Source: Phycisphaerales bacterium
GTDB taxonomy: Bacteria; Planctomycetota; Phycisphaerae; Phycisphaerales; SM1A02
Assembly (NCBI GenBank): GCA_030748575.1
Contig: JASMLR010000004.1
Span: 1-64,000, forward strand
Length of the DNA stretch: 64,000 nt
Direction: 5' to 3'
Shown here: positions 1 to 64,000 of the stretch, in pieces
How positions within the stretch are numbered: the stretch's first letter is position 1
Layout of the letters: each line of letters begins with the position of its first letter
Notes under the pieces: generated by a model
Told to the model about the DNA's origin: nothing
Database searches by the model: none
What the model saw: the letters and a program-made list of their open reading frames with translations, nothing else
Translations under genes and position numbers: made by a program

Positions 1-52
1 TCGTACTTTGCGCAGCAATGACCGAAGGAGGAGTGGGTCAGGGGCTGTGTTG

Positions 53-97
53 CAATGTTTCTGGCCCCTCACCCTGTGATGGGGGCCAGGAACATTG
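53..97 (-). terminator. Hairpin downstream of tmRNA
   Basis: Long inverted repeat of about 16 bp with one mismatch. The arms begin CAATGTT and end AACATTG, with a CTGGCCCC/GGGGCCAG core and a loop of about 12 nt. It lies 12 bases past the 3' end of the tmRNA in the direction of transcription. No U-tract follows, so it may stop transcription or act as a 3' processing and stability structure. Confidence 0.6.
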
Positions 98-108
98 GAT
101 CTCAGTAA

Positions 109-448
109 TGGAGCCGGGGGGATTCGAACCCCCGTGCCGTGACGGTCGGTGTGCCGCGTCTACGTGTGTAGTTGCTGTTTACTCTCGCCCCGCAGGACGG
201 TGAGCAACGACCTTCCTGCGGGCCATGACAGACAAATGTCTCACTTCGCCGAGGCCTGTCAGCCCATTGAAGCCAGTCCGATGCGTCGTTCAGTGTCCTA
301 TCGGACGTCAGTCACTGAACGTCGCGGTCAAGCCGCGAGTGCGTACTGCGTGTTGGCAGTTAAAGTGTTGCACCCTTGATAACGCGGTTGGATGCGCCGC
401 GACACGCAACGACATACGTTCCCCGCCCGGTCGATGCCAGTCGGCCCC
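109..448 (-). ncRNA. ssrA: tmRNA (transfer-messenger RNA), one-piece
   Basis: Rescues stalled ribosomes together with SmpB and tags the unfinished protein for proteolysis. On the minus strand the 5' end GGGGCCG pairs with the 3' end CGGCTCC, a 7-bp acceptor stem with a G3-U70 pair, the alanyl-tRNA synthetase identity element. The T-arm GGGGG-TTCGAAT-CCCCC is intact and the discriminator base is A. The 3' CCA is not encoded (TTA follows), so it must be added afterwards. The tag frame runs from 357 to 328: GCC AAC ACG CAG TAC GCA CTC GCG GCT TGA, giving ANTQYALAA. The hydrophobic ALAA end is the usual ClpXP-type degron. At 340 nt the length is normal for a one-piece tmRNA. Confidence 0.96.
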
Positions 449-736
449 GATGGGTGGTGACGTGTGTGGCTGATTCGGACCCCGGCCGACAACGTCGGGG
501 GGCCGGAAACACGTGCACCGGGTTGAGAAAGAGCGGCGGACGGATGTCCGAGGGTGGATTCTACCTCGCGTGTCGAGCCGAGGCGCGTACATACGCCCGC
601 TTCGCTGCGGACTGTGGGCGATCACGCAAAAAACTGATGTTTCTGCTCATAGATAGCGGGGTTGGCCACTACGTTGAGTGACGCGGCAGGGTGCTTTCGC
701 CCTGCTTGGTCAGGGACATCCTCAGAAAGCACAGAT
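449..736. other. Intergenic region upstream of tmRNA and the C25 protease
   Basis: Divergent spacer that should hold the ssrA promoter (minus) and the protease promoter (plus). A short palindrome, CCGAC-AAC-GTCGG, lies inside a GC-rich stretch near 486-498. I see no convincing -35/-10 pair on either strand and no credible coding sequence; the short open frames here look random. Confidence 0.5.
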
Positions 737-2995
737 ATGCGAAGACGAAACAACCGCCCGGTACAGGCGGCAGTGAAGAACACGATCATGGCGGCCGCGG
801 CTGCGGCGATGCTGAGCACGGCGGCTAATGGGGCGAGCCGCGAGTGGATCGGCTTCGACAATCAGCCTGCGGGCACGGCACCGTCCATCACGCTGCTGAC
901 TGAGCAGAGTTCAGCCACTGAATCTGTCTTTGAGGTCAAGGTGCACGGCATGTGGCTGACGGCGATGGATGTGCCGGGCCAGGATGGCCCGATGCACGCG
1001 CTGGAACTGCCTGGCACAGGCGCCATGGCCACCGATGCGCTTGGCTTGCCCGAACTCCCGGGCGTTGCGCTCAATGTGGCATGCACCGTGGGAGGTGTGC
1101 AGGGGGAGCCGCCCAATGTGGACATTCAGGTCACTCCGATGAGCCAGGTGGAGCTCTCAGGCATTCGCGTGTACCCACGTCAGGCCAACGATGCGACCGA
1201 CGAGACCGGTGGCGACGGAGATCAGACCTTCTATTACAACGAAAGTTTCTACCAAACGTCCGACGATCCCTTTCCGACGGCGGCTGCTCGTGCACTCGGT
1301 GGGTATCGAAAGGTGCGCGGCATCGGATCCATCGGGACGGTCGTGACGTGCTTACGCTGCCAGCCAGCCACTGAGAGGTTGTTGGTTGAGACGGCGTTTC
1401 TCGTGCGTGTGCAGATGACGGGGTCGCCGCTTGAGCACCTGTCCATCCGACCCAGCAGGGCTACGTTTCTTGGTGAGATGTACCACAACGCGTCCCTCCT
1501 CTGGGAGTTGCAACTCGCGACGCTCAATTTGGGTGCGGACGAGGGGGACTACCTCATCGTGACGCCCGACCAGTACCGTGATGAGTTGCTGCCGCTCATC
1601 CGACAGAAGACGGAGCGTGGCTTGCGTGTGCGGGTCATCATCACGTCCTCGCTCGGCACCGGTTTCGACGCCGCCGACGTCAAGGCCGCGATCGCTGACT
1701 GGTACGACACTTGCGATAACCACGACGAGTGCTACGTCCTGCTGATCGGCGATCTCGATGAGATGCCGATGCATGAGGATCCGCTGAATGACCTGCCTTC
1801 CGATCACTACTACGTCTGCCTGAATGACGAACTCGAGCCGGATTGTCCCATCGGCCGGTACTCCTGTGATTCCGAGACCGACCTCGCCCAGCAAATCGCC
1901 AAAACGATCGCCTATTCGGAAAATCCGATCGCTGGGTCTGAGCACTACAGCCGCGGCTTGCTCGCTGCGCACAAACAGCAGAGCAAAGAGTACGTGGAGT
2001 GCATCGAAGACATTGAGGATCAGGTGTACCTTGCGCTCCAGCCAGAATTCACGATGTACTCGGGACGTGAGACCGGATCGACCGTGGCCAATGTGGTGGA
2101 TGACATCAACAACACTCACTACGGACTCGTCATGTACCGAGGACACGGGTGGAAGATCAAGTGGGGCGACAATTGGAATACGCAAAACGATGAACTGTGG
2201 GACACCGACGTCGCGGGTCTCAGCAACGGCGCGTACACGCCGATTGTCGTCTCGGTGGCGTGTGGCAACAGTGCCATGCAACTCGAAGACGACTGCATCG
2301 GGGAAGTCTGGATGGAGCGGGATGAGCACGGGGCCGTCGCGCACATTGGGTCGACCCGGTCAAGCAAAACAGTGCCGAACCACGACTTTGCACGCATGTT
2401 TCAGTACTTCTACTGGACCGACTCCAATTTTGCGTTGGGACTGCTCATGCAGGGATCCTGGGAGTTTGCTTGGCTGAGCAATGGATGTTCCGATGATGCG
2501 GCGAAGAACATTTACATGTGCCAACTCCTCGGTGATCCAGAACTCCGTCCATGGATCCATGCGCCGATCGGCCTCAGCATCATCGACATGCCCGTGTTCC
2601 ATGAAGGGTTTCACTTGTACTCCGTCAATGTCGCTGCAGACCGGGCGCTGGATCTCGACGATGTCATTGTCGTGGCGGTGGTCAACGGTGAGATCCGGCA
2701 GATGGCTCGGTGTGACGAGAGCGGCCGTGCTGACCTCGAGTTGAACCTTGAGCAGCAGGATGAGGTTGTCCTGCGGGCCCATACCGAACTGGCGTTCGCC
2801 TTGGATACCCGACGAGAGTCGGTGGTCGCGGCGTCATGCCCAGCCGATCTGGATGGCTCTGGCGCTGTGGACATCGATGACCTGCTTGCTGTGGTCGGCG
2901 GATGGAACACGGTCGAGGGTGACATCACCGGTGACGGGACGACCGATATCGAGGACGTTCTCGCAGTACTCGACGGTTTCGGCGAATGTCCTTGA
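737..2995 (+). CDS. Secreted gingipain-like cysteine protease (peptidase C25) with C-terminal dockerin-like domain
   Basis: Predicted extracellular cysteine endopeptidase, 752 aa. The frame is open back to 662, but ATG 737 gives a standard signal peptide: three arginines, an Ala-rich core and a small-residue cleavage site near NGA-SRE. The middle carries the C25 pattern: YLIVTPDQY, then VLLIGDLDEMP, then RGHGW with the likely catalytic His (about residue 470), then VACGN with the likely nucleophile Cys (about 509). The last 55 residues, CPADLDGSGAVDIDDLL followed by a second GDGTTDIEDVL loop, form a paired EF-hand-like dockerin repeat. In this group that domain is probably a sorting or attachment module rather than a cellulosome part (inference). 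It stands alone and is followed by a hairpin. Substrate unknown. Confidence 0.85.
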   Translation: MRRRNNRPVQAAVKNTIMAAAAAAMLSTAANGASREWIGFDNQPAGTAPSITLLTEQSSATESVFEVKVHGMWLTAMDVPGQDGPMHALELPGTGAMATDALGLPELPGVALNVACTVGGVQGEPPNVDIQVTPMSQVELSGIRVYPRQANDATDETGGDGDQTFYYNESFYQTSDDPFPTAAARALGGYRKVRGIGSIGTVVTCLRCQPATERLLVETAFLVRVQMTGSPLEHLSIRPSRATFLGEMYHNASLLWELQLATLNLGADEGDYLIVTPDQYRDELLPLIRQKTERGLRVRVIITSSLGTGFDAADVKAAIADWYDTCDNHDECYVLLIGDLDEMPMHEDPLNDLPSDHYYVCLNDELEPDCPIGRYSCDSETDLAQQIAKTIAYSENPIAGSEHYSRGLLAAHKQQSKEYVECIEDIEDQVYLALQPEFTMYSGRETGSTVANVVDDINNTHYGLVMYRGHGWKIKWGDNWNTQNDELWDTDVAGLSNGAYTPIVVSVACGNSAMQLEDDCIGEVWMERDEHGAVAHIGSTRSSKTVPNHDFARMFQYFYWTDSNFALGLLMQGSWEFAWLSNGCSDDAAKNIYMCQLLGDPELRPWIHAPIGLSIIDMPVFHEGFHLYSVNVAADRALDLDDVIVVAVVNGEIRQMARCDESGRADLELNLEQQDEVVLRAHTELAFALDTRRESVVAASCPADLDGSGAVDIDDLLAVVGGWNTVEGDITGDGTTDIEDVLAVLDGFGECP

Positions 2996-3024
2996 GCCGA
3001 CGCAACCATTGACGCGAAACAAGG

Positions 3025-3053
3025 GCGGGCTTGTCTTTGACAGTCTCGCCCGC
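3025..3053 (+). terminator. Possible terminator after the C25 protease
   Basis: GCGGGC and GCCCGC arms enclose an inner GTC-TTT-GAC hairpin, 29 bases after the protease stop codon. There is no clear T-tract. The rest of the gap to 3256 shows no supportable gene. Confidence 0.4.
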
Positions 3054-3256
3054 CGCGCTGTCGCGTCAGACTCTCCGCCATGCGAGTCATCGCGCGGTCA
3101 TGAAGAAGACAATCGTCATGCCGATGAGGATTCGGCCTGCCGGTGCAATTCCGCCGAGCAATTCACCGACTGCTGCCGAGATCGATCATCCCAGAATGAT
3201 GGCGGTGGACACGGCTGCGTGTTGCGGGCAGCCCCGGACCTCCAGCACGGGAACGC

Positions 3257-3874
3257 TCATCCGAATGGGTTGCCGATCTTGCCTCGTGCTGCGGGAATGA
3301 TCTCATTGAGCACGTTCATCAGAATCTCACCAGGCAGGCCGACGGCGTCGACCTCACTGATGAGCGAGGCATCGTAGAACTCGAGCACCCGAGCGGTTTC
3401 CTCGTGGTACACCTGGAGGCGGCGTCGAATGACGGCTTCATCCGCGTCGTCCGGGCGGTTGGAGTGCTCGGCCCGCTTCTTCATGCGGGTCACCAAGGCA
3501 TCGGTGTCGAGGCAGACCAGATGAACGACACGGAGCACGTCAATGTACTCGTCGATCATCCCCGCCTGCGCGGCGCTTCGAGGAATGCCGTCGAGGACGA
3601 GCAGGTCGGTGTCGGGCCGGTACTGGTTCGTGTCAATGAGTCCCTGAACATACTGCCGCCAGAGACGCACGGTGAGGTCGTCCGGGACGAGTAGCCCTTG
3701 CGTGGAGTAGCTCAGAAACTTCTGCCCGAGTTCGCTCTCACGGTCCAGACCGCGGAACATGTCGCCGGTCGCCAGATGGACGAATCCGGGAATGGTGCCG
3801 AGGATCGCGCCCTGCGTGCCCTTGCCCACCCCGGGCTGGCCGAAGAGCAGTACGGTCTTGAGGGGGGTACTCAT
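3257..3874 (-). CDS. adk: Adenylate kinase, short form
   Basis: Catalyses ATP + AMP to 2 ADP in the cytoplasm. The open frame reaches 3937, but ATG 3874 places the P-loop GQPGVGKGT at residues 12-20, as in the family; 205 aa. Other signatures are the AMP-binding TGDMFR, DGIPRS (usually DGFPR, here F to I) and the Arg-rich stretch RPDDADEAVIRRRLQVY. The LID region is the short type, without the zinc-binding insert. A TATCCT box sits 9 bases before the ATG. It is transcribed divergently from recJ. A broader nucleoside monophosphate kinase is the only alternative. Confidence 0.88.
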   Translation of the reverse strand: MSTPLKTVLLFGQPGVGKGTQGAILGTIPGFVHLATGDMFRGLDRESELGQKFLSYSTQGLLVPDDLTVRLWRQYVQGLIDTNQYRPDTDLLVLDGIPRSAAQAGMIDEYIDVLRVVHLVCLDTDALVTRMKKRAEHSNRPDDADEAVIRRRLQVYHEETARVLEFYDASLISEVDAVGLPGEILMNVLNEIIPAARGKIGNPFG

Positions 3875-3883
3875 GAGGCGGGC

Positions 3884-3889
3884 AGGATA
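3884..3889 (-). promoter_or_regulatory. Putative -10 box of adk (near-leaderless)
   Basis: TATCCT on the minus strand, 9 bases before the adk ATG, with no Shine-Dalgarno sequence between. It is one of a set of similarly placed TANNNT boxes in this window. Confidence 0.45.
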
Positions 3890-3956
3890 GGGAATCGGAC
3901 CCGACCGGGTGTGATTTGAAGGCGGCGGGGAAGGCAAAGATGGGTGCCGGCGGTGC

Positions 3957-3962
3957 TACGCT
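3957..3962 (+). promoter_or_regulatory. Putative -10 box of recJ (leaderless)
   Basis: TACGCT, 6 bases before the recJ ATG. The TACGCTTCG context is repeated exactly in front of ruvA (55091). Initiation about 7 bases downstream would fall on the start codon. Confidence 0.5.
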
Positions 3963-3968
3963 TCGCAG

Positions 3969-5681
3969 ATGCGTGGAATCACAAGCCGATGGGTACCTCG
4001 GAGCGAGTTCAAGGCCGAAGGATCGCTGCTGGATCGCGTGCTCGCCGCCCGCGGCGTGACCCGGCAAACCGCTCGAGCGGAGTTTCTGCAGCCCCTTGAG
4101 GCCCAGCTGCATCCTGCCGGGGCCCTGCCGGGCGTGGACGCGGCCGCCACTCGGCTCCTGGAGGCCATCGACGCAGGCGAGACCATCGGGATCTATGGCG
4201 ACTACGACGTGGACGGCGTGACGGCGACCGCCACGCTGGTCCGCGTCCTTCGAGCGATCGCGCCGAAAGCACGCGTCGAAACCTACATCCCGGACCGTCG
4301 CGCGGAGGGCTTCGGCATGCACGCCGAGGCCGTTCGCCTGCTCCGCCGCCGCGGGGTCGATGTGTTGGTCACGGTCGACTGTGGCATCGCTTCCGAGGCC
4401 GCGCACGCCGTATGTCACGAGGTCGGCATGGATCTCATCATCACGGACCACCATCCACTTGGCTCGCATCCGATTCCGGATGTCACGGCGGTGGTACACC
4501 CCGGGCTCCCGGGCAGCGACTATCCGTGGCCCATTCTCAGTGGTTCAGCCGTGGCCTGGAAACTCGCGCGGCATCTCGTGTCGAAGGTTGAAGGGTCCGA
4601 TGCGCTAAGCGACGCGATGCGGGGGGTGCTTCAGGACACGCTGTGTCTGGCCGGCATGGGCGTCATTGCAGACATCGTCCCGCTCGTCGGGGAGAATCGG
4701 CGGATCGCCGCCAAGGCACTGCGGTTCATGCGGGAGTGCACCATTCCCGGCGTCGCGGCCCTGATTCTGGAGTGTGTCAAGCCCGGCGAGTCCATTACAT
4801 CGGAGACCATCGGGTACCGGATCGGTCCCCGCATCAATGCGGCCGGCCGGCTCATTCATGCAGAGAAGGCCCTGAACCTCCTGTTGACCGACGATGACGC
4901 GGAGGCCAGAGCAGCGGCCAAGGAACTCACCGAGATCAACACCGAGCGACAGAAGCTTGTGCGGGCGATGACCGATCAGGCCAGCGAGCGGGTCGTGGCC
5001 GAGGGGTTGGACGGTCCCGACAAGCGGCTGATCATGCTTGCAGACGAATCCTGGCACATCGGGGTGGTGGGAATCGTGGCGGCGAAGCTGATGAATCGGT
5101 TTCACCGGCCCACCGTCCTGCTTGGACCAGCCGGGCCGGATGTGTATCGCGGCTCCGCACGCACCATCAGCGAGTATCCCCTGCATGAGGCGTTCGAGGC
5201 GTGCAGCCAGCACTTTGTCGGGCACGGGGGCCACGCCATGGCTGCCGGGTGCGTGGTGGCGACCGGCGATATCCCCGCAGCCACCGAGGCGATGCTTTCC
5301 CATGCCACCGCCAACCTGCCTCCTGAACACCTGACGCCGTCGCTTCAATACGACTGTGAGGTGACCCCCGAGGACCTGCAGATGGCGGAGGTTGCGTCGC
5401 TGGAGGCCTTGCAGCCGTGCGGCCGGGACAACGAGACGCCTCGCTTGCTCGTGCGTGGTCTGAAGGTCGAGCGGGCTCGGCCGGTGGGGGGCGGCGACAC
5501 GCTGCAGCTGCGGTTTCGTGGCGGCCGGGGCGTCTGGTTCTCCTACCCCAAGGGCACCGACGCTGATCCGGAGCGGCTTCCCCGCGGCGCGTTGATTGAT
5601 GTTGTCGCTGACGTGAAGGTCGACGCCTGGCAGGGGACTCCGTATGTCGATCTGAACATCAAGGACCTTCGGCGGCAATGA
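3969..5681 (+). CDS. recJ: Single-stranded-DNA-specific exonuclease RecJ
   Basis: 5'-3' single-strand DNA exonuclease of recombination and mismatch repair, cytoplasmic, 570 aa (typical length). DHH-family metal motifs are all visible: GDYDVDG (Asp78, Asp80, Asp82), VTVDCGI (Asp137) and ITDHH (160-162). The DHHA1 half carries the glycine-histidine block GHGGHAMAAGC. A C-terminal OB-type segment ends in VDLNIKDLRR. The ATG is unusually close to a TANNNT box and has no ribosome-binding site, which suggests a leaderless message. The 3' end overlaps the convergent CNNM gene by 23 bases. Confidence 0.95.
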   Translation: MRGITSRWVPRSEFKAEGSLLDRVLAARGVTRQTARAEFLQPLEAQLHPAGALPGVDAAATRLLEAIDAGETIGIYGDYDVDGVTATATLVRVLRAIAPKARVETYIPDRRAEGFGMHAEAVRLLRRRGVDVLVTVDCGIASEAAHAVCHEVGMDLIITDHHPLGSHPIPDVTAVVHPGLPGSDYPWPILSGSAVAWKLARHLVSKVEGSDALSDAMRGVLQDTLCLAGMGVIADIVPLVGENRRIAAKALRFMRECTIPGVAALILECVKPGESITSETIGYRIGPRINAAGRLIHAEKALNLLLTDDDAEARAAAKELTEINTERQKLVRAMTDQASERVVAEGLDGPDKRLIMLADESWHIGVVGIVAAKLMNRFHRPTVLLGPAGPDVYRGSARTISEYPLHEAFEACSQHFVGHGGHAMAAGCVVATGDIPAATEAMLSHATANLPPEHLTPSLQYDCEVTPEDLQMAEVASLEALQPCGRDNETPRLLVRGLKVERARPVGGGDTLQLRFRGGRGVWFSYPKGTDADPERLPRGALIDVVADVKVDAWQGTPYVDLNIKDLRRQ

Positions 5682-6636
5682 GCGGCGCAACGAGATCCTT
5701 GACCGTCACGATGCCGAGCGGCGGGCCGGCCGGCCCCTGCACCACGCCGATGGCCGCCTGATGGGACCGGAGGTCAAGCAGTGCTTCCGATGCCGGCGTG
5801 TCGGGGTTGAGCATGCGGGCATCGGTCGCGCAGTCCGTCAGTGGCTCGTCGGGCCGCGTGTACAGGGCGATGATGGACACGATCGATCGCACGCCGCCGT
5901 CGGTCTCCACGACCGGCATGCGCGACCAGCGTGAGTCGATGGCGGCGCGTCGCTCGTCGGGACTTGCCGCCGCGGCGATGGCGTGGACGTCGCGCCACGG
6001 CACCATGACGTCGCCGACCGTGCGATATCGCATCCGCAGCGCTCGGTCGAGCAGGGCAGTCTGGTTGACAGAGAGCACGCCGGCATCGACGCCTTCCTTG
6101 AGGAGATCGGACATTCGTTGCCGGGCCGTCAGACTCTCCGGGTCGCCCCCACGGACGAGCCGAGCCATCGCGCGGCCGAACCACTCGGTCAGCGGCGCGA
6201 CCAGCGTGACGGTCAGCAGCAGCTCCACGAGTCTCAGCGGACGGGCGAGCCTGTAACACCAGTCATCGCTTCGCGTGCGAAAGAGATCCTTTGGCAGAAC
6301 TTCGGCCAGGATGAGCAGCAGCGGAACCAGCAGGACGGTGTCGATGACGATGACGGCGATCGGACCGAAGCCCGAACCGTGCAGGAGCGTTGCAACACTC
6401 CACGTGCCCAATTGGTTGGCAGCGTTGGTGCCAATGAGAATGACGGCGAGCATCTTCTGAGGACGGCGAAGGAGCGATCCCAGAATGCGCGCCCGCCCGT
6501 CGCCCCGCCCGACCCGGAGTTCCAGCCGCACACGGTTGATCGAATACAGGCCCATCTCGAGCCCCGAAAACAAGGCGCTTCCGAGGATGCCGGCGCCCAA
6601 CGCACACAGCAGCAGGGTCAGTTCAAGGGAGGTCAT
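5659..6636 (-). CDS. CNNM/CorC-type membrane protein with CBS domains (second copy)
   Basis: Membrane protein of the CNNM (DUF21) family, 325 aa. These proteins are linked to magnesium or other divalent-cation export. The N-terminal half has the DUF21 signature: SALFSGLEMGLYSINRVRL, then GTNAANQLGTW, then LAEVLPKDLF. A cytoplasmic CBS pair follows (VGDVMVPWRDV to VTVKDLVAPL). It lacks the C-terminal CorC_HlyC domain of the upstream copy, so it is the shorter paralogue. Its ATG overlaps the previous stop by 4 bases (ATGA, 6633-6636), so the two are translationally coupled and may form heterodimers (inference). It is the last gene of the floA operon and overlaps the recJ 3' end. Confidence 0.85.
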   Translation of the reverse strand: MTSLELTLLLCALGAGILGSALFSGLEMGLYSINRVRLELRVGRGDGRARILGSLLRRPQKMLAVILIGTNAANQLGTWSVATLLHGSGFGPIAVIVIDTVLLVPLLLILAEVLPKDLFRTRSDDWCYRLARPLRLVELLLTVTLVAPLTEWFGRAMARLVRGGDPESLTARQRMSDLLKEGVDAGVLSVNQTALLDRALRMRYRTVGDVMVPWRDVHAIAAAASPDERRAAIDSRWSRMPVVETDGGVRSIVSIIALYTRPDEPLTDCATDARMLNPDTPASEALLDLRSHQAAIGVVQGPAGPPLGIVTVKDLVAPLIAAEGP

Positions 6637-7904
6637 GAGGCACCCTCCTCCGCAGAGACGATCGCGGTCTCCACGGCGCCCGCTGTGGCGTGGTGCACTT
6701 CAATGGTGATGTTCCCGATGATGACCTGATCGCCTGCCTCAGGAATTCTGCCGATTCGGCTGGTGACGAGTCCTCCGACGGTGCGGGCCCTGCCCGTGTC
6801 CACCTCCGGCCCGGCGATGGCGCCGAGCAGCCGATCGGCCGGGAAGTCGCCCGGAACAATCCACCGCCCGGGGCCCAGCGGTCGAGCCTTGGCCGCAGGG
6901 CGGGATGCGTCGTCGGCGATGTCACCAATCAGCGGTTCGATGAGGTCGTGCAGGGAGACGACGCCAGCGGTGCCGCCGAACTCGTCGACCACGACCGCGG
7001 TCTGGCGTTTGGATTGGCGCAGTACTTCGAGGGCGCGGCCGACCGTCGTGACTTCCGGAATATACGTGCCGGTTCGAAGCAGCGGTTCAATCGGGCCAGA
7101 GGCGCGAAGCCAGTCCTTGACGTGCAGGAAGCCGGCGATGTCGTCGAGGTCGCGCCGATACACCGGAATTCGCATGTAGCCGTGCGCTTGGATGGTCGCC
7201 CGAATGTCGTCCTCTGTTGCGTCCAGTTGGATGCCGACCATACGGGTACGGGGCGTCATGACGTCGGACACGGGCGTGTGGTCCAGTGCGATCACGTCGG
7301 CGAGCAGCCGCTGCTCCGCCGCATCCACCAGACCTTCCGAGCCCGACGCGGCGATGAGTTCGTCCAGTTCCCCCAGCGAGAGTTGCTCGACCGGCTGCGG
7401 CGGCGTCGCGAGCCTTGAAAGTGGTTGAATGAGGAGCAGATCAAGGACGGTACTGATCGGAAGCAGGAGGCGATGGACTGCGAGGAGCGGCGGGCCGACC
7501 AGGCGGGATGCGCCCACGGTCCGCGCCGACGCAACCATCTTCGGGGCGACTTCAGCAAACAGCACGATGGCGAGCAGTGCGGCGATCGGGATCGCTGCTG
7601 CGCCGATGGCGCCCCAGGGCTGATGCCAGGCCAATACGGACACCAGCGCGAAGTACAGAACGTTCGTCACCATGTTTCCGAGCAGCAGCGTGATGAGGAT
7701 CGACCTCGGCGCTCGGAGCAGTTGCAGCGCGGCGCATCGATCGCCCGCGGCCGAAGCAAGGTCAATGCGATCGCGTGCTGACAGGCCAAACAGTGCCGTT
7801 TCAGAGCCGCTGAAGAACGCGCTGCCCGCCAGCAGGCAGGGCAGTGCCACCGCAAGCCCAGTATGGAGGGCCGTCCAGGTCGCCGGATTGGTCGGGTCGC
7901 TCAC
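6633..7904 (-). CDS. CNNM/CorC-type membrane protein, full length (CNNM + CBS pair + CorC_HlyC)
   Basis: Predicted divalent-cation transporter or exporter, inner membrane, 423 aa. DUF21 domain: SAFFSGSETALFGLSARDR, GNMVTNVLYF, LFAEVAPKMVA, with about four membrane segments to residue 160. CBS pair: VSDVMTPRTRMVGI and the second repeat with VVVDEFGGTAGVVSLHDLIE. The C-terminal CorC_HlyC domain ends near VGGLVTSRIGRIPEAGDQV. It sits 15 bases after floA on the same strand and overlaps the shorter paralogue by 4 bases. Two adjacent CNNM paralogues of unequal length are common in bacteria, but joining them to floA and nfeD is less so. Confidence 0.87.
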   Translation of the reverse strand: MSDPTNPATWTALHTGLAVALPCLLAGSAFFSGSETALFGLSARDRIDLASAAGDRCAALQLLRAPRSILITLLLGNMVTNVLYFALVSVLAWHQPWGAIGAAAIPIAALLAIVLFAEVAPKMVASARTVGASRLVGPPLLAVHRLLLPISTVLDLLLIQPLSRLATPPQPVEQLSLGELDELIAASGSEGLVDAAEQRLLADVIALDHTPVSDVMTPRTRMVGIQLDATEDDIRATIQAHGYMRIPVYRRDLDDIAGFLHVKDWLRASGPIEPLLRTGTYIPEVTTVGRALEVLRQSKRQTAVVVDEFGGTAGVVSLHDLIEPLIGDIADDASRPAAKARPLGPGRWIVPGDFPADRLLGAIAGPEVDTGRARTVGGLVTSRIGRIPEAGDQVIIGNITIEVHHATAGAVETAIVSAEEGAS

Positions 7905-7919
7905 CGCAGTTGCGAGGGA

Positions 7920-8939
7920 TCAGGCCTCGCCCTTGTCTCCACCTTCCCCGGCGATGGACGAACGCATGTCCGTATCGGCGACGAGGTTTTTCATCCGGTA
8001 GTAGTCCATGATGCCGAGGTTGCCGCTGCGGAACGAATCTGCCATTGCTTTGGGCACTTCGGCCTCCGCAAGCACGACCAGCGCGCGGTTCTTCTGCACT
8101 TCAGCCTTCTGTTCGGCTTCCTGAGCCACAGCCATCGCGCGTCGCTGCTCCGCCGTCGCCTGGTATCGCTTGGTGTCCGCCGCGGCCTGATCGGCCTGGA
8201 GCCTCGCGCCAATGTTCTCGCCGACGTCGATGTCGGCGATGTCGATGGAGAGAATCTCATACGCCGTGCCCGCGTCGAGGCCCTTCTCAAGCACCGTTCG
8301 GGAAATGTCATCGGGATTCTCGAGCACGGCGAGGTGATTTGCCGCCGAACCGATGGTCGAAACGATGCCTTCGCCGACACGGGCGATGATCGTCTCTTCC
8401 GTTGCACCTCCGACAAGTCGCTCGATGTTTGTTCGGACCGTGACCCGCGCCCGGGCGCACAGCTTGATCCCGTCCTTGGCGACGGCATCGATCGTCGAGC
8501 GGCTTCCCTCGACGCTTGGGCAGTCGATGACCTTGGGATTGACGCTTGTGCGGACCGCTTCCAGGATGTCGCGGCCAGCAAGGTCAATGGCGGTTGCGAC
8601 GCCCCAGTCCAGATCGATTCGCGCCTTGCCCGCGGCAATGACGGCACGCGTCACGGCTGTCACATGGCCACCGGCGAGATAGTGCGACTCCAACTGAGCG
8701 GTCGTGAGCTCGATGCCCGCTTTCTTGGCCGTGATGCGATTCTCGACGATCAGCTTCGGCTTGACCTTTCTGAACCGCATCATGATCAGATCGATGAATC
8801 GGACGCGGGCGCCAGAGATCCATGCCTGCAACCAGAGGCCGAAGTACTGGAAGACGAAGAGAAAGACGATCAGCAGGATGACGCCACCGACGACGATGGC
8901 TCCAATCCAGATCGGGTCCATGGCGAGTGTGGTGGTCAT
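7920..8939 (-). CDS. floA: Flotillin-like protein FloA
   Basis: Scaffold protein of bacterial functional membrane microdomains, 339 aa (FloA is usually about 330). A membrane-inserting hydrophobic segment near residues 11-33 ([19 protein letters not shown]) is followed by the SPFH/YqfA core: [37 protein letters not shown], and the [19 protein letters not shown] motif. A charged Ala/Glu coiled-coil stretch follows ([19 protein letters not shown], then [13 protein letters not shown]). It ends [18 protein letters not shown], as in the family. The ATG overlaps the stop of the short NfeD gene, its usual partner. Confidence 0.95.
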
Positions 8940-9457
8940 GCGTGTTCCTTCGGGGAGCCCGCCGGCGCGGGACGAACCTTGAGTTGATTGTCGAGAACCT
9001 TGACGACGGTGATCCGGGCGCCCGCTGCGATCATCCCATGATCCGACAGGGCGTCATGACGATCACGGTCGATTCGAACGGTGCCGATGGGGCGAAGGTC
9101 GGTTTCCGCCACGCCGATGCGACCGAGTAGCGCGGCGCGCTGGGAGTCGGGCTTGCCTTCATCGGTCTGCAGCACGAGCCGTTCGGCCATGACGGTGCCG
9201 GACCACCATTTCCAGCCCAGCCACGCGGCCAGTGGGCCCACGACCGCGATGACCGCCAGCGCGACCATGCCAGTGGTCGGGCTGTGCATGAAGAACGCGG
9301 CGATGGAGCCGATGAGTGTGGCGGCCGCGGCGATGGCGAGAATCCCGCCGCTTGGTATGACCAACTCCATGGCAATGAGCAGAACGGTCGCGCCAATCAG
9401 CACACATCCCCAGAGCAGGGTGTTCCCGGGATCTGCCGAGGTTTGGGACAGCAGCAT
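8936..9457 (-). CDS. NfeD-like membrane protein, short form
   Basis: Partner of FloA, inner membrane, 173 aa. ATG 9457 was chosen: it lies 2 bases after the upstream NfeD1b stop and removes an Arg-rich tail seen in the longer frame. Three to four hydrophobic segments cover residues 15-90. A small C-terminal OB-fold NfeD domain follows, with the typical pattern [22 protein letters not shown], then [16 protein letters not shown]. That beta-barrel is thought to bind the stomatin or flotillin partner. It is tightly coupled to both neighbours (2-base gap before, 4-base overlap after). Confidence 0.88.
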
Positions 9458-9459
9458 GC

Positions 9460-11058
9460 TCACGCGCAGGGCTCCACACTCACGACGAGGCCGTCTCGGC
9501 AGACCCGCACGGGTGTACCAGCCTCGATCCACCGACCCGAGCATACCGCATCCATCGTTTCGCCATGGAGTTCAATGCGGCCGGATGGCCGCAGTGGTGT
9601 GATGGCCGTGCCGACGCTGCCCACCCTGCTTGCCCCGATTGGCGCGCCTTCGGGCGGGCCCACCTGTTCGCGCAGCACCAGACCGCGGCCGGCCACGGAG
9701 GTATCCAACTTCCGCAGGACCAGCCACGCCAGCAGCCAGCCCAGCAGGACGCCGGAGAGCACGATCAGCCCTCCGCTGACCAGCTGCTCCTGGCCGGGCG
9801 TCGACGTCAGGTCCCCGGACACGGCGCTGCCCACGAGGCCGACGAGCAGCAGTACGGCGCCGCACATGCCGGCGACCAGCGTTCCGGGTATGACGAGCAG
9901 TTCCACGGCGATCAGCGCCAGGCCGATCAGGATCGCCGCGAGATCCCACCAGGACGCGAGCCCGATGAGCATGGGCGCCCCAACGAGCACAGCCAGCGCG
10001 ACGATGGCGCCGATGCCGAACCATCCTGTTCCCGGAAGCGTCAACTCAACAAGCACGCACACCACGAAGATCGCAATGAAGGCCACGCGGACCGGCCAGG
10101 ACATCATGACCTGTACGAGCGCCTCCGACCAGCGTGGTTCGAGCCGCAGCACGTCATCGGCGCCGAAGAATGCGCGAACGTCTTCGTCATCGGCGAGGGT
10201 GCCCACGGAGAGTCCGTAGGCCTCCGCCTGATGGGGTTTCAGGGTCAGCAGCCGGTCAGAGGCGACGACCTGCCCGAGTACGTCAAAGCGGTCAGCGTCC
10301 TCCGCCTGAAGCGGCGTACGGGTCGGCGGCAGCAGGGGCTGGGATGCAATGTCGTCGTCGGGCGCCTCGGCTGTGTCGCCGCCTGCCAGCATGGTGAGCA
10401 GCGGGTGGATCTGGAAAGGCTCGCCATCGGAGGGGGGTGTGATGGGCGTCATGGACTCGGGCGGCGGGACCCCGAAAACGCGCAGGTACTCCGGTCGATC
10501 GACAAAGACCGCTTCGCCGGTCTGGCGGTCCTGGAGCAGCCACAGTTCAACACCCACACTGACGAAGGCCTGAACGAGGCGTTCGTCGTAGTGATGCCGT
10601 CTCGCCTCGTCGACAACCTCGGCAAGCAGTGGCGACTCGATCTTGGCCCGCTCGGTCGCCGGCAGGGGGCCCAGCGCGGTGATGGGTGCGGCGTCACCGA
10701 ACATGGCATCGGGAGCGGTCACAATCTCCCGGGCGCTCAAGGCGATGATGGTTCCGGCTGAGAACGCAAAGGGGTTGACCCAGGCCACCGTGTTGACCGG
10801 GGCCTGTGTTCGGATGAGGTTGGTGAGTTCAAGTGTCGCGGAAAGTTCGCCGCCAGGCGTGTCCAGCTCAATCACCACGGCGTCTGCGCCTTGCGATTCA
10901 GCCGCGGCCAGACGCTGCCGGACGGACGCTACGGTGACCGCGTCAATCGGTCCTCGAATGGGAATGACCGCCACCCGGGCGGCCTTACGGTAGGCGGGGA
11001 TCGCCGCGGTTGGGCTCTGGACCATCGAGAGCAACATCATCGCCAGCGTGAGCATCAT
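9460..11058 (-). CDS. NfeD1b: ClpP-class membrane serine protease with NfeD domain
   Basis: Membrane-bound protease of the NfeD1b/PH1510 family, 532 aa. A signal peptide or anchor covers the first 20 residues. The ClpP-like domain shows IELDTPGG, then NPFAFSAG with the likely nucleophile Ser100, and Lys139 in TERAKIESPLL as the general base, spaced like the Ser/Lys dyad of PH1510. A linker of about 150 residues carries an Asp/Pro-rich stretch. Four to five membrane helices follow (about 335-440), then a C-terminal NfeD OB domain (GSVGTAITPLRPSGRIEL). Homologues cleave stomatin-like proteins, so FloA three genes down is the obvious candidate substrate (inference). It is the first gene of the operon. 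Confidence 0.9.
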   Translation of the reverse strand: MMLTLAMMLLSMVQSPTAAIPAYRKAARVAVIPIRGPIDAVTVASVRQRLAAAESQGADAVVIELDTPGGELSATLELTNLIRTQAPVNTVAWVNPFAFSAGTIIALSAREIVTAPDAMFGDAAPITALGPLPATERAKIESPLLAEVVDEARRHHYDERLVQAFVSVGVELWLLQDRQTGEAVFVDRPEYLRVFGVPPPESMTPITPPSDGEPFQIHPLLTMLAGGDTAEAPDDDIASQPLLPPTRTPLQAEDADRFDVLGQVVASDRLLTLKPHQAEAYGLSVGTLADDEDVRAFFGADDVLRLEPRWSEALVQVMMSWPVRVAFIAIFVVCVLVELTLPGTGWFGIGAIVALAVLVGAPMLIGLASWWDLAAILIGLALIAVELLVIPGTLVAGMCGAVLLLVGLVGSAVSGDLTSTPGQEQLVSGGLIVLSGVLLGWLLAWLVLRKLDTSVAGRGLVLREQVGPPEGAPIGASRVGSVGTAITPLRPSGRIELHGETMDAVCSGRWIEAGTPVRVCRDGLVVSVEPCA

Positions 11059-11067
11059 GACCGGGCA

Positions 11068-11073
11068 AGCCTA
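11068..11073 (-). promoter_or_regulatory. Putative -10 box of the nfeD1b-floA operon
   Basis: TAGGCT on the minus strand, preceded by TGC (extended -10 type), 9 bases before the NfeD1b ATG. No Shine-Dalgarno sequence is present. Confidence 0.45.
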
Positions 11074-11134
11074 GCAGGCGACCACGCACCGGTGCATCCG
11101 GGCGCAGGGTGTCTCAGGGGTGCGGTGGAGTCCT

Positions 11135-11156
11135 GACCGCTTCAGTCGTGAAGCGG
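11135..11156 (-). terminator. Hairpin across the stop codon of the prepilin-like gene
   Basis: Perfect 9-bp stem ACCGCTTCA/TGAAGCGGT with a 4-base GTCG loop. It includes the last codons and the TGA of the gene ending at 11142. No T-tract follows. It may be a terminator or a 3'-end protective structure. Confidence 0.4.
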
Positions 11157-12152
11157 TTGGAAATCAACGTCGTACGGGTTGATCTCCGAACTGGGCGACC
11201 ACAGGGGATTGGACGCGTCGCCGTCGGAGTGCGTGTGGGTCAGCAGGATGTCGCTTCCCAGAAGCGCCGTGTCGCTGCTGATCCAGTCGCCGGCGGCTTC
11301 GGCGTCGGCGCGGAACACGTTGTCGGGGAGTTCCATGGTCACGCCGGTGACCTCGTCGACGCTCGTCCACGTCGAGCCGTCCGGATAGAAGCCGTCGGCA
11401 AGGTCACTGTGCCCGTCAGCGAAGACAATGATGCCTCGCCACGCCCCCGGCTTGCCCATGAGGTAGGCGGTGTTTGATGTCTCCACCGAGGCGTTGCTGT
11501 CGCAGTCGACGGCCTCGGGATTGAGTCGGGTGGCGCAGCCGTTCATCGGGCCGCGGGTACCGAGAACCGCGAAGGAGGAACTCCCGGTGCGGTCCCACTG
11601 ATCGCGTCGCCGCTCGCCTGCGAGCGGCATGATGGCATAGGAGTTGTGGCTGTATCCGACCTCATCACCCGTGAGGTCGTTGGAGAAGCCCGGATCCCAC
11701 TTGATCGTTGCGCCGTCGGTGTCGATCTGGCCAAGTGTGCCGTACTTGTAGGCGTCGTGGGCGTACACCGTATCGCTGTACTCGTTCGGGGAGACCAGTT
11801 GATCCGGAACGAGCAGGTTCTCCATGATGCACAGGGACAGCATGGCGTTGTGTGCGTTCCAGCGAGCGTCCTCCCGGCCGCTGCCCGCGACGAACTCATC
11901 GCCATTGCCGTCGCCGTCAAGGTCCATCATCTGCCGGCGTACCAGTCCGGGAATGGGATAGGCACCTTTGTTCGAGGAGGCCCATGACTTCCACGACATG
12001 TTGACGTCGGAGAGTTGCTTGCGCTCCTGCGCCTCGCGGGCGCTCTTCTGCGCTCCGGCAACAGCAGGCACGATGATCGACATGAGGATGCCCATGATCG
12101 CAATGACCACCAGGAGTTCCACCAGTGTGAAGGCATGAGCTCGCGTGCGCAT
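11142..12152 (-). CDS. Prepilin-type N-terminal cleavage/methylation domain protein
   Basis: Secreted pseudopilin-like protein, 336 aa, probably processed by a prepilin peptidase. ATG 12152 was chosen because it puts the signature at the start: HAFTLVELLVVIAIMGILMSIIVPAVAGAQ, with Phe at +1 and Glu at +5, followed by a long amphipathic helix (AREAQERKQLSDVN). The C-terminal region has an IIVFADGH block resembling the H-x9-DG region of planctomycete prepilin proteins (DUF1559-like). Six cysteines or fewer and many Asp/Asn suggest an extracellular, metal-tolerant globular head. It lies downstream of a similar gene but behind a strong terminator, so its expression is probably lower or independent. 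Role unknown. Confidence 0.75.
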   Translation of the reverse strand: MRTRAHAFTLVELLVVIAIMGILMSIIVPAVAGAQKSAREAQERKQLSDVNMSWKSWASSNKGAYPIPGLVRRQMMDLDGDGNGDEFVAGSGREDARWNAHNAMLSLCIMENLLVPDQLVSPNEYSDTVYAHDAYKYGTLGQIDTDGATIKWDPGFSNDLTGDEVGYSHNSYAIMPLAGERRRDQWDRTGSSSFAVLGTRGPMNGCATRLNPEAVDCDSNASVETSNTAYLMGKPGAWRGIIVFADGHSDLADGFYPDGSTWTSVDEVTGVTMELPDNVFRADAEAAGDWISSDTALLGSDILLTHTHSDGDASNPLWSPSSEINPYDVDFQPLHD

Positions 12153-12209
12153 GGGAGATGTCCAGGGAGAGAGAAGCGAGGGGAGTCTGAAACCAGAGGG
12201 CCGAAAAGA

Positions 12210-12237
12210 CACCGTCGCCCCTGTCGGGGCGACGGTG
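12210..12237 (-). terminator. Rho-independent terminator between the two prepilin-like genes
   Basis: Perfect 12-bp stem CACCGTCGCCCC/GGGGCGACGGTG with a 4-base loop, followed on the minus strand by TCTTTT. It sits 20 bases past the stop of the upstream gene. A second small hairpin (GTGCGT/ACGCAC) overlaps it at 12236-12250. Confidence 0.88.
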
Positions 12238-12256
12238 CGTGAAACGCACGGGGGGA

Positions 12257-13402
12257 TCACTCGTCGGTGTAGTCGAAGGTCAGGTGGGCCTTCAGGAACA
12301 CGGAGTCGTTGAGGTACTTCCAACTGGTCGGCGTGCTGTGCGGGCAGCCCGAGGCGTTGCCCTCACCGAGGCAGAACTTGTCGTTGGTCGAGTACGACCC
12401 TGACACGTTGCCGTTGTTGGTGAAGCAAAGGAAGTTGTCGGAGTTGCCGAAGCCGGAGGTCATGCCCTCAAGGCCGTCGGGACTCCAACTGTTGGTGAAC
12501 TCGCACTCGAACATGTTGTCCGGGACGGCCTTGGCATAACTGCCGCTGTCCTCGATGCCCGAAGCGTGGAACTTGTACTCGAGGTGACTTTCCTTCATCT
12601 CGACCGTTCCCTGGCTGGTGTAGACATGCCCCTGCCACTGGTTGGTGGCGCCGAGTTGATCCAGCACTGGAGAGAACTTGTAGCCGTCCTCACTGGTGTT
12701 GGTGATGCCGTCGGTCAGTTCGGAAGGCCATGCGGCGGAGTCGCCGGAGTCGGTGACGGTTCGCGTGGACAGGAGTGCGTGCTCCTCGGAGGAGGGGTTG
12801 TCCTCCCAGAGGCGATAGCGATTCCCGGCGAGCAACTGGGTGGCCCACGAGCCATGGTCCGGGTTTTCGTCATTGAGTTCGCACGAGAAGGTTGTGTCCA
12901 TGTAGCCCTCGGGCGAGTTCTGGACGACATTGGCATCGTTGCCGGGATCCCATGCGGTGTAGTCATAGGGAAGCACGTCGCCACTGGCCTCTTCGACCTG
13001 GCCCTTGACGCCCGCGTGCGGGTTGGAGTCAACGGGGCTGATGCAGTTCTCGGGGCCGATGTACTCCTTCATGATCATGGTGGAGTAGAGGTTCTCGGTC
13101 GAGTCCCAGGGCTTGCCTTCGAGGCCCTGACCGGGGACATAGCCGTGATCCTTGCCACGCTTGACGACGTGGCAGCGGGCGACGAGGCTCGGGCGGATGA
13201 ACCGCGTGTCGTAGTCCTCGGACGAGGTCATCAGGGCATCGCCAAGGCCTTTCAAGACAACCTTGTCCTGAACGGCGTGGGCATTACGAAGGGCCGACGA
13301 GACGGCTGGCAGCAGCAACGTCATCAGCAGGCCGATGATGGCGACCACGATCATCAGTTCGACGATCGTGAAGCCACGGCGGGGGGTATGGGGGGTGTTC
13401 AT
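12257..13402 (-). CDS. Prepilin-type N-terminal cleavage/methylation domain protein
   Basis: Secreted pseudopilin-like protein, 381 aa, from ATG 13402. The N-terminus PRRGFTIVELMIVVAIIGLL is a textbook type IV prepilin/type II secretion pseudopilin signal: Gly before the cleavage, Phe +1, Glu +5. The long head domain is rich in Asp, Asn, Ser and Tyr with about 7 Cys, consistent with an exported, possibly disulfide-bonded domain. It has no clear match to GspG/GspH beyond the first 40 residues. It is preceded by a 480-base leader region and followed by a strong terminator. It probably belongs to the same family as the next gene, although their heads differ greatly in sequence. Confidence 0.75.
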   Translation of the reverse strand: MNTPHTPRRGFTIVELMIVVAIIGLLMTLLLPAVSSALRNAHAVQDKVVLKGLGDALMTSSEDYDTRFIRPSLVARCHVVKRGKDHGYVPGQGLEGKPWDSTENLYSTMIMKEYIGPENCISPVDSNPHAGVKGQVEEASGDVLPYDYTAWDPGNDANVVQNSPEGYMDTTFSCELNDENPDHGSWATQLLAGNRYRLWEDNPSSEEHALLSTRTVTDSGDSAAWPSELTDGITNTSEDGYKFSPVLDQLGATNQWQGHVYTSQGTVEMKESHLEYKFHASGIEDSGSYAKAVPDNMFECEFTNSWSPDGLEGMTSGFGNSDNFLCFTNNGNVSGSYSTNDKFCLGEGNASGCPHSTPTSWKYLNDSVFLKAHLTFDYTDE

Positions 13403-13882
13403 GACCAATGGTCTCCTCAAGAGTGTGAACACGGACGCTGAATAAAGGAATAAACGATGGAGGGCGGACAGATCGATCATGGCCGGAAGGTGGCCATGGG
13501 GCTACGAACGGGTGGCCCGTGCTCTGGAAAGAGATTCGATGTGACATCGATCCCGGTTTCGCGGCCTCGCCAAATCTTCTTGCGAGGTCGCCCGGCTACG
13601 GTCAGAACAACTCTGGATGCGATGCTGCATCCAAAGCCCCCAAGGACCGTGTGCCGCCCAGCGGGCAGGCATTGCTGGGTTGTCGACCGGGGTGCCGAAT
13701 GAGGTGCCTGGCGGTGCGGGCCGGAGCCCACGATCGCCGGATCGGCGGAATGAGAACGGGAAGAGCCTGATATATATGGACGACGACGCGCCCGGTCCGT
13801 CGGAGAACCCGACTTCCTCAGAGTACCGGCTCTTGGGCCGGCGTCAAGTACAGGACCCCCTTCGATTCTCAAGGAGCCCCCC
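13403..13882. other. 480-base divergent intergenic region with small inverted repeats
   Basis: No credible gene. On the minus strand, toward the prepilin-like gene, two stem-loops stand out: CCTCGC/GCGAGG (13565-13587) and TGGATGC/GCATCCA with a 6-base loop (13614-13633). They could form a structured leader. I could not match them to the c-di-GMP (GEMM) or other riboswitch consensus that often precedes pilin genes. On the plus strand TATATAT at 13771 may be the -10 for the RidA-family gene. Confidence 0.4.
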
Positions 13883-14347
13883 ATGACCCGAATTGCGTCC
13901 CGATTGGCCGATCTCGGCATCGAATTGCCGGATCCACCCGCCCCCGTTGCGGCCTATGTGCCGGTCCGGGTGGTGGGAGGGCTTGCCTTTGTCAGTGGCC
14001 AGATTCCCACGCGGGAGGGGGTTGTGCAGGCGGCAGGGCCGGTTCCCTCGGTTGTACCGCCTGAGGCGGCCGTGGACGCGGCCAGATTGTGCGCGATCAA
14101 CGGCCTGGCGGCCCTTCGGCAGGCCCTGGGCAGTCTGGACCGCGTGCTGGGGGTGGTGCGGGTCGGCGTGTTTGTGGCCTCCGACCCGGACTTCACCGAT
14201 CAGCCGGCCATCGCCAATGGCGCGAGCACGCTGCTGGTGGACGTCTTCGGCGAGGCTGGCCGGCATGCCCGGGCGGCGGTCGGGTCGGTGTCCTTGCCGC
14301 TCGGCGTGACCGTGGAAGTCGAGATGGTGGTGGAGATTGAGCCCTGA
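13883..14347 (+). CDS. RidA (YjgF/YER057c/UK114) family protein
   Basis: Small trimeric protein, 154 aa. RidA proteins hydrolyse reactive enamine/imine intermediates from PLP enzymes. Family marks are FVSGQIPTREG near residue 37, ALRQALGSLDRVLGVVRVGVFV in the middle, and ARAAVGSVSLPLGVTVEVEMVVEI at the end, which includes the Arg (in HARAAVG) that binds the substrate carboxylate in active members. The length (about 150) fits the Atu1372-like subgroup better than the 128-aa RidA itself, so the substrate is uncertain. It has a strong ribosome-binding site (AAGGAG, 8 bases before ATG), unlike many neighbours. It is convergent with the kinase gene, 6 bases apart. Confidence 0.88.
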   Translation: MTRIASRLADLGIELPDPPAPVAAYVPVRVVGGLAFVSGQIPTREGVVQAAGPVPSVVPPEAAVDAARLCAINGLAALRQALGSLDRVLGVVRVGVFVASDPDFTDQPAIANGASTLLVDVFGEAGRHARAAVGSVSLPLGVTVEVEMVVEIEP

Positions 14348-14353
14348 ATCGGC

Positions 14354-15721
14354 TCAGGCCAGTGCCGCGATCACCAGGATGATCAGCAGGGCCAGGTTCA
14401 GCACGATGCTGCCGATCAGAACAGGCGAGATGCCGCCGGATGACTTGGGCCTGGTCCGCAGTTGGGCCGGCTCGCCCACCTGGACGGCCAGAGAGGCGAG
14501 ATCGACCTTCGGCTGGGCGAACGTCGGTTCCTCACCTCGCGCGAGCAGCTCCAGATCCTGCACCAGATCCGCCGCCGTGCGGTATCGCTCGGCTCGGTCT
14601 TTGGCGAGCATCATCTCGATGACCTGGCAGAAGCCGGCGGTCAGCGTCGGGTTCATCTGGTCAGGCGGCTTGAGTTCCGTCTTGAGGTGCTGCCGCATCA
14701 CATCGCTCGGGTTCTTGCCCGAAAACGGCACGTGCCCGGTCACCATGTGGTACGCCGTGGCGCCGAGTCCGTAAATGTCGGCCGGCGGCCCGATGCTCAA
14801 CTCGCCGCGAATCTGCTCGGGGCTGATGTAGAACGGCGTGCCGTAGGCGCGGCCCTTCTCCGCCTCCGCGGCCTCCGTGTCCTCCAGATTCCTCGCCAGC
14901 CCCAGATCGGCCACCTTGACCTGACCCGTCTTGGTGAGCATGAGATTCTTGGGCTTGATGTCACGGTGGACAAAGCCCTTCTCGTGGGCGTGGTGCAGCG
15001 CCTTGGCGGCCTGAATGAGGATGCCGATCGCCTCATCTTCGGGAATGCGTTTCTTCTGCTGGATGAGCTCGTACACCGTGTCGCCTTCGACAAACTCCAT
15101 GACGAAGAAGTGGTGGTCGCCGGCCTGACCGACGTCGTAGGCCTGCACGATGTTCGGATGATTGAGCTTCGCAGCGGCGCGGCCTTCCTTGTGAAACCGC
15201 TGAATAAAGTTCGCGTCTTCGGAGAACTTGCGGGGCAGCACCTTGATGGCGACGAGCCGGTGCAGGCTGATCTGCTCGGCGAGCATGACGGTCGCCATGG
15301 CGCCGGCACCCAACTTCTTGATGATGCGGTAGCCGGGAATCTTCTGGCTGGACTTGCTTGCCTCGAACTCCTTGCGGAGCCGCTCAAGTTGGCGGTCCGT
15401 CAGAAAGTCCCGTTTGACCAGTAGGTCCGAGAGGGTCTCGCCGCTGTCGTCCTCCCGACCGTCGAGTTCAGCTCGGCATTGCTCGAGCTCGTCCTCCGTG
15501 ACCAGGCCGATGGCTACGACGCGTTTGCCAAGCACGGTGTCGAAGCCGCCTGTCGTAGATCCGGCCTGCGAGGCCGAGGGCGGTTTGGGGGCCATCAGGC
15601 CGTCGGTGGCCCCGGGGTCGGGCTTCCGGACTTTCGGCGCCGGCGCGTCGGAGTCGGCGAGCGCCGGGATGTCATCGTCGTCAGGCGTGTTCAGAGGTTC
15701 GGGTGCGTTCGAGGCAGTCAT
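14354..15721 (-). CDS. Ser/Thr protein kinase with N-terminal MshEN-like region and C-terminal membrane anchor
   Basis: Membrane-tethered Hanks-type kinase, 455 aa. Residues 1-60 are acidic and Pro-rich. Residues 61-120 (LGKRVVAIGLVTEDELEQC, then LLVKRDFLTDRQLERL) resemble the small helical domain of type II/IV secretion ATPases. The kinase domain follows: Gly loop GAGAMATV (138-145), Lys160 in VAIKVL, HRDIKPKN (catalytic Asp254), DLG at 272-274 in place of DFG, then GTPFYISPEQ. One transmembrane helix fills residues 431-455, so the whole kinase is cytoplasmic with no external sensor domain. All catalytic residues are present. Partners are not evident from the neighbours. It is transcribed divergently from the envelope operon. 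Confidence 0.93.
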   Translation of the reverse strand: MTASNAPEPLNTPDDDDIPALADSDAPAPKVRKPDPGATDGLMAPKPPSASQAGSTTGGFDTVLGKRVVAIGLVTEDELEQCRAELDGREDDSGETLSDLLVKRDFLTDRQLERLRKEFEASKSSQKIPGYRIIKKLGAGAMATVMLAEQISLHRLVAIKVLPRKFSEDANFIQRFHKEGRAAAKLNHPNIVQAYDVGQAGDHHFFVMEFVEGDTVYELIQQKKRIPEDEAIGILIQAAKALHHAHEKGFVHRDIKPKNLMLTKTGQVKVADLGLARNLEDTEAAEAEKGRAYGTPFYISPEQIRGELSIGPPADIYGLGATAYHMVTGHVPFSGKNPSDVMRQHLKTELKPPDQMNPTLTAGFCQVIEMMLAKDRAERYRTAADLVQDLELLARGEEPTFAQPKVDLASLAVQVGEPAQLRTRPKSSGGISPVLIGSIVLNLALLIILVIAALA

Positions 15722-15760
15722 AATGGAACGTGCTCGGCGTGGAGTGCCGCCCCAGGGGGG

Positions 15761-15766
15761 TATGAT
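15761..15766 (+). promoter_or_regulatory. Putative -10 box for the GT9-Maf-LpxK-HldE operon
   Basis: TATGAT, a 5/6 match to the sigma-70 -10 hexamer, about 53 bases before ATG 15819. No good -35 is seen. The ATG inside this box would also be an in-frame alternative start, but it has no ribosome-binding site. Confidence 0.35.
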
Positions 15767-15818
15767 CGCGGTCGCGAGGGCGGAACCTGCTCACTTGAGG
15801 GCCCCGCAAAAAGAGCGC

Positions 15819-16868
15819 ATGGCGGGCACGATACCACCAGCACGAATCCTGCTCCTTCGACCCAGCGCTTTGGGCGACGTCTGCCGGACCGTCCCGGTGC
15901 TCGCCAGCCTCCGGTCGGCGTGGCCGAACGCCGAGATTCACTGGGTCGTCCAGCAGGGGTTTACGCCGGCGGTGCAGGCGCACCCTGCTTTGACCGGGGT
16001 GATTCCCTTCCCGAGGGAGGCATTTCGGGGGTGTTGGAGGCGGCCGGGACGATGGGGGCATCTGGCAGCGTGGTTCCGATCGCTTCGACGCGGGGGGTGG
16101 GATCTTGCGATTGACTGTCAGGGGTTGGCGCGAACCGGGATCATGCTTCGCGTTTCTGGCGCCGCGGTGCGGATTGCTGATCGTGGAGCCAGAGAGGGCG
16201 CGTGGCTGGCGGGGACGCGTCGGGTCCGGGTTCCCACGCAGGTACATGAGGTCGATCGCATGCTCGCCCTGTCGGAAGCTGCCGGGGCCCCGACGGTCGC
16301 TGATCCGCGGCTCTATGTGCCCCCGGCCGATCAGCACTGGTGGGCCGCCGAGCGTGGGGAGGCGCCCTACGCGGTGCTGGCGACCACGAGCCGCTGGGCG
16401 AGCAAGGCCTGGCCCGACGAGCATTGGGCCGCGCTCGGGGCGGAACTGATGTCGCGGGGCCATATCGGTCGCATCGTGCTTCCCGGCAGCCCGGCGGAGC
16501 GAGCACGCGTTGCGCCGATCGCCGATGCGATGCGTGCCAAGGGTCTTGATGTGTTGGATGTGGCGGGCCGGACGAGCATCGGCCAACTCATGGCCATCCT
16601 GCAGGGCGCTGATCTCACGGTGTCCAACGACTCGGCGGCGCTGCACATGGCCGTGGGCTTGGGACGGCCTTTCCTCGGCCTGTTCGGGCCGACGGATCCG
16701 GCGGTCGTCGGCCCCTGGCGGCGGCCCGACGCCGCGATTCGCGCGCCGCTCCAGCCCGGCGAGCGGCCGTCCTATCGGGATCGCCGCCTCGGGGACACCA
16801 TCATGCGTCGGCTCAGCGTCGCCTCGGTGGTGGAGCGGCTTGAGCAGATGGCGGCGATCCCGTCATGA
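15819..16868 (+). CDS. Glycosyltransferase family 9 (heptosyltransferase-like)
   Basis: Predicted LPS core heptosyltransferase (ADP-heptose donor), cytoplasmic face of the inner membrane, 349 aa. The frame runs open from 15354 through the antisense of the kinase, but the protein fold begins at ATG 15819: ARILLLRPSALGDVCRTVPVL is the standard GT9 N-terminus, with the SALGD loop. The C-terminal domain has TVSNDSAALHMAVGLGRPFLGLFGPTDP, the nucleotide-sugar-binding motif. It is followed with a 4-base overlap by maf, then lpxK and hldE. HldE makes ADP-heptose, which supports heptose as the donated sugar. Confidence 0.88.
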   Translation: MAGTIPPARILLLRPSALGDVCRTVPVLASLRSAWPNAEIHWVVQQGFTPAVQAHPALTGVIPFPREAFRGCWRRPGRWGHLAAWFRSLRRGGWDLAIDCQGLARTGIMLRVSGAAVRIADRGAREGAWLAGTRRVRVPTQVHEVDRMLALSEAAGAPTVADPRLYVPPADQHWWAAERGEAPYAVLATTSRWASKAWPDEHWAALGAELMSRGHIGRIVLPGSPAERARVAPIADAMRAKGLDVLDVAGRTSIGQLMAILQGADLTVSNDSAALHMAVGLGRPFLGLFGPTDPAVVGPWRRPDAAIRAPLQPGERPSYRDRRLGDTIMRRLSVASVVERLEQMAAIPS

Positions 16869-17464
16869 GTGATCGCAGGATTGTGCTGGCGAGCCGATCG
16901 CCCCGCCGCGCCGCGTTGCTCGCAGGCGCCGGGTGGGACGTGGCCGTTCGCACCACGGCTGTCGATGACGGTGATCTTCAAGACGGGGCGGTCCCGCCCG
17001 CGGCCTGGACCACGGCGCTGGCGTGGCTGAAGGCGCGGGCGGTGTGGGACATGCTTTGGGGCACCTCCGAGCCCTCCGAGGCCCTGCCGATTGTGGCGGG
17101 CGACACCGTGTGTGAACACGGGGGCGTCATGCTGGGCCAGCCAGCCGATGCTGCGGAGGCGGCCTCCATGATTCACGGCATGCAGGGGGCGTCTCATGCC
17201 GTGTGGACAGGGCTGTGCGTGCTTCTGCCGGGGAAGGCCCGGCGGATCGGCGTCGATCGGGCCATGGTGCACGTTGGCGAAGTGCCGGCATCCGAGATTG
17301 AGGCGTATGTCGCTTCCGGTCGCTGGCGGGGCAAGGCCGGGGGGTACAACCTCTCTGAACGTATCGACGCCGGGTGGCCGATCACCTACGACGGGCACGC
17401 TTCGACCATCATGGGCATGCCCATGCCGCTGCTTGAGCGATTGATTGGAGACGACCTCGCATGA
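16865..17464 (+). CDS. maf: Maf-like nucleotide pyrophosphatase
   Basis: Maf/HAM1-like enzyme, 199 aa. Homologues hydrolyse dTTP, UTP or modified nucleoside triphosphates to monophosphates. Signatures are IVLASRSPRRAALLAGAG at the N-terminus, VAGDTVC (catalytic Asp region), and GKAGGYNLSERID in place of the usual GxAGGYxIQ. The SRSPRR motif and the AGDT motif are intact. It is coupled by ATGA overlaps to the glycosyltransferase before and lpxK after. A housekeeping or division-linked maf inside an LPS operon is unusual. It may only share the promoter. Confidence 0.88.
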   Translation: MSDRRIVLASRSPRRAALLAGAGWDVAVRTTAVDDGDLQDGAVPPAAWTTALAWLKARAVWDMLWGTSEPSEALPIVAGDTVCEHGGVMLGQPADAAEAASMIHGMQGASHAVWTGLCVLLPGKARRIGVDRAMVHVGEVPASEIEAYVASGRWRGKAGGYNLSERIDAGWPITYDGHASTIMGMPMPLLERLIGDDLA

Positions 17465-18456
17465 CCCGCCTGCTCAGGCCCGCGTCGCTCGTGTACGGCG
17501 CCGCCATCGCGCTGCGGAACCGGCGATACGACCGCGGCCGCGGCGTCGTCCGGACCGGGGTGCCTGTCATTTCGGTGGGCAACATCAGTGTCGGTGGGAC
17601 GGGCAAGACGCCCATGGTGCAGTGGGTCACGGCGGCGCTGCTGCGGGGAGGCCATCACCCGGCCATCGCCCTGCGTGGATATGGCGCGGCCGCCGGCGGG
17701 CCGTCGGACGAGGCCATGGAACACGCCGGGCACTTTGAGGGCCTTCCAGTGCTGGTGGATCCGGATCGCGTCGCGTCCATTGCGGCCATGCGGACCTCGC
17801 ATCCCGAGCGGGACGTGGTGGTGCTCGACGACGGCTTTCAGCATCGCCGCGTGGCGCGTGACCTGGATGTGGTCCTCGTGGACGCCCGCGTGAACCTCCA
17901 GGCCGCGCGGCTGCTTCCCGAAGGTCGGTTGCGTGAGCCCGTGTCGTCCCTTGCCCGCGCCACGGACGTCGTGTTGACGCACGACGGGCCGGGGGCTGAA
18001 GCGGCTATCGAGTTCATGGGCCGCGTCGCAGGGGTCACGCCGGTGGCGCGGTGCCGCCACATCTGGACGGCCGTGACGTCGCACGGCCCGGACGGCGCTT
18101 GTGTTGACACGACCGCGGTGCTGGAAGGATGCACCGTCCTTACCCGCGTGGGCGTTGCCCACCCGGCGGGCATTCATGACCAATTGGCACGGCTTGGCGC
18201 CGTGGTCGGTGTGGACCTGCCGGCGGGGGATCATGCGCCCGTCACTGAGGCCGAAGTCAATGCCATGTACGAGCATGCGGGCAGCGTCGATGCGGTGTTT
18301 GTCAGCTGCAAGGACTGGGTCAAACTGGCTCCACTGGTAGACTTGGATCGACTTGGCGTCCCGGTGCTTGTTCCTGATCTCACATTGGAGTTCACCGAGG
18401 GCGAGGACCGACTTCGGGATCGCGTGCTCAAGGCCGCCGATACGGAGATGACATGA
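17461..18456 (+). CDS. lpxK: Tetraacyldisaccharide 4'-kinase LpxK
   Basis: Phosphorylates the 4' position of lipid A disaccharide, inner-membrane face, 331 aa (typical 320-340). The Walker A motif GNISVGGTGKTPMVQW lies at residues 40-55. LDDGFQHRRVARDLDVVLVDA follows, with the DDGFQH motif containing the catalytic Asp-His pair. LLPEGRLREP is also typical. The presence of lpxK means the organism can make lipid A and so has an LPS-type outer membrane. It overlaps maf and hldE by 4 bases each. Confidence 0.95.
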   Translation: MTRLLRPASLVYGAAIALRNRRYDRGRGVVRTGVPVISVGNISVGGTGKTPMVQWVTAALLRGGHHPAIALRGYGAAAGGPSDEAMEHAGHFEGLPVLVDPDRVASIAAMRTSHPERDVVVLDDGFQHRRVARDLDVVLVDARVNLQAARLLPEGRLREPVSSLARATDVVLTHDGPGAEAAIEFMGRVAGVTPVARCRHIWTAVTSHGPDGACVDTTAVLEGCTVLTRVGVAHPAGIHDQLARLGAVVGVDLPAGDHAPVTEAEVNAMYEHAGSVDAVFVSCKDWVKLAPLVDLDRLGVPVLVPDLTLEFTEGEDRLRDRVLKAADTEMT

Positions 18457-19925
18457 GCGACCTCTTGACAGCATTGGCGGGCTTCGGTCCATTTCCCGTT
18501 CTGGTCGTCGGCGACTTCATGCTGGATGAGTTGGTTCATGGTGACGCCTCGCGACTGAGCCCGGATGCACCGGTCCCGGTGCTGACGGTCGACCGCATTG
18601 AACGAGCCGCGGGCGGGGCTTCGAATGTTGCAGCGTGTCTGGCAGGGCTGGGCGGCCTCGTGCGGTGCTGTGGTGTCATCGGTGGTGACGGCTCGGGGAG
18701 CCACCTTCGCGGAGCGTTGGAGGCAGCGGGCTGCGAGACGAGCGACCTGGTCGAGGACGCGGACCGCCCGACAACCGTCAAGCGGAACCTCGTCGGCCTT
18801 GCGCAGCATCGTCATCCTCAGAAGATGTTCAGGCTCGATATCGAGTCGTCGGCGCCGATCGCGGCGTCAACAGCGGCGGCGATCGAGGCGCGGGTCCGCG
18901 GCGCGATTGCGGAGGTGGCGGCTGTCTGTATCGAAGACTACGGAAAGGGCGTTTGCACGCCGGCGTTGTGTTCGCTCGTCATCGAGACGGCACGTGAGGC
19001 CGGCGTGCCGGTGCTGGTCGATCCCGCCAACCGAGACTGCTACGCCCGGTACGCCGGGGCGACCGTCATGACGCCTAATCGGACCGAGGCGGCGCGGGTC
19101 TGCGCGTCGCTTCCCGGAAGCCCGGACGATCCCGCAGACATGGCCCGGGCGCTTCTGGAGCGATGTGAGCTTGACGCCATCATCATCACGTTGGACCGGC
19201 ACGGCGCGTTGCTGCTGGAGCGGGGGGGGGAACCCGTCGAGGTTCCAACCAGGCAGCGGAATGTCTACGACGTCACCGGCGCCGGTGACATGGTGCTGGC
19301 TGCGGTGGCCGCTGCGAGGGCCCATGGCGTGTCCTGGCCCGATGCGGTGGTTCTGGCCAATGCCGCCGCCGGTCTGGAGGTTGAGCAGTTCGGCGCCCAT
19401 GCCATTCCGCTGGCGGTCGTGACCCAGGAAGTGCTTCGAGCCGAGGTTCCGCAGGACGGCAAGGTCCGCACCCGGAGGGATCTGGAACTGGAGTTGGCGG
19501 CCCACCGGGAGGCAGGCCACCGCATTGTGCTGACCAACGGGTGCTTTGACGTGATTCACGCCGGGCACGTGTCCTACCTGCGAGATGCCGGCAACCAGGG
19601 GGATGTGCTCGTGGTGGGCGTGAATTGCGACGAGCAGGTCGCCGCCATGAAGGGCGATGGTCGGCCCGTCTACGAACTCGCCGATCGCATGGCGATTCTC
19701 TCGGAACTGCAGTGCGTGGATTATGTGGTGCCGTTTGATGAACCCACCGCCCACGACCTCATCGAGACCCTCCGCCCGGATCTGTACGTCAAGGGCGGCG
19801 ATTACGAGCCGGAGCAGATCAACGAGTATGAGTTCGTCCGAAAGCTCGGCATTTCGTGTCGGGTGCTCGCGCATCGCCCGGGTCTGGGGAGCACCGATAT
19901 CGTGAACCGCGTCAAGCGGGGCTGA
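18453..19925 (+). CDS. hldE: Bifunctional heptose kinase/adenylyltransferase HldE
   Basis: Makes ADP-heptose for LPS core, 490 aa (E. coli HldE is 477). The N-terminal ribokinase-type domain has VVGDFMLDELVHGD, AGGASNVAACLAGLGG and the anion-hole motif VTGAGDMVLA. The C-terminal nucleotidyltransferase domain begins near residue 355 with LTNGCFDVIHAGHVSYL (HxGH) and ends VLAHRPGLGSTDIVNRVKR. Both domains are complete. It is the last gene of the envelope operon, coupled to lpxK by ATGA. A run of G (19219-19228) interrupts nothing. Its 3' end overlaps the convergent DUF2470 gene by 14 bases. Confidence 0.96.
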   Translation: MSDLLTALAGFGPFPVLVVGDFMLDELVHGDASRLSPDAPVPVLTVDRIERAAGGASNVAACLAGLGGLVRCCGVIGGDGSGSHLRGALEAAGCETSDLVEDADRPTTVKRNLVGLAQHRHPQKMFRLDIESSAPIAASTAAAIEARVRGAIAEVAAVCIEDYGKGVCTPALCSLVIETAREAGVPVLVDPANRDCYARYAGATVMTPNRTEAARVCASLPGSPDDPADMARALLERCELDAIIITLDRHGALLLERGGEPVEVPTRQRNVYDVTGAGDMVLAAVAAARAHGVSWPDAVVLANAAAGLEVEQFGAHAIPLAVVTQEVLRAEVPQDGKVRTRRDLELELAAHREAGHRIVLTNGCFDVIHAGHVSYLRDAGNQGDVLVVGVNCDEQVAAMKGDGRPVYELADRMAILSELQCVDYVVPFDEPTAHDLIETLRPDLYVKGGDYEPEQINEYEFVRKLGISCRVLAHRPGLGSTDIVNRVKRG

Positions 19926-20553
19926 TCCAGTCCAGGATCGCCCGCTCCGCGATCGCGGGATCCGTGATGGGGGCAGGAAAGTCGAGTCGTACGACGTCGA
20001 AGCGGTTTCGCACGTCCAGCCCCGTCGCGCCCACGCCGACCACGCGGGGCTTCTCGGGCGAGATGCCCAACTGACTCTGGATGGTTGTCAAGACACGCGG
20101 GGCGTACTCCCGGTTCAGAAGGCCGCACAGCCGAGGCTCCACGGCGGCCAGAGGGTTGGGCCGGACCACCGCCTCGCCGTCGAGGATGGCGCCGCGGAAG
20201 CGGGCCATGTCGATGTCGAACATGGCCCACAGCGGGTGCGGGGGCGTTCCGTGGTAGATCTTCCAGCGGTCGGAGTTGGATTCGCCCCCGCCGAGGGGCT
20301 CAAACTCCCGAAGGGTGACCGACAACTCCAACTGGGCTTCGCCCTCCTCCGGGATGGCCAGCGCGCAGTCCACCGCCTGAAGCATGTCCGAAGACACAGC
20401 CGCAGCGGGCCGCCCATCGGGCGTGAGCACGTACCGAATGGGCGTGGATGCCGCGTCGTGCCGCAGATCTCCACGGCTCCAGGCGTGCAGGGTGGCCGTC
20501 GCCTGATCCGGGTACCGGGCGAGGTCGTCGTCGGCGGGTTCCAGGTCGCTCAT
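19912..20553 (-). CDS. DUF2470-type protein with possible split-barrel domain
   Basis: 213 aa, from ATG 20553. The N-terminal part (RYVLTPDGRPAAAVSSDML, then AQLELSVTLREFEP) resembles the FMN-binding split beta-barrel of pyridoxamine-phosphate-oxidase-like proteins. The C-terminal 80 residues resemble DUF2470: LLNREYAPRVLTTIQ, then VVGVGATGLDVRNRF, then LDFPAPITDPAIAERAIL. The same pair of domains occurs in HugZ-type haem-handling proteins, but I see no haem-ligand His and do not assign a reaction. It has its own TANNNT box 7 bases before the start. It is convergent with hldE. Confidence 0.6.
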   Translation of the reverse strand: MSDLEPADDDLARYPDQATATLHAWSRGDLRHDAASTPIRYVLTPDGRPAAAVSSDMLQAVDCALAIPEEGEAQLELSVTLREFEPLGGGESNSDRWKIYHGTPPHPLWAMFDIDMARFRGAILDGEAVVRPNPLAAVEPRLCGLLNREYAPRVLTTIQSQLGISPEKPRVVGVGATGLDVRNRFDVVRLDFPAPITDPAIAERAILDWISPA

Positions 20554-20560
20554 GCCGCCA

Positions 20561-20566
20561 AGCCTA
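20561..20566 (-). promoter_or_regulatory. Putative -10 box of the DUF2470 gene (leaderless)
   Basis: TAGGCT on the minus strand, 7 bases before the ATG, with no Shine-Dalgarno sequence. Confidence 0.4.
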
Positions 20567-20855
20567 TCCAGAGACGGGCCCGGGCACCGCCTCAGGGGCC
20601 ACGGGCGGCCTGCCATCTGGATTCGGGTGCTCGCAAACCGCCGCCATGGGGGTGGGAATGGTGGTAGGATCCACGGGATGCCCGTGGCGGCCTGTCTGCC
20701 ACCGATGTGGTGGTGCGCAGGGCGGTTGCAGGTGTGACCTGTGCGTGTTTTCAAACGTGACGCCGCGTGGGTGGCGTTGTGGTGACCCGGGGGGCCGCCT
20801 GGCGATGCCGGGCGAGCGTTCGAGGCCCGGAGGGCCTGACAGGAGTGTGTTGTCG
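20567..20855 (+). promoter_or_regulatory. Promoter and long leader of the metalloprotease gene
   Basis: TAGGAT at 20665-20670 is a plausible -10. It is directly followed by a 7-bp hairpin CCACGGG-ATG-CCCGTGG (20671-20687). The roughly 180-base leader carries a second hairpin AGGCCC-GGA-GGGCCT (20823-20837), then AGGAG 10 bases before ATG 20856. The leader contrasts with the leaderless genes around it and may carry post-transcriptional control. No known riboswitch is recognised. Confidence 0.4.
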
Positions 20856-23800
20856 ATGAGATTCCAGCAGGGATTGGTGGGCGCCGGGCTGATGGTCGCG
20901 GTGGCTTCGGGCGTGATGGCCGAATACATCCTGGAGCCGGAGGCGACCAGAGAGATTCAGGATCTGCTTGCTTCGGGCGAGTGGAGCATCCGAACCAGCT
21001 GGCCGCTGGCGACCGACAACGACTATCGGGCTGCAGACCAGCCGGTTGAGTTCGTTCCCATCACCGTCAATGTCGTTCGATTCGACAGCGGGACTGGCGG
21101 CATCGACCTTGCGCTCGTGGATCAGGCCATCGCCACGACCAACGCGCAGTACAACGACCCGGATGTCGGCTACTTCGGATATCGCTTCTATCGCAAGAAC
21201 GTGCAGTTCATCGACAGCGATGAGTTCGCGTACTTTCACATGAGTTTCTATGGCGACAACGAGTTGGGCGCTCTCATTCAGGAGAACCCGATCGCCGGCA
21301 CGGTCAACGCGTACTTCGTTCCAGAGTTTCAGTCGGACCGCCCCATTGCGGGCGTCTCGACGCTTCCGTACGGCCCCGGTCCCAAGGGCATGGTGCTCTC
21401 GAACACGGGAACCGGTGCGCTTCCTCACGAGATGGGACACTATCTCGGGCTCCTGCACACATTTGAGTGGGCAGCGAACGGAGACGAGTGTGCGTCCGGT
21501 GACGGGTGTGAATTCGGGGGAGACCTGATCTGTGAGACACCAGCGGACCCGGGTACCGACTGGTGGGGGAATTTCCGGGCCGCGCCGCTGGCGTACTGCT
21601 ATCGGTGCGACACGGACTTCGTGCACCCGTACGACCCACAGGGCAACGGCGGCAAGGGGGAACTGAGCGAAGTGGATTGCCCCTGGGCCAACGTGGACTG
21701 TGATGACCGCGGCGCCGACTGCGGGACCGGTTACGACCACTGCGAAGCCGACGACGGCGAGACGTGCATTCAGTACGAGCCGATGACCAACAACATCATG
21801 TCGTACTACAGCCCTGGCGATCCCTCGACCAGTCAGTTCGTGGCCGAGCAGCTCAGTCTGATGCGCGCGACGCTTGAATTCCGCTTTGCGGACCACGTGG
21901 AGTCGGATTACGACTGCAACGGGAACGACCTTCCCGACTCCTTTGAAATCGAATCGTTGTGGTACCCGGACTCCGTGGACTGCGATGCCAATGGCCGGCC
22001 TGACGACTGCGACATCGCGGACAACCTGGCCCTCGACTGCGACTCGGACGGCCAGATTGATCACTGTGAGTTGAGCGGCGGCTACGAAACCGACTGTGAC
22101 GGCAATGGTGAACTCGACTCGTGTGACATCATCGAGGACCCCAGTACCGACTGCGACTTCAACGGCCTCTTTGACGTGTGTCAGATTCAACAGGGAGACG
22201 GCACCGACTGCGACGGCAGTGGCCTGATGGACGCGTGCGAAGTCGCGGACGATCCGTCGCTCGACTGTGACGGGAGCGGCCTCTTTGATATCTGCGAGAT
22301 CGATCAGGGCATCCTGACCGACTGTGACGGAAGCGGCGTGCCCGACCTGTGTGAACTGGCCGAGAACCCGGAGCTGGACTGCAATGGCAATGGGGTCTAT
22401 GACGCCTGTGACGTGACAGGTGGTGTTGACACCGACTGTGACGGCAATGGTCGGCTTGATGGGTGCGATCTGTTGGTGGACCCGGCTCGCGACTGTGATG
22501 GCGACGGCGTGCTCGACTCGTGCGCTATTGCTGCCGGAGACGTGGACGACTGCGACGGCAGCGGTACGCCGGACTCGTGCGAGAACACGCTTGCAAGCGT
22601 GACGGACCGCCTCGGTGATGCCGATCCGGACTGGCACGCTTATCTCGGTACGTCTGCCTCGATCTATGGCGATATGGCGGTCGTGGGAAGCCCGGGCGAC
22701 GACTCCGGCGCAGCCCAGGGCGGCGCCGTGACCGTGTTCCGGCGGCAGGGCCCCGGCATGTGGGCGGTGGAGACGGAACTGCTTGATGCCTCTTCAGCCA
22801 ACAACGACTTCCTGGGATCCGCTGTGGCCGCCGGCGACGGCGAGGTCTTCAGCGGCGCGCCTGGCGACAACAACGCCATGGGTGTCGACGCCGGTGCGGT
22901 GATCGTGCACACGGTGGATCAAGGCGTGTGGACGCAGGGCAGCACCCTGTACGGCTCAGCAACGGATGTGAACGATGAATTCGGCGCGGCGTTGTCGCTG
23001 GACGGAGATCGTCTGGCCGTTGGCGCCCCGATGGGCGAGCCGACCGAGGCGATCGGTGAGGCGGGCATGGTGTACGTCTTCGGCCGATCCGGCGAGAGTT
23101 GGGTTGAGCAGAGCGTCCTTTCCCACATCGGCTGCAAGGAAGACGACGGCTTCGGCCACTCCGTGTCGCTGGACGGTGACACAATCATCGTGGGCATGCC
23201 CGGGTATGACGCAGCGGCGCTCAATGCCGGCGGCGCGGCCATCATGGACGTGTCCGGCAGTGGCGACGTGTACACCTTGACCGATCCGGCCGCCAAGTCT
23301 CACGACGCATTCGGCACAAGCGTGTCGGTGCAGGGCGACTGGGCCGCCGTAGGCTCGCCGCTGAGCAACCCCGCCGGCCCGACGGATTCAGGTTCGGTGT
23401 CCATGTTCAAGATGGTCGGTGGGACCTGGGTGTGGCAGCAGACCCTCGTGGCGAGCGATGCGCACGCTGGAGACCGATTCGGCAGTCAGGTCGCCTTGGA
23501 CGGCCAGCGGCTCATGATCGGGTCTCCGTACGATGACGGCGTCGAGCCGATTCTGGGCAACTCCGGTCAGGTGTACACCTTCGTGCTCGAGGGCGGCGCC
23601 TGGAGCGAGTCCGGTGTGGTGCAGCCGTACCAGCGTGAGATCGGACTGCAGTTCGGTCACGCGGTCGATGCCATGGGCGGCCTTTCAATCGTGGGCGCCC
23701 CGGGCGCCGTCGGCATGTTCGACGAGGTCGGGGCCGCGTTCGTGGTGGTCCTGCTCGACTGCGATCTGAACGGCGAAGTGGATTCCTGCGAACTCAACGA

Positions 23801-24128
23801 TGGCGCCGACGACTGTGACCTCGACGGTGTGCTTGACTCGTGCGGCATCGCCATGGCCCTGGCGACTGACTGCGACGGAAACGGCAAGCCCGACTCCTGC
23901 GACATCAATGACAATCCCGGGCTCGACTCCAACGGCAACGGCGAACTCGATTCGTGCGAGGGCCTTGCGGATCTTGCCGGAGGCGATGGCGTCGTGGACT
24001 TGGCCGACCTCATGGTCATGATCAGTTTCTGGGGCACCAGCAACGGCTCGGCTGATCTGGACGGCGACGGCATCGTCGGTGTTCGTGACCTGATCATGCT
24101 GCTTGAGCAGTGGGGTACGACCGGCTGA
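20856..24128 (+). CDS. Secreted pappalysin-like (M43) metalloprotease with CD-rich repeats, beta-propeller and dockerin-like end
   Basis: Very large exported zinc protease, 1090 aa. ATG 20856 gives a signal peptide ending near GVMA-EY and has AGGAG upstream. The protease domain has the zinc motif HEMGHYLGLLH (His191, Glu192, His195, His201) and a Met-turn NNIMSYYSP (Met315), as in pappalysins. Residues about 351-578 hold some twelve Asp-rich repeats of about 20 residues, DCDGSGxxDxCE, likely calcium-binding like thrombospondin type 3 repeats. Residues 585-965 are six or seven FG-GAP-like blades (VVGSPGDDSGAAQGGAVTVF type). Three more CD repeats and a dockerin-like pair (GDGVVDLADLM, then DLDGDGIVGVRDLIMLL) close the protein. 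It stands alone with its own terminator. Substrate unknown. Confidence 0.88.
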   Translation: MRFQQGLVGAGLMVAVASGVMAEYILEPEATREIQDLLASGEWSIRTSWPLATDNDYRAADQPVEFVPITVNVVRFDSGTGGIDLALVDQAIATTNAQYNDPDVGYFGYRFYRKNVQFIDSDEFAYFHMSFYGDNELGALIQENPIAGTVNAYFVPEFQSDRPIAGVSTLPYGPGPKGMVLSNTGTGALPHEMGHYLGLLHTFEWAANGDECASGDGCEFGGDLICETPADPGTDWWGNFRAAPLAYCYRCDTDFVHPYDPQGNGGKGELSEVDCPWANVDCDDRGADCGTGYDHCEADDGETCIQYEPMTNNIMSYYSPGDPSTSQFVAEQLSLMRATLEFRFADHVESDYDCNGNDLPDSFEIESLWYPDSVDCDANGRPDDCDIADNLALDCDSDGQIDHCELSGGYETDCDGNGELDSCDIIEDPSTDCDFNGLFDVCQIQQGDGTDCDGSGLMDACEVADDPSLDCDGSGLFDICEIDQGILTDCDGSGVPDLCELAENPELDCNGNGVYDACDVTGGVDTDCDGNGRLDGCDLLVDPARDCDGDGVLDSCAIAAGDVDDCDGSGTPDSCENTLASVTDRLGDADPDWHAYLGTSASIYGDMAVVGSPGDDSGAAQGGAVTVFRRQGPGMWAVETELLDASSANNDFLGSAVAAGDGEVFSGAPGDNNAMGVDAGAVIVHTVDQGVWTQGSTLYGSATDVNDEFGAALSLDGDRLAVGAPMGEPTEAIGEAGMVYVFGRSGESWVEQSVLSHIGCKEDDGFGHSVSLDGDTIIVGMPGYDAAALNAGGAAIMDVSGSGDVYTLTDPAAKSHDAFGTSVSVQGDWAAVGSPLSNPAGPTDSGSVSMFKMVGGTWVWQQTLVASDAHAGDRFGSQVALDGQRLMIGSPYDDGVEPILGNSGQVYTFVLEGGAWSESGVVQPYQREIGLQFGHAVDAMGGLSIVGAPGAVGMFDEVGAAFVVVLLDCDLNGEVDSCELNDGADDCDLDGVLDSCGIAMALATDCDGNGKPDSCDINDNPGLDSNGNGELDSCEGLADLAGGDGVVDLADLMVMISFWGTSNGSADLDGDGIVGVRDLIMLLEQWGTTG

Positions 24129-24166
24129 GCCCAGTTTGGCCAGTCCCTGTGTGATGACTTGGAATG

Positions 24167-24203
24167 CCACGCCCCCGGCACGCACGGGGGCGTGGTTCTT
24201 TTT
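24167..24203 (+). terminator. Rho-independent terminator of the metalloprotease gene
   Basis: Perfect 11-bp stem CCACGCCCCCG/CGGGGGCGTGG, 7-base loop, followed by TTCTTTTT. It is the clearest intrinsic terminator in the window. The aroDE -10 box starts 7 bases further on. Confidence 0.95.
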
Positions 24204-24209
24204 CCGTGA

Positions 24210-24215
24210 TACCTT
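24210..24215 (+). promoter_or_regulatory. Putative -10 box of aroDE (leaderless)
   Basis: TACCTT, 6 bases before the GTG start of aroDE. The next upstream element is the terminator hairpin, so a normal -35 has little room, which suggests an extended -10 promoter. Confidence 0.45.
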
Positions 24216-24221
24216 GCCGCC

Positions 24222-25739
24222 GTGGCACGCGTCATCGCTCCTGTAGCACTGCTCGACGAAGCCGCCGTGGCCCATGGACTGGCCCTGGCGGCGCGTGCGT
24301 TTGAGCATGGTGCCGACCTGGTGGAGTGGCGGCTCGACGCCCTTCCATCAACACAGGCCTGTGACCTGTCCACCTTGTTTGCGGCCGGTCCATGCGTTGC
24401 GACGTGTCGCAGCGAAGGAGAAGGGGGATTGTTCGACGGATCTGACGAAGACGTGGCCGCGTGGCTGGACGCTGTCGCTTCGCAGACCCCGCTGCCCAGT
24501 TGGGTCGATGTCGAGTACCAGCGATGGTCCAGATCTCCCGCGGTACGCGCGTCGGCTGCCCGGGTCCGGGAAGCAGGGCCGCGGCTGCTGTGTTCCATGC
24601 ACGACTTCACCGGACGTCCGAGCGATCTGCTCCGCCGGGTTTCCGACATGAGCGGCGGCCCCTTCGACGCCGTGAAGGTCGTGTGGCGGGCGCGTTCTCT
24701 TCGAGACATTGCCGACTGCCGATCGCTGCTCAAGCACGCCACCATTCCCATGATCGCGCTGTGCATGGGCGAGGCAGGCCTGCCCACACGCGTTCTGGCC
24801 GGGGCGTGGGGCGGCATGGCGACGTTCGCGGCGGCGAGTTCGGAGGATGCGACAGCCCCCGGCCAGCCGACCCTCGATGCGCTGCTGCATCAGTACCGAT
24901 TCCGGTCGCTCGGGCCGGACACCCGGCTGTTCGGCCTGGTTGGCGACCCGCTTGGCAGGAGCCCCGGGTTTGAGCTTCACAATGCGGCATTTGCCGCCGG
25001 GGGCGTGGACGCGGTCTACCTGCCCCTTCCCGTTGCGGCGGGGTGGGAGTCGTTCAAGGCGACGATGGCGACGCTGCTGGAGGATCCACATCTCAATCTG
25101 GGTGGTGTGTCCGTCACGCTCCCACACAAGCTCGATGCGTTTCGGTTTGCGGAGGAGCAGGGGGCCGTTGTGTCCGAGGCTGCCGCGATGTGCGGCGCGG
25201 TCAACACGCTGACCGTTGGAGATCGCTTGTATGCGGACAATACGGATGTGACCGGCGTGATCGAGCCGCTGCGCGACGCCGGCGCGACCCTCTCGGGTGG
25301 CGTGGCCGGCGTGATTGGCGCTGGCGGCGTGGCTCGGGCTGCGGCTGCCGGCCTGCTCTCCGAGGGGGCTGCGGTCGAGGTCTGGAATCGCTCGCCGGAT
25401 CGAGCGGAGGGGTTGGTTGCCGCCCTGCGGGATGCGGGGCCGATCTCGGTCGGTCGGAGCGGCCGTCGGTACGACGTCGTGGTGCAGTGCACGCCGGTCG
25501 GGATGGCGCATGGTGATCATCCCGGCGCAACGCCGCTCGCGGCGCTCGGCCTGGATGCAGCCGACATACTGGACGACCACAGCGTGCTGCTCGAGACGAT
25601 CTATGACCCGGAAGCGACGCCCCTGGCTCAGGCGGGGAGGGCCTGTGGAGCGTCCGTCGTGACGGGCCGCCAGATGTGGCTGGCGCAGGCTGCGGCGCAG
25701 CAGGCTGCCTGGACCGGACGACGACCGGAAGGCTGGTAG
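24222..25739 (+). CDS. Bifunctional type I 3-dehydroquinate dehydratase / shikimate dehydrogenase
   Basis: Fused AroD-AroE, steps 3 and 4 of the shikimate pathway, 505 aa, GTG start. The type I dehydratase half shows EWRLDAL, LCSMHDF with the catalytic His and VKVVW with the Schiff-base Lys. The dehydrogenase half starts near residue 236 with LVGDPLGRSPGFELHN (substrate loop), TLPHKLDA with the catalytic Lys, NTDVTG, and the NADP site VIGAGGVARAAAAGL. It ends VTGRQMWLAQAAAQQAAW, a typical AroE tail. Fusions of this order are best known in plants and in planctomycetes and chlamydiae. It is convergent with aroC, 4 bases away, so three shikimate steps lie together. Confidence 0.93.
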   Translation: MARVIAPVALLDEAAVAHGLALAARAFEHGADLVEWRLDALPSTQACDLSTLFAAGPCVATCRSEGEGGLFDGSDEDVAAWLDAVASQTPLPSWVDVEYQRWSRSPAVRASAARVREAGPRLLCSMHDFTGRPSDLLRRVSDMSGGPFDAVKVVWRARSLRDIADCRSLLKHATIPMIALCMGEAGLPTRVLAGAWGGMATFAAASSEDATAPGQPTLDALLHQYRFRSLGPDTRLFGLVGDPLGRSPGFELHNAAFAAGGVDAVYLPLPVAAGWESFKATMATLLEDPHLNLGGVSVTLPHKLDAFRFAEEQGAVVSEAAAMCGAVNTLTVGDRLYADNTDVTGVIEPLRDAGATLSGGVAGVIGAGGVARAAAAGLLSEGAAVEVWNRSPDRAEGLVAALRDAGPISVGRSGRRYDVVVQCTPVGMAHGDHPGATPLAALGLDAADILDDHSVLLETIYDPEATPLAQAGRACGASVVTGRQMWLAQAAAQQAAWTGRRPEGW

Positions 25740-25743
25740 CGGC

Positions 25744-26883
25744 TCAGGTGTCGAGCCGGCGGGCCACCTGGTCCATCGTGCTGCCGCCGGTTGACTCAAG
25801 CACCGCCGCAGCAACTTCGAACGCCACGACACTCTCCATGACGACACTCGCCGCAGAGACGGCGCACACGTCACTGCGTTCGTAGTCGCTGTGCTCGGCG
25901 GCGCCCGTTCGCAGGTCGACGCTGGGCAGTCCTCGGAGCAGCGTGCTGATGGGCTTCATGGCGCCGGTAACGACGATGGGCTGGCCGTTGCTCATGCCGC
26001 CCTCGATACCGCCGGCTCGGTTGGACGGTCGCGTGTAGCCCCGTGTTCGCCCGCCGCCGGACTCCGCCGCCGGCTCGATGGGGTCGTGAACCTCCGAGCC
26101 CCATCGCTCCGCCACGGCCCGCCCGAGGCCGATCTCGACACTTTTGAAGGCCTGGATTCGCATCACGGCCCCGGCAATGCGGCCATCAAGGCAGTCTGCC
26201 CGATGCATGCAGGAGCCCAGACCGACCGGGCAGCCGAGTACGTGGACGCGGCACAGTCCGCCGACGGTGTCCTTGGCTTCCTTGGCGGCGCGAACGTGCG
26301 CCTCCATGGCCGCCGTTGCAGCTTCGTCCGGGCAGTACATGGAGGATGCGTCCCGGAGCCCACGCAGGTGCTGCAGCGAGTCTTCGCGCACGTCGAGGTC
26401 GATCGCGACATCACGCATGGCCGTGACGTATCCGAATGCCTGCATGCCCAACGCCCGGAGCATGCAGTGGGCCAACGCGCCGGCGGCCGTTCGGGCGGCT
26501 GTTTCGCGGGCGCTGGCTCGCTCCAGAATGTTGCGGCAGTCGTCCGTGTCGAACTTGATCGCGCCGGCGAGGTCCGCATGGCCGGGCCGCGGGCGATGCA
26601 CCGGCGGTGTGCGTTCAGGGTCGTCGAGTCTGTTGTCGCGGTTGGGCACCATGAGCGCCACGGGCGCGCCCGTTGTGAGGCCGCCGCGAATGCCCCCGAG
26701 CCATTGGACCTGGTCCGACTCGATTCGCTGTCGGCCGCCCCGGCCGTATCCACCCTGGCGACGCCGCAGTTCGCCGTTGATGAACTCGGAGTCAATGCGG
26801 AGCCCCGCGGGCAGTCCGGTGACGATGGCGACGCCACCCGGGCCGTGGGATTCGCCGGCGGTCTGGCAGGTGAGTATGGACAC
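25744..26883 (-). CDS. aroC: Chorismate synthase
   Basis: Converts EPSP to chorismate with reduced FMN, the last shikimate step, 379 aa. GTG 26883 was chosen: the protein then begins SILTCQTAGESHGPG, the conserved N-terminus. Further signatures are NRDNR, RPRPGHADL, RASARETAARTAAGALA, and GGIEGGMSNGQPIVV with the conserved region near the C-terminus. The length is typical. A TAGCAT box lies 7 bases before the GTG with no ribosome-binding site. It is convergent with aroDE. Confidence 0.95.
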   Translation of the reverse strand: MSILTCQTAGESHGPGGVAIVTGLPAGLRIDSEFINGELRRRQGGYGRGGRQRIESDQVQWLGGIRGGLTTGAPVALMVPNRDNRLDDPERTPPVHRPRPGHADLAGAIKFDTDDCRNILERASARETAARTAAGALAHCMLRALGMQAFGYVTAMRDVAIDLDVREDSLQHLRGLRDASSMYCPDEAATAAMEAHVRAAKEAKDTVGGLCRVHVLGCPVGLGSCMHRADCLDGRIAGAVMRIQAFKSVEIGLGRAVAERWGSEVHDPIEPAAESGGGRTRGYTRPSNRAGGIEGGMSNGQPIVVTGAMKPISTLLRGLPSVDLRTGAAEHSDYERSDVCAVSAASVVMESVVAFEVAAAVLESTGGSTMDQVARRLDT

Positions 26884-26890
26884 GGCGGGA

Positions 26891-26896
26891 ATGCTA
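26891..26896 (-). promoter_or_regulatory. Putative -10 box of aroC (leaderless)
   Basis: TAGCAT on the minus strand, 7 bases before the GTG start. A Shine-Dalgarno sequence is absent. Confidence 0.42.
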
Positions 26897-27084
26897 CCGG
26901 GCCACCGCGGTCGATCGCTCCATGCGGGCGACCCGGGCCGCATGGTGCGGTCCGGGTCGCCCGAAATGGAAGAGGAGCCAGCGTGCGGCGGTGAGGGGCC
27001 CGCCGGGAACTGCCCCCACTACGAGGATGCAGCCCCCTGTGTGTGACGGCCAAGGCGTCCTTCTTTAGGGGGCCTTGTAAGTCT

Positions 27085-29748
27085 TTAGTCCACAGCAGGT
27101 TCAGCGGCGGGGGCCGTGTCGGCCGCGGCGGACGTTGGCTCGTCCGTTGTGACGGTGAAGGTCAACTGGCCGTCACGCCGGTCCACGGAGACGGTGTCCC
27201 CGTCGGCGACGCCACCGGACAGGATGCGCATCGCGACTTCGTTCTCAATCTGCTGCTGAATGACCCGCTTGAGTGGCCGGGCGCCGAACTGAGGATCCCA
27301 CCCGGCTTCTGCGAGCAGGTCCAACGCGGCCTCGCTGACATCCAGCGTGAGGTCCCGATCGGCCATGCGGCCTCGAAGCAGGTCCAGCTGAACTTCCACG
27401 ATCCGCCGCAGTTGTTCACGAGACAGCCCGTGAAACACAATGGACTCGTCGATGCGATTGAGCAGCTCGGGGCGGAGCGCGTGCTTGAGCTGCTCACGCA
27501 TGGCCGTCTCGATCTGCTCATCGGTGTCGCCGCGTTCGGTCATCTCAAGGAGTTGGGCCGATCCGATGTTGCTTGTCATCACGATGATGGTGTTCGTGAA
27601 GTCCACAGTGCGGCCGTGTCCATCTGTAAGGCGGCCGTCATCCAACACCTGCAGCAGCACATTGCTCACGTCGGGATGCGCCTTCTCCATTTCGTCAAAG
27701 AGCACGACGCAGTACGGGCGACGACGCACAGCCTCTGTCAGACGTCCGCCCTCCTCGTACCCGACGTATCCAGGAGGCGCGCCGATCAACCGGGCGACTG
27801 CGTGCTGCTCCATGTACTCGCTCATGTCAATGCGAACGATGGCGTCTTCCGTGCTGAAGAGGAACTCGGCGAGTGCCTTGCACAGTTCGGTCTTTCCAAC
27901 GCCCGTCGGGCCGAGGAAGAGGAACGACCCGATCGGCCGGGACGCCTCGCCAAGTCCGGCTCGACTGCGACGCACGGCATCACTGACGGCTCGGACGGCT
28001 TCGTCCTGACCGACCACCCGCTGCTCCAGATCCGCCTCCATGTGCATGAGCCGCGTTCGCTCGCCTTCCACCAGCCGCGAGGCGGGGATGCCGGTCCAGC
28101 GGCCGACGACCTCAGCGATCATCTCGGAGTCCACTTCCTCCCGAACGAGGTTGCGTCCTTCCTGTTGTCGGGCGTCCAACTTCCGTTCGGCGTCGGCGAG
28201 CCGTTCCTGGAGCTCCGGGATTTCGCCGTACTGAATCCGCGCTGCCGCCTCCAGATCGCCGCGGCGCTGCGCCTGCTCAAGTTCAACGCCCGCCGCGTCG
28301 ATGCGTTCCTTGACGGCGCTGACTTCGTCGAGTTCAGACTTCTCGACTTCCCACTGGGCAGTGACCGACTGATTCTGCTCTTCAAGATCTGCCAGTTCCG
28401 CTTCGATGGCTTCGCGGCGAGACTTGGAGGCGTCATCCTTCTCCTTGCGAAGCGCTTCACGCTCGATCTCAAGTTGCATGATGCGACGCCGCAACTCATC
28501 CAGTTCAGCTGGCATCGAGTCGTTCTCGATGCGAAGGCGGGACGCGGCTTCATCGAGCAGGTCGATCGCCTTGTCCGGAAGGAACCGGTCGGAGATGTAG
28601 CGATTGGAGAGCATCGCGGCCGCGACAAGGGCCGCGTCCTGAATGCGAATTCCATGGTGGGCCTCGTACCGCCCTTTGAGTCCGCGGAGGATGGCCACGG
28701 TGTCGTCAACGCTCGGTTCCTGCACAAACACGGGTTGGAACCGGCGCTCAAACGCGGCGTCCTTTTCAATGTGCTGGCGGTACTCGTCGAGGGTTGTTGC
28801 GCCGATGCAGCGGAGTTCGCCTCGGGCGAGTGCGGGCTTGAGCAGGTTGCCTGCGCCAACCGCGCCTTCGGCTTGTCCCGCGCCCACGATCGTGTGTAGT
28901 TCGTCGATGAACAGGACCACGCGGCCCTCGGCGGCCATCACCTCTCGCAGGACCGACTTGAGCCGATCTTCGAACTCGCCGCGGAACTTGGCGCCCGCCA
29001 GCAACTGGCCGACGTCAAGCGCCATGATCCTGGCCGAGCGAAGCGACGCCGGGCAGTCACGGTCGACGATGCGCTGCGCCAGTCCTTCAGCGATGGCAGT
29101 CTTTCCGACACCGGGCTCCCCGATGAGGACCGGGTTGTTCTTGGTGCGGCGGCTCAGCACCTGCATGCACCGCCGGATTTCTTCATCACGGCCGATGACC
29201 GGGTCCAGCTTTCCTGCCTGCGCCATGGAGGTCAGGTCGATGGCGTACTTGGCAAGTGCCTCAAAGCCCGATTCCGCTTCCGGGTCGTCGATGGAGTCGA
29301 TTCCCGATGCGGCCCGAAGTTGCTCGATCGCGCCCTTGATGGCAGCGGCGTCGAGCGCAATAGCCTGCATCGCCTCCTGCGCCGGCGAGGCGACCGAGGC
29401 CAGCGCGAGCAGAAGATGCTCGATCGACACATACCGATCACCCATCTCGGTCGCCGACTGCTCGGCGTCCTGGATGATGCGGACGAGCGACGGTGTTGGC
29501 GACGGCGGCGACGGATCCGAGGTGGAAACGGTCGGAACCCGATTCAGTTCGGCGGTTACGACTTCCGCCAGCCGCGACGGTTGCAATCCGGTGCGTTCAA
29601 TCAGCGAGCGGGCCGTGGCCGAATCGTCCTGAAGCAGGGCCTGCAGGAGGTGCAGTCCGCCGAATTCAGCGTGGTGCATCTCCATCGCCAGCGACTGGGC
29701 CGCCGCGACGGCCTGCCGCGCCATGGTGGTGAAGCGATCAATGTTCAT
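27085..29748 (-). CDS. clpB: ATP-dependent disaggregase ClpB
   Basis: Hsp100 chaperone that rescues aggregated proteins with DnaK, cytoplasmic, 887 aa. ATG 29748 follows GGAGG by about 7 bases. The frame stays open 350 codons upstream by chance, antisense to two other genes. Two Clp_N repeats fill residues 1-150. Then come AAA1 with GEPGVGKTA and FIDELH, a coiled-coil M domain of about 120 residues ([19 protein letters not shown]), and AAA2 with [14 protein letters not shown] and [27 protein letters not shown] is the sensor-2 end. The M domain distinguishes it from ClpA and ClpC. No CIRCE element or clear heat-shock sigma promoter is seen upstream. A weak CAAGGC/GCCTTG hairpin follows the stop codon. 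Confidence 0.96.
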
Positions 29749-29880
29749 ATGCGTCCTCCATGGGGCCCTCCCGCGGAGCGGCCCCCACAAGACGTGGCAA
29801 CAGTCATGCCGAACGGGAGGCCGGTCAGGGGCGTAGCAGGGGGGGTCACCCTCGGGTGTCCTGCCACTTCGGCAGAGCGA

Positions 29881-29886
29881 TAGGAT
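29881..29886 (+). promoter_or_regulatory. Putative -10 box of the DUF1573 gene (leaderless)
   Basis: TAGGAT, preceded by GA, exactly 6 bases before ATG 29893. No Shine-Dalgarno sequence fits in between. Confidence 0.45.
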
Positions 29887-29892
29887 GCCGCC

Positions 29893-30690
29893 ATGCCCAT
29901 CGACACGCCCCAGCGTGCTTCCATCCGGAAGCAGATCCTCATTGCCGTCTCCATTGTGGCGGCGATTGCGGTGGTGATCTGGGCGATTCTCCCGCCGGTG
30001 CCTTTGAGCGGAGAGCGGACCCATGACTTTGGCCTGGTTGAGTTCGAGTCGCCTCCGCACCGCGTTCAACACACCTTTGAGTTGGTGAACGACGCCTCCG
30101 AGCCGATTCAAATCGTCAAGACGCGGAGCACATGCGGGTGTACCCAGGCCGTGGTGTCCGGCGAGATTGTGCAGCCGGGCAATGTGCTGGAGATTCCGGT
30201 GTCGCTTCGGCTTGATCGAAGCGGGGACAAGGAAGGTGTGGTCACGATCTACCTGGACAACGGTGGGTCGTTTGATGTGTCCGTGAAGGCGCGGGGGCTG
30301 CCCACGAAGACGTTGCGGCTTGCGCCCGAAGCCGTCCGCTTGCGAGCGCCGCTGGGCATCGGATCCACCAAGCTTCGGATGGAGTCTCCCGACACGCCCC
30401 CGACGCCCACGGCGGAGGGGCCCGAGGAGTTGATCGTGTCGGTGTCGCCGTGGAAGCAGATTGGCTTCGGTGACGAGAAGACGGGCCAGATCGCATCCTG
30501 GATGGCGCCGGTCACCATCAAGGCGGAAGGTGAGTGGCCACCCGGGGGCAGTCAGGTGTTGCTTCACTTCCCTGACGGGCAGACGCTGGCAATCACCGTC
30601 AATCCTCCCGTCTTCATCGGGAATCCCGAGTCGCAGCAGGACGTGACGGTGCCGGTCGACGCTACGGGGCCTCCGGCTCCTGCGGGCTGA
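29893..30690 (+). CDS. DUF1573 domain protein, membrane-anchored
   Basis: 265 aa with one N-terminal membrane helix (about residues 13-36) and a periplasmic body. The DUF1573 block is clear: HDFGLVEFESPPHRVQHTFELVN, then IVKTRSTCGCTQAVVSGEIVQPG, with the conserved CGCT cysteine motif. It is an immunoglobulin-like beta domain widespread in planctomycetes and Bacteroidetes. The second half is a further beta-rich region with a Pro/Thr linker. No enzymatic function is known for the family. Its 3' end overlaps the convergent cobalamin-binding-type gene by 29 bases. Confidence 0.83.
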   Translation: MPIDTPQRASIRKQILIAVSIVAAIAVVIWAILPPVPLSGERTHDFGLVEFESPPHRVQHTFELVNDASEPIQIVKTRSTCGCTQAVVSGEIVQPGNVLEIPVSLRLDRSGDKEGVVTIYLDNGGSFDVSVKARGLPTKTLRLAPEAVRLRAPLGIGSTKLRMESPDTPPTPTAEGPEELIVSVSPWKQIGFGDEKTGQIASWMAPVTIKAEGEWPPGGSQVLLHFPDGQTLAITVNPPVFIGNPESQQDVTVPVDATGPPAPAG

Positions 30691-31504
30691 GCCAGTCCAC
30701 GAGCCACTCGAACCGCTCGAACAGCCCGGGCCCGGGCCTGCCGAGGGCGGCGCGGCCGCCCAGCGATTGGACGCAGCCGGAGCGGGTGGCCGGAAGCTCA
30801 CGCCACCAGGGCTCCGTTGCCAGCAGTTCGGCGCCTCGCGTGGCGGCGTCCTGATCGCGACCGCAGGGGGCCACGATGAGCCGCTCTGGCTGCGCCTGCA
30901 CGAGTTCGTCCGGATCGACGGGCCTGGAGGATTCGCCCGGTTGAGGTCCGATGGGCACCCCCCCGGCGGCCTCGATCATGCCCGGAGTCCAGCGGCCGGC
31001 CAGCGACAGCGGTGAGGTCCAGTCGATCACGGCGGTGCGGGGGCCGTCCAGATAGGGGTTCACGTGGTTCCTGGCGTCCCAGAAGCGGGCGCGGAGGTCA
31101 ACCATGGCGGCGGTGGAGGCCGCCGGGCGGCCGCATGCCTCTCCGACGCGGACGATGTCGTCCAGGACGTCCTCAATGGAGTGCGGGTCCAGCGTGCACA
31201 CCGCCGCTCCGCACCGATCTGCGGCGAGCCGGACTGCCGCCGCGTCTTCGCGCCCGCAGGAACCGCGGTGGGTCAGCACCAGATCCGGGGCCACCGCTTC
31301 AAGCCGCGCCCGGTCCAGACGGCGGCGGGGGCGGCCCGCGGTCAGGGCTGCGTCCGGGTCGTCGGCCGCCGCCGTCGTCACCGACGGCACCGCAGCCATC
31401 GGCGGTGGCCAGTCGGCGTCGTGGCTGCGGCCAACCAGAAGGTCGGCGGCTCCAATACAGTGCATGATCTCGACGGCGGCAGGTGTCAGGGCGACGACGC
31501 GCAT
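30662..31504 (-). CDS. BtuF-like periplasmic-binding-fold protein (cobalamin-binding type)
   Basis: 280 aa, from ATG 31504. The opening MRVVALTPAAVEIMHCIGAADLLVGRSH is the standard BtuF/ABC metal-chelate binding start, followed by ALTAGRPRRRLDRARLEAVAPDLVLTH. The C-terminal lobe has ELLATEPWWRELPATRSGCV and ends with ALGRPGPGLFERFEWLV. There is no signal peptide and no ABC permease or ATPase gene nearby, so it is probably cytoplasmic or a stand-alone binding protein. Members without signal peptides are often annotated as cobalamin-binding proteins. The ligand is inferred only from the family. Confidence 0.75.
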   Translation of the reverse strand: MRVVALTPAAVEIMHCIGAADLLVGRSHDADWPPPMAAVPSVTTAAADDPDAALTAGRPRRRLDRARLEAVAPDLVLTHRGSCGREDAAAVRLAADRCGAAVCTLDPHSIEDVLDDIVRVGEACGRPAASTAAMVDLRARFWDARNHVNPYLDGPRTAVIDWTSPLSLAGRWTPGMIEAAGGVPIGPQPGESSRPVDPDELVQAQPERLIVAPCGRDQDAATRGAELLATEPWWRELPATRSGCVQSLGGRAALGRPGPGLFERFEWLVDWLSPQEPEAP

Positions 31505-31562
31505 GCAGTCAGTAGAGCATGGGGTGGGCCGTGTGGTGCGGTCCGCCTGAGGTGATTCCCCG

Positions 31563-32357
31563 ATGATTGACACGCACTGCCATCTCAGTGGAGACCGATA
31601 CGACGGCGGGCTTGAGCCCGTACTCGTCGCCGCTCGGGCGGCGGGGCTCAGCGGGATGGTCGCGGTGTCCGTGGACGTTGAGGATGCGCGGGCGGCCCAG
31701 GCCATTGCCGAGGCGGAGCCGGACGTCTGGTGTACGGCGGGCGTGCATCCGTCCGAGGCCGGGCGACCGCATGACATCGAGGCACTTCGAGCCTTGATCG
31801 AGCATCCCAAGTGCTTGGCCTGGGGGGAGATGGGGCTCGACGGGCACTGGCCGGACCCGACGCTGGCCCAGCAGCGTCTGTTGTTTGAGGCCCAACTGGA
31901 ACTGGTGGCCCGAACGGATGCCAGCGGCGGGCCCAAGCTGCCCGTCATCGTCCACAGCCGGAAGGCCGTCGATGCGGTGCTTGCCATGATCGATGCGGCT
32001 GGCCTTGAGGGCGAGCGGTTCGTCTTTCACTGCTTCACCGAGGGGCCGGACGTGGTCTCGCGGGTGCTTGCGACGGGCGCGTCGGTGTCCTTCACGGGCG
32101 TCGTGACGTATCGCAACGCTGCGGAGGTGGCCGCCGCTTCGGATCTGGTCCCACTGGACCGCTTGATGGTGGAAACGGACAGCCCGTACCTGACGCCCGA
32201 GCCGCATCGGGGGGCGTGGCCAAACCACCCGGCCAATGTGGTTCACGTGTCACATTTTCTGGCCGCCCGACGCGGGATGGACCCTGTCGATTTTGAGTCG
32301 GCGACCGACGCCACGGCGCGGCGGTTCTTCAACATGCCCCAGCCGTCGACCGCCTGA
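31563..32357 (+). CDS. TatD family metal-dependent hydrolase (DNase-like)
   Basis: Amidohydrolase-fold nuclease of the TatD group, 264 aa (typical). Metal ligands: DTHCHL at residues 3-8, GEMGLDGHW with the bridging Glu, IVHSRKA, FHCFTEG, and ETDSPYLTPEPHRG with the final Asp. Activities reported for the family are 3'-5' exonuclease and D-aminoacyl-tRNA deacylation, and the sequence cannot choose between them. It stands upstream of the ACIII operon with a 100-base gap and is probably transcribed separately. Confidence 0.92.
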   Translation: MIDTHCHLSGDRYDGGLEPVLVAARAAGLSGMVAVSVDVEDARAAQAIAEAEPDVWCTAGVHPSEAGRPHDIEALRALIEHPKCLAWGEMGLDGHWPDPTLAQQRLLFEAQLELVARTDASGGPKLPVIVHSRKAVDAVLAMIDAAGLEGERFVFHCFTEGPDVVSRVLATGASVSFTGVVTYRNAAEVAAASDLVPLDRLMVETDSPYLTPEPHRGAWPNHPANVVHVSHFLAARRGMDPVDFESATDATARRFFNMPQPSTA

Positions 32358-32399
32358 CCCGTCAGCGGGAGAATTGCGAGCGCAGGCCGGCGCTGGAAC

Positions 32400-32457
32400 T
32401 TGACAGATCGCGTCCCAATGCCGACCATGAGGGATTCTGTTTCGTGAAACTTTTCAC
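32400..32457 (+). promoter_or_regulatory. Putative promoter/operator region of the ACIII operon
   Basis: TTGACA (32400-32405), a perfect -35, is followed 17 bases on by GACCAT (3/6 match). A perfect palindrome GTGAAA-CT-TTTCAC (32444-32457) lies just downstream, 25 bases before the actA ATG, where a repressor or an mRNA hairpin could act. Confidence 0.35.
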
Positions 32458-32481
32458 AATGTGCACAGGGTCGGTGCATCC

Positions 32482-33147
32482 ATGGGTCGATATCACTTCG
32501 TCTTTCCGCGGTGGTCCAATCTCCTTCTGCCCACCGCAATCGTGGTCGGCATGACGGCGCCGCTGTATGTGGCATTCGTCGTGGCCTTCGGGTTCAGCCC
32601 GAAGACAACGGACGTTGGCTACCAGCCGGTTCAACCGATTCCCTTCAGCCATGCGCAACACGCGGGGCAGTTGGGCATCGATTGTCGGTATTGCCACAAC
32701 ACGGTCGAGGTCGCAGCCAAGGCTGCCATCCCTCCGACGCAGACGTGCATGAACTGCCACGTGCAGATTCACCCGGAGAGCGACAACCTCGCGCCGCTCT
32801 GGGAGAGCTACAGCACGGGCCGGCCCGTCGAATGGGTTCGCGTGCATGACCTTCCCGACTACACGTTTTTCGATCACTCGGCGCACGTCACTCGTGGCGT
32901 GAGTTGTGTGGAGTGCCACGGGCGAGTCGACACCATGGAGACCGTCTGGCAGGAGCACACGCTGAGCATGGGATGGTGCCTTGAGTGCCACCGTGATCCG
33001 GCACCGCATGTTCGCAACCCGGATCTCGTCACACAGCTCGAGTGGGGCTGGGACATGGACGCCGCCGAGCGGCTCGCGGAAGGCGAGCGGTGGCACGACA
33101 TCAACGACCTCCATCCTTCACAGGACTGCACCACATGCCATCGGTGA
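32482..33147 (+). CDS. actA: Alternative complex III subunit ActA, pentahaem cytochrome c
   Basis: Periplasmic electron-transfer subunit of quinol:cytochrome c oxidoreductase, 221 aa. ATG 32482 was preferred to GTG 32461. One N-terminal membrane helix (about 15-38) is followed by five CxxCH haem sites at residues 68, 89, 142, 166 and 216 (CRYCH, CMNCH, CVECH, CLECH, CTTCH). ActA of Rhodothermus and Flavobacterium also carries five haems, with a similar spacing. The IPFSHAQHAGQLGIDCRYCH block is characteristic. It is the first gene of the operon and overlaps actB by 13 bases. Confidence 0.95.
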   Translation: MGRYHFVFPRWSNLLLPTAIVVGMTAPLYVAFVVAFGFSPKTTDVGYQPVQPIPFSHAQHAGQLGIDCRYCHNTVEVAAKAAIPPTQTCMNCHVQIHPESDNLAPLWESYSTGRPVEWVRVHDLPDYTFFDHSAHVTRGVSCVECHGRVDTMETVWQEHTLSMGWCLECHRDPAPHVRNPDLVTQLEWGWDMDAAERLAEGERWHDINDLHPSQDCTTCHR

Positions 33148-36100
33148 ACGGAAGCGGTCCGGACGGCCGCAAGTACTGGCGCAGCCTCGACGAGGTTGCC
33201 GACACGCCCGAATTCAGGGACTTCATGTTCAAGGAGTTTCCCAACGGCGCCGAGACCCTGCTCGATGGGCCGGACCGCCGCGGGTTCCTCAAGGTCATGG
33301 GTGCCTCCATGGCGCTCGCCGGAGCCGGCATGGCGGGCTGCCGCCGCTGGCCGCGTGAAGTCATCGCGCCGTACGCCAGCCGACCCGACGGCACCATTCC
33401 AGGCGCTGCCGAGCAGTACGCAACCATTGTGGAACATGCGGGCGTGGCGACTGGCGTGCTGGCGACGTGCTATGACGGCCGTCCAACGAAACTGGAAGGG
33501 AATCCGCAGCACCCGGGCAGTCTCGGCGCGCTGACCAGTTGGCAGCAGGCCACGATTCTGGACCTGTATGACCCGGATCGAACCCGCCAGGTTCATGAGC
33601 GGCCGGGTGGCGCGGCCAAGGCGGCCAAGAAGACCTGGAGCGACTTCGACGCGTGGTGGAAAACGCACGCAGAGACGCTCGGGGGCGGTGGGGGCCTGCG
33701 GTTCATCGCCGAGTCCAGTGGATCGCCGAGCGTGCAGCGCATGCAGCGGGCGATTCGTGCCAGATTCCCCGAGGCGCGGTGGACCACTTGGGATGCAACC
33801 GGAAACCTCGAAGAGCAGGCGGGGCTTGAGGCGGCACTTGGCGGTCCGTACCGCCCCGCATACGAGCTGAAGGATGCGGATGTCGTCGTCTCGTTCGACT
33901 GCGACTTCCTCGGGTCACACCCCGACACGCTTGCGATGTCGCGCGGCTGGGCAAGCCGCCGCAATCCCGACGACGGTTCGATGAACCGCGTCTACATCGC
34001 AGAACCCGGGCTCAGCGTGACCGGCGCCTCCGCGGACGATCGCTATGCGATGACCGCGGCCGACACGGCTCGCCTTGCGATGGCGGTCGCCGCTGAAGTC
34101 GCCGGACTGACGCCGCCCGGAGATGCTGACACCACGCGGGCGAAGGCCATTGCGGCCGACCTGAAAGCCCACCGCGGTCGAAGCGTGGTCATGGCCGGCC
34201 CCTCGCAGCCAGCTGCCGTGCACGCTGCCTGCGCCGTGATGAATGAGGCGCTCGGCAATGTCGGGCAGACGGTCAGGTATGCAAGAATCGCCCAGCCTGA
34301 ACTGAACACATCGACGTTGAAGCAGTTGGTCGCGGATCTGAATGCCGGTCGTGTTGACACGCTCGTCGTCATTGGCGGCAACCCGGTGTGGGACACGCCG
34401 GCCGACAGCGGGTTCGCCTCCGCCATCACCAAGGCCGCCAACACGGTGCACCTTGGCGATCAGGACGATGAGACCAGCGCAGCGTGCAGGTGGCACCTGA
34501 TTCGGGCCCATGGGACCGAAGCCTGGGGAGACGGTCGCGGCTGGGACGGAACCGTGTCGGTTCGCCAGCCGCTGATTCGCCCACTCTGGGGCGGTCGCAG
34601 TGAGATTGAACTCCTTGCCGTTCTGGCCGGGGCGGCGCAGACGGCTGGCTTCGACATTGTTCGCAGGACGTTTGAAGAACTGAGTGGCCAGGCGATGACG
34701 CCCGCCGGTCAGGAGCCGCCCTTCAGTGGGCGGTGGCGACGCACGCTGCACGATGGCGTGCTGGCTGACGGGGGCGACCCGCTGGAATCACCGAAGGTCG
34801 ACCGCGCCAAGGCTGCGGCCCTGAGGTTGCCCGCCAAGGCGTCGGGCATCGAGGTTCAGTTCAATACTGGCACGCTGCTCGGCGGCCGAATGGGCAACAA
34901 CGGCTGGATGCAGGAGTTGCCGGATCCGATCACGAAGCTCACCTGGGACAACGCCGTCCTTTTGAGTGAAGCGACCTGCAAACAACTCGGCGTGTCCAGC
35001 GGGGACATGGTGCGGCTGAGCATCGGTGACGCGTCGGTCACCGGCCCTGTCCTGATGCAGCCCGGCCAGTGCGACGGAACGGCATCGGTGGCACTCGGAT
35101 ACGGGCGAGCCTGGCCTGGCCGCGTGGCGTTCGGATCCGGCTTTAATGCGTATCCCGTCCGCAAGGCGGGAGGCCTCTGGTCGGCCGGAGGCGGTTCGCT
35201 GTCGCCAATCGGTGGCTCCGAAAAGCTCATCACGACGCAGGACCATTACGCCATCGACACGGTCGGCGGCGAGGGGACCCAGGCACGGCTGCCTGTGCTG
35301 TTCCGTGAGGCGTCGGCGGAGTCTTTTGCGGCCCATCCCAACTTCGCACGAGATCGCAGCCACGTGATCAGCACGCTGTCGCTCTTTGAAGAGACGCAGT
35401 TTGAAGGCGCTGATTACCGGTGGGGCATGGCAACCGACCTGTCCAAGTGCACGGGATGCAGCGCATGTGTGACCGCGTGCCAGGCGGAGAACAACATCCC
35501 GATCGTCGGCAAGGACGAGGTTCGCATGGGCCGCGAGATGCACTGGCTTCGCATCGACCGGTACTACCGGTTCCGCAAGAACGGCGAGCAGTGGGATACC
35601 TCCCAGCCGGCGAGTGTCGCCATGCAGCCGATGACCTGCCAGCACTGCGAGAACGCGCCGTGTGAGCAGGTGTGCCCGGTGGCGGCGACCGTTCACACGT
35701 CCGATGGGCTCAACTCGATGGTCTACAACCGGTGCGTGGGCACGCGGTACTGCTCGAACAACTGTCCGTACAAGGTTCGCCGGTTCAACTTCTTTGACTA
35801 CTTCCGCAGAGACCCGCTCCGCGAGACCGGGATGCTGCAAGTGCAACCCGACTACTACATCAAGCAGCAGAGTGGAGGCGATCCACTCCGTCGCATGCAG
35901 TTCAATCCGCAGGTGACGGTCCGTATGCGAGGTGTGATGGAGAAGTGCACGTGGTGCACCCAGCGGATCGAGAAAGCCAAGATCGACGCGAGGAATGCGT
36001 GGGTCAAAAAGCCGGAGGCCGAGAAGGCCAAGGGCGGCCGGGTGGTCATCCCGGACGGGACAATCACGCCGGCCTGCGCGCAGACCTGCCCGACCGGCGC

Positions 36101-36388
36101 GATTGTGTTTGGTGACCTGATGGACGACACCTCGCGGGTGTCGGCGATGCATCGCGACCATCGGTCCTACGACCTCTTGGGCGAACTCAACATCAAGCCG
36201 CGGAACCGCTACATGGCGAGAATCACCAATCCCGCCGGAGGCGAGCGGTTCCCCGAAGACTTTGTGGCGCACGGTGGTCACGGCAGCCACGGCGATGACG
36301 CCAAGGGCGGCCACGACCACGACCACGACCACGACCATGACCACGATCACGGTCACGGGGATCACTCCAAGAACGAGGTGCATGACGG

Positions 36389-36392
<4 letters not shown>
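33135..36392 (+). CDS. actB: Alternative complex III subunit ActB, molybdopterin-fold/iron-sulfur protein
   Basis: Large periplasmic subunit, 1085 aa. A Tat-type signal ([17 protein letters not shown], Arg48-Arg49) runs into a lipobox-like AGC at Cys69, so it is probably exported folded and lipid-anchored. The N-terminal two-thirds is a molybdopterin-oxidoreductase fold without an obvious cofactor ligand, as in other ActB. The last third binds iron-sulfur clusters: [12 protein letters not shown] (from about residue 772), [24 protein letters not shown] and CTWCTQRI with CAQTCP. The C-terminus ends in a His/Asp-rich tail ([11 protein letters not shown] type) not expected from the family core. 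Its stop overlaps the actC start by 4 bases. Confidence 0.95.
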
Positions 36393-37809
<1,417 letters not shown>

Positions 37810-37813
<4 letters not shown>

Positions 37814-38451
37814 GCGCCTCGACTCCAGAAACCACCACCCGTCCGCAGGCCGCTGACACCTCAGCAGCCACGGCCGTGTCGGACCGCGGCACGGCCCTGT
37901 GGGGGCTGGCCGCGCAGTTCGATACGCCAGCAGCCATCTACGCCGCGGCCAAGAAGGTTCGCGACGCCGGCTATCGCTGGTTCGACTGCCACGTTCCGTT
38001 CCCGGTGCACGGCCTCGACGTGGCGATGGGTGTTCAGTACACCATCCTGCCGGTTCTCGTCTTCTTCGGCGGTCTGACCGGAATGTGCCTTGCCATCTTC
38101 CTTCAGGTCTTCACCAACTCGATCCAGGTTGACCTCTGGGCGATCGTTCCCGTCATCGGGTACCAGTTTGAGGTGTCCGGAAAGCCGCTCATCAGTGCGC
38201 CAGCCTTCGTGCCGGTCATGTTCGAAGTGACGGTTCTGCTGTCCGCGCTCACGGCGGTGGGTGGCATGCTCTTCCTCAACAAGCTTCCCTGCCTGTATCA
38301 CCCCGTGCTCAAGTCGCCCAAGATGAAGCGGATCACCGATGACCGCTTCGTGCTGGTGATCGAGGCGCGGGACCCCAAGTTCGTGCGGTCGGCGACTCAG
38401 GATCTGCTCGAGTCCCTCGGGCCGGAACGCATCGTCGAACTGGAGCCTTGA
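37810..38451 (+). CDS. actD: Alternative complex III subunit ActD (DUF3341)
   Basis: Membrane subunit, 213 aa. After an Ala/Thr-rich N-terminus comes the DUF3341 core: [40 protein letters not shown], then two transmembrane helices, the [22 protein letters not shown] block, and [30 protein letters not shown]. All are standard ActD features. It stabilises the complex near ActC, with no known cofactor. It starts within the actC stop codon (ATGA). Confidence 0.95.
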
Positions 38452-38455
38452 CGCC

Positions 38456-39193
38456 ATGAGCTCTCAACACTCCGACAAACCTGTGACCGGCACGCTCTGG
38501 GAAATCCCCCGCGGCTTCATCTACGTGGGTGTGCTTCTGCTGTGCCTGCTTCTGGTGCCACCGGTGGTGATCCTCCGGGCTCGCGCGATGCCGAGCGAGC
38601 ATCCGAGGATTCACATCATCCAGAACATGGACAATCAGCCCAAGTACCTCGCGCAGCACAGCAGCCTGCTGTTCAATGATGGTCGGGCCATGCGTCCGAG
38701 GGTGCCGGGTACGGTCGCCCGTGGACAGATGATTGATGACACGCACTTCTGGCTTGGGCTGGTGGACGGCGAGTACGCCACCACCTTCCCGACGCAGGTG
38801 ACTGTCGACGACGCGCTGCTGGATCGCGGCCGCGAACAGTACGACATTTTCTGCCTGCCCTGCCATGGCGTGACCGGAGCTGGCGACGGCAAGGTGCATG
38901 AGCGTGCCATGGTGCTGCTCAATAACGGCACCAATGGAACTGTCTGGGTGCAGCCGCGAAACCTCCACCAGCCGGACATGCAGGATCTACCGCCGGGGCA
39001 GATGTTCCACACGATCGGCGAGGGCTTCGGAAACATGGCGGGCTATGCAGCCCAGATCACTCCGGAAAACCGATGGGCTATCACGGCCTGGGTCTATGCA
39101 CTCCAGGTTGGGCGCAACGCGCCGGCCGATGCGGTGCCCGCTGCGGACACCCTTCCGGTGAAGTCGCACAATCTCGATGGAGGTGACTCGTGA
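38456..39193 (+). CDS. actE: Alternative complex III subunit ActE, monohaem cytochrome c
   Basis: Membrane-anchored periplasmic cytochrome, 245 aa. One N-terminal helix (VGVLLLCLLLVPPVVIL) precedes the DNQPKYLAQ segment. A cytochrome c domain follows with CLPCHG and a likely axial Met in GFGNMAGYAAQI. It passes electrons from ActA/ActB to the terminal oxidase or a soluble carrier. It begins 4 bases after actD and ends in a TGATG overlap with actF. Confidence 0.95.
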   Translation: MSSQHSDKPVTGTLWEIPRGFIYVGVLLLCLLLVPPVVILRARAMPSEHPRIHIIQNMDNQPKYLAQHSSLLFNDGRAMRPRVPGTVARGQMIDDTHFWLGLVDGEYATTFPTQVTVDDALLDRGREQYDIFCLPCHGVTGAGDGKVHERAMVLLNNGTNGTVWVQPRNLHQPDMQDLPPGQMFHTIGEGFGNMAGYAAQITPENRWAITAWVYALQVGRNAPADAVPAADTLPVKSHNLDGGDS

Positions 39194-40473
39194 TGTCGCT
39201 CGACGCCAATCGCGGTGACGTTCGCCTCGGCGGGCTGGGACCGGCCGGCATCGGTATCGGCGCCCTCGTCGGTTTCGGGGGTCTGGCCGCCACGCTTTTC
39301 CTCGATGGGATCGAGGGAACCGCAGTGTTCTGGAAGTCGTACCTGCTGGCCTTCATGGTGGCGCAGGCCATCTGCCTTGGCGCCTTGTTCTTCGTCCTGC
39401 TCCAGCACGCCACCAAGGCGGGCTGGTCTGTCACCGTCCGCCGTCCTGCAGAGGCCGTCGCTGCGAACCTGCAGTGGCTCTGGATCCTCTTCATCCCGAT
39501 CCTCGTTCTTGTCTGGAGCGGCAAGGGCGCAGTGCTGTTCGAGTGGTGTGACACGGACTACATGCATGCCGATCACGTCCTTGAAGGCAAGATGGGATAT
39601 CTCAACCCGACCTTCTGGTCCATCCGGGCGATCGTCTATCTGGGGGTGTGGGCCCTGCTGGCCGGGTTCTACCGGTCGCAAAGCGTTGCGCAGGACCGCG
39701 ACGGCGATGTGCGTCGGACCCTGCGGATGCAGTGGTGGGCGCCTATCGGGATCGCGCTATACGGCCTGACCCAGACCTTTGCGGCGATTGACTGGGTGAT
39801 GGCCATCCAGCCCAAGTGGTTCTCGACCATGTTCGGCGTCTACTGGTTCGCCGTGAGTTGCACCGGGTTCTTCTCGTTTGTCATCGTGCTGCTCGCCCTG
39901 ATTCGGGGCTCGGGCTGCGGTGAGAAGGTGTTCACTCGCGAGCATTTCCATGATCTCGGCAAACTGCTGTTCGCATTCGGTGTCGTCTTCTGGGCGTACA
40001 TCGGCTACAGCCAGTACATGCTGATCTGGTACGCCAACATTCCGATTGAAACGGAGTGGTTCGTTCCACGGCAACTCGGTGCCTGGTTCGATGTGTCCTG
40101 GATTCTGATTCTCGGGCACTTCGCGCTGCCCTTCGTCCTGCTGGTCACCCGCTGGACCAAGCGGTACCGCAACGTGCTGGTGCTCATCGCGCTCTGGATG
40201 GTTGCGATGTTCATAGTGGACGTGTACTGGCTCGTCATGCCGTCGGTACCGGAGGCGGCGCTTGCCGCAGCCACCAGTTGGGATGAACTGCAGTCAGCCG
40301 CTGCTGCGGGTGAACTCGCCATTGGCTGGAACCCCTCCATCCTGAACCTCACGGCGTTGCTCGGATCCGTCGGGCTCGTCGTCTGTGGCACGTTCTTCTT
40401 CCTCGGTCGGGCGAGCCTCGCTCCGACCGCCGACCCGCGCCTCTCCGAGGCGATTGCATTTGAGAACTTCTGA
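39193..40473 (+). CDS. actF: Alternative complex III subunit ActF (NrfD-like)
   Basis: Second polytopic membrane subunit, paralogous to ActC, 426 aa from ATG 39193; GTG 39190 is a possible alternative. About ten helices. Family motifs: QAICLGALFFVLLQHATKAGWSVTVRRPAE, WCDTDYMHADHVLEGKMGYLNPTFWSIRAIVYL, and FAAIDWVMAIQPKWFSTMFGVYWFAVS. The C-terminal end carries FSTMFG-type residues near the membrane surface. It shares its start with the actE stop (TGATG) and its last base with the next start. Confidence 0.95.
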   Translation: MSLDANRGDVRLGGLGPAGIGIGALVGFGGLAATLFLDGIEGTAVFWKSYLLAFMVAQAICLGALFFVLLQHATKAGWSVTVRRPAEAVAANLQWLWILFIPILVLVWSGKGAVLFEWCDTDYMHADHVLEGKMGYLNPTFWSIRAIVYLGVWALLAGFYRSQSVAQDRDGDVRRTLRMQWWAPIGIALYGLTQTFAAIDWVMAIQPKWFSTMFGVYWFAVSCTGFFSFVIVLLALIRGSGCGEKVFTREHFHDLGKLLFAFGVVFWAYIGYSQYMLIWYANIPIETEWFVPRQLGAWFDVSWILILGHFALPFVLLVTRWTKRYRNVLVLIALWMVAMFIVDVYWLVMPSVPEAALAAATSWDELQSAAAAGELAIGWNPSILNLTALLGSVGLVVCGTFFFLGRASLAPTADPRLSEAIAFENF

Positions 40474-40829
40474 TGAGCAACGACCCACATCACGGCGATC
40501 ATCCGACAGGCGATCACGAAGACCCCTCCGGCGGACCCACCTGGGTCGTTGCCGTGGCTGGCGCCGTATTGACGGTCGTGACGGTGCTCGGCGTGACCGC
40601 GTTGTATTACAACGCCGAGCGTGCAGAGACGCACCGCAAGGTGGTGTCGGTGCGGTCGCAGGAGGCGGAGATTCGCCGAGAGGCCGACCGGCTCGCCCTC
40701 GAGAATGAGCCCCATTGGGAGCAGTGGACCGATGCCGACGGCGTGCTTGCTGGCGAGCGGACACTCGTTGTGCCAATGGACACGGCCCGTGAGGTCGTCA
40801 AGAAGCGGTGGGGGGGCGACGCTCGCTGA
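40473..40829 (+). CDS. Small single-helix membrane protein in the ACIII operon, unknown
   Basis: 118 aa. A His/Asp-rich N-terminus (about 20 residues) leads to one transmembrane helix (TWVVAVAGAVLTVVTVLGVTALYY) and a charged, periplasmic coiled-coil-like tail (AERAETHRKVVSVRSQEAEIRREADRLALEN). The final segment, LVVPMDTAREVVKKRW, looks like a conserved binding motif. It begins at the last base of actF and ends 10 bases before the SCO gene. Its position and topology suggest an accessory ACIII subunit comparable to single-helix ActG, or an assembly factor. That is inference; I do not recognise the sequence. Confidence 0.7.
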   Translation: MSNDPHHGDHPTGDHEDPSGGPTWVVAVAGAVLTVVTVLGVTALYYNAERAETHRKVVSVRSQEAEIRREADRLALENEPHWEQWTDADGVLAGERTLVVPMDTAREVVKKRWGGDAR

Positions 40830-40839
40830 GCCGATTGCG

Positions 40840-41760
40840 ATGACCTTCCTTCGACGGACCATCCTGGTTTCTCTGCTGGCCATGGGGGCCGCTGCGCCTC
40901 ACGCGGATGCGCAGCTGCTCGCAGACGAACTGCCACCGGAACTTGAAGGTGTGGGAATCGTGCAGCGGCTGGACGGCGATGTGCCGCTCAATCTGGAGTT
41001 CATCGACCACCAGGGCGACGCTGTGACGCTGGGCGACTACTTCACGGAAGGCCGGCCCGTCATCCTGACGCTCAACTATTACAAGTGCCCGATGCTCTGC
41101 TCGCTCACGCTCAACGGGCTGGTGGATGGCATCCGGGACGTCGACCTTGAACTCGGCAGCGAGTATCAGATCGTCACCATCAGCATCAACCCCGATGAGG
41201 GGCCCGAGTTGGGTTCCCAGAATCGCCGCGGCTATCTTGCCTCGCTGGGCAAGGATGTTCCGGAGGACGCGTGGCCATTTCTGACCGGAAGTCAGGAGAA
41301 CATCGAAGCACTGGCCGACGCCATTGGCTTTGGATACCGCTATGACGAGCGGAGCGGTGAGTACGCCCACACGGCCAGCATTACGTTTGCCACGCCGGAC
41401 GGACGAATCTCCCGCTACATGAATGACGTCCGCTTCCCCGCCCAGGACCTGCGTCTGGCGGTGGTGGACGCGTCCAATGGCAAGGTCGGGTCACTCATCG
41501 ACACCCTGCTGCTCTTCAACTGCTTCCAATGGGACCCGGAGGCGGGCAGTTTTGTGCCGAGCGCGTGGAAGATCATGCGGCTCGGAGGCTCAATCACACT
41601 GGTGCTGCTCGTCGGCGGCATCCTGTTTCTGCTGCGGCTGGAACGCCGTGGCAGGGCTGACCGGGACAAAGGCAGCGCGGGGTCCTCGGGCTCCGATTCG
41701 CACATCGGCCAGGGCGGTCATTCCGGCCCGGCACTTCAGACTGGTGGACTTCAGGCATGA
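40840..41760 (+). CDS. SCO1/SenC family copper chaperone
   Basis: Periplasmic thioredoxin-fold protein for CuA assembly in oxidase subunit II, 306 aa. Signal peptide: FLRRTILVSLLAMGAAAPHADA. The copper site is KCPMLC (CxxxC) with the conserved His in EYAHTASITF. Unlike many SCO proteins it also has a C-terminal membrane helix (SITLVLLVGGILFLLRL, about 248-265) and a Ser/Gly/His-rich cytoplasmic-type tail. The N-terminal segment may therefore be cleaved and the protein retained by this second helix. Stop and next start overlap (ATGA). Its place between ACIII and coxB fits a role in CuA insertion. Confidence 0.92.
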   Translation: MTFLRRTILVSLLAMGAAAPHADAQLLADELPPELEGVGIVQRLDGDVPLNLEFIDHQGDAVTLGDYFTEGRPVILTLNYYKCPMLCSLTLNGLVDGIRDVDLELGSEYQIVTISINPDEGPELGSQNRRGYLASLGKDVPEDAWPFLTGSQENIEALADAIGFGYRYDERSGEYAHTASITFATPDGRISRYMNDVRFPAQDLRLAVVDASNGKVGSLIDTLLLFNCFQWDPEAGSFVPSAWKIMRLGGSITLVLLVGGILFLLRLERRGRADRDKGSAGSSGSDSHIGQGGHSGPALQTGGLQA

Positions 41761-42878
41761 GCATGCTCGGATTGCTTGCGACGATGAAACTGGGCGAGGC
41801 CACTTCGGGTGGCGGCTTCTGGATGCCCGAAAGCGCATCCACAGTGGCGCCTGAAGTTGACAGCGTCTTCTACTTCATCAACAACATCAACTACTTCTTC
41901 TTTGCGTTGTGCATGGTGATCCTGATCTGGTTCGCCTTCCGCTACCACGCGAAGCCATCAGAGCATGCGACGTTCGCGGCGGATGCGCCCACGCACAACA
42001 CGCCGCTGGAACTGACCTGGACTGTCGTCCCGCTCCTGCTGGTCGGCGTGATCTTCTGGCTTGGAATGGATGGGTATCTGGAACTCAATGAGTCGCCAGA
42101 GGACGCATACGAAGTTCAAGTCACCGGTCAGAAGTGGTCCTGGACCTTCCAGCATCCCGAGTTCGGCGTGACCGAAGCGGCAGAGTTGACGGTGCCGCTG
42201 AATAAGCCGGTGCGATTGATCATGACCTCGTCGGACGTGCTTCACAGCCTCTTCATTCCGGCGTTTCGGGTCAAGAATGATGTCGTGCCGGGCCGCTACA
42301 CCAGCCTCTGGTTCGAGGCCAACAAGCCTGGACAGTACCGGTTGTACTGCGCCGAGTATTGCGGCAAGGATCACTCCAAGATGCTCGCGGTCGTCAACGT
42401 TCTGCCGGAAGACGAGTTCCAGACTCGGTTGGGCAAGCTTGCCCGCGAGTACGAGGACATCGACGACCGCGATCTTCCCGCCTACGGCTTGACGAGGCTG
42501 TACAACCGATGCGCTTCGTGCCACTCCCTGGATGGCAGTTCCGGGACCGGCCCTTCTTTCAAGGGCCTCTGGGACCGCACCCGAAAGGGCACGACGGTGT
42601 TCACAAACGGGCAGGACCTGAAGGACTTGGCGGGGCCGGGCGGCGAGTTCGAGGTGCCTGAGAACTACCTTCGCGACTCGATTCTGAATCCGCAGCGACA
42701 CATCGTGCAGAACTACACGGGGTCCATGCCGACCTTCAAGGGACAGTTGAAGGAGCGTCAGATCGACGCTCTGGTGTTGATGATCAAGAATCTGGACCGG
42801 CTCGTCGACGAGCAGGGCGTCCCGATAGAGAACCCCGACCTCGAGGGAGCCGACATATCCACGGGAGCAGGTCAGTGA
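41757..42878 (+). CDS. coxB: Cytochrome c oxidase subunit II with fused cytochrome c (caa3 type)
   Basis: 373 aa. Two N-terminal helices ([20 protein letters not shown] and [17 protein letters not shown]) anchor the periplasmic CuA domain. Its ligands are visible: His in [11 protein letters not shown] and the C-E-x-C-x3-H-x2-M motif [13 protein letters not shown] cytochrome c domain is fused at the C-terminus with CASCHS and a likely axial Met in TGSMPTFKG. The fused haem lets ACIII feed the oxidase directly. It overlaps the SCO stop and lies 19 bases before coxA. Confidence 0.95.
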
Positions 42879-42897
42879 CCGTGGAAGGAATGATGCG

Positions 42898-44610
42898 ATG
42901 ACGACGATCAATACCCAGCCGCTCGATCGACCCGCGATTGAGGGCGACAACTACCTCACCCACAGCCGTGGCTTCCTCTCGTGGATCCTCACGTTGGATC
43001 ACAAGCGGATCGGCGTGATGTACCTCGTGTCCGTTCTTGCGTGCTTCCTGCTCGGCGGTCTGTTTGCACTGGCCGTCCGGACGCAGTTGCTGGTTCCGGA
43101 CGGGCTCATCATGGACCAGGATCAGTACAACCAGGCATTCACGCTGCACGGCGGCATCATGGTGTTCCTGGTGATCATTCCAGGCATTCCGGCGGCGCTG
43201 GGCAACTTTGTCCTGCCGATCATGCTGGGCGCGAAGGACGTGGCCTTCCCCCGCCTCAACCTCTTCTCATACTGGTTGTGGATTGTTGGCGCCATCTTCC
43301 TGGTCGTGTCCATCTTTGCCGGCCTCGATACCGGCTGGACCTTCTACACGCCGTACAGCATTGATCAGAACTCCGCGATGGGCGGTGTGATTCCGGCGGT
43401 CACCGGTGCGTTCCTGCTCGGGTTTGCCTCGATCTTCACGGGTATGAACTTCATTGTCACGATCCATCGACTCCGTCCTGACGGCATGACGTGGTTCCGA
43501 ATGCCGCTGTTCCTCTGGTCGCTCTACGCGACCGCCGTGATTCAGGTCCTCGCGACGCCGGTTCTTGGCATCACGTTGGCGTTGCTGGCGGTCGAGCGAG
43601 CGTTCGGGATCGGCATCTTCAACCCGGCCCTCGGTGGCGACCCGGTGCTCTTCCAGCACTTCTTCTGGTTCTACAGCCATCCGGCTGTGTACATCATGAT
43701 TCTGCCTGCCATGGGTGTGGTGAGCGAGCTGATCGCGGTGCACAGCCATCGGCATATCTTCGGCTACCACTTCATCGCGTGGAGTTCGATTGCGATTGCA
43801 ATCTTCTCGTTCCTCGTGTGGGGCCACCACATGTTCACGTCCGGCCAGTCGCCGCTTATGAATGTGATCTTCTCGTTCATCACCTTCAGTGTCGCCATCC
43901 CATCGGCCGTCAAGGTCTTCAACTGGCTGGCGACCATGTACAAAGGCTCGATCAGCTGGAACACAGCGATGCTCTATGGAATGGGCTTTATCTTCCTGTT
44001 CCTGATCGGTGGATTGACAGGCCTGTATCTGGGAACGCTGGCGACGGACGTGTACCTGCATGACACGTACTTCGTGGTCGCCCACTTCCACTACACGATG
44101 ATGGGTTCGGCGCTCATTGGGTTCATCGGCGGTCTGCACCACTGGTGGCCGAAGATCACCGGCAAGATGTTCAACGAGAACGCGGGTCGGATTGCCTTCT
44201 TCCTGTTTCTCATTGGATACAACATGACCTTCTTCACCCAGTTCATGCTGGGGAGCCACGGCATGCCGCGGCGGTATGCGACCTACCCGGCCGATGCGGG
44301 TTTCCAGAACTACAACATCATTTCGACGATCGGTTCGTATCTGATGGCGATCTCGTTCTTCATGATGGCCGGGTACTTCATCGCGTCAATCTTTGGTGGC
44401 AAGCGGGCTGCTGCGAACCCATGGGGTGGCCGCAGCCTGGAGTGGCAGTGCAGTTCACCGCCTCCGCACGACAACTTCTCGGAGCAGCCGGCCGTGGGCG
44501 ACTGCTACGACTTCTCGGTTCTGCGGTGGGACGAAGCGACACAGGGCTATGTGTGGCGGGAGGATGTCGAGCATCCTGGCCATCACACGGAGGAAGCCGC
44601 GCACGCCTGA
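42898..44610 (+). CDS. coxA: Cytochrome c oxidase subunit I
   Basis: Catalytic haem-copper subunit, 570 aa, about 12-13 helices. Haem and CuB ligands: HGGIMVFL (low-spin haem His), the [17 protein letters not shown] block with the His-Tyr cross-link pair, WGHHMF (two CuB His) and [11 protein letters not shown] (haem His residues). The K-channel Tyr is in place, and the sequence has A-type family features (HPAVY, WAHHMF-like). The ribosome-binding site is GGAAGGA, 10 bases before ATG. The C-terminal extension has [15 protein letters not shown], likely cytoplasmic. It reduces O2 to water and pumps protons. Confidence 0.97.
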
Positions 44611-44632
44611 GTGCGCCAGGGAGTAGACCAAC

Positions 44633-45646
44633 GTGAGTCAAGTTCACATTCAAGGCGACGAGCACGGGCATGATCACCCGGAGTTCCTGGCCCACCACTG
44701 GTCCTCGCCAGTGCAGCAGTTTGAGGCCGGCAAGCTCGGCATGTGGCTGTTTCTGGCCACCGAGATTCTGCTCTTTGGCGGGCTGTTCGTCGCCTACGCC
44801 GTGTGGCGATCGAATCACCCCGAGATCTTCGCGTACGGGAGTCAGTTCCTCGACACGACCTGGGGTGCCATCAATACCGCGGTGCTTCTCACCAGCAGCA
44901 TGACCATGGCGATGGCCGTCACGTTTGCGGCCCGAGGCAAGATGAAGGCAGTGGTCGTCACGCTCATCCTGACGCTCATGGGCGCCGGCGGGTTTATGGC
45001 CATCAAGTACGTCGAGTACAGCCATAAGTTTCATGAGGGCTTCTATCCGGGCCTGAGTTTCTACGAAGAGCCCGAGGCGTCACACCTGTGGCTGCCGCTC
45101 GAAGAGACTGCCATTGCGCACAAGGATGCGGTTGCAGCACACGAGGCGGCCGGATCTGCGGCACTTGCAGCCGAGGACGCAGCCCGCGCCGAACTGCCCG
45201 CCGCCCCCGCGGAGGCCCAGGTCTGGAATCAGCCCAAGGCCGGTCTGGGCCCGGAGGGGCTTACCACGGACCAGGAATTGCTCGACACGGCCGAACTGGC
45301 GATCTTCCTGCCTCCATCTGTCCTCGGCAACATTGAGGATCAGCACGAAGAGGTGGCGTTTGCCGAGCACCATGCGCCGGGCGAGCAGGTGCACCTTTCG
45401 CACCCGCTTCAGGACCCGGAGCGGCCGGTCAACGCGCAGAAGTTCTTCACCATCTACTTCCTGATGACGGGCCTGCACGGCATTCACGTCGTGGTGGGCG
45501 GTATCGTCATTCTCTGGCTTCTGATCCTGACCCTCCGAGGGCGTTTCAGCCGTAAGTACTACACGCCTGTGGATCTCGGTGGGTTGTACTGGCACATCGT
45601 GGATGTGATCTGGATCTTCCTCTTCCCCCTGTTCTATCTGATCTGA
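44633..45646 (+). CDS. coxC: Cytochrome c oxidase subunit III with long loop insertion
   Basis: 337 aa, GTG start after GGGAG. Standard subunit III features: KLGMWLFLATEILLFGGLF near residues 34-52, INTAVLLTSS, then FFTIYFLMTGLHGIHVVVG and LYWHIVDVIWIFLFPLFYL at the C-terminus. Between the fourth and fifth helices lies an unusual hydrophilic Ala/Glu/Pro-rich insertion of about 120 residues (about 145-268). It has no cysteines and no obvious domain. Ordinary bacterial CoxC is about 200-270 aa. It lies 22 bases after coxA and 13 bases before the subunit IV gene. Confidence 0.93.
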   Translation: MSQVHIQGDEHGHDHPEFLAHHWSSPVQQFEAGKLGMWLFLATEILLFGGLFVAYAVWRSNHPEIFAYGSQFLDTTWGAINTAVLLTSSMTMAMAVTFAARGKMKAVVVTLILTLMGAGGFMAIKYVEYSHKFHEGFYPGLSFYEEPEASHLWLPLEETAIAHKDAVAAHEAAGSAALAAEDAARAELPAAPAEAQVWNQPKAGLGPEGLTTDQELLDTAELAIFLPPSVLGNIEDQHEEVAFAEHHAPGEQVHLSHPLQDPERPVNAQKFFTIYFLMTGLHGIHVVVGGIVILWLLILTLRGRFSRKYYTPVDLGGLYWHIVDVIWIFLFPLFYLI

Positions 45647-45659
45647 CGGAGTGCGAGCG

Positions 45660-46088
45660 ATGTCATCAAAGAATCACGAGCACGGAGCGGTCGGGCACAT
45701 TGTGCCGATCAAGATGCTGGTCGGCACCTGTCTGGCGCTGCTGGTACTCACCGCCGTCACTGTCTGGGTCGCCAAACTGGACTTCGTCGAGTTGCGAATG
45801 CACGAGATGAACATCCTGGTCGCCATGGGGGTCGCGGTCATCAAGTGCACGATTGTGGGCATGATCTTCATGCACCTTCGGTGGGATCGATCGTTCATCG
45901 GATTCGTGTTTGTCGGGTCGATCCTCTTCGTGGCCGTGTTCATCGGCTTTGCGCTTCTGGACACCAGCGAGTATCAGCCGTCGATCATTCCTGGCGACAC
46001 GCCGACGATTCAGCAGAAACTGGATGCCCTTGACACCTCCATGGCCGCTGGTGCTGTGAGCGGAGACCATGGCGACGCTGCACACTGA
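45660..46088 (+). CDS. Cytochrome c oxidase subunit IV (prokaryotic type)
   Basis: 142 aa, from ATG 45660. Three membrane helices: IKMLVGTCLALLVLTAVTVWVAKL, MNILVAMGVAVIKCTIVGMIFMHL and FIGFVFVGSILFVAVFIGFALLD. The pattern matches the CtaF/CyoD-type small subunit (pfam prokaryotic COX4), including VIKxxxVxxIFMHL. A soluble C-terminal tail of about 35 residues follows. It supports assembly of subunit I. Its 3' end overlaps the next gene by 20 bases in another frame. Confidence 0.87.
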   Translation: MSSKNHEHGAVGHIVPIKMLVGTCLALLVLTAVTVWVAKLDFVELRMHEMNILVAMGVAVIKCTIVGMIFMHLRWDRSFIGFVFVGSILFVAVFIGFALLDTSEYQPSIIPGDTPTIQQKLDALDTSMAAGAVSGDHGDAAH

Positions 46089-46692
46089 CGCCGGTTCTGG
46101 CGCTCGAGGCGTACACGCCTCAGAGGAAGCTCGCGCCGAGGCCGGATCCCTCGGATTCAAACTGCTTCTGGCCACGCTCGGCATGCTCTTTGGCGCCGTG
46201 GTGCTGGGCGTGCTGGCGATTCGTCTCGGCAACACATCGCGTCCCGATGCCTTGCCTCCGCTGCCATGGCAGGTCTGGGTCAGCACCGTGGCACTGTTTG
46301 CAACGAGCATTGCATTCATGGAAGTGGTGGCTGCACAGCGACGGGGATCGGACGCGGGAATCCGGGTCGGGCTGGTGACGGCGGGCTGTCTGGCCCTGCT
46401 CTTCTCGGCCATGCAGGGGTGGGCGTGGTATGACTGGTACGAGGGTATGCCCGAGTGGGAAGCTGCCACGCAGCAGTACCGCATCGGTGTCATGGGCTTC
46501 TGGGTGTTCACCAGCCTGCACGTGGCGCATGTCCTCGGTGGGCTGGTGCCGCTTGCCATGGTCGGTTGGTACGCGGTGTTCCGGACATGGACGGCGTCGC
46601 GGAGCGGCCTTCTGCGTCACACGGCGACGTACTGGCACTTTCTGGACGCGGTCTGGATCGTGCTGCTGGTGACGATGCTGCTGGTCCTGTAG
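46069..46692 (+). CDS. Second cytochrome c oxidase subunit III-like protein
   Basis: 207 aa, five helices, subunit III family without the insertion seen in coxC. Signatures: FKLLLATLGMLFGAVVLGVLAIRL, then FATSIAFMEVVAAQRR, GFWVFTSLHVAHVLGGLVPLA and ATYWHFLDAVWIVLLVTMLLVL (the usual H-F-x-D-x-V-W end). Glu in SIAFMEV corresponds to the conserved carboxylate region. The operon thus has two subunit III genes. This shorter one ends the operon and may belong to an alternative or second oxidase form. Its start lies inside the subunit IV gene. Confidence 0.85.
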   Translation: MATLHTDAGSGARGVHASEEARAEAGSLGFKLLLATLGMLFGAVVLGVLAIRLGNTSRPDALPPLPWQVWVSTVALFATSIAFMEVVAAQRRGSDAGIRVGLVTAGCLALLFSAMQGWAWYDWYEGMPEWEAATQQYRIGVMGFWVFTSLHVAHVLGGLVPLAMVGWYAVFRTWTASRSGLLRHTATYWHFLDAVWIVLLVTMLLVL

Positions 46693-46701
46693 GACCTCCA
46701 C

Positions 46702-49335
46702 TCAGTCTGAAACAGGCCGCTCACTGGCGGTCCTGAGGGGCGCAACCTGACCATCCCGCTGCACGTCGGCGGAGAGGTCGTCCGGGGTGCCGGGGATGCC
46801 GTCCGGGCCATCGCTCACGATGCGGACGGTCAGGCCGTCGTCGCCGGCGCCTCCGAGCGACAATCGGGTTGGCTGGCCCCACCCGTCATCGGGAAGCGGG
46901 CTGGCGTGCACCGCCGCGACCTGAGCGCGGCGGTCGTCTCCGGCATCTCTCCAGCCGGCCGTGGCCGCTTCGGCCCACTGCTCGACAGCCAGCTGCGTTG
47001 CTGCGCGGGCCTCCTCCCTCGCCGCCTGCTGCATCGGGTTGGTGCGGCGGCCATCGCTGCTGAGTCCGAACCGGCTGCTGTTGATCTCGGGTGGGTATCG
47101 GTTGTCGGATCGGTCCACGTCGGCCAACTCGTCGTATGGGTCCAGCATGACATGGTCGATGGCGTGCGGGCTGATCAGGAGTTTGGTCGCTTCTCGCTGG
47201 TCGGCCCGCCAAATGTCGGCAGGAATGGTCAAAGACTCCGTGGAGCCGTCGGCCCAGGTCACCCTGATCGGAAGCGGCATGACCAGCCCGCCGTTGGTGG
47301 TGAACCGCAGGACGTGAAAGAGTTCGTCCGTCTCAAGCAGGGCCAGGTCGTCTTGATCCAGTTCTCCGAGAAGCTTCTCGTAGGCCCGCTGATCTGCCGG
47401 CGTCACGGCGTGCTTGTCGAAGGTGCTGTAGAAATCGATCAGTTCGGGATACCGCTCCACGCGGCGGCCCGTACCGGCGTTTCGCTGGGCCGTCACGGTG
47501 GTCGGTTCGTTCCTGGCCTCGTCCTCGCGGTCTGCCGCCTTCTCACCCTCTGGCTTTCCGCTGGCGACCCGGAAGGTCTCCACGCCCGCAATGCCCACGT
47601 CGACCGGCCGCGTGTCGTAGAACCAGCCACGCCAGAACCAGTCCAGATCCCGGCCGCTGGCGTCTTCGATGGACCTGAAGAAGTCGGCTGGCTCAGGCCG
47701 CTTGTACGCCCACCGCCGAGTGTACGCGCGCATGGCATGGTCAAAGAGCTCACGCCCAACCACCGTCTCCCGCAGAATGTTCAGGGCGGTCGCCGGTTTG
47801 GCGTAGGCGTTGGCTCCGAATTGAAGGATCGACTCGCTTGCCGTCATGATCGGACGGCTGTTCTCGACGTCTCGCATGTACCCGGTGATGGCGCGGGGAA
47901 GGCCTCGGCTCCGCGCGTAGTCCTCCTCCCATGAGCGTTCAGCGAGGAACTGATGGTAGGTGTTGATTCCTTCATCCATCCACGTCCACTGGCGTTCATC
48001 GCTGTTCACGATCATCGGGAACCAGAAGTGACCGACCTCGTGAATGACGACCGATATGAGGCCGTACTTGGACCGCTCGGTCCAGGTGCCATCCTCTTCG
48101 GGGCGAGGCCCGTTGAAGGTCATCATCGGATACTCCATGCCGCCGCCAACGACGCCGTTGACGGACCATGCGACCGGCCATGGATAGGGCATGGCGGTTT
48201 GGGAGTACGACTCAAGCGCGTGCGCGACAGCGTGCGTGGAGTACAGATCCCACAGCCCGTCGCCCTCCGCGGGCCACATGGACATGGCAAGCACGCGGTC
48301 GTCGCGACCCGGAATGTCCACCCCCATGGCGTCCCATGCAAAGGCGGGAGAGGCGCTGAATGCAAAGTCGCGAATGTTGTCCGCCGTGAATCGCCACGTC
48401 TTGGTGTCCGTTGTCGGGGCGGCGACCAGCGCGTCAGACTCGGCGCGGCTCACGATCGACCGTGGGTGGTCGCTGGCTCTGGCCTCCTCAAGGCGTGATC
48501 GCTGCTCCGAACTGAGTACAGACCGCGGGTTGACCAACTCGCCAGTTGCGCCGACGAGAAAGTTCGCCGGGGCCGTGATGTTGACGTCGTAGTCGCCAAA
48601 CTCAAGCGTGAACTCCCCGCGACCGAGGAACGGCCGCGTTTGCCAGCCGTCATAGTCTGTGTATGCGGCGAGTCGGGGGAACCACTGCGCAATCTGATAG
48701 AGCGTCCGGCCATCGTCAAATGTCTCATACCCACTTCGCCCGGCGATGTGGTCGGGCACGATCGCGCTGGTCCAGTCGATATCAAACTGAAATCGCCGGC
48801 CCGGCTTGAGCGGGGTGGGCAGGTCGATTCGCATCATCGTGCCGTCGATGACATGTGGCAGGTCCATCCCATCGGAAGATTGCACCCGCCCCACGTCGGC
48901 GCCGCCTTCGAACTTCGCTCGGCCTAGGTGATAACGCAGGTCGTCAAAGGACATGCCACCTTCAAGATCGGGCGCTCGTCTGGATTGCCTGCCGCGGGCG
49001 TCGGGTCGAAATCGATTCTGATCAAGTTGGACCCAGAGCCAGTGCAGCGTATCCGGGCTGTTGTTGTGGTACGTGATACGCTCGGTCCCGACGAGGCGGT
49101 GCGTCTGGGTGTCGAGCGTTACATCGATGTCGTAGTCGACCTGCTGTTGCCAGTAGTCGGGGCCGGGCGCGCCGCTTCCGCCGCGGTAGCGATTCGGTGA
49201 CGGCAGGTCGCGGTCGTCGAGACGCTCGAATACGTCGGCCCGATCGAGGACCTGTTTCGGTCTCCACGGATGATGGTCTGGATGCGCCGAAGCGGCGCCG
49301 ACAAGTCCAAGTACAACTGCGCACGTCCACCGCAT
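46702..49335 (-). CDS. Secreted M1-family aminopeptidase
   Basis: Zinc metallopeptidase with a signal peptide (MRWTCAVVLGLVGAASA), 877 aa from ATG 49335. AGGAGG lies 5 bases upstream and a TACCGT box further up, so this gene has a normal leader. The zinc site is VIHEVGHFW (His432, Glu433, His436) with Glu455 in WMDEGINTY, the exact HExxH-18-E spacing. The substrate motif is GGMEYP in place of GxMEN. The N-terminal beta domain has ITYHNNSPDTLHWLWVQLDQN. The C-terminal part is Arg/Asp-rich and ends in a GIPGTPDDLSADV tail. It is convergent with the oxidase operon, 9 bases away. Confidence 0.9.
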   Translation of the reverse strand: MRWTCAVVLGLVGAASAHPDHHPWRPKQVLDRADVFERLDDRDLPSPNRYRGGSGAPGPDYWQQQVDYDIDVTLDTQTHRLVGTERITYHNNSPDTLHWLWVQLDQNRFRPDARGRQSRRAPDLEGGMSFDDLRYHLGRAKFEGGADVGRVQSSDGMDLPHVIDGTMMRIDLPTPLKPGRRFQFDIDWTSAIVPDHIAGRSGYETFDDGRTLYQIAQWFPRLAAYTDYDGWQTRPFLGRGEFTLEFGDYDVNITAPANFLVGATGELVNPRSVLSSEQRSRLEEARASDHPRSIVSRAESDALVAAPTTDTKTWRFTADNIRDFAFSASPAFAWDAMGVDIPGRDDRVLAMSMWPAEGDGLWDLYSTHAVAHALESYSQTAMPYPWPVAWSVNGVVGGGMEYPMMTFNGPRPEEDGTWTERSKYGLISVVIHEVGHFWFPMIVNSDERQWTWMDEGINTYHQFLAERSWEEDYARSRGLPRAITGYMRDVENSRPIMTASESILQFGANAYAKPATALNILRETVVGRELFDHAMRAYTRRWAYKRPEPADFFRSIEDASGRDLDWFWRGWFYDTRPVDVGIAGVETFRVASGKPEGEKAADREDEARNEPTTVTAQRNAGTGRRVERYPELIDFYSTFDKHAVTPADQRAYEKLLGELDQDDLALLETDELFHVLRFTTNGGLVMPLPIRVTWADGSTESLTIPADIWRADQREATKLLISPHAIDHVMLDPYDELADVDRSDNRYPPEINSSRFGLSSDGRRTNPMQQAAREEARAATQLAVEQWAEAATAGWRDAGDDRRAQVAAVHASPLPDDGWGQPTRLSLGGAGDDGLTVRIVSDGPDGIPGTPDDLSADVQRDGQVAPLRTASERPVSD

Positions 49336-49476
49336 GGCGCCCTCCTCGATGAGCAAGCACGGTAGCACAGAGGGGGCACCCGGGACTGTGCGTTGGCGTT
49401 TCGCGAAGAAGGCTGCGGGGCCTCGCCCGGGCCGAGGCGGGCTGGGGGTCGAGGCCCGCGGCGTGGTTGCCGGCGG

Positions 49477-50481
49477 TCAGGGCGCGGCGCCGCCCAGACC
49501 AAGCGCGTGGGCGGCGTGCCACAACGCGTGGCGGTAGTCCGCGTCCTGGTTCAGTGGCCGGGGTTCCAGTCTGGGCGGGTTGCCTTGCGCGGCGCGGACG
49601 TGCTCGACGTCGGGACCGCCGGTGTACAGCGTGCCGTCCGGAAGCAGGAGCACTGGGTCCTTCGGAGAGGGCCCGCCCTCAGGGACGGCCGATTGAAAGA
49701 GGCGGCCGCTGGAGAGGTAGTAGGCGGACGGATCCGCGTGCTTGTAGCGTTTGGTCATTCCCTCCACACGGCCGGCGGCCGAGGTGTCAGGCTGCGCCTC
49801 GGTCCATCGGTCCCAGGTTGTGAAGGTTGAGGGGATCGGTCTGAGTGCGGACGGCGGGCCGGTGATCGATCGCCCGAGCAACTGTGAGTACAGCGGTTCA
49901 TCGCCGGTACCACCGTCGAGACGCCTGGGATAGATCGTCTGATTCCCGCCTGCCACCAGGCCACTGACGCCGAACGTCCGTTCGGCGCCGTCGATTCGTC
50001 GGTCGAACACGCGTGGTGACGCGGAGGGCCAATGCCAGGAGACCAGAATGGGAACGCCGCCCAGGTTGTCGTGCACCAGTTCGTGCACGTGGAGCATCGA
50101 CACCGGGTACGCGCGGCTCTCGCCCTCCACGGTGACGCCGATCACGGCATCATCTGGAAGCAGGAACTTCTTCCGTGTCATGGCAATTCGTCGGACGTCA
50201 GCAATCGAGACGACGGCCGCCGGTTCATCGAGGACGGGAACCATGTCGCGGTACAACATGGCGGGCTCAAGCACGGCCGTCGCGGGCAGCCGAAGGTTGG
50301 ACAGATCGAACTGATACGAGGCGACGTTCTCTCCGTCACCTGGTGGCCGGACGTTCATTCGCAGCAGTGCCGGCGCAAGTGCCCACGCCGTGACGCCGAC
50401 GAAGACGGCAAGCGCGAGCAGGATTACCCAGCCGCCTTGGATGAAGAACCGCAGGAGTCCGCGGGGACTGCGCTGGCTCAT
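49477..50481 (-). CDS. DUF3179 domain protein, membrane-anchored
   Basis: 334 aa, from ATG 50481, which overlaps the ctaB stop (ATGA). One N-terminal membrane helix (GWVILLALAVFVGVTAWALAP) is followed by the DUF3179 body: DDAVIGVTVEGESRAYPVSMLHVHELVHDNLGGVPILVSW, then TFGVSGLVAGGNQTIYPRR, then EPLYSQLLGRSITGP. His-rich MLHVHELVHD recalls a metal site. Function is unknown for the family. The coupling to haem O synthase suggests a role linked to oxidase maturation (inference). The frame is open far upstream inside ctaB, but those residues are an antisense-like Arg-rich shadow. Confidence 0.82.
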   Translation of the reverse strand: MSQRSPRGLLRFFIQGGWVILLALAVFVGVTAWALAPALLRMNVRPPGDGENVASYQFDLSNLRLPATAVLEPAMLYRDMVPVLDEPAAVVSIADVRRIAMTRKKFLLPDDAVIGVTVEGESRAYPVSMLHVHELVHDNLGGVPILVSWHWPSASPRVFDRRIDGAERTFGVSGLVAGGNQTIYPRRLDGGTGDEPLYSQLLGRSITGPPSALRPIPSTFTTWDRWTEAQPDTSAAGRVEGMTKRYKHADPSAYYLSSGRLFQSAVPEGGPSPKDPVLLLPDGTLYTGGPDVEHVRAAQGNPPRLEPRPLNQDADYRHALWHAAHALGLGGAAP

Positions 50482-51416
50482 GGGGCGAGCTCGACGTAGA
50501 TGGTTTCGATGTGCGGAACCCGATCGAGCACCATGGCCAGGAGCAGAACCGGCAGGTACAGGAGGCTGGCCAGAAAGGCACCACGCGCCGTTGGGCGGGA
50601 GCGATGCTTGTAGAACATCATGGCCTTCCACGAGAACCAGACACCGGCGGCAAGCGCAACGACGCCATAGACCATGCCGGCCTGATGCAGGGTGACCGAC
50701 AACAGCGACAAGGGAATGAGTAGAAGCGTGGAAATCAGGGTCGCTTCGCAGACGGCGTTCTCGCCGCCACGAACCGAGGGCAACATTCGAAAGCCGGCTA
50801 GTTCGTACTGCTCGCGGTAGAGCCAGGCCAGTGAGAGAAAGTGGGGGAGTTGCCAGACGAAGAGCAATCCACCGAGGATCCAACCGCCGATCGACAGGTG
50901 CTCGGTGACGGCAACCCAGCCGATGAGCGGGGGAATGCCGCCGACGACGGCGCCAATCAGTGTGTTGAAGGTCGTGACCGGTTTGAGGGGGGTGTAGGCG
51001 AGCACGTAGAGCAGCAGCGTCAGCAGCGCCAGACCGGCGGCGTACAGGTTGACGAGCATGGCCAGTAGGAAGACGCCTCCGTATCCCAGAAGTACGGCCA
51101 CGATCCACCCGTGCACCGGGCTCATCGCGCCGCTGGGAATGGGTCGGCCGCGGGTTCGGTGCATCAGGGCGTCCCGCCGCGTCTCCACAATCTGGTTGAT
51201 GGCGTTGGCCGCGGAAGCGCATGCGAGCGTTCCGAGCACGGTCCAGAGCAGCGTGAGCCAGTCGATGGAGGGGCCGCTGGCCATGATGCAGCCGACGCCG
51301 GAGGTCACGACGACCAGCAGGCTGAGCCGGAACTTGACGAGGTCGGCGTACAGGCGGAGGAGACCTGGCGTCGGCGCCGCGGGGGTCGCCGGGGATTGGG
51401 TGATGGTGTCGCTCAT
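50478..51416 (-). CDS. ctaB: Protohaem IX farnesyltransferase (haem O synthase)
   Basis: Adds a farnesyl group to haem B, inner membrane, 312 aa, about nine helices. UbiA-family motifs: the first site ANAINQIVETRRDALMHRTRGRPIPSG, which carries N-x-x-x-E-x-x-x-D in place of the more usual NxxxDxxxD, and the second site LAYTPLKPVTTFNTLIGAVVGGIPPLIGW. LPHFLSLAWLYREQYELAGFRMLP is highly characteristic of CtaB. It is divergent from ctaA through a shared promoter region. It supplies haem O to CtaA and so haem A to the oxidase. Confidence 0.95.
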   Translation of the reverse strand: MSDTITQSPATPAAPTPGLLRLYADLVKFRLSLLVVVTSGVGCIMASGPSIDWLTLLWTVLGTLACASAANAINQIVETRRDALMHRTRGRPIPSGAMSPVHGWIVAVLLGYGGVFLLAMLVNLYAAGLALLTLLLYVLAYTPLKPVTTFNTLIGAVVGGIPPLIGWVAVTEHLSIGGWILGGLLFVWQLPHFLSLAWLYREQYELAGFRMLPSVRGGENAVCEATLISTLLLIPLSLLSVTLHQAGMVYGVVALAAGVWFSWKAMMFYKHRSRPTARGAFLASLLYLPVLLLAMVLDRVPHIETIYVELAP

Positions 51417-51455
51417 GGGTTGATCTCCCGCGGCGGCATGCCCACGCGGGGGGCC

Positions 51456-51487
51456 TAGTATACGCCTCCCCCGCAGTGAGCCTGCGG
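51456..51487. promoter_or_regulatory. Overlapping divergent ctaB/ctaA promoters and inverted repeat
   Basis: TAGTAT on the plus strand (51456-51461) and TATACT on the minus strand (51462-51457) overlap, one facing ctaA and the other ctaB. They lie about 48 and 41 bases from the respective starts. An inverted repeat CCGCAG-TGAGC-CTGCGG (51471-51487) sits at the ctaA start-site side and could be an operator for both genes. Confidence 0.45.
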
Positions 51488-51508
51488 TGGTGAGGGAGAT
51501 GTGTGGGT

Positions 51509-52897
51509 ATGAATCAGCAGTCGGTCATGGATGGGGCGGATGGGCTGGCAGGCTCCAGAACGTGCTCGGGGCCGTGTCGCATTCTTGCAGCGGGGTTCGG
51601 CGCCACAACGCTCATGTGGCTGGTCAGCTACCTGGCGATTCTGGTGCCGGGCGCTGTGGTTGGCGAAGTGTTGTTTGGCCTGGCCATCCTCGCCCTGGTT
51701 GGAGGCGGCGTCGTGGCCGGCCGCCGGGATGAGGGCTTGCCGGGCGATGTCGGGAGCGCCGTTCGAGGGGTTCTCGTCGGTGTTGTTTCGGCGCTCCTGA
51801 ACCTGCTCCTGGTGGCGAGTCTGCTGCAGAGCGACATTGCCGGGGGCGGTGGATGGGTGATCGGCATTCTGATCGGCTGCGTCGTGGCCGGCGCCGTGGG
51901 GGGAGTGATCGGGGCGAACATTCGGCCGTGGCGTACCGATGGCAATTGGTTGAGTGTGTTCTGCTGGGTGACGACGGCGTTGACGCTCTTCATGATTGTC
52001 ACCGGTGGCATCGTGACGGGGTTCCAGGCCGGTCTTGCTGTACCGGACTGGCCCAACTCGTACGGCCACAACATGCTTCTGTATCCCTTGTCAGAGATGG
52101 TGGCGGATCTCGATGGCGGGGTGTTCTATGAGCACGCGCACCGACTGACCGGCATGTTTGTGGGGTTGACGGCGATTCCGTTCTGCCTTGTGCTTTGGAC
52201 GGGTTCGGTGCGTCGGTGGGTGGCCGTGCTCGGGACCTTCGTGCTGGCGCTGGTTGTGCTGCAGGGCGTGCTCGGTGGACTTCGCGTGACCGGCTGGTTC
52301 ACCATGAGTCAGGACGCGGCAGATCTCGCGCCAAGCACGATTCTTGCAGTGGTGCACGGCGTACTGGCGCAGCTCATTCTGGCAATGATGGCAGTCGCGG
52401 CTGCGGCGACCAGCACGCCTTGGCGACGGGCGCCTGCGCGGTTGGGAGATGGCCGCGTGTCGGTGGATCGCCGGCTCGCGGTTGCACTTGTGATCTGCCT
52501 GATCGTGCAACTGATTCTGGGAGCCGCCTACCGGCACATGATCACGGCGGGAGGGGTCGATGCCAAGGGCGCGTCGCATGCGTTGATGGCTCACATCGGG
52601 ATGGCGGTGGTCGTCACGATTCTGGCGCTCTTCGTTGGGCTTCGAGGAGCGGTCGTGCCTGGTCGGGATGTCATCTTCAGGTGGCTCGGCCGGTGCGTGC
52701 TGGTCACGGTGGGGCTGCAGGTGCTGCTTGGCATCGGCGGGCTCGCTGCCGTGCTGGTGCGACCCGAACTTGGGACGACGGCAGACGTGCCGGTGGTCGA
52801 GGTGCTGGTCACCAGCGCTCATCAGGCAAACGGGGCGGTATTGCTGGCGGCGAGTGTTGTGTTGATGGTCTGGTACTGGCGCGCATCGGATGCGTGA
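51509..52897 (+). CDS. ctaA: Haem A synthase (CtaA/COX15) with extra N-terminal helices
   Basis: Oxidises haem O to haem A, inner membrane, 462 aa from ATG 51509 (GAGGGAG upstream). The COX15 core begins near residue 150: TGGIVTGFQAGLAVPDWPNSYGHNM, EHAHRLTGM, then STILAVVHGVLAQ, AAYRHM, and LMAHIGMAVVV with SAHQANGAVLL. These include the paired His haem ligands. The first 140 residues add about four helices (LMWLVSYLAILVPGAVVG onward) absent from the usual 300-350-aa enzymes; the function of this extension is unknown. The stop is 3 bases before the next start. Confidence 0.93.
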   Translation: MNQQSVMDGADGLAGSRTCSGPCRILAAGFGATTLMWLVSYLAILVPGAVVGEVLFGLAILALVGGGVVAGRRDEGLPGDVGSAVRGVLVGVVSALLNLLLVASLLQSDIAGGGGWVIGILIGCVVAGAVGGVIGANIRPWRTDGNWLSVFCWVTTALTLFMIVTGGIVTGFQAGLAVPDWPNSYGHNMLLYPLSEMVADLDGGVFYEHAHRLTGMFVGLTAIPFCLVLWTGSVRRWVAVLGTFVLALVVLQGVLGGLRVTGWFTMSQDAADLAPSTILAVVHGVLAQLILAMMAVAAAATSTPWRRAPARLGDGRVSVDRRLAVALVICLIVQLILGAAYRHMITAGGVDAKGASHALMAHIGMAVVVTILALFVGLRGAVVPGRDVIFRWLGRCVLVTVGLQVLLGIGGLAAVLVRPELGTTADVPVVEVLVTSAHQANGAVLLAASVVLMVWYWRASDA

Positions 52898-52900
52898 GTG

Positions 52901-53476
52901 ATGGGCGAGGATCCGATTCCGCTCGAACCACTCGGCGTACCTGACCCGCCGCCGCTGCCCGGTCGCGTTCGCATCGACGGCACGTTTGATGATGCCGTTG
53001 ACGCGCTGGCAGCCGATCTTCTGACCTGCGCGTTGGACGCTGTCGAGGCTCGGCAGCAGTTTTCGCTGGCGATTTCCGGCGACCGCGTGCTGGAGCCGCT
53101 GTGGCTGCGGTGCATGCTGGACCCGGACCTTCGGGCGTTCCCGTGGTCCCGGACGCATGTGCGGGTGCTGGGCGAGGTGGATCGGCTGTGGCTGAACGAG
53201 GCGCTGGTGACGCCTGCGGGCATCCCGCCCGCCCAGGTGCATGTCGGGCCCGCGAGCGTGGGGCCCGCGAGCGCGGGGTCAGGAGCGGACGTGGACTGCG
53301 TCGTGGCAAGCGGGGCAACGGCCGCGGCCGTCATGGGCGGCGGGACCGCACCGCAGCAGGCCACGCGGCTACTCATGCTCACCGAGGCCGCCAGCCTCGA
53401 TGCCACGCTCAGGCACGTGGAGGCCAACCCCGCCCCCTGGGCCCAAGTCGCCAGCCGCCTCTGCTGGTACCTCTAA
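52901..53476 (+). CDS. Degenerate 6-phosphogluconolactonase-like protein
   Basis: 191 aa. ATG 52901 lies 3 bases after the ctaA stop, so it is probably co-transcribed. The pattern FSLAISGDRVLEPLWLRCM, then AFPWSRTHVRVLGEVDRLWLNEALV, follows the Pgl/NagB fold (SGGxTP, then WxxVHxFxxDER). The key residues are altered: GG-x-T-P is replaced by GDRVLEP, and the DER motif by GEV. Activity is therefore doubtful, and a structural or regulatory role is possible. A Gly/Ala/Pro-rich segment (GPASVGPASAGSGAD) lies in the middle. The stop codon forms the edge of an inverted-repeat element. Confidence 0.55.
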   Translation: MGEDPIPLEPLGVPDPPPLPGRVRIDGTFDDAVDALAADLLTCALDAVEARQQFSLAISGDRVLEPLWLRCMLDPDLRAFPWSRTHVRVLGEVDRLWLNEALVTPAGIPPAQVHVGPASVGPASAGSGADVDCVVASGATAAAVMGGGTAPQQATRLLMLTEAASLDATLRHVEANPAPWAQVASRLCWYL

Positions 53477-53584
53477 CCCCCGACCGCCGGTCACTTTATC
53501 TCCTTGTACACCAACAACTTACGAAACCCCCGATTCGCTAAGTCCTTGCGGCGCAAGCACATAAAGTGACCGGCGGTCAGGGGT
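53476..53584. repeat. Structured inverted-repeat element between two convergent genes
   Basis: 24-base terminal inverted repeats (53476-53499 and 53561-53584) match at 23 of 24 positions. Each contains the palindrome GACCG-C-CGGTC. The 61 bases between hold two more hairpins, CTTACGAA/TTCGCTAAG (about 53518-53542) and CTTGC-GGC-GCAAG (about 53544-53556). The left arm starts at the last base of one stop codon, and the right arm contains the stop codon of ruvX. It resembles a REP/MITE-like palindromic element, or a bidirectional terminator built from one. No target-site duplication is evident and no second copy is seen in this window. Confidence 0.75.
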
Positions 53585-53969
53585 GGGCGAGGTATTCCTC
53601 GAGGAGGATGGCGGCGGCGTGGGCGTCGGTGCCTTGTGCGGGGGATTGGCCGCGGGTGCGGTGTTCGGCTTCGAAGCTGGTCAGCCGTTCGTCCTGGTAG
53701 TGGATGGGCAGCCCTGTAGCCACGGCAACCGTGTCGCCGAACGCCCGCGTGGTGGCTGCTCGCGGGCCCTCAGAGCCATCCATGTTGAGGGGGAGCCCGA
53801 GCACGATCGCCTCGGCGGCATGCTCCATGGCCGCGGCCGCGATGGCGGCGGCCAGTTGCTCGCCGATCGGGATGTTCAGGGTCGTGAGCGGGAACACCGT
53901 GCCAGTCTCGCTGTCGCCGGTCGCGAGGCCTGTTCGCTTGTCACCGAGATCAACCGCCAGCAGCCGCAT
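53577..53969 (-). CDS. ruvX: RuvX/YqgF family protein (putative pre-16S rRNA nuclease/resolvase)
   Basis: 130 aa, RNase H-like fold. Signatures: LLAVDLGDKRTGLAT at the N-terminus with the catalytic Asp6, IVLGLPLNMDGSEGPRA, then IHYQDERLTSFEAE with a conserved Glu, and DAHAAAILLEEYL with the final Asp. In E. coli YqgF matures the 16S rRNA 5' end. It lies 3 bases after manC on the same strand, and its stop codon is inside the inverted-repeat element. Confidence 0.9.
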   Translation of the reverse strand: MRLLAVDLGDKRTGLATGDSETGTVFPLTTLNIPIGEQLAAAIAAAAMEHAAEAIVLGLPLNMDGSEGPRAATTRAFGDTVAVATGLPIHYQDERLTSFEAEHRTRGQSPAQGTDAHAAAILLEEYLAHP

Positions 53970-53972
53970 CGG

Positions 53973-55052
53973 TCACCGCCATTCCTCATCCAGCAGACCG
54001 TGCAGCGCCTTCACGTCCTGGACGCGGTCCGCCGGGCACACCAGCGTCGCTTTCGGCGTGTGAACAATGACCAGGTCCTCGCATCCGATCGTGGTGATCA
54101 GGTGGGCATCGTCCTCACTGACACTGACGATGCCCCGGGAGTCGAGGTGTCGGGCCGGGCCGAACGCGCGGTTCCCGTCCGCGTCCGGGTCCATGGTCTC
54201 TCCCGCGGCCGTCCAACTGCCTACGTCAAGCCAGTCGACATCCATCGGCACCGTGCAGACCTCGATCCGATCGTCCTGAGAGGCCGGCTCCATGATGGCG
54301 TAGTCCACGCTGATCTTGGGGAGGGTCGGATACACCCGCTCAAGCACCGCGGCGCGGTCCGGGGTTCCCCACGCCGCCCCGATCTCCCGCATGCCCGCCG
54401 CGGACTCCGGGGCGAATCGATCCAGCGCGTCGAGGAACCCGGCGGCCGAATACACAAACATGCCGGAGTTCCACTTGAACCGTCCGGACGCGAGATACCC
54501 CTCCGCCGTCGCTTCATCGGGCTTCTCCACGAATCGCACCGTGCGACGGGCCGGCGGATGCGCCTCGATCGGCTCGCCCAGTTCCACGTATCCGAACCCG
54601 GTCGCCGCAAAGGTCGGCTCGATTCCGAAGGTCACCATCCGGTCGGGGTTCTCGTCGACCAGCGCAAAGCCCGTCTCGATGCACGACGCAAATCGATCCT
54701 GCGGAGTGATCAGGTGGTCCGCGGTCAAGACGGCAAAGACGGCTTCCGGATCGGTCTGATGCAGGACGGCCGCCGTCAGGGCGACGGCATTGACGGTGTC
54801 GCGGGGGCAGGGCTCTCCAATGATCTGGGCGTCGTCCAACTGCGGCAGGTCATCCAGAATCAGGCTGCGGTGGGACTCGCCAGTGCAGATCCACTGCTGC
54901 GACGCCGGTACCAGCCCGTCGAGCCGCCGGGCCGCATGCCACAGCAGGCTCTTCCCCTGCACCAGAGGCACCATCTGCTTGGGCCGACCCCCTCTGCTCA
55001 TGGGCCACAATCTGGTTCCGCTGCCGCCTGCCATGATCATTGCGTGGTGCAT
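53973..55052 (-). CDS. manC: Mannose-1-phosphate guanylyltransferase
   Basis: Makes GDP-mannose from mannose-1-phosphate and GTP, cytoplasmic, 359 aa from ATG 55052. The pyrophosphorylase signature IMAGGSGTRLWPMSRGGRPKQMVPL lies near the N-terminus. EPCPRDTVNAVALTAAVL, FVEKPD with the conserved Lys, WNSGMFVY and DVDWLDVGSWTA complete the family pattern. It lacks the isomerase domain of bifunctional ManC/AlgA. GDP-mannose feeds surface glycans. A TACCCT box 6 bases before the ATG suggests a leaderless message. It is divergent from ruvA. Confidence 0.93.
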   Translation of the reverse strand: MHHAMIMAGGSGTRLWPMSRGGRPKQMVPLVQGKSLLWHAARRLDGLVPASQQWICTGESHRSLILDDLPQLDDAQIIGEPCPRDTVNAVALTAAVLHQTDPEAVFAVLTADHLITPQDRFASCIETGFALVDENPDRMVTFGIEPTFAATGFGYVELGEPIEAHPPARRTVRFVEKPDEATAEGYLASGRFKWNSGMFVYSAAGFLDALDRFAPESAAGMREIGAAWGTPDRAAVLERVYPTLPKISVDYAIMEPASQDDRIEVCTVPMDVDWLDVGSWTAAGETMDPDADGNRAFGPARHLDSRGIVSVSEDDAHLITTIGCEDLVIVHTPKATLVCPADRVQDVKALHGLLDEEWR

Positions 55053-55058
55053 GCGAGC

Positions 55059-55064
55059 AGGGTA
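55059..55064 (-). promoter_or_regulatory. Putative -10 box of manC (leaderless)
   Basis: TACCCT on the minus strand, preceded by GAG, 6 bases before the ATG, and 26 bases from the divergent ruvA box. Confidence 0.45.
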
Positions 55065-55090
55065 CTCGCGCACTTGAGCAGCGAGGGCAG

Positions 55091-55096
55091 TACGCT
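55091..55096 (+). promoter_or_regulatory. Putative -10 box of ruvA (leaderless)
   Basis: TACGCT, 6 bases before the GTG start. The same nine bases, TACGCTTCG, precede recJ at an identical distance. Confidence 0.48.
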
Positions 55097-55102
55097 TCGG
55101 AT

Positions 55103-55723
55103 GTGCTTGCCCGCTTGACCGGCCAACTCGAATCCGTGTGCGATGACCGCGTCCAGGTGGCCGTCGGGCCGATGCTGGTCGACGTCTACGTCCCCGGCAG
55201 CGATGTCGATGGCCTGCACGGGCGGGTGGGCGAGCCGGTCACGCTGCACACGCTGCTCGTGCTCGAAGGCATCGGTCAGGGCACGTCCATGGTGCCCCGA
55301 CTCATTGGCTTCGCTTCGCCTCAGGACCGGGCGTTCTTCGAACTCTTCACGACGGTCAAGAACATCGGCCAACGCAAGGCACTTCGAGCGTTGCAGGCGC
55401 CCGCGCGGGACCTCGCGGCGGCCATCGCCCGCAGAGATGTGACGTACCTCGTTGCGCTGCCGGAGATCGGCAAGCGTACGGCCGAGACGATCATCGCGGA
55501 ACTCTCGGGCAAAGTGGACGCCTGGCTCAGCGGCGCTGCGGCGACCATCGAGCCCGGCCCCGGCCCCGCCAGCGGCACGCCCGCGGCCGATGCCGTCACG
55601 ATGCTTGTCGCGCTGGGAGAGCGGCCCGACGCGGCCCGGCAGTTGGTCGAGCGAGCTGTGGCGAGCCATCCCGAACTCGACTCGCCCGAAGACATCCTGT
55701 CGGTAGTGATGGCCTCGAGGTGA
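55103..55723 (+). CDS. ruvA: Holliday junction DNA helicase subunit RuvA
   Basis: Binds four-way junctions and loads RuvB, 206 aa. GTG 55103 was chosen because the protein then begins VLARLTGQLES, aligning with the family MIxxLxGxL start. Domain I ends near LIGFASPQDRAFFELFTTVKNIG. The two helix-hairpin-helix motifs are VKNIGQRKALRAL and LPEIGKRTAETIIAEL. Domain III (ADAVTMLVALGERPDAARQLVERAV) binds RuvB. No ruvB or ruvC is adjacent, and recJ and ruvX elsewhere in the window are the only related genes. Confidence 0.93.
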   Translation: MLARLTGQLESVCDDRVQVAVGPMLVDVYVPGSDVDGLHGRVGEPVTLHTLLVLEGIGQGTSMVPRLIGFASPQDRAFFELFTTVKNIGQRKALRALQAPARDLAAAIARRDVTYLVALPEIGKRTAETIIAELSGKVDAWLSGAAATIEPGPGPASGTPAADAVTMLVALGERPDAARQLVERAVASHPELDSPEDILSVVMASR

Positions 55724-55728
55724 GCCGT

Positions 55729-56481
55729 TCAGCCGAGGATCAGCGGCATGGGTTCATCGACGCAGGGCCATCCGCTGGCTGCGGCAATGCGGCGGCGAAG
55801 GTCGTCCGCGACTTCGGCAGCGGCGTCTGATCGGTCAAACCGGATCGGCTCAAGAAACTCGACGCGACTTCGCCCTCGCCCGGCAATGGACGCGAGCATG
55901 CCGTCGACGTCCGGAGTGCCCGAGATCCAGCACGGGACAACGCGGGCGCGGGTGCGGGCCGCCAGCAGCCCGACGCCTTCCTGAAACGGCCGAATCGACC
56001 CCGGCGGCCGGGTGATTCGTCCCTCCGGAAAGACGCCGATGACGCCGCCCGACCGGAGTATGCCCATGGCCCTGCGGAGCGCCCGGGCGTCCGCGTCGGC
56101 ACGGTTGACCGGAATGACGCGAACCAGCCGCCAGATGTCTTCGGTGCCGGCGGCCATCATGTCCCGAGCCATCATCCAGTGAATCATGGTGGACGTTGCC
56201 GATTGCACCAGCAGGGGGTCAACGCCCCCCGTGTGATTGGCCACAATGATCACCGGTCCGGCTGCCATCGCCTCGTTCAGGTGGGCGACGCCGTGAACCT
56301 CCAGGTGCTGCCGCCAGCGGAGCCACCGGGTGGACGCCCACCACGCCAGCCCGAGCGTCGCGTCGCCGCCCGGACCCCTGCGCAGCCGGGGCACGATGCA
56401 GAGCCACCACCCTGCAGCCAGCACGGCCCATCCTGCCGGAATCCACAGCCAGAGCCAGGTCGCCGGTTCGGTCGCCTCCAT
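55729..56481 (-). CDS. PlsC-family 1-acylglycerol-3-phosphate acyltransferase-like protein
   Basis: Membrane acyltransferase, 250 aa from ATG 56481. The N-terminal helix ([18 protein letters not shown]) is followed by the block I motif [13 protein letters not shown] (H-x4-D) and block [24 protein letters not shown] is the block IV region. The motifs are intact, so lysophosphatidate or a related acceptor is likely, but the substrate cannot be read. A TAGGGT box sits 7 bases before the start (56494-56489). It is convergent with ruvA (5 bases apart) and divergent from carB. Confidence 0.87.
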
Positions 56482-56542
56482 GGCAGGCACCCTAGCACCG
56501 CCGAGCATTCTGCTACCTTCCGCCAAATCCGGTTCCCCGCCA

Positions 56543-60010
<3,468 letters not shown>

Positions 60011-60109
60011 TGATCCTCCCATGCTCCTCCACACCCCCGTACCCCCGCGGGGCCGGCGGCCTTTGCGCCGCGTGAGCGGCGTGGGCCGCGCTGCTATCCT
60101 TCTCGCCCC

Positions 60110-61282
60110 ATGCCCACCTGGCTGCCGCAGTTCATCACGTCCATGGTTGTCATTCTCGTCGTGTTGCACATGTGCCTCGGCGCGGCGGCGTATCTGATTC
60201 TGCTTGAGCGCAAGGTGTGCGCGTGGGCCCAGGACCGGATCGGACCGAACCGGGTGGGCCCCATGGGCATGCTGCAACCACTGGCCGACGGGCTGAAGCT
60301 GTTCTTCAAGGAGGAGTTCCTGCCTCGCGGCGTCGACCGGGCACTCTTCATCATGGCGCCTGCATTGACTGTGATTCCCGCGATGATCGGCTTTGTCGTG
60401 ATCCCCTGGGGCGGATTCCTGGATGTTGGTGACGGCCAGACGGTCGCCATCATGGGGGCCGACATCAACATCGGAGTCATCTATCTGGTCGCGGCGGCCT
60501 CACTGGGCGTCTACGGCGTCGGGCTCGGTGGGTGGGCCTCCAACAACAAGTACAGTTTCCTGGGGGGCCTGCGGGCGACCGCCCAGATGATCTCGTATGA
60601 GATCCCCATGGGGCTTGCCCTGCTCTGCGTGGTGCTGACGGCGGGCACGCTGCTTCCTCAGGAGATCGTTCGGCTGCAACTGGAGGGGCAGTGGTTCATC
60701 CTGCAGCAGCCGATTGCGGCGATCCTCTTCTATATCTGCATGCTGGCCGAGTCGGGCCGCGCGCCCTTTGATCTGGCCGAAGCCGAGCAGGAGCTCATCG
60801 GAGGCTGGCACACCGAGTACTCGTCGATGAAGTGGGCCCTCTTCTTCATGGGCGAGTACATCCACGTGGTCATCGGCAGCGCGTTCTTCGCGACGCTCTT
60901 CCTGGGCGGGTGGTCGCTCAACCCGGTGACGGGCTGGGATCTGGCCCAGACGGGCGGGATCTGGCTGATTCTGCTGCAGTTCGGCATCGTGCTGGGCAAG
61001 GTGTTCCTGCTCGTCTTCCTGACGATGATGATTCGCTGGACCCTCCCCCGATTCCGGTTTGACCAACTGATGCGGCTTGCATGGGAGGGATTGATCCCGA
61101 TCGCCCTGCTCGTGCTGCTCATGACCAGTGTCTTCGTGTACCTCGGCTGGACCCCATGGCTCTGGGCCGGGTCGCTCGGGTGCGTTGCGCTGGTGTGGCT
61201 GGTGCTGCCCTGGATGCCGGGGCAGTCCGGGTCCAATCACAAGATCGGGCTGATCGGCAGCCGATTCAGCCCGCCGGCCTGA
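60110..61282 (+). CDS. nuoH: NADH-quinone oxidoreductase subunit H
   Basis: Membrane subunit of complex I at the quinone-channel entrance, 390 aa, eight to nine helices. Motifs: LLERKVCAWAQDRIGPNRVGPMGMLQPLADGLKLFFKEEF (the classic NuoH N-terminal loop), then YEIPMGLAL, AESGRAPFDLAEAEQELIGGWHTEYSSMKWALFFMGEY, and RFDQLMRLAWEGLIPIAL. It is complete and well conserved. No other nuo gene is within the window on either side: carB lies upstream, and a small unknown gene and a porin lie downstream. A TATCCT box lies 9 bases before the ATG. Complex I genes must lie elsewhere. Confidence 0.96.
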   Translation: MPTWLPQFITSMVVILVVLHMCLGAAAYLILLERKVCAWAQDRIGPNRVGPMGMLQPLADGLKLFFKEEFLPRGVDRALFIMAPALTVIPAMIGFVVIPWGGFLDVGDGQTVAIMGADINIGVIYLVAAASLGVYGVGLGGWASNNKYSFLGGLRATAQMISYEIPMGLALLCVVLTAGTLLPQEIVRLQLEGQWFILQQPIAAILFYICMLAESGRAPFDLAEAEQELIGGWHTEYSSMKWALFFMGEYIHVVIGSAFFATLFLGGWSLNPVTGWDLAQTGGIWLILLQFGIVLGKVFLLVFLTMMIRWTLPRFRFDQLMRLAWEGLIPIALLVLLMTSVFVYLGWTPWLWAGSLGCVALVWLVLPWMPGQSGSNHKIGLIGSRFSPPA

Positions 61283-61360
61283 TCTCAGGCTCCAGATCTG
61301 ATCTCAGGCCCCCCGGTCTCAACCCCACTGGTCTCAACCCCCACTGGTCTCAACCCCCCC
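61279..61360 (+). repeat. Short imperfect tandem repeat after nuoH
   Basis: Five degenerate copies of a 14-19-base unit, CTGRTCTCA followed by C-rich sequence. The first overlaps the nuoH stop codon and the last three are nearly identical (CTGGTCTCAACCCCCA type). It looks like a slipped-strand minisatellite tract. The copies have no palindromic structure, so this is neither a CRISPR array nor a REP. Confidence 0.7.
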
Positions 61361-61378
61361 GGGGCCTGATCGGGCCGC

Positions 61379-61384
61379 TATCGT
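61379..61384 (+). promoter_or_regulatory. Putative -10 box of the small unknown gene
   Basis: TATCGT, 8 bases before ATG 61393, matching the pattern of the other leaderless genes. Confidence 0.35.
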
Positions 61385-61392
61385 TGCCAGCC

Positions 61393-61572
61393 ATGCGTGC
61401 CCTGCACATCCTGCTCGGCCTGTTTCGGCTGCTGGTGATCACCCGTGGACGGGTGTGGGGTCCATGGTGGGCGTGGCGGCGGCAGACCGCCTTCGGGGAC
61501 GATTCGCCGCCCCCGGCCATGCGGCGGGCCGCCATGCGACACTTTTTTGCCTGGATCTGGCGCATGCCCTGA
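61393..61572 (+). CDS. Small basic protein, unknown
   Basis: 59 aa, very rich in Arg and Trp: MRALHILLGLFRLLVITRG, then WGPWWAWRRQTAFG, then RRAAMRHFFAWIWRMP. A hydrophobic first helix and a second amphipathic Arg/Trp helix suggest a membrane-peripheral protein. The TAFGDD...PPPAMRRAA layout looks constrained. The gene has its own TANNNT box, and a perfect palindrome GCCCCT/AGGGGC (61626-61639) follows. I do not recognise a family. Comparative conservation would decide whether it is real. Confidence 0.45.
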   Translation: MRALHILLGLFRLLVITRGRVWGPWWAWRRQTAFGDDSPPPAMRRAAMRHFFAWIWRMP

Positions 61573-61983
61573 GGACCCAATGCTGGTTATCAGACCCGGA
61601 TTTGTGGCCGTGTGGCCCGCCATGTGCCCCTCGAGGGGCCGCAAAGGCGGGGATTCCGGGCCTGGGGGGCCTGCGGAACGGGAAATCGCTCTGGAGAGAG
61701 ATTCTCGGGGCCTCGTAACCTCCTGCTTGCGCTGGACTTACGGCGGCTGCCGCGGGGGTGCAGCGGGAATGTTCAGAGAAAGTTGGCCGTGGGGTGGTAG
61801 GCGGAGTCGATCTCAGTATCATCCTCGCCTTCAACGGATCGGCCGCAGTTGGCCGATAGGCGATGAATCGGATCCGTGGTGGCCTGTTCCGTTGGGCATC
61901 ACGGGAGGAATGGTTAGTTCTCGGGTGCTCACGTCCCTCGTTGGGAACGACTGGCAGCACTCGGTAAACAGGAGAGTCGTACG
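61573..61983 (+). promoter_or_regulatory. 411-base leader region of the porin gene
   Basis: No credible gene. It contains the palindrome GCCCCTCGAGGGGC (61626-61639), probably the end of the small upstream gene, and a stem-loop ATCGGCC/GGCCGAT with a 6-base loop (61838-61857) that could fold in the porin 5' leader. A strong AGGAG lies 9 bases before the porin ATG. Porin genes often have long regulated leaders, but I recognise no specific regulator site. Confidence 0.45.
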
Positions 61984-63450
61984 ATGAGTTTTGCGACCAA
62001 GGCAGGCATCTTTGTAGGTGCTGCCGCATTCAGCGGGATGGCTGTCGCCGGTACTGGCGATGCCTCTAACGACCTGCAGTCTCGCCTTGAGGCCGCAGAA
62101 GCAAAGATCGCCGAGATGTCGGCCCAGCAGAACAGCGATTGGCTCACCGAGCAGCGCAGCGAGCAGATCCGTGGCATCGTCCAGGATGTTCTCGCCGACG
62201 CCGACACGCGTGCCAGTCTTCAGGGCAATGGCGCCACATCCGGCTACAACGATGGCTTCTTCGTCCAGAGTGCTGACGGCAAGTGGTCCGTCAAGATCAA
62301 CGGTCTCTTCCAAGAGCGTTGGAACCTCGGTCACCAGAGCGGTGGCGGTGCGGGCTTCAACCCGGTCGATCCCGGCGGCAACTACAACACTGCCTTCGGC
62401 TTCGAGACCACTCGTGCAGCGTTGAACTTCTCCGGCGAGCTCGCCGGCATTGCGTTCTACAACGCGCGTCTTGACTGGTCGCCCTACAACGGCAACACCA
62501 ACGTCTACAACTTCAACGCCAACACCGGCGCTGGTCTCTCGAACGATCCGCTCGAGTGGGCCTACGGCGGCTGGCACGTCAACGACAGCATGTCGGTCCA
62601 GATTGGCCGTCAGAAGTTCGATGTCATGCGAGGCTTCATGGTCAACGCTGAAGATCAGCAGGCCATCGAGCGGTCGTCCCAGACCTACTACTGGAACACC
62701 TCCGCGATCACCAACGGCATCAAGCTCGTCGGCACCGGCGATCAGATGCGTTGGAACGCGATGTTCTCCAATGGTTCCGGTTCGGCGCTCGGTGGCAACG
62801 CCGGCAACAACGCCTGGAACGCCAACGCGCATGGTTGGGCCGTCACGGGCCGCCTCGGCATCCTCCTGCAGGGCGACTGGAGCCAGTTCGATCGCATCGG
62901 TTCGTCCAAGGGCGAGACCGACGGCATGCTCCTGGGCATTGGTGCCGGATACCTCCGGAACCAGAACCAGTCCGAGGACAACTGGATTGTCTCGGCAGAC
63001 CTCTCCTATGAGGCCGACGGCTGGAACGCCTACGGTGCTGTGACCGCCGGCAACAACAACAACACCCCTGGTGTTGCGTGGTCCCCGGAAGCCCAGGACG
63101 GCAACGATGGCACCTCCATGGGTTGGGAAGTTGGCGCTGGTTGCTACCTCGCCGAGGACACCGAGCTGTATTGCCGGTGGCAGTGGCTCTCCCCCGGCGT
63201 CGCAGCCGGCTGGGGTGGCAGCGATGGCCCGAGCTCCAAGCTCAACATCGCCACGATTGGTGTCAACCACTACATCGCGGGTCCCAACACCAAGCTCAGT
63301 GCTGACTGGAGCTGGTGCTTCACGGATCCCTCGCTCGCCAACACCATTGGTGGTGGTGCGTGGGGCTACACCGGTTGGTGGGACAGCGCTGCTGGCCAGA
63401 CCACTGGCAGCCTCTGGCTCCTTCGGACCCAGCTGCAGATCAGCTTCTGA
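61984..63450 (+). CDS. Outer-membrane porin with N-terminal coiled coil (OprO/OprP-like)
   Basis: 488 aa, signal peptide ending near GMAVAG. A short coiled coil (LQSRLEAAEAKIAEMSAQQ, residues about 32-51) precedes a long beta-barrel of alternating Asn/Gly/Trp/Tyr strands. It ends in Phe (LRTQLQISF), as outer-membrane barrels do. The FQERWNLGHQSGG and PLEWAYGGWHVNDSMSVQIGRQKFDV patterns resemble phosphate-selective or general planctomycete porins, and the coiled coil recalls trimeric porin anchors. Codons are strongly C-ending and the ribosome-binding site is strong, so expression is probably high. It is supported by lpxK and hldE evidence of an outer membrane. Confidence 0.8.
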   Translation: MSFATKAGIFVGAAAFSGMAVAGTGDASNDLQSRLEAAEAKIAEMSAQQNSDWLTEQRSEQIRGIVQDVLADADTRASLQGNGATSGYNDGFFVQSADGKWSVKINGLFQERWNLGHQSGGGAGFNPVDPGGNYNTAFGFETTRAALNFSGELAGIAFYNARLDWSPYNGNTNVYNFNANTGAGLSNDPLEWAYGGWHVNDSMSVQIGRQKFDVMRGFMVNAEDQQAIERSSQTYYWNTSAITNGIKLVGTGDQMRWNAMFSNGSGSALGGNAGNNAWNANAHGWAVTGRLGILLQGDWSQFDRIGSSKGETDGMLLGIGAGYLRNQNQSEDNWIVSADLSYEADGWNAYGAVTAGNNNNTPGVAWSPEAQDGNDGTSMGWEVGAGCYLAEDTELYCRWQWLSPGVAAGWGGSDGPSSKLNIATIGVNHYIAGPNTKLSADWSWCFTDPSLANTIGGGAWGYTGWWDSAAGQTTGSLWLLRTQLQISF

Positions 63451-63483
63451 TCTGACCTGCTGAGTTCACTGATCTGATCTTCA

Positions 63484-63520
63484 CAGCCCCCTCGGCCGCA
63501 TGGCCGAGGGGGCTGTTCTT
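63484..63520 (+). terminator. Terminator of the porin gene
   Basis: Perfect 14-bp stem CAGCCCCCTCGGCC/GGCCGAGGGGGCTG with a GCAT loop, followed by TTCTT. It fits a highly expressed single-gene transcript. Confidence 0.92.
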
Positions 63521-63588
63521 GTGAGGCCCATGTCTTGTGAGGCCCATGCTGCTGCGGCCGGCCGCCTGTGGCCGAGGTACCATCCGGC

Positions 63589-64000
63589 ATGGCACTTCCA
63601 AGTCAATCAATGTCCGGTGGAGGTCGAGGCCGCTCGATGATGTCGAGCCGCCGCAAGCGCCGCCGAGGGGGTCCCTTCCTGATGGTGCTGGTGCTCGCGG
63701 CGATCGCAGCGGCCACGTGGTGGCTGTGGCCCGAGGACCGAAGCCCGAGCGAGCCTCCCGAGGCCGGCGTCTCCGATCCGATGGCGGAGGTGTCGGCTCC
63801 GGACCGCGGCGATGCGGCGACGCGTTCAGCGCGGCTGCATCCCCAGAGTTCGCCGCCCGTGGCCACCACGTCGCCGCCGGCCGCTGAGCCTGCCCCGCCG
63901 CCTGCGCTGCCGCCCGCGCCGCAGGCAGCGGCCACCCGGACGCCGCCCGTGGCAACTGACCCTCCGGCCGCCACGCCGCCGGCGGATACGCCTGCCCCGC
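63589..64000 (+). CDS. Membrane-anchored Pro/Ala-rich protein, N-terminal part only
   Basis: The open frame continues past the window edge without a stop (137 codons seen). After a basic region (SRRKRRRGG) comes one membrane helix (FLMVLVLAAIAAATWWLW), then an acidic stretch and a long Pro/Ala/Thr-rich linker. This is a type II or signal-anchor protein with an extracytoplasmic C-terminal domain outside the window. Such linkers precede LysM, SPOR or L,D-transpeptidase domains in related bacteria, but nothing here identifies which. A TACCAT box lies 5 bases before the ATG. Confidence 0.6.
   Translation, partial: MALPSQSMSGGGRGRSMMSSRRKRRRGGPFLMVLVLAAIAAATWWLWPEDRSPSEPPEAGVSDPMAEVSAPDRGDAATRSARLHPQSSPPVATTSPPAAEPAPPPALPPAPQAAATRTPPVATDPPAATPPADTPAP

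Follow-up and report, generated by a model that had tools for sequence, protein, structure and literature searches.

To our knowledge, the assembly and attachment of the large secreted proteins on the outer surface of planctomycetes are poorly understood. The locus analyzed here raises this question in a compact and testable form, since protease, calcium-loop stalk, integrin-like propeller, and anchor-like tail are all parts of a single chain. It also offers a natural series of presence and absence of the gene at one conserved junction. The gene lies in a stretch of 64,000 nucleotides from a Phycisphaerales bacterium (here termed the window), and the host is probably a marine organism. Judged from its sequence, the gene appears reasonably likely to encode a zinc protease of the pappalysin family that is exported and displayed away from its point of attachment.

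The gene and its control elements

Positions 20856 to 24128 (+) of the window form an open frame of 1090 amino acids, so that the coordinates given in the original prediction are correct. An AGGAG just 5' of the ATG at 20856 (positions 20841 to 20845, +) is the likely ribosome-binding site. The original prediction had read this chain as a pappalysin protease, about twelve calcium-type repeats, a beta-propeller, more repeats, and a dockerin-like pair, and this order was borne out by the translation and by domain models. The chain begins with a likely signal peptide (aa 1 to 22; 20856 to 20921, +), which has a basic start, a hydrophobic core, and V-M-A before E23, the cleavage site having been picked by eye from the translation. 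The pro-segment that follows covers aa 23 to 66 (20922 to 21053, +; limits set by eye).

The gene had also been predicted to possess a strong terminator of its own, which our data support. Between the protease gene and the next gene, an intrinsic-terminator-like hairpin (24166 to 24196, +) consists of 12 pairs, followed by TCTTTTTCC. The folding of this stretch had a z score of -3.78, and none of 200 shuffles was as stable (61 bases, chosen around the hairpin). The region contains 4 terminator-like sites in all, versus 2.4 ± 1.7 in shuffles, and is thus not enriched in them as a class. Two orthologous loci have a different hairpin, seen by eye, in the same place and with a weaker T-run. The long hairpin-bearing leader of the original prediction was rejected, since its folding (z scores of -1.14 and -0.87) was no better than that of shuffles and its hairpins are at the chance level at this G+C content. 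No sigma-70-like promoter was found in positions 19900 to 24700. TRF detected no DNA-level tandem repeats, and the stalk repeat is conserved at the protein level. A search for a defence function with PADLOC gave no match.

Probable gain of the gene within the genus

Full-length orthologs, with start codons chosen by eye, were found in three same-genus genomes, all Phycisphaerales MAGs (L059, 1093 aa; L060, 1083 aa; L061, 1084 aa), and stand beside the same upstream genes as the window gene. The contigs of relatives that carry the protease gene, retrieved via an hldE-like neighbor, are JAQWLT010000014.1, JASMKH010000012.1, and JAAERN010000047.1. The upstream side of the insertion junction is a divergent gene (19912 to 20553, -; start placed at 20553 by eye) that has no Pfam match with an E value of ≤0.001, and its downstream side is a gene for a type I 3-dehydroquinase/shikimate dehydrogenase fusion (24222 to 25739, +). 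The protease gene is present in four of nine same-genus genomes, and the other five lack it at that junction, the downstream side of which lies beyond the contig end in genome G085. Among 80 loci from relatives, 26 hold both flanking genes (four of these overlap with the same-genus junction set), and 2 of the 26 have the protease gene between them. The flanking matches are 24 to 296 bp apart in 23 of the 24 loci without the protease gene and occur in another order in the remaining one (L187). Since the gene is absent in five same-genus genomes and the flanks adjoin in most other relatives examined, its acquisition probably took place within the genus. In a tree of three neighboring genes, the four carrier genomes form two pairs, the joining of which is weakly supported (FastTree supports of 0.775 and 0.511), so that a single gain and a gain plus losses are not distinguished. 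The dS values were saturated or undefined in many ortholog comparisons.

A pappalysin-type protease without a cysteine switch

Based on Pfam, PDB profile matches, and alignment A7, the pappalysin (M43) catalytic domain was assigned to approximately aa 67 to 348 (21054 to 21899, +). The predicted family agrees with a Pfam Peptidase_M43 score of 25.0 bits (cutoff, 23), the match covering profile positions 70 to 107 (38 of 152), and with the matches of a family profile (A7, 14 rows) to human Pappalysin-1 and -2, ulilysin, and mirolysin in the PDB, with E values from 2.8e-15 to 1.1e-7. As a single sequence, the window protease matched none of these pappalysins in the PDB. The zinc-binding motif HEXXHXXGXXH is complete (HEMGHYLGLLH, aa 191 to 201; 21426 to 21458, +), and the Met-turn NIMSY (aa 313 to 317; 21792 to 21806, +), identified in the sequence and in A7, holds Met315. 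Of the 14 rows of A7, the three orthologous ones have a Cys-rich insert before the Met-turn, and the other eleven do not. The AlphaFold2 model has pLDDT values below 50 for aa 202 to 325, around the cleft.

All four orthologs (window protein included) are devoid of cysteine in the pro-segment, whereas a Cys-Gly switch was found in 12 of 14 other homologs; of the other two, L064 has a Cys without Gly and L075 is ambiguous. On sequence grounds, this protease clade is thus without the cysteine switch of most relatives, and latency, if any, would be achieved via other contacts or calcium. L061 carries a Cys-Gly within its signal peptide. A loss of the specificity Asp, which in mirolysin sits after the Met-turn according to the available excerpt of PMC6949598, was considered at first and dropped after a check. 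In an alignment that leaves mirolysin itself outside, Asp322 of the window protein and L059 aligns with an Asp after the Met-turn in two relatives, and the remaining rows are without Asp.

An integrin-like propeller

Pfam, repeats, AlphaFold2, and fold searches all indicate a seven-bladed FG-GAP (integrin-alpha-type) beta-propeller at aa 580 to 966 (22593 to 23753, +). FG-type repeats begin at seven places in it (aa 597, 653, 709, 766, 819, 875, and 933), and Pfam FG-GAP_2 matched with 141.8 bits (cutoff, 23). Structure prediction of the chain produced the expected propeller, with pLDDT mostly above 90 for approximately aa 580 to 966, and the fold search returned integrin entries with Z scores of up to 42.9 (2.6 Å over 356 residues). 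In the whole-chain search, all Foldseek and VIA rows among the matches listed were integrin entries; the listed VIA rows cover only aa ~578 to 998, the other domains being barely probed. There is no D-x-D/N-x-D/N/S-G calcium loop in aa 580 to 966. Conservation with respect to the three orthologs was 0.72, 0.64, and 0.65 for the protease, 0.70, 0.61, and 0.60 for stalk 1, and 0.57, 0.37, and 0.38 for the propeller. The lower conservation of the propeller would be expected if its surface adapts to varying partners.

A genome-wide C-terminal module and its possible roles

The GC-type dockerin-like tail (aa 1037 to 1090; 23964 to 24125, +) was identified from NCBIfam, Pfam, AlphaFold2, and sister tails, and is composed of two loop-helix units, the first loop being degenerate. 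In agreement with the dockerin-like tail that had been predicted, the isolated segment scored 34.4 bits against NCBIfam dockerin_GC (NF041540; cutoff, 29), whereas this match was absent from the listing when the whole chain was scanned. Its Pfam Dockerin_1 score of 22.2 is below the cutoff of 22.9. NF041540 also matches each of the 14 tails in alignment A2 at an E value of ≤0.1. Such tails recur throughout the genome of the window as a C-terminal module: it contains 102 tail-matching stretches, the first 60 listed of which span both loops, and 28 of the 30 best-scoring loci (the window's own included) end 0 to 3 residues from the stop. Other proteases of this genome with such tails belong to the families C25 (window positions 662 to 2992) and M12B (L083), and a protein of genome G008 (L014) combines a C1 papain, propeller, repeats, and tail. 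No paper on the "GC-type dockerin" was found in the openly licensed PMC literature. Exosortase sorting was rejected, since the tail, by reading, has no hydrophobic segment, although an EpsH gene is present. The SprA model for type IX secretion gave no match, and the control genomes were likewise without a match.

According to a criterion that is our own reading of the family name and the sister tails, and not the definition of the model, a C-terminal Cys (last 6 residues) occurs in 23 of the 28 intact tails of the genome. It is absent from the window protein, which ends in WGTTG, and from its three orthologs, which end in WHPAA, WHNG, and WRGD. This absence would suit a freely released exoprotease, whose tail does no more than cap the fold or direct export and whose stalk and propeller target the substrate and not the cell; many exoproteases indeed bear substrate-binding accessory domains. 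We regard such a release as doubtful, since the tail, like dozens of sister stretches, stays at the very C terminus, and NCBI curators named the family "domain-anchored" (a name, not a test).

It is quite improbable that the tail acts as a true dockerin and docks the protease onto a scaffold with cohesins, the arrangement proposed for freshwater Nemodlikiaceae. This reading would be consistent with the dockerin_GC match, with a Dockerin_1 score close to the cutoff, and with the planctosome-type complex of cohesins, dockerins, and peptidases with thrombospondin type 3 (TSP3) repeats that has already been proposed in freshwater Phycisphaerae (PMC6461901, available excerpt). Cohesin matches were also found in 23 of 151 genomes of the family at an E value of ≤0.001, 18 of them above the cutoff. 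However, no cohesin match was obtained in the genome of the window (E value of ≤0.1) or, in the search that found those of the family, in the nine same-genus genomes (E value of ≤0.001), which are 83 to 97% complete and in which a divergent cohesin would escape detection. A tail without a detected cohesin calls into question the assumption that planctomycete dockerins signify cellulosome-like complexes.

A stalk of Cys/Asp repeats

In the display reading that we prefer, the distance between protease and attachment point would be provided by the repeats. Stalk 1 (21912 to 22595, +) comprises twelve repeats of the motif D-C-D-x-N-G-x-x-D-x-C-E/D at aa 353 to 580, eleven of which (aa 375 to 565) follow one another at an exact spacing of 19 residues. 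Stalk 2 (aa 968 to 1036; 23757 to 23963, +) has four more, which start at aa 968, 986, 1005, and 1024, with Ser replacing the first Cys in the last one. In 10,000 residue shuffles of stalk 1, the motif occurred with a mean of 0.006 and a maximum of 1, compared to the twelve observed. Of 96 units, 86% have an acidic residue (Asp or Glu) at loop position 12, even though the search pattern left this position free. The repeats are therefore best described as putative EF-type calcium loops of 19 residues, each with two cysteines, and calcium binding is predicted for them; their EF-loop spacing and acidic position 12 uphold the about twelve calcium-type repeats initially proposed.

The strict motif is repeated 16 times in the window protein and 14, 13, and 15 times in the orthologs, some units of which are degenerate, mainly in stalk 2. 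Alignment of stalk 1 to the orthologs gave 0, 1, and 2 gapped positions, indicating that its length is kept. Ortholog repeats agreed with their positional counterparts at 13.0, 11.2, and 10.9 of 19 positions, versus a mean of 8.1 for the remaining repeats of that protein; in two of the three orthologs, the positional counterpart (11.2 and 10.9) was nevertheless no closer than the best other window repeat (mean, 11.1).

No Pfam family matched the window stalk at an E value of ≤1, and hence neither did TSP_3; the AlphaFold2 model of the stalk (31 rows) has a mean pLDDT of 44. Its best PDB profile match, internalin-J (3.9e-5), was judged to reflect Cys/Asp spacing and not homology, and no thrombospondin chain is among the five PDB matches listed. 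In L021, L077, and L079, a TSP3 unit (DxDxDGxxDxxDNCP..NxxQ) runs directly into D-C repeats, and L040 has a TSP3 unit with a D-C loop and further repeats later in the chain; their TSP_3 scores are 23.8, 19.6, 19.9, and 25.9, respectively (cutoff, 25). The repeat motif is present in 74 of 392 Planctomycetota genomes, and no description of it was found in the openly licensed PMC literature. It thus seems to be common in the phylum and apparently nameless, and naming it would annotate many proteins together. A reading of the Cys/Asp blocks as simple flexible linkers rich in acidic residues, whose calcium-loop look stems from composition alone, would fit the low AlphaFold2 confidence and the missing Pfam family but is very improbable in view of the exact 19-residue period, the acidic position 12, the preserved length of stalk 1, and the failure of composition-preserving shuffles to reproduce the motif.

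Proposed display of the protease

In the proposed mechanism, the gene, most likely inserted between two conserved neighbors within a Phycisphaerales genus, encodes a protease that the likely signal peptide would export. The C-terminal tail may tether the protein to the cell envelope or to a partner outside the cell. The short block of repeats and the propeller would then lie close to this anchor, and the propeller may offer a platform for docking or substrate binding. The protease would sit outermost, at the far end of the 12-repeat rod, which calcium and disulfides between repeats would stiffen, and could there clip proteins, perhaps of particles or neighboring cells. The original prediction had the stalk display the propeller. 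The order protease, 12 repeats, propeller, 4 repeats, and tail suggests that this is probably reversed and that the stalk displays the protease, provided that the tail is the attachment point. The considerations against display include the following: (i) lacking the C-terminal Cys of sister tails, the protein could be released, and (ii) a secreted protease without Cys-switch latency would be hard to keep quiet.

More tentatively, the repeats may represent a Planctomycetota-wide, shortened, and doubly cysteined offshoot of TSP3, present as long arrays in certain genomes, that forms calcium- and disulfide-locked rods. Rods, propeller, and cohesin-independent tail might then be interchangeable cassettes that mount proteases (M43, C25, M12B, and C1) and other domains on the surface of Phycisphaerales. 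If true, these bacteria would have a means of surface display that differs from the cellulosome/planctosome model.

Comparison with known systems

Each part of the protein resembles something known, and the window copy of the Cys/Asp stalk repeat is without a Pfam family. (i) The unicellular pappalysins mirolysin, ulilysin, leptolysin, and cytophagalysin share with it the metzincin motif, the Met-turn, and catalytic-domain cysteines. The window protein differs in the absence of a Cys-Gly switch, in the Cys-rich insert before the Met-turn, and in having a repeat stalk, propeller, and dockerin-like tail where these enzymes have Ig-like domains; cytophagalysin also bears a long train of C-terminal domains (PMC11674741, available excerpt). 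(ii) TSP3 repeats likewise have a DxDxDG calcium loop, in which position 11 is Cys; the window stalk departs from them by its constant unit of 19 residues, an additional Cys (loop position 2), and the lack of an NCP segment. (iii) Integrin-alpha and bacterial FG-GAP propellers also have seven FG-GAP repeats, and bacterial seven-bladed ones have been described previously (PMC3192720). As far as the available excerpt of that article goes, integrins and its bacterial set have calcium loops in the blades, unlike the window propeller. (iv) Within the GC-type dockerins (NF041540), the window clade stands apart from most sister tails by its missing C-terminal Cys. (v) The planctosome (Andrei et al. 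2019, PMC6461901, as far as the excerpt available to us extends) likewise involves Phycisphaerae, secreted metallopeptidases, dockerin-like modules, and TSP3-related repeats; in the genus of the window, by contrast, no cohesin was detected, and protease, stalk, and tail are united in one chain.

Domain anatomy and flanks of the protease gene

The gene spans 20856-24128 (+), and its product has 1090 residues. Along this chain, pattern searches placed (i) the zinc motif HEMGHYLGLLH at residue 191 and a Met-turn at Met315, (ii) 12 Cys/Asp repeats at residues 353-580, the first of which was picked up by a wider pattern, (iii) seven FG repeats at residues 597-933, (iv) four further Cys/Asp repeats at residues 968-1024, and (v) two loop-helix units at the chain end. 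In Pfam, the protein matched FG-GAP_2 at 141.8 bits and Peptidase_M43 at 25.0 bits (cut-off for each, 23), the latter match covering 38 of the 152 positions of the profile; the Dockerin_1 match of the full chain was under its cut-off. Taken together, these data show the domain anatomy as predicted from sequence and bear out the order of the original prediction, namely, a protease, about 12 repeats, an FG-GAP propeller, more repeats, and a dockerin-like pair.

The gene lies between a divergent upstream gene without a Pfam match and a downstream type I dehydroquinase/shikimate dehydrogenase fusion. A strong hairpin followed by a T-run separates its stop codon from the next gene, and hairpins of different sequence were seen by eye at the same place in the two orthologous loci inspected, in agreement with the strong terminator that had been claimed. 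The hairpin-bearing leader was not sustained, since the leader folded no better than shuffled sequence.

The protease domain

A 14-row profile of M43 relatives (window protein included) matched PDB entries for human pappalysin-1, pappalysin-2, ulilysin, and mirolysin, with E values from 2.8e-15 to 1.1e-7, none of which was matched by the window sequence as a single query. This result and the Peptidase_M43 score corroborate the proposed pappalysin identity. Among the 14 aligned relatives, HExxHxxxLxH did not vary and the methionine of the Met-turn was retained in 13. The three orthologous rows of this alignment lack a cysteine after the Met-turn that is present in the other eleven, and they carry a Cys-rich insert ahead of the Met-turn. 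Asp322, present in both the window protein and its ortholog L059, shares a column with an aspartate of L066 and L074; the other rows have no aspartate there.

According to two reports (PMC6949598, PMC8259862), unicellular pappalysins are zymogens kept latent by a Cys-Gly cysteine switch. Cys-Gly was found at the expected stretch in 12 of the 14 M43 homologs outside the orthologous group, the remaining two being L064, with a cysteine but no glycine, and L075, which is ambiguous. No pro-segment cysteine was found in any of the four orthologs (window protein included); the Cys-Gly of L061 is located within the signal peptide. L075 (positions 2023-3282; contig C11) is a second M43-like protein of the window's genome and has a variant zinc motif, HExxHxxxxxD, in which aspartate replaces the third histidine.

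Distribution and probable gain of the gene

The window's genome comprises 2.38 Mb in 85 contigs (completeness, 97%). Isolate names in the genus, Arabian9 and ALOHA among them, point to a probable seawater source. Full-length orthologs were found in three of the eight other same-genus genomes, G085, G101, and G121, with protease identities to the window of 73%, 61%, and 62%, respectively. Their domain order is unchanged and stalk 1, the 12-repeat array, aligns nearly without gaps; strict-motif repeats number 16 in the window protein and 14, 13, and 15 in these orthologs, because some units are degenerate. Sequence conservation is higher in the protease and in stalk 1 than in the propeller. Ortholog repeats resemble their positional counterpart more than the average other repeat, and in G101 and G121 the counterpart is barely or no closer than the best other repeat.

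Both neighbor genes flank the ortholog in G101 and G121; in G085 the upstream neighbors adjoin it and the contig stops short of the downstream one. The protease gene is not present at the junction in the five other same-genus genomes, where the flanking genes adjoin. A sample of 80 named loci was obtained via an hldE-like gene, some being on the same contigs as other loci compared; both flanking genes were present in 26, and the protease gene was absent from 24 of these, with flanking-gene matches 24-296 bp apart in 23. Since the flanking genes adjoin without it in relatives, we favor a gain of the protease gene within the genus, by a single gain with losses or by another route.

A protease search of 151 family genomes returned 15 with a match: the 4 that carry the full-length protein, which belong to a single genus, and 11 in which the match is a more distantly related M43 protein. 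The D-C (Cys/Asp) motif occurred in none of 14 non-orthologous M43 frames, so the full predicted combination is seen only in one genus within the family sample and these frames. The tail pattern was found at the end of 10 of the 14; the L066 frame runs off its contig.

Propeller and stalk repeats

The predicted structure of residues ~580-966 has pLDDT values mostly above 90, and its comparison with the PDB retrieved integrin entries (Z up to 42.9; rmsd, 2.6 A; 356 residues; 18% identity), supporting the beta-propeller on modeled grounds. No D-x-D/N-x-D/N/S-G loop was found in its blades.

The 12 stalk motifs compare with a mean of 0.006 in 10,000 residue shuffles of the stalk. We compiled 96 distinct 19-residue units from a subset of the loci compared, window included. 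In the search pattern, loop positions 1 and 9 had to be Asp and positions 2 and 11 Cys; position 3 could be Asp/Asn, position 5 Asn/Ser/Asp/Gly, and position 6 Gly/Asn, and position 12 was left free. Position 12 was nevertheless Asp or Glu in 86% of the units, as in an EF-type calcium loop; with the EF-type loop spacing, this is consistent with the calcium-type repeats originally predicted. The most frequent spacing was 19 (96 of 154 spacings of up to 40 residues). At the DNA level, the pattern of one repeat was present in 74 of 392 Planctomycetota genomes, with 46 occurrences in the window's genome and 228 in G251, the top count noticed; a reversed control gave 1 match (G523) among the matches listed. 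Exact triple-repeat runs occurred in 16 of 20 genomes chosen for motif richness. L121 (G471:C40:31823-33964) is a very long 19-residue Cys/Asp array, with triple runs and few breaks across 2.1 kb. Fusions of Cys/Asp repeats were also seen, with FGE-sulfatase-like domains in L027 and L040 and with RCC1 repeats in L026 and L027.

The window stalk matched no Pfam family at E <= 1, and a few of 11 other stalk rows gave weak matches to EF-hand, dockerin, TSP3_bac, or unrelated models. A thrombospondin type 3 unit of classical form leads directly into D-C repeats in L021, L077, and L079, where the loop and second cysteine keep the register. The type 3 unit of L040 itself contains a D-C loop, and more repeats follow further along the chain. 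TSP_3 scores were 23.8, 19.6, 19.9, and 25.9, respectively (cut-off, 25), and a six-frame genome search gave 26.0 and 26.4 for the L077 and L079 units. From these sister proteins we infer that the Cys/Asp repeat derives from the type 3 unit, shortened and with one cysteine added. AlphaFold2 placed short helices after the loops with low confidence.

The dockerin-like tail and the proposed arrangement

The isolated tail scored 34.4 with NCBIfam dockerin_GC (cut-off, 29), in line with the predicted dockerin-like tail, and 22.2 with Dockerin_1, narrowly below its cut-off of 22.9; the whole-chain scan did not list the dockerin_GC match. A 14-tail profile found 102 matching stretches in the window's genome, at least 60 of which cover both loops. 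This 2.4-Mb genome thus holds at least 60 two-loop stretches without a detected cohesin, and six of 60 lie on the 30-kb contig C8. In 28 of the 30 best-scoring loci the match ends 0-3 residues short of the stop; L093 has a TGA within the match, and in L101 the match is internal. The same two-loop GC-type tail lies C-terminally in a gingipain-type C25 peptidase of the window (662-2992, +; 165.4 bits). A GC-type tail is likewise borne by an M12B peptidase (L083). L014, a papain-family protein from a different genus, has a C1 peptidase together with seven FG-GAP stretches, a pair of D-C repeats, and such a tail. We read the parts as putative exchangeable cassettes.

In the arrangement that we favor, a signal peptide would export the protease and the C-terminal tail would retain it; the propeller and short stalk would lie near the attachment point, and the 12-repeat stalk, stabilized by calcium and disulfides, would bear the protease outermost. 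Retention via the tail would reverse the original proposal, in which the propeller is the part displayed by the stalk. Release of the enzyme is a serious rival, because the terminal cysteine typical of sister tails (among the last six residues in 23 of 28 C-terminal tails) is missing from the window protein, as from its three orthologs and four other tails of the genome. The dockerin-like tails may coexist with an exosortase-type sorting system, since the genome encodes an EpsH homologue (G000:C44:150467-151261; 153.4 bits).

Comparison with known systems

A cohesin-dockerin "planctosome" has been proposed in freshwater Phycisphaerae (PMC6461901). In contrast to that system, the scaffold side is not found here: no cohesin was detected in the nine same-genus genomes, and 23 of the 151 family genomes were positive at E <= 0.001. 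The protease, propeller, and tail are members of known families, and bacterial integrin-type propellers have already been described (PMC3192720). The Cys/Asp repeat, of which we found no description in the literature searched, is, as we read it, a variant on a known repeat type that is widespread across Planctomycetota.

Follow-up and report, generated by a model that had tools for sequence, protein, structure and literature searches.

Several described systems resemble the locus reported here. REPINs were described in Pseudomonas fluorescens SBW25 (Bertels & Rainey 2011, PMC3116915), and populations of them have been reported to persist with single-copy, vertically inherited RAYTs (PMC8049555). 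For class 2 HUH motifs, the published hydrophobic residues are L, V, I, F, Y and M (PMC8266576, PMC6006769). Among GTAG REPs, placement at gene 3' ends with a stop codon supplied by the element is already published, and some TIRtron repeats are self-complementary (PMC3733652). REPs have already been described in planctomycetes; our full-text search of the open-access literature for REPs in Phycisphaerae found nothing. We propose that the feature studied here, in a Phycisphaerales genome, is very probably one copy of a non-autonomous mobile element of the REPIN type, most likely copied by a single-copy RAYT. The family is of the REPIN/RAYT kind already described, with a hairpin sequence that is new. 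The sequence-only reading of this locus knew of no described family with this sequence, which holds within the search made.

The window, a 64,000-nucleotide stretch from one contig of this genome, carries an inverted repeat at 53476-53584 with 24-base arms matching at 23 of 24 bases, exactly where it had been noticed from the sequence alone. Its invariant core (53482-53578) consists of two 18-base arms that match at 18/18 bases around a 61 bp spacer, and the 24-base arms are this core arm plus the outermost bases. The arm motif is expected only 0.03 times per shuffled window. The features are as follows.

52898 to 53476, plus strand: 6-phosphogluconolactonase-like gene (PF01182 match below its cut-off)
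53477 to 53481, no strand: outer left flank CCCCC, part of the 24-base arm and outside the conserved core
53482 to 53499, plus strand: left arm GACCGCCGGTCACTTTAT, holding the small hairpin (T)GACC-GCC-GGTC(A); the same in 13 of 15 aligned copies from this genome
53500 to 53560, no strand: variable, palindrome-derived spacer of 61 bp; among the 15 aligned copies, pairwise identity is 55% in spacers against 97% in arms
53561 to 53578, minus strand: right arm, the left arm inverted
53579 to 53584, no strand: outer right flank AGGGGT, overlapping the RuvX stop and last codons
53577 to 53969, minus strand: ruvX (130 aa), its TGA stop formed at the right arm edge

The two stop codons lie as the sequence-only reading had placed them. 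The longer left arm starts with the final base, an A, of the TAA stop (53474-53476) of the 6-phosphogluconolactonase-like gene, which ends 5 nt ahead of the element core, and the right arm holds TCA at 53577-53579, the reverse complement of the RuvX TGA stop. RuvX has the same length as in congeners in which the gene was called in full. The possibility that the outer flanks are coupled beyond the 18-base core, as they would be after insertion into pre-existing palindromes, found no support, pairing there being no higher than in shuffled copies (p = 0.33). In single-strand RNA folding the window element forms a single long hairpin with an energy of -61.8 kcal/mol (z = -8.4 against shuffled sequence). 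The small palindrome read in each arm is real; the further inner hairpins read between them are weak in the window copy and lack support from compensatory changes across copies (77.8% of cells paired versus 77.6% when shuffled), with repeated C-G/G-C swaps at just one inner pair (17/19 paired). A search of Rfam with the window element gave sub-threshold matches only, the best of them to microRNA precursor models, of a sort that long hairpins tend to match.

The arm is not confined to the window. Allowing up to 3 mismatches, it occurs 20 + 22 times in the 2.38 Mb genome against 1 + 1 for the control, nearly always as inverted pairs 78-79 bp apart, and a covariance model gives 36 strand hits, or about 18 elements. 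These pattern and model searches define a family of about 18 copies of a 96-97 bp element, with the consensus spacer half CTCCTTGTnnnACAAGnACTTACAAAA, and remove the prospect, raised earlier, of a one-off terminator. Tandem or rearranged copies occur at C33:242962-243199, C44:181441-181642 and C2:67956-68074. At C66:131053-131151 (L082) two unpaired direct copies of GACCGCCGGTCACTT, 84 bp apart, adjoin a GC-rich stretch. The C6 copy (G000, L069:4936-5406) is crossed by a crcB-like frame, in whose predicted product of 156 aa residues 119-151 come from the element; a second crcB-like gene begins immediately after that element. Direct repeats at element edges, examined as target-site duplications, are no longer than in shuffled pairings. 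No pair of copies in this genome has near-identical spacers and no movement was seen, from which we suggest that activity of the element may be low or past.

A neighbouring REP-associated transposase, which had been named as a sign of mobility, is present. The sole Y1_Tnp gene of the genome (C33:55438-56082, minus strand) lies between element copies at 55359-55454 and 56142-56237, in a chromosomal slot between the prolyl-oligopeptidase (POP) and RND-transporter genes. Its stop codon falls within the former copy; the last RAYT residues (PPVT-stop, L076:5039-5055) come from the flanking element's arm, where ATAAAG is changed to TTCAAG. The reading frame is intact and the 214 aa product carries the motifs PNHWH and YIHWNP (Y-x3-NP), with a C-terminal tail that resembles those of other RAYTs; the HUH, tyrosine and asparagine positions do not vary across 22 relatives. 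A profile search matches E. coli TnpAREP 4er8 (E 1.6e-8), and the AlphaFold model (pLDDT 82) has as its best fold match the same structure, which shows a RAYT in complex with a REP hairpin (E 2.6e-7). The best NCBIfam family is REP_Tyr_transpos (E 3e-18), at a score of 66, below the curated cut-off of 80. With its HUH motif, Y-x3-NP, Y1 fold and single copy, the gene has the features by which a RAYT (TnpAREP) is recognised.

The slot is conserved beyond this genus. The nearest RAYT relative (49% identical) belongs to the Phycisphaerales MAG ALOHA_ZT_36, of the same family and another genus, and again sits between RND-transporter and prolyl-oligopeptidase genes. Beside it, on one side of the gene, is a homologous element with a changed arm hairpin, TGACCCGTCGGGTCA, the arm being TGACCCGTCGGGTCATTTAT, and five pairs of this changed-stem element occur in that genome, which we take to be both G071 and G151 from their equal contig numbers and coordinates. 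In a third genus the RAYT is flanked by TGACTCCGAGTCA palindromes. The hairpin has diverged along with the RAYT. Many planctomycete RAYT relatives (33-40% identical; L123-L144) have AAAGGTGTCAGGAA-type inverted repeats on their flanks, in place of which L122 has CTAC-tagged (GTAG) palindromes.

Within the genus, G005, G006 and G007 each have a single decayed element and no RAYT at the POP/RND slot (those of G006 and G007 judged by eye, the latter very degraded), G008 has neither, and in G001 the oligopeptidase gene is not directly followed by an element. A Y1_Tnp search of the draft genomes G002-G008 gave no match. The covariance model finds 0-11 elements per congener, of two subtypes and with mostly degraded arms; where a RAYT of the type found here is missing, copies are fewer and decayed. 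The single G002 copy, at a contig edge and in a position common with a copy in this genome, has intact arms. A second arm subtype, CGACCCGnCGGGTnATTTAT, occurs in congeners with unchanged spacer motifs (L197, L205, L213, L224, L211, L212), which suggests that arms and spacer may evolve separately. The RAYT of G001 is another one of the genus and lies between copies of a different inverted repeat, AAAGGGGTCAGGCCTCTTTG (L115:1170-1192, 1907-1929); we rejected it as the driver of the G001 element copies on account of that other repeat. The simplest reading of these comparisons is that the RAYT is old, was vertically inherited and was lost in several lineages, the arms probably remaining mostly intact only where it persists. 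The slot provides a natural experiment, in which RAYT and repeat either diverge together or, where the RAYT is missing, the repeats decay, and the comparison bears on what keeps REPIN/RAYT repeat populations alive.

At the window junction the convergent genes of five congeners (G001, G002, G003, G005 and G006) end about 1-7 bp apart and the element is absent, these being draft genomes, 83-97% complete, in which absence is not proof. Conservation of the element at this junction in relatives, which had been considered earlier, was not borne out. Two further sites are empty, that of C55 in G007 (stops about 2 bp apart) and that of C11a in G001 (about 9-10 bp apart), and in both the native stops are already TGA. 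At least one copy of this genome is common to three congeners. Because the congener junctions are empty, insertion is the best reading of the window copy, loss in the other congeners being less likely than gain.

Insertions are concentrated at gene ends. Counting tandem copies once each and including one degraded copy, this genome has 17 insertions, 11 between codirectional, 5 between convergent and 1 between divergent genes. For fifteen of the 17, a gene 3' end is no more than 12 nt away, as is true of 5.5% of intergenic positions in the window (binomial 2e-17, approximate because the genes come from our own codon-usage caller). Twelve gene ends take their TGA stop from the CT|GA at an arm edge, on both sides in two convergent gene pairs. 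One explanation is stop-codon homing, in which the RAYT system directs insertion to CT|GA, onto native TGA stops, and protein lengths stay unchanged; if true, this would make the family a stop-codon-homing mobile element. We consider this quite improbable. The alternative is that elements insert at random and are then filtered, whether through selection or through gap deletion, and selection against other sites suffices as an explanation, because TGA makes up 86% of stops here and GTAG REPs provide a published precedent.

The analysis shows the repeat family, its linkage to the RAYT, the empty sites, the conserved slot, the parallel divergence of hairpin and RAYT and the 3'-end placement; we infer recognition, cleavage and movement by the RAYT, and any effect on RNA. 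In single-stranded DNA the arm would fold into a TGACC-GCC-GGTCA hairpin, the inner side of which carries the conserved ATAAA(G). The RAYT (HUH/Y1, 214 aa) most likely recognises this hairpin and would cut and join single strands at the CT edge, the element being copied to new sites with no target duplication. Insertions would survive chiefly beside gene 3' ends, at little cost to the host because the CT|GA arm edge can act as a TGA stop; at the window site, the arm-edge TGA would have left RuvX at full length. Once inserted, the hairpin may also have a side effect on mRNAs coming from either side, protecting or ending them. Counted against this explanation are the absent GTAG tag, the inner hairpins without general covariation and the NCBIfam score below its cut-off.

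Chance, a MITE of the DDE type and a pure terminator are all disfavoured as readings of the feature. The sequence-only reading had allowed for either a mobile palindromic element or a dedicated bidirectional terminator; many intergenic copies, a RAYT between two of them and empty orthologous junctions bear out the former. Under the latter, a host-made hairpin would end both convergent transcripts and its copies would be kept by selection, as the very stable hairpin, the strong 3'-end preference and arms far more conserved than spacers might lead one to expect. However, no T-run follows the full stem, the small hairpin of the right arm, read on the minus strand, alone has a weak T-rich tail, at chance rate, and terminator-like sites are not in excess. 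The same 18-base arm recurs at unrelated genes, twice around the RAYT, one copy lies inside the crcB-like frame, orthologous junctions do without the element, and arms decay in congeners lacking this type of RAYT. A dedicated terminator is not needed, and we judge it very unlikely. The label MITE/REP-like also holds in part, REPIN being apt and MITE less so, given a HUH/Y1 enzyme and no target-site duplications. That the element is a MITE moved by the transposase of a DDE-type insertion sequence would suit its short length, inverted ends and several copies, yet the duplication is absent, each arm is a palindrome in itself and the transposase linked to the element is of the Y1 type, so that this origin is extremely improbable.

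A further possibility shares the origin proposed here and differs on present activity: the family may be a relic, now immobile, with arms kept only as stop codons and 3' hairpins. The highly diverged spacers, the sharing of a copy with three congeners and the use of the arm's TGA at gene ends are all consistent with this. Against it are the congener sites that lack the element, at the window junction and elsewhere, the intact RAYT frame and the restriction of near-invariant arms to the genome with this type of RAYT, and we regard a relic as unlikely. We retain the REPIN most likely copied by a RAYT as our explanation, which extends REPIN/RAYT systems to a Phycisphaerales family whose hairpin has no GTAG tag.

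The family agrees with REPINs in having two inverted REP copies with conserved ends, a more variable spacer and a fixed length, in its mostly extragenic elements (one lies inside the crcB-like frame), and in the repeats of its own that lie on either side of the RAYT gene. As in SBW25 (PMC3116915), conserved inverted palindromic ends enclose a looser spacer in an extragenic, RAYT-linked element of about 100 bp; unlike there, the arm sequence is another one, copies number about 18 rather than hundreds, no GTAG-type tag is present and the spacer is itself palindrome-derived. We do not file it as a GTAG REP because the GTAG/GTRG tetranucleotide is absent at the hairpin foot: the consensus halves have AACT outside and ATAAA(G) and GTAAG inside. 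It shares with GTAG REPs (PMC3733652) a position within 20 bp of 3' ends, between convergent and codirectional genes, and an edge that supplies the stop, which is TAG in those elements and TGA here, on both sides in the two convergent pairs. As in the E. coli REPtron (PMC8266576, PMC6006769), the RAYT gene is flanked by its own repeats, CT marks the edge of the element, as it does the sites cut by TnpAREP, and the enzyme has Y-x3-NP and HUH motifs with 4er8 as best structural match; it differs in that the hydrophobic residue of the HUH motif is W, which falls outside the published class 2 list, and in that the hairpin lacks a GTAG foot. TIRtrons/TIRYT (Di Nocera 2013, PMC3733652) likewise combine a RAYT-like gene with flanking non-GTAG inverted repeats and a moderate repeat family. 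As far as the text of that description shows, this sequence family is absent from it, and unlike in TIRtrons, the gene here lies between complete 97 bp elements with two arms each.
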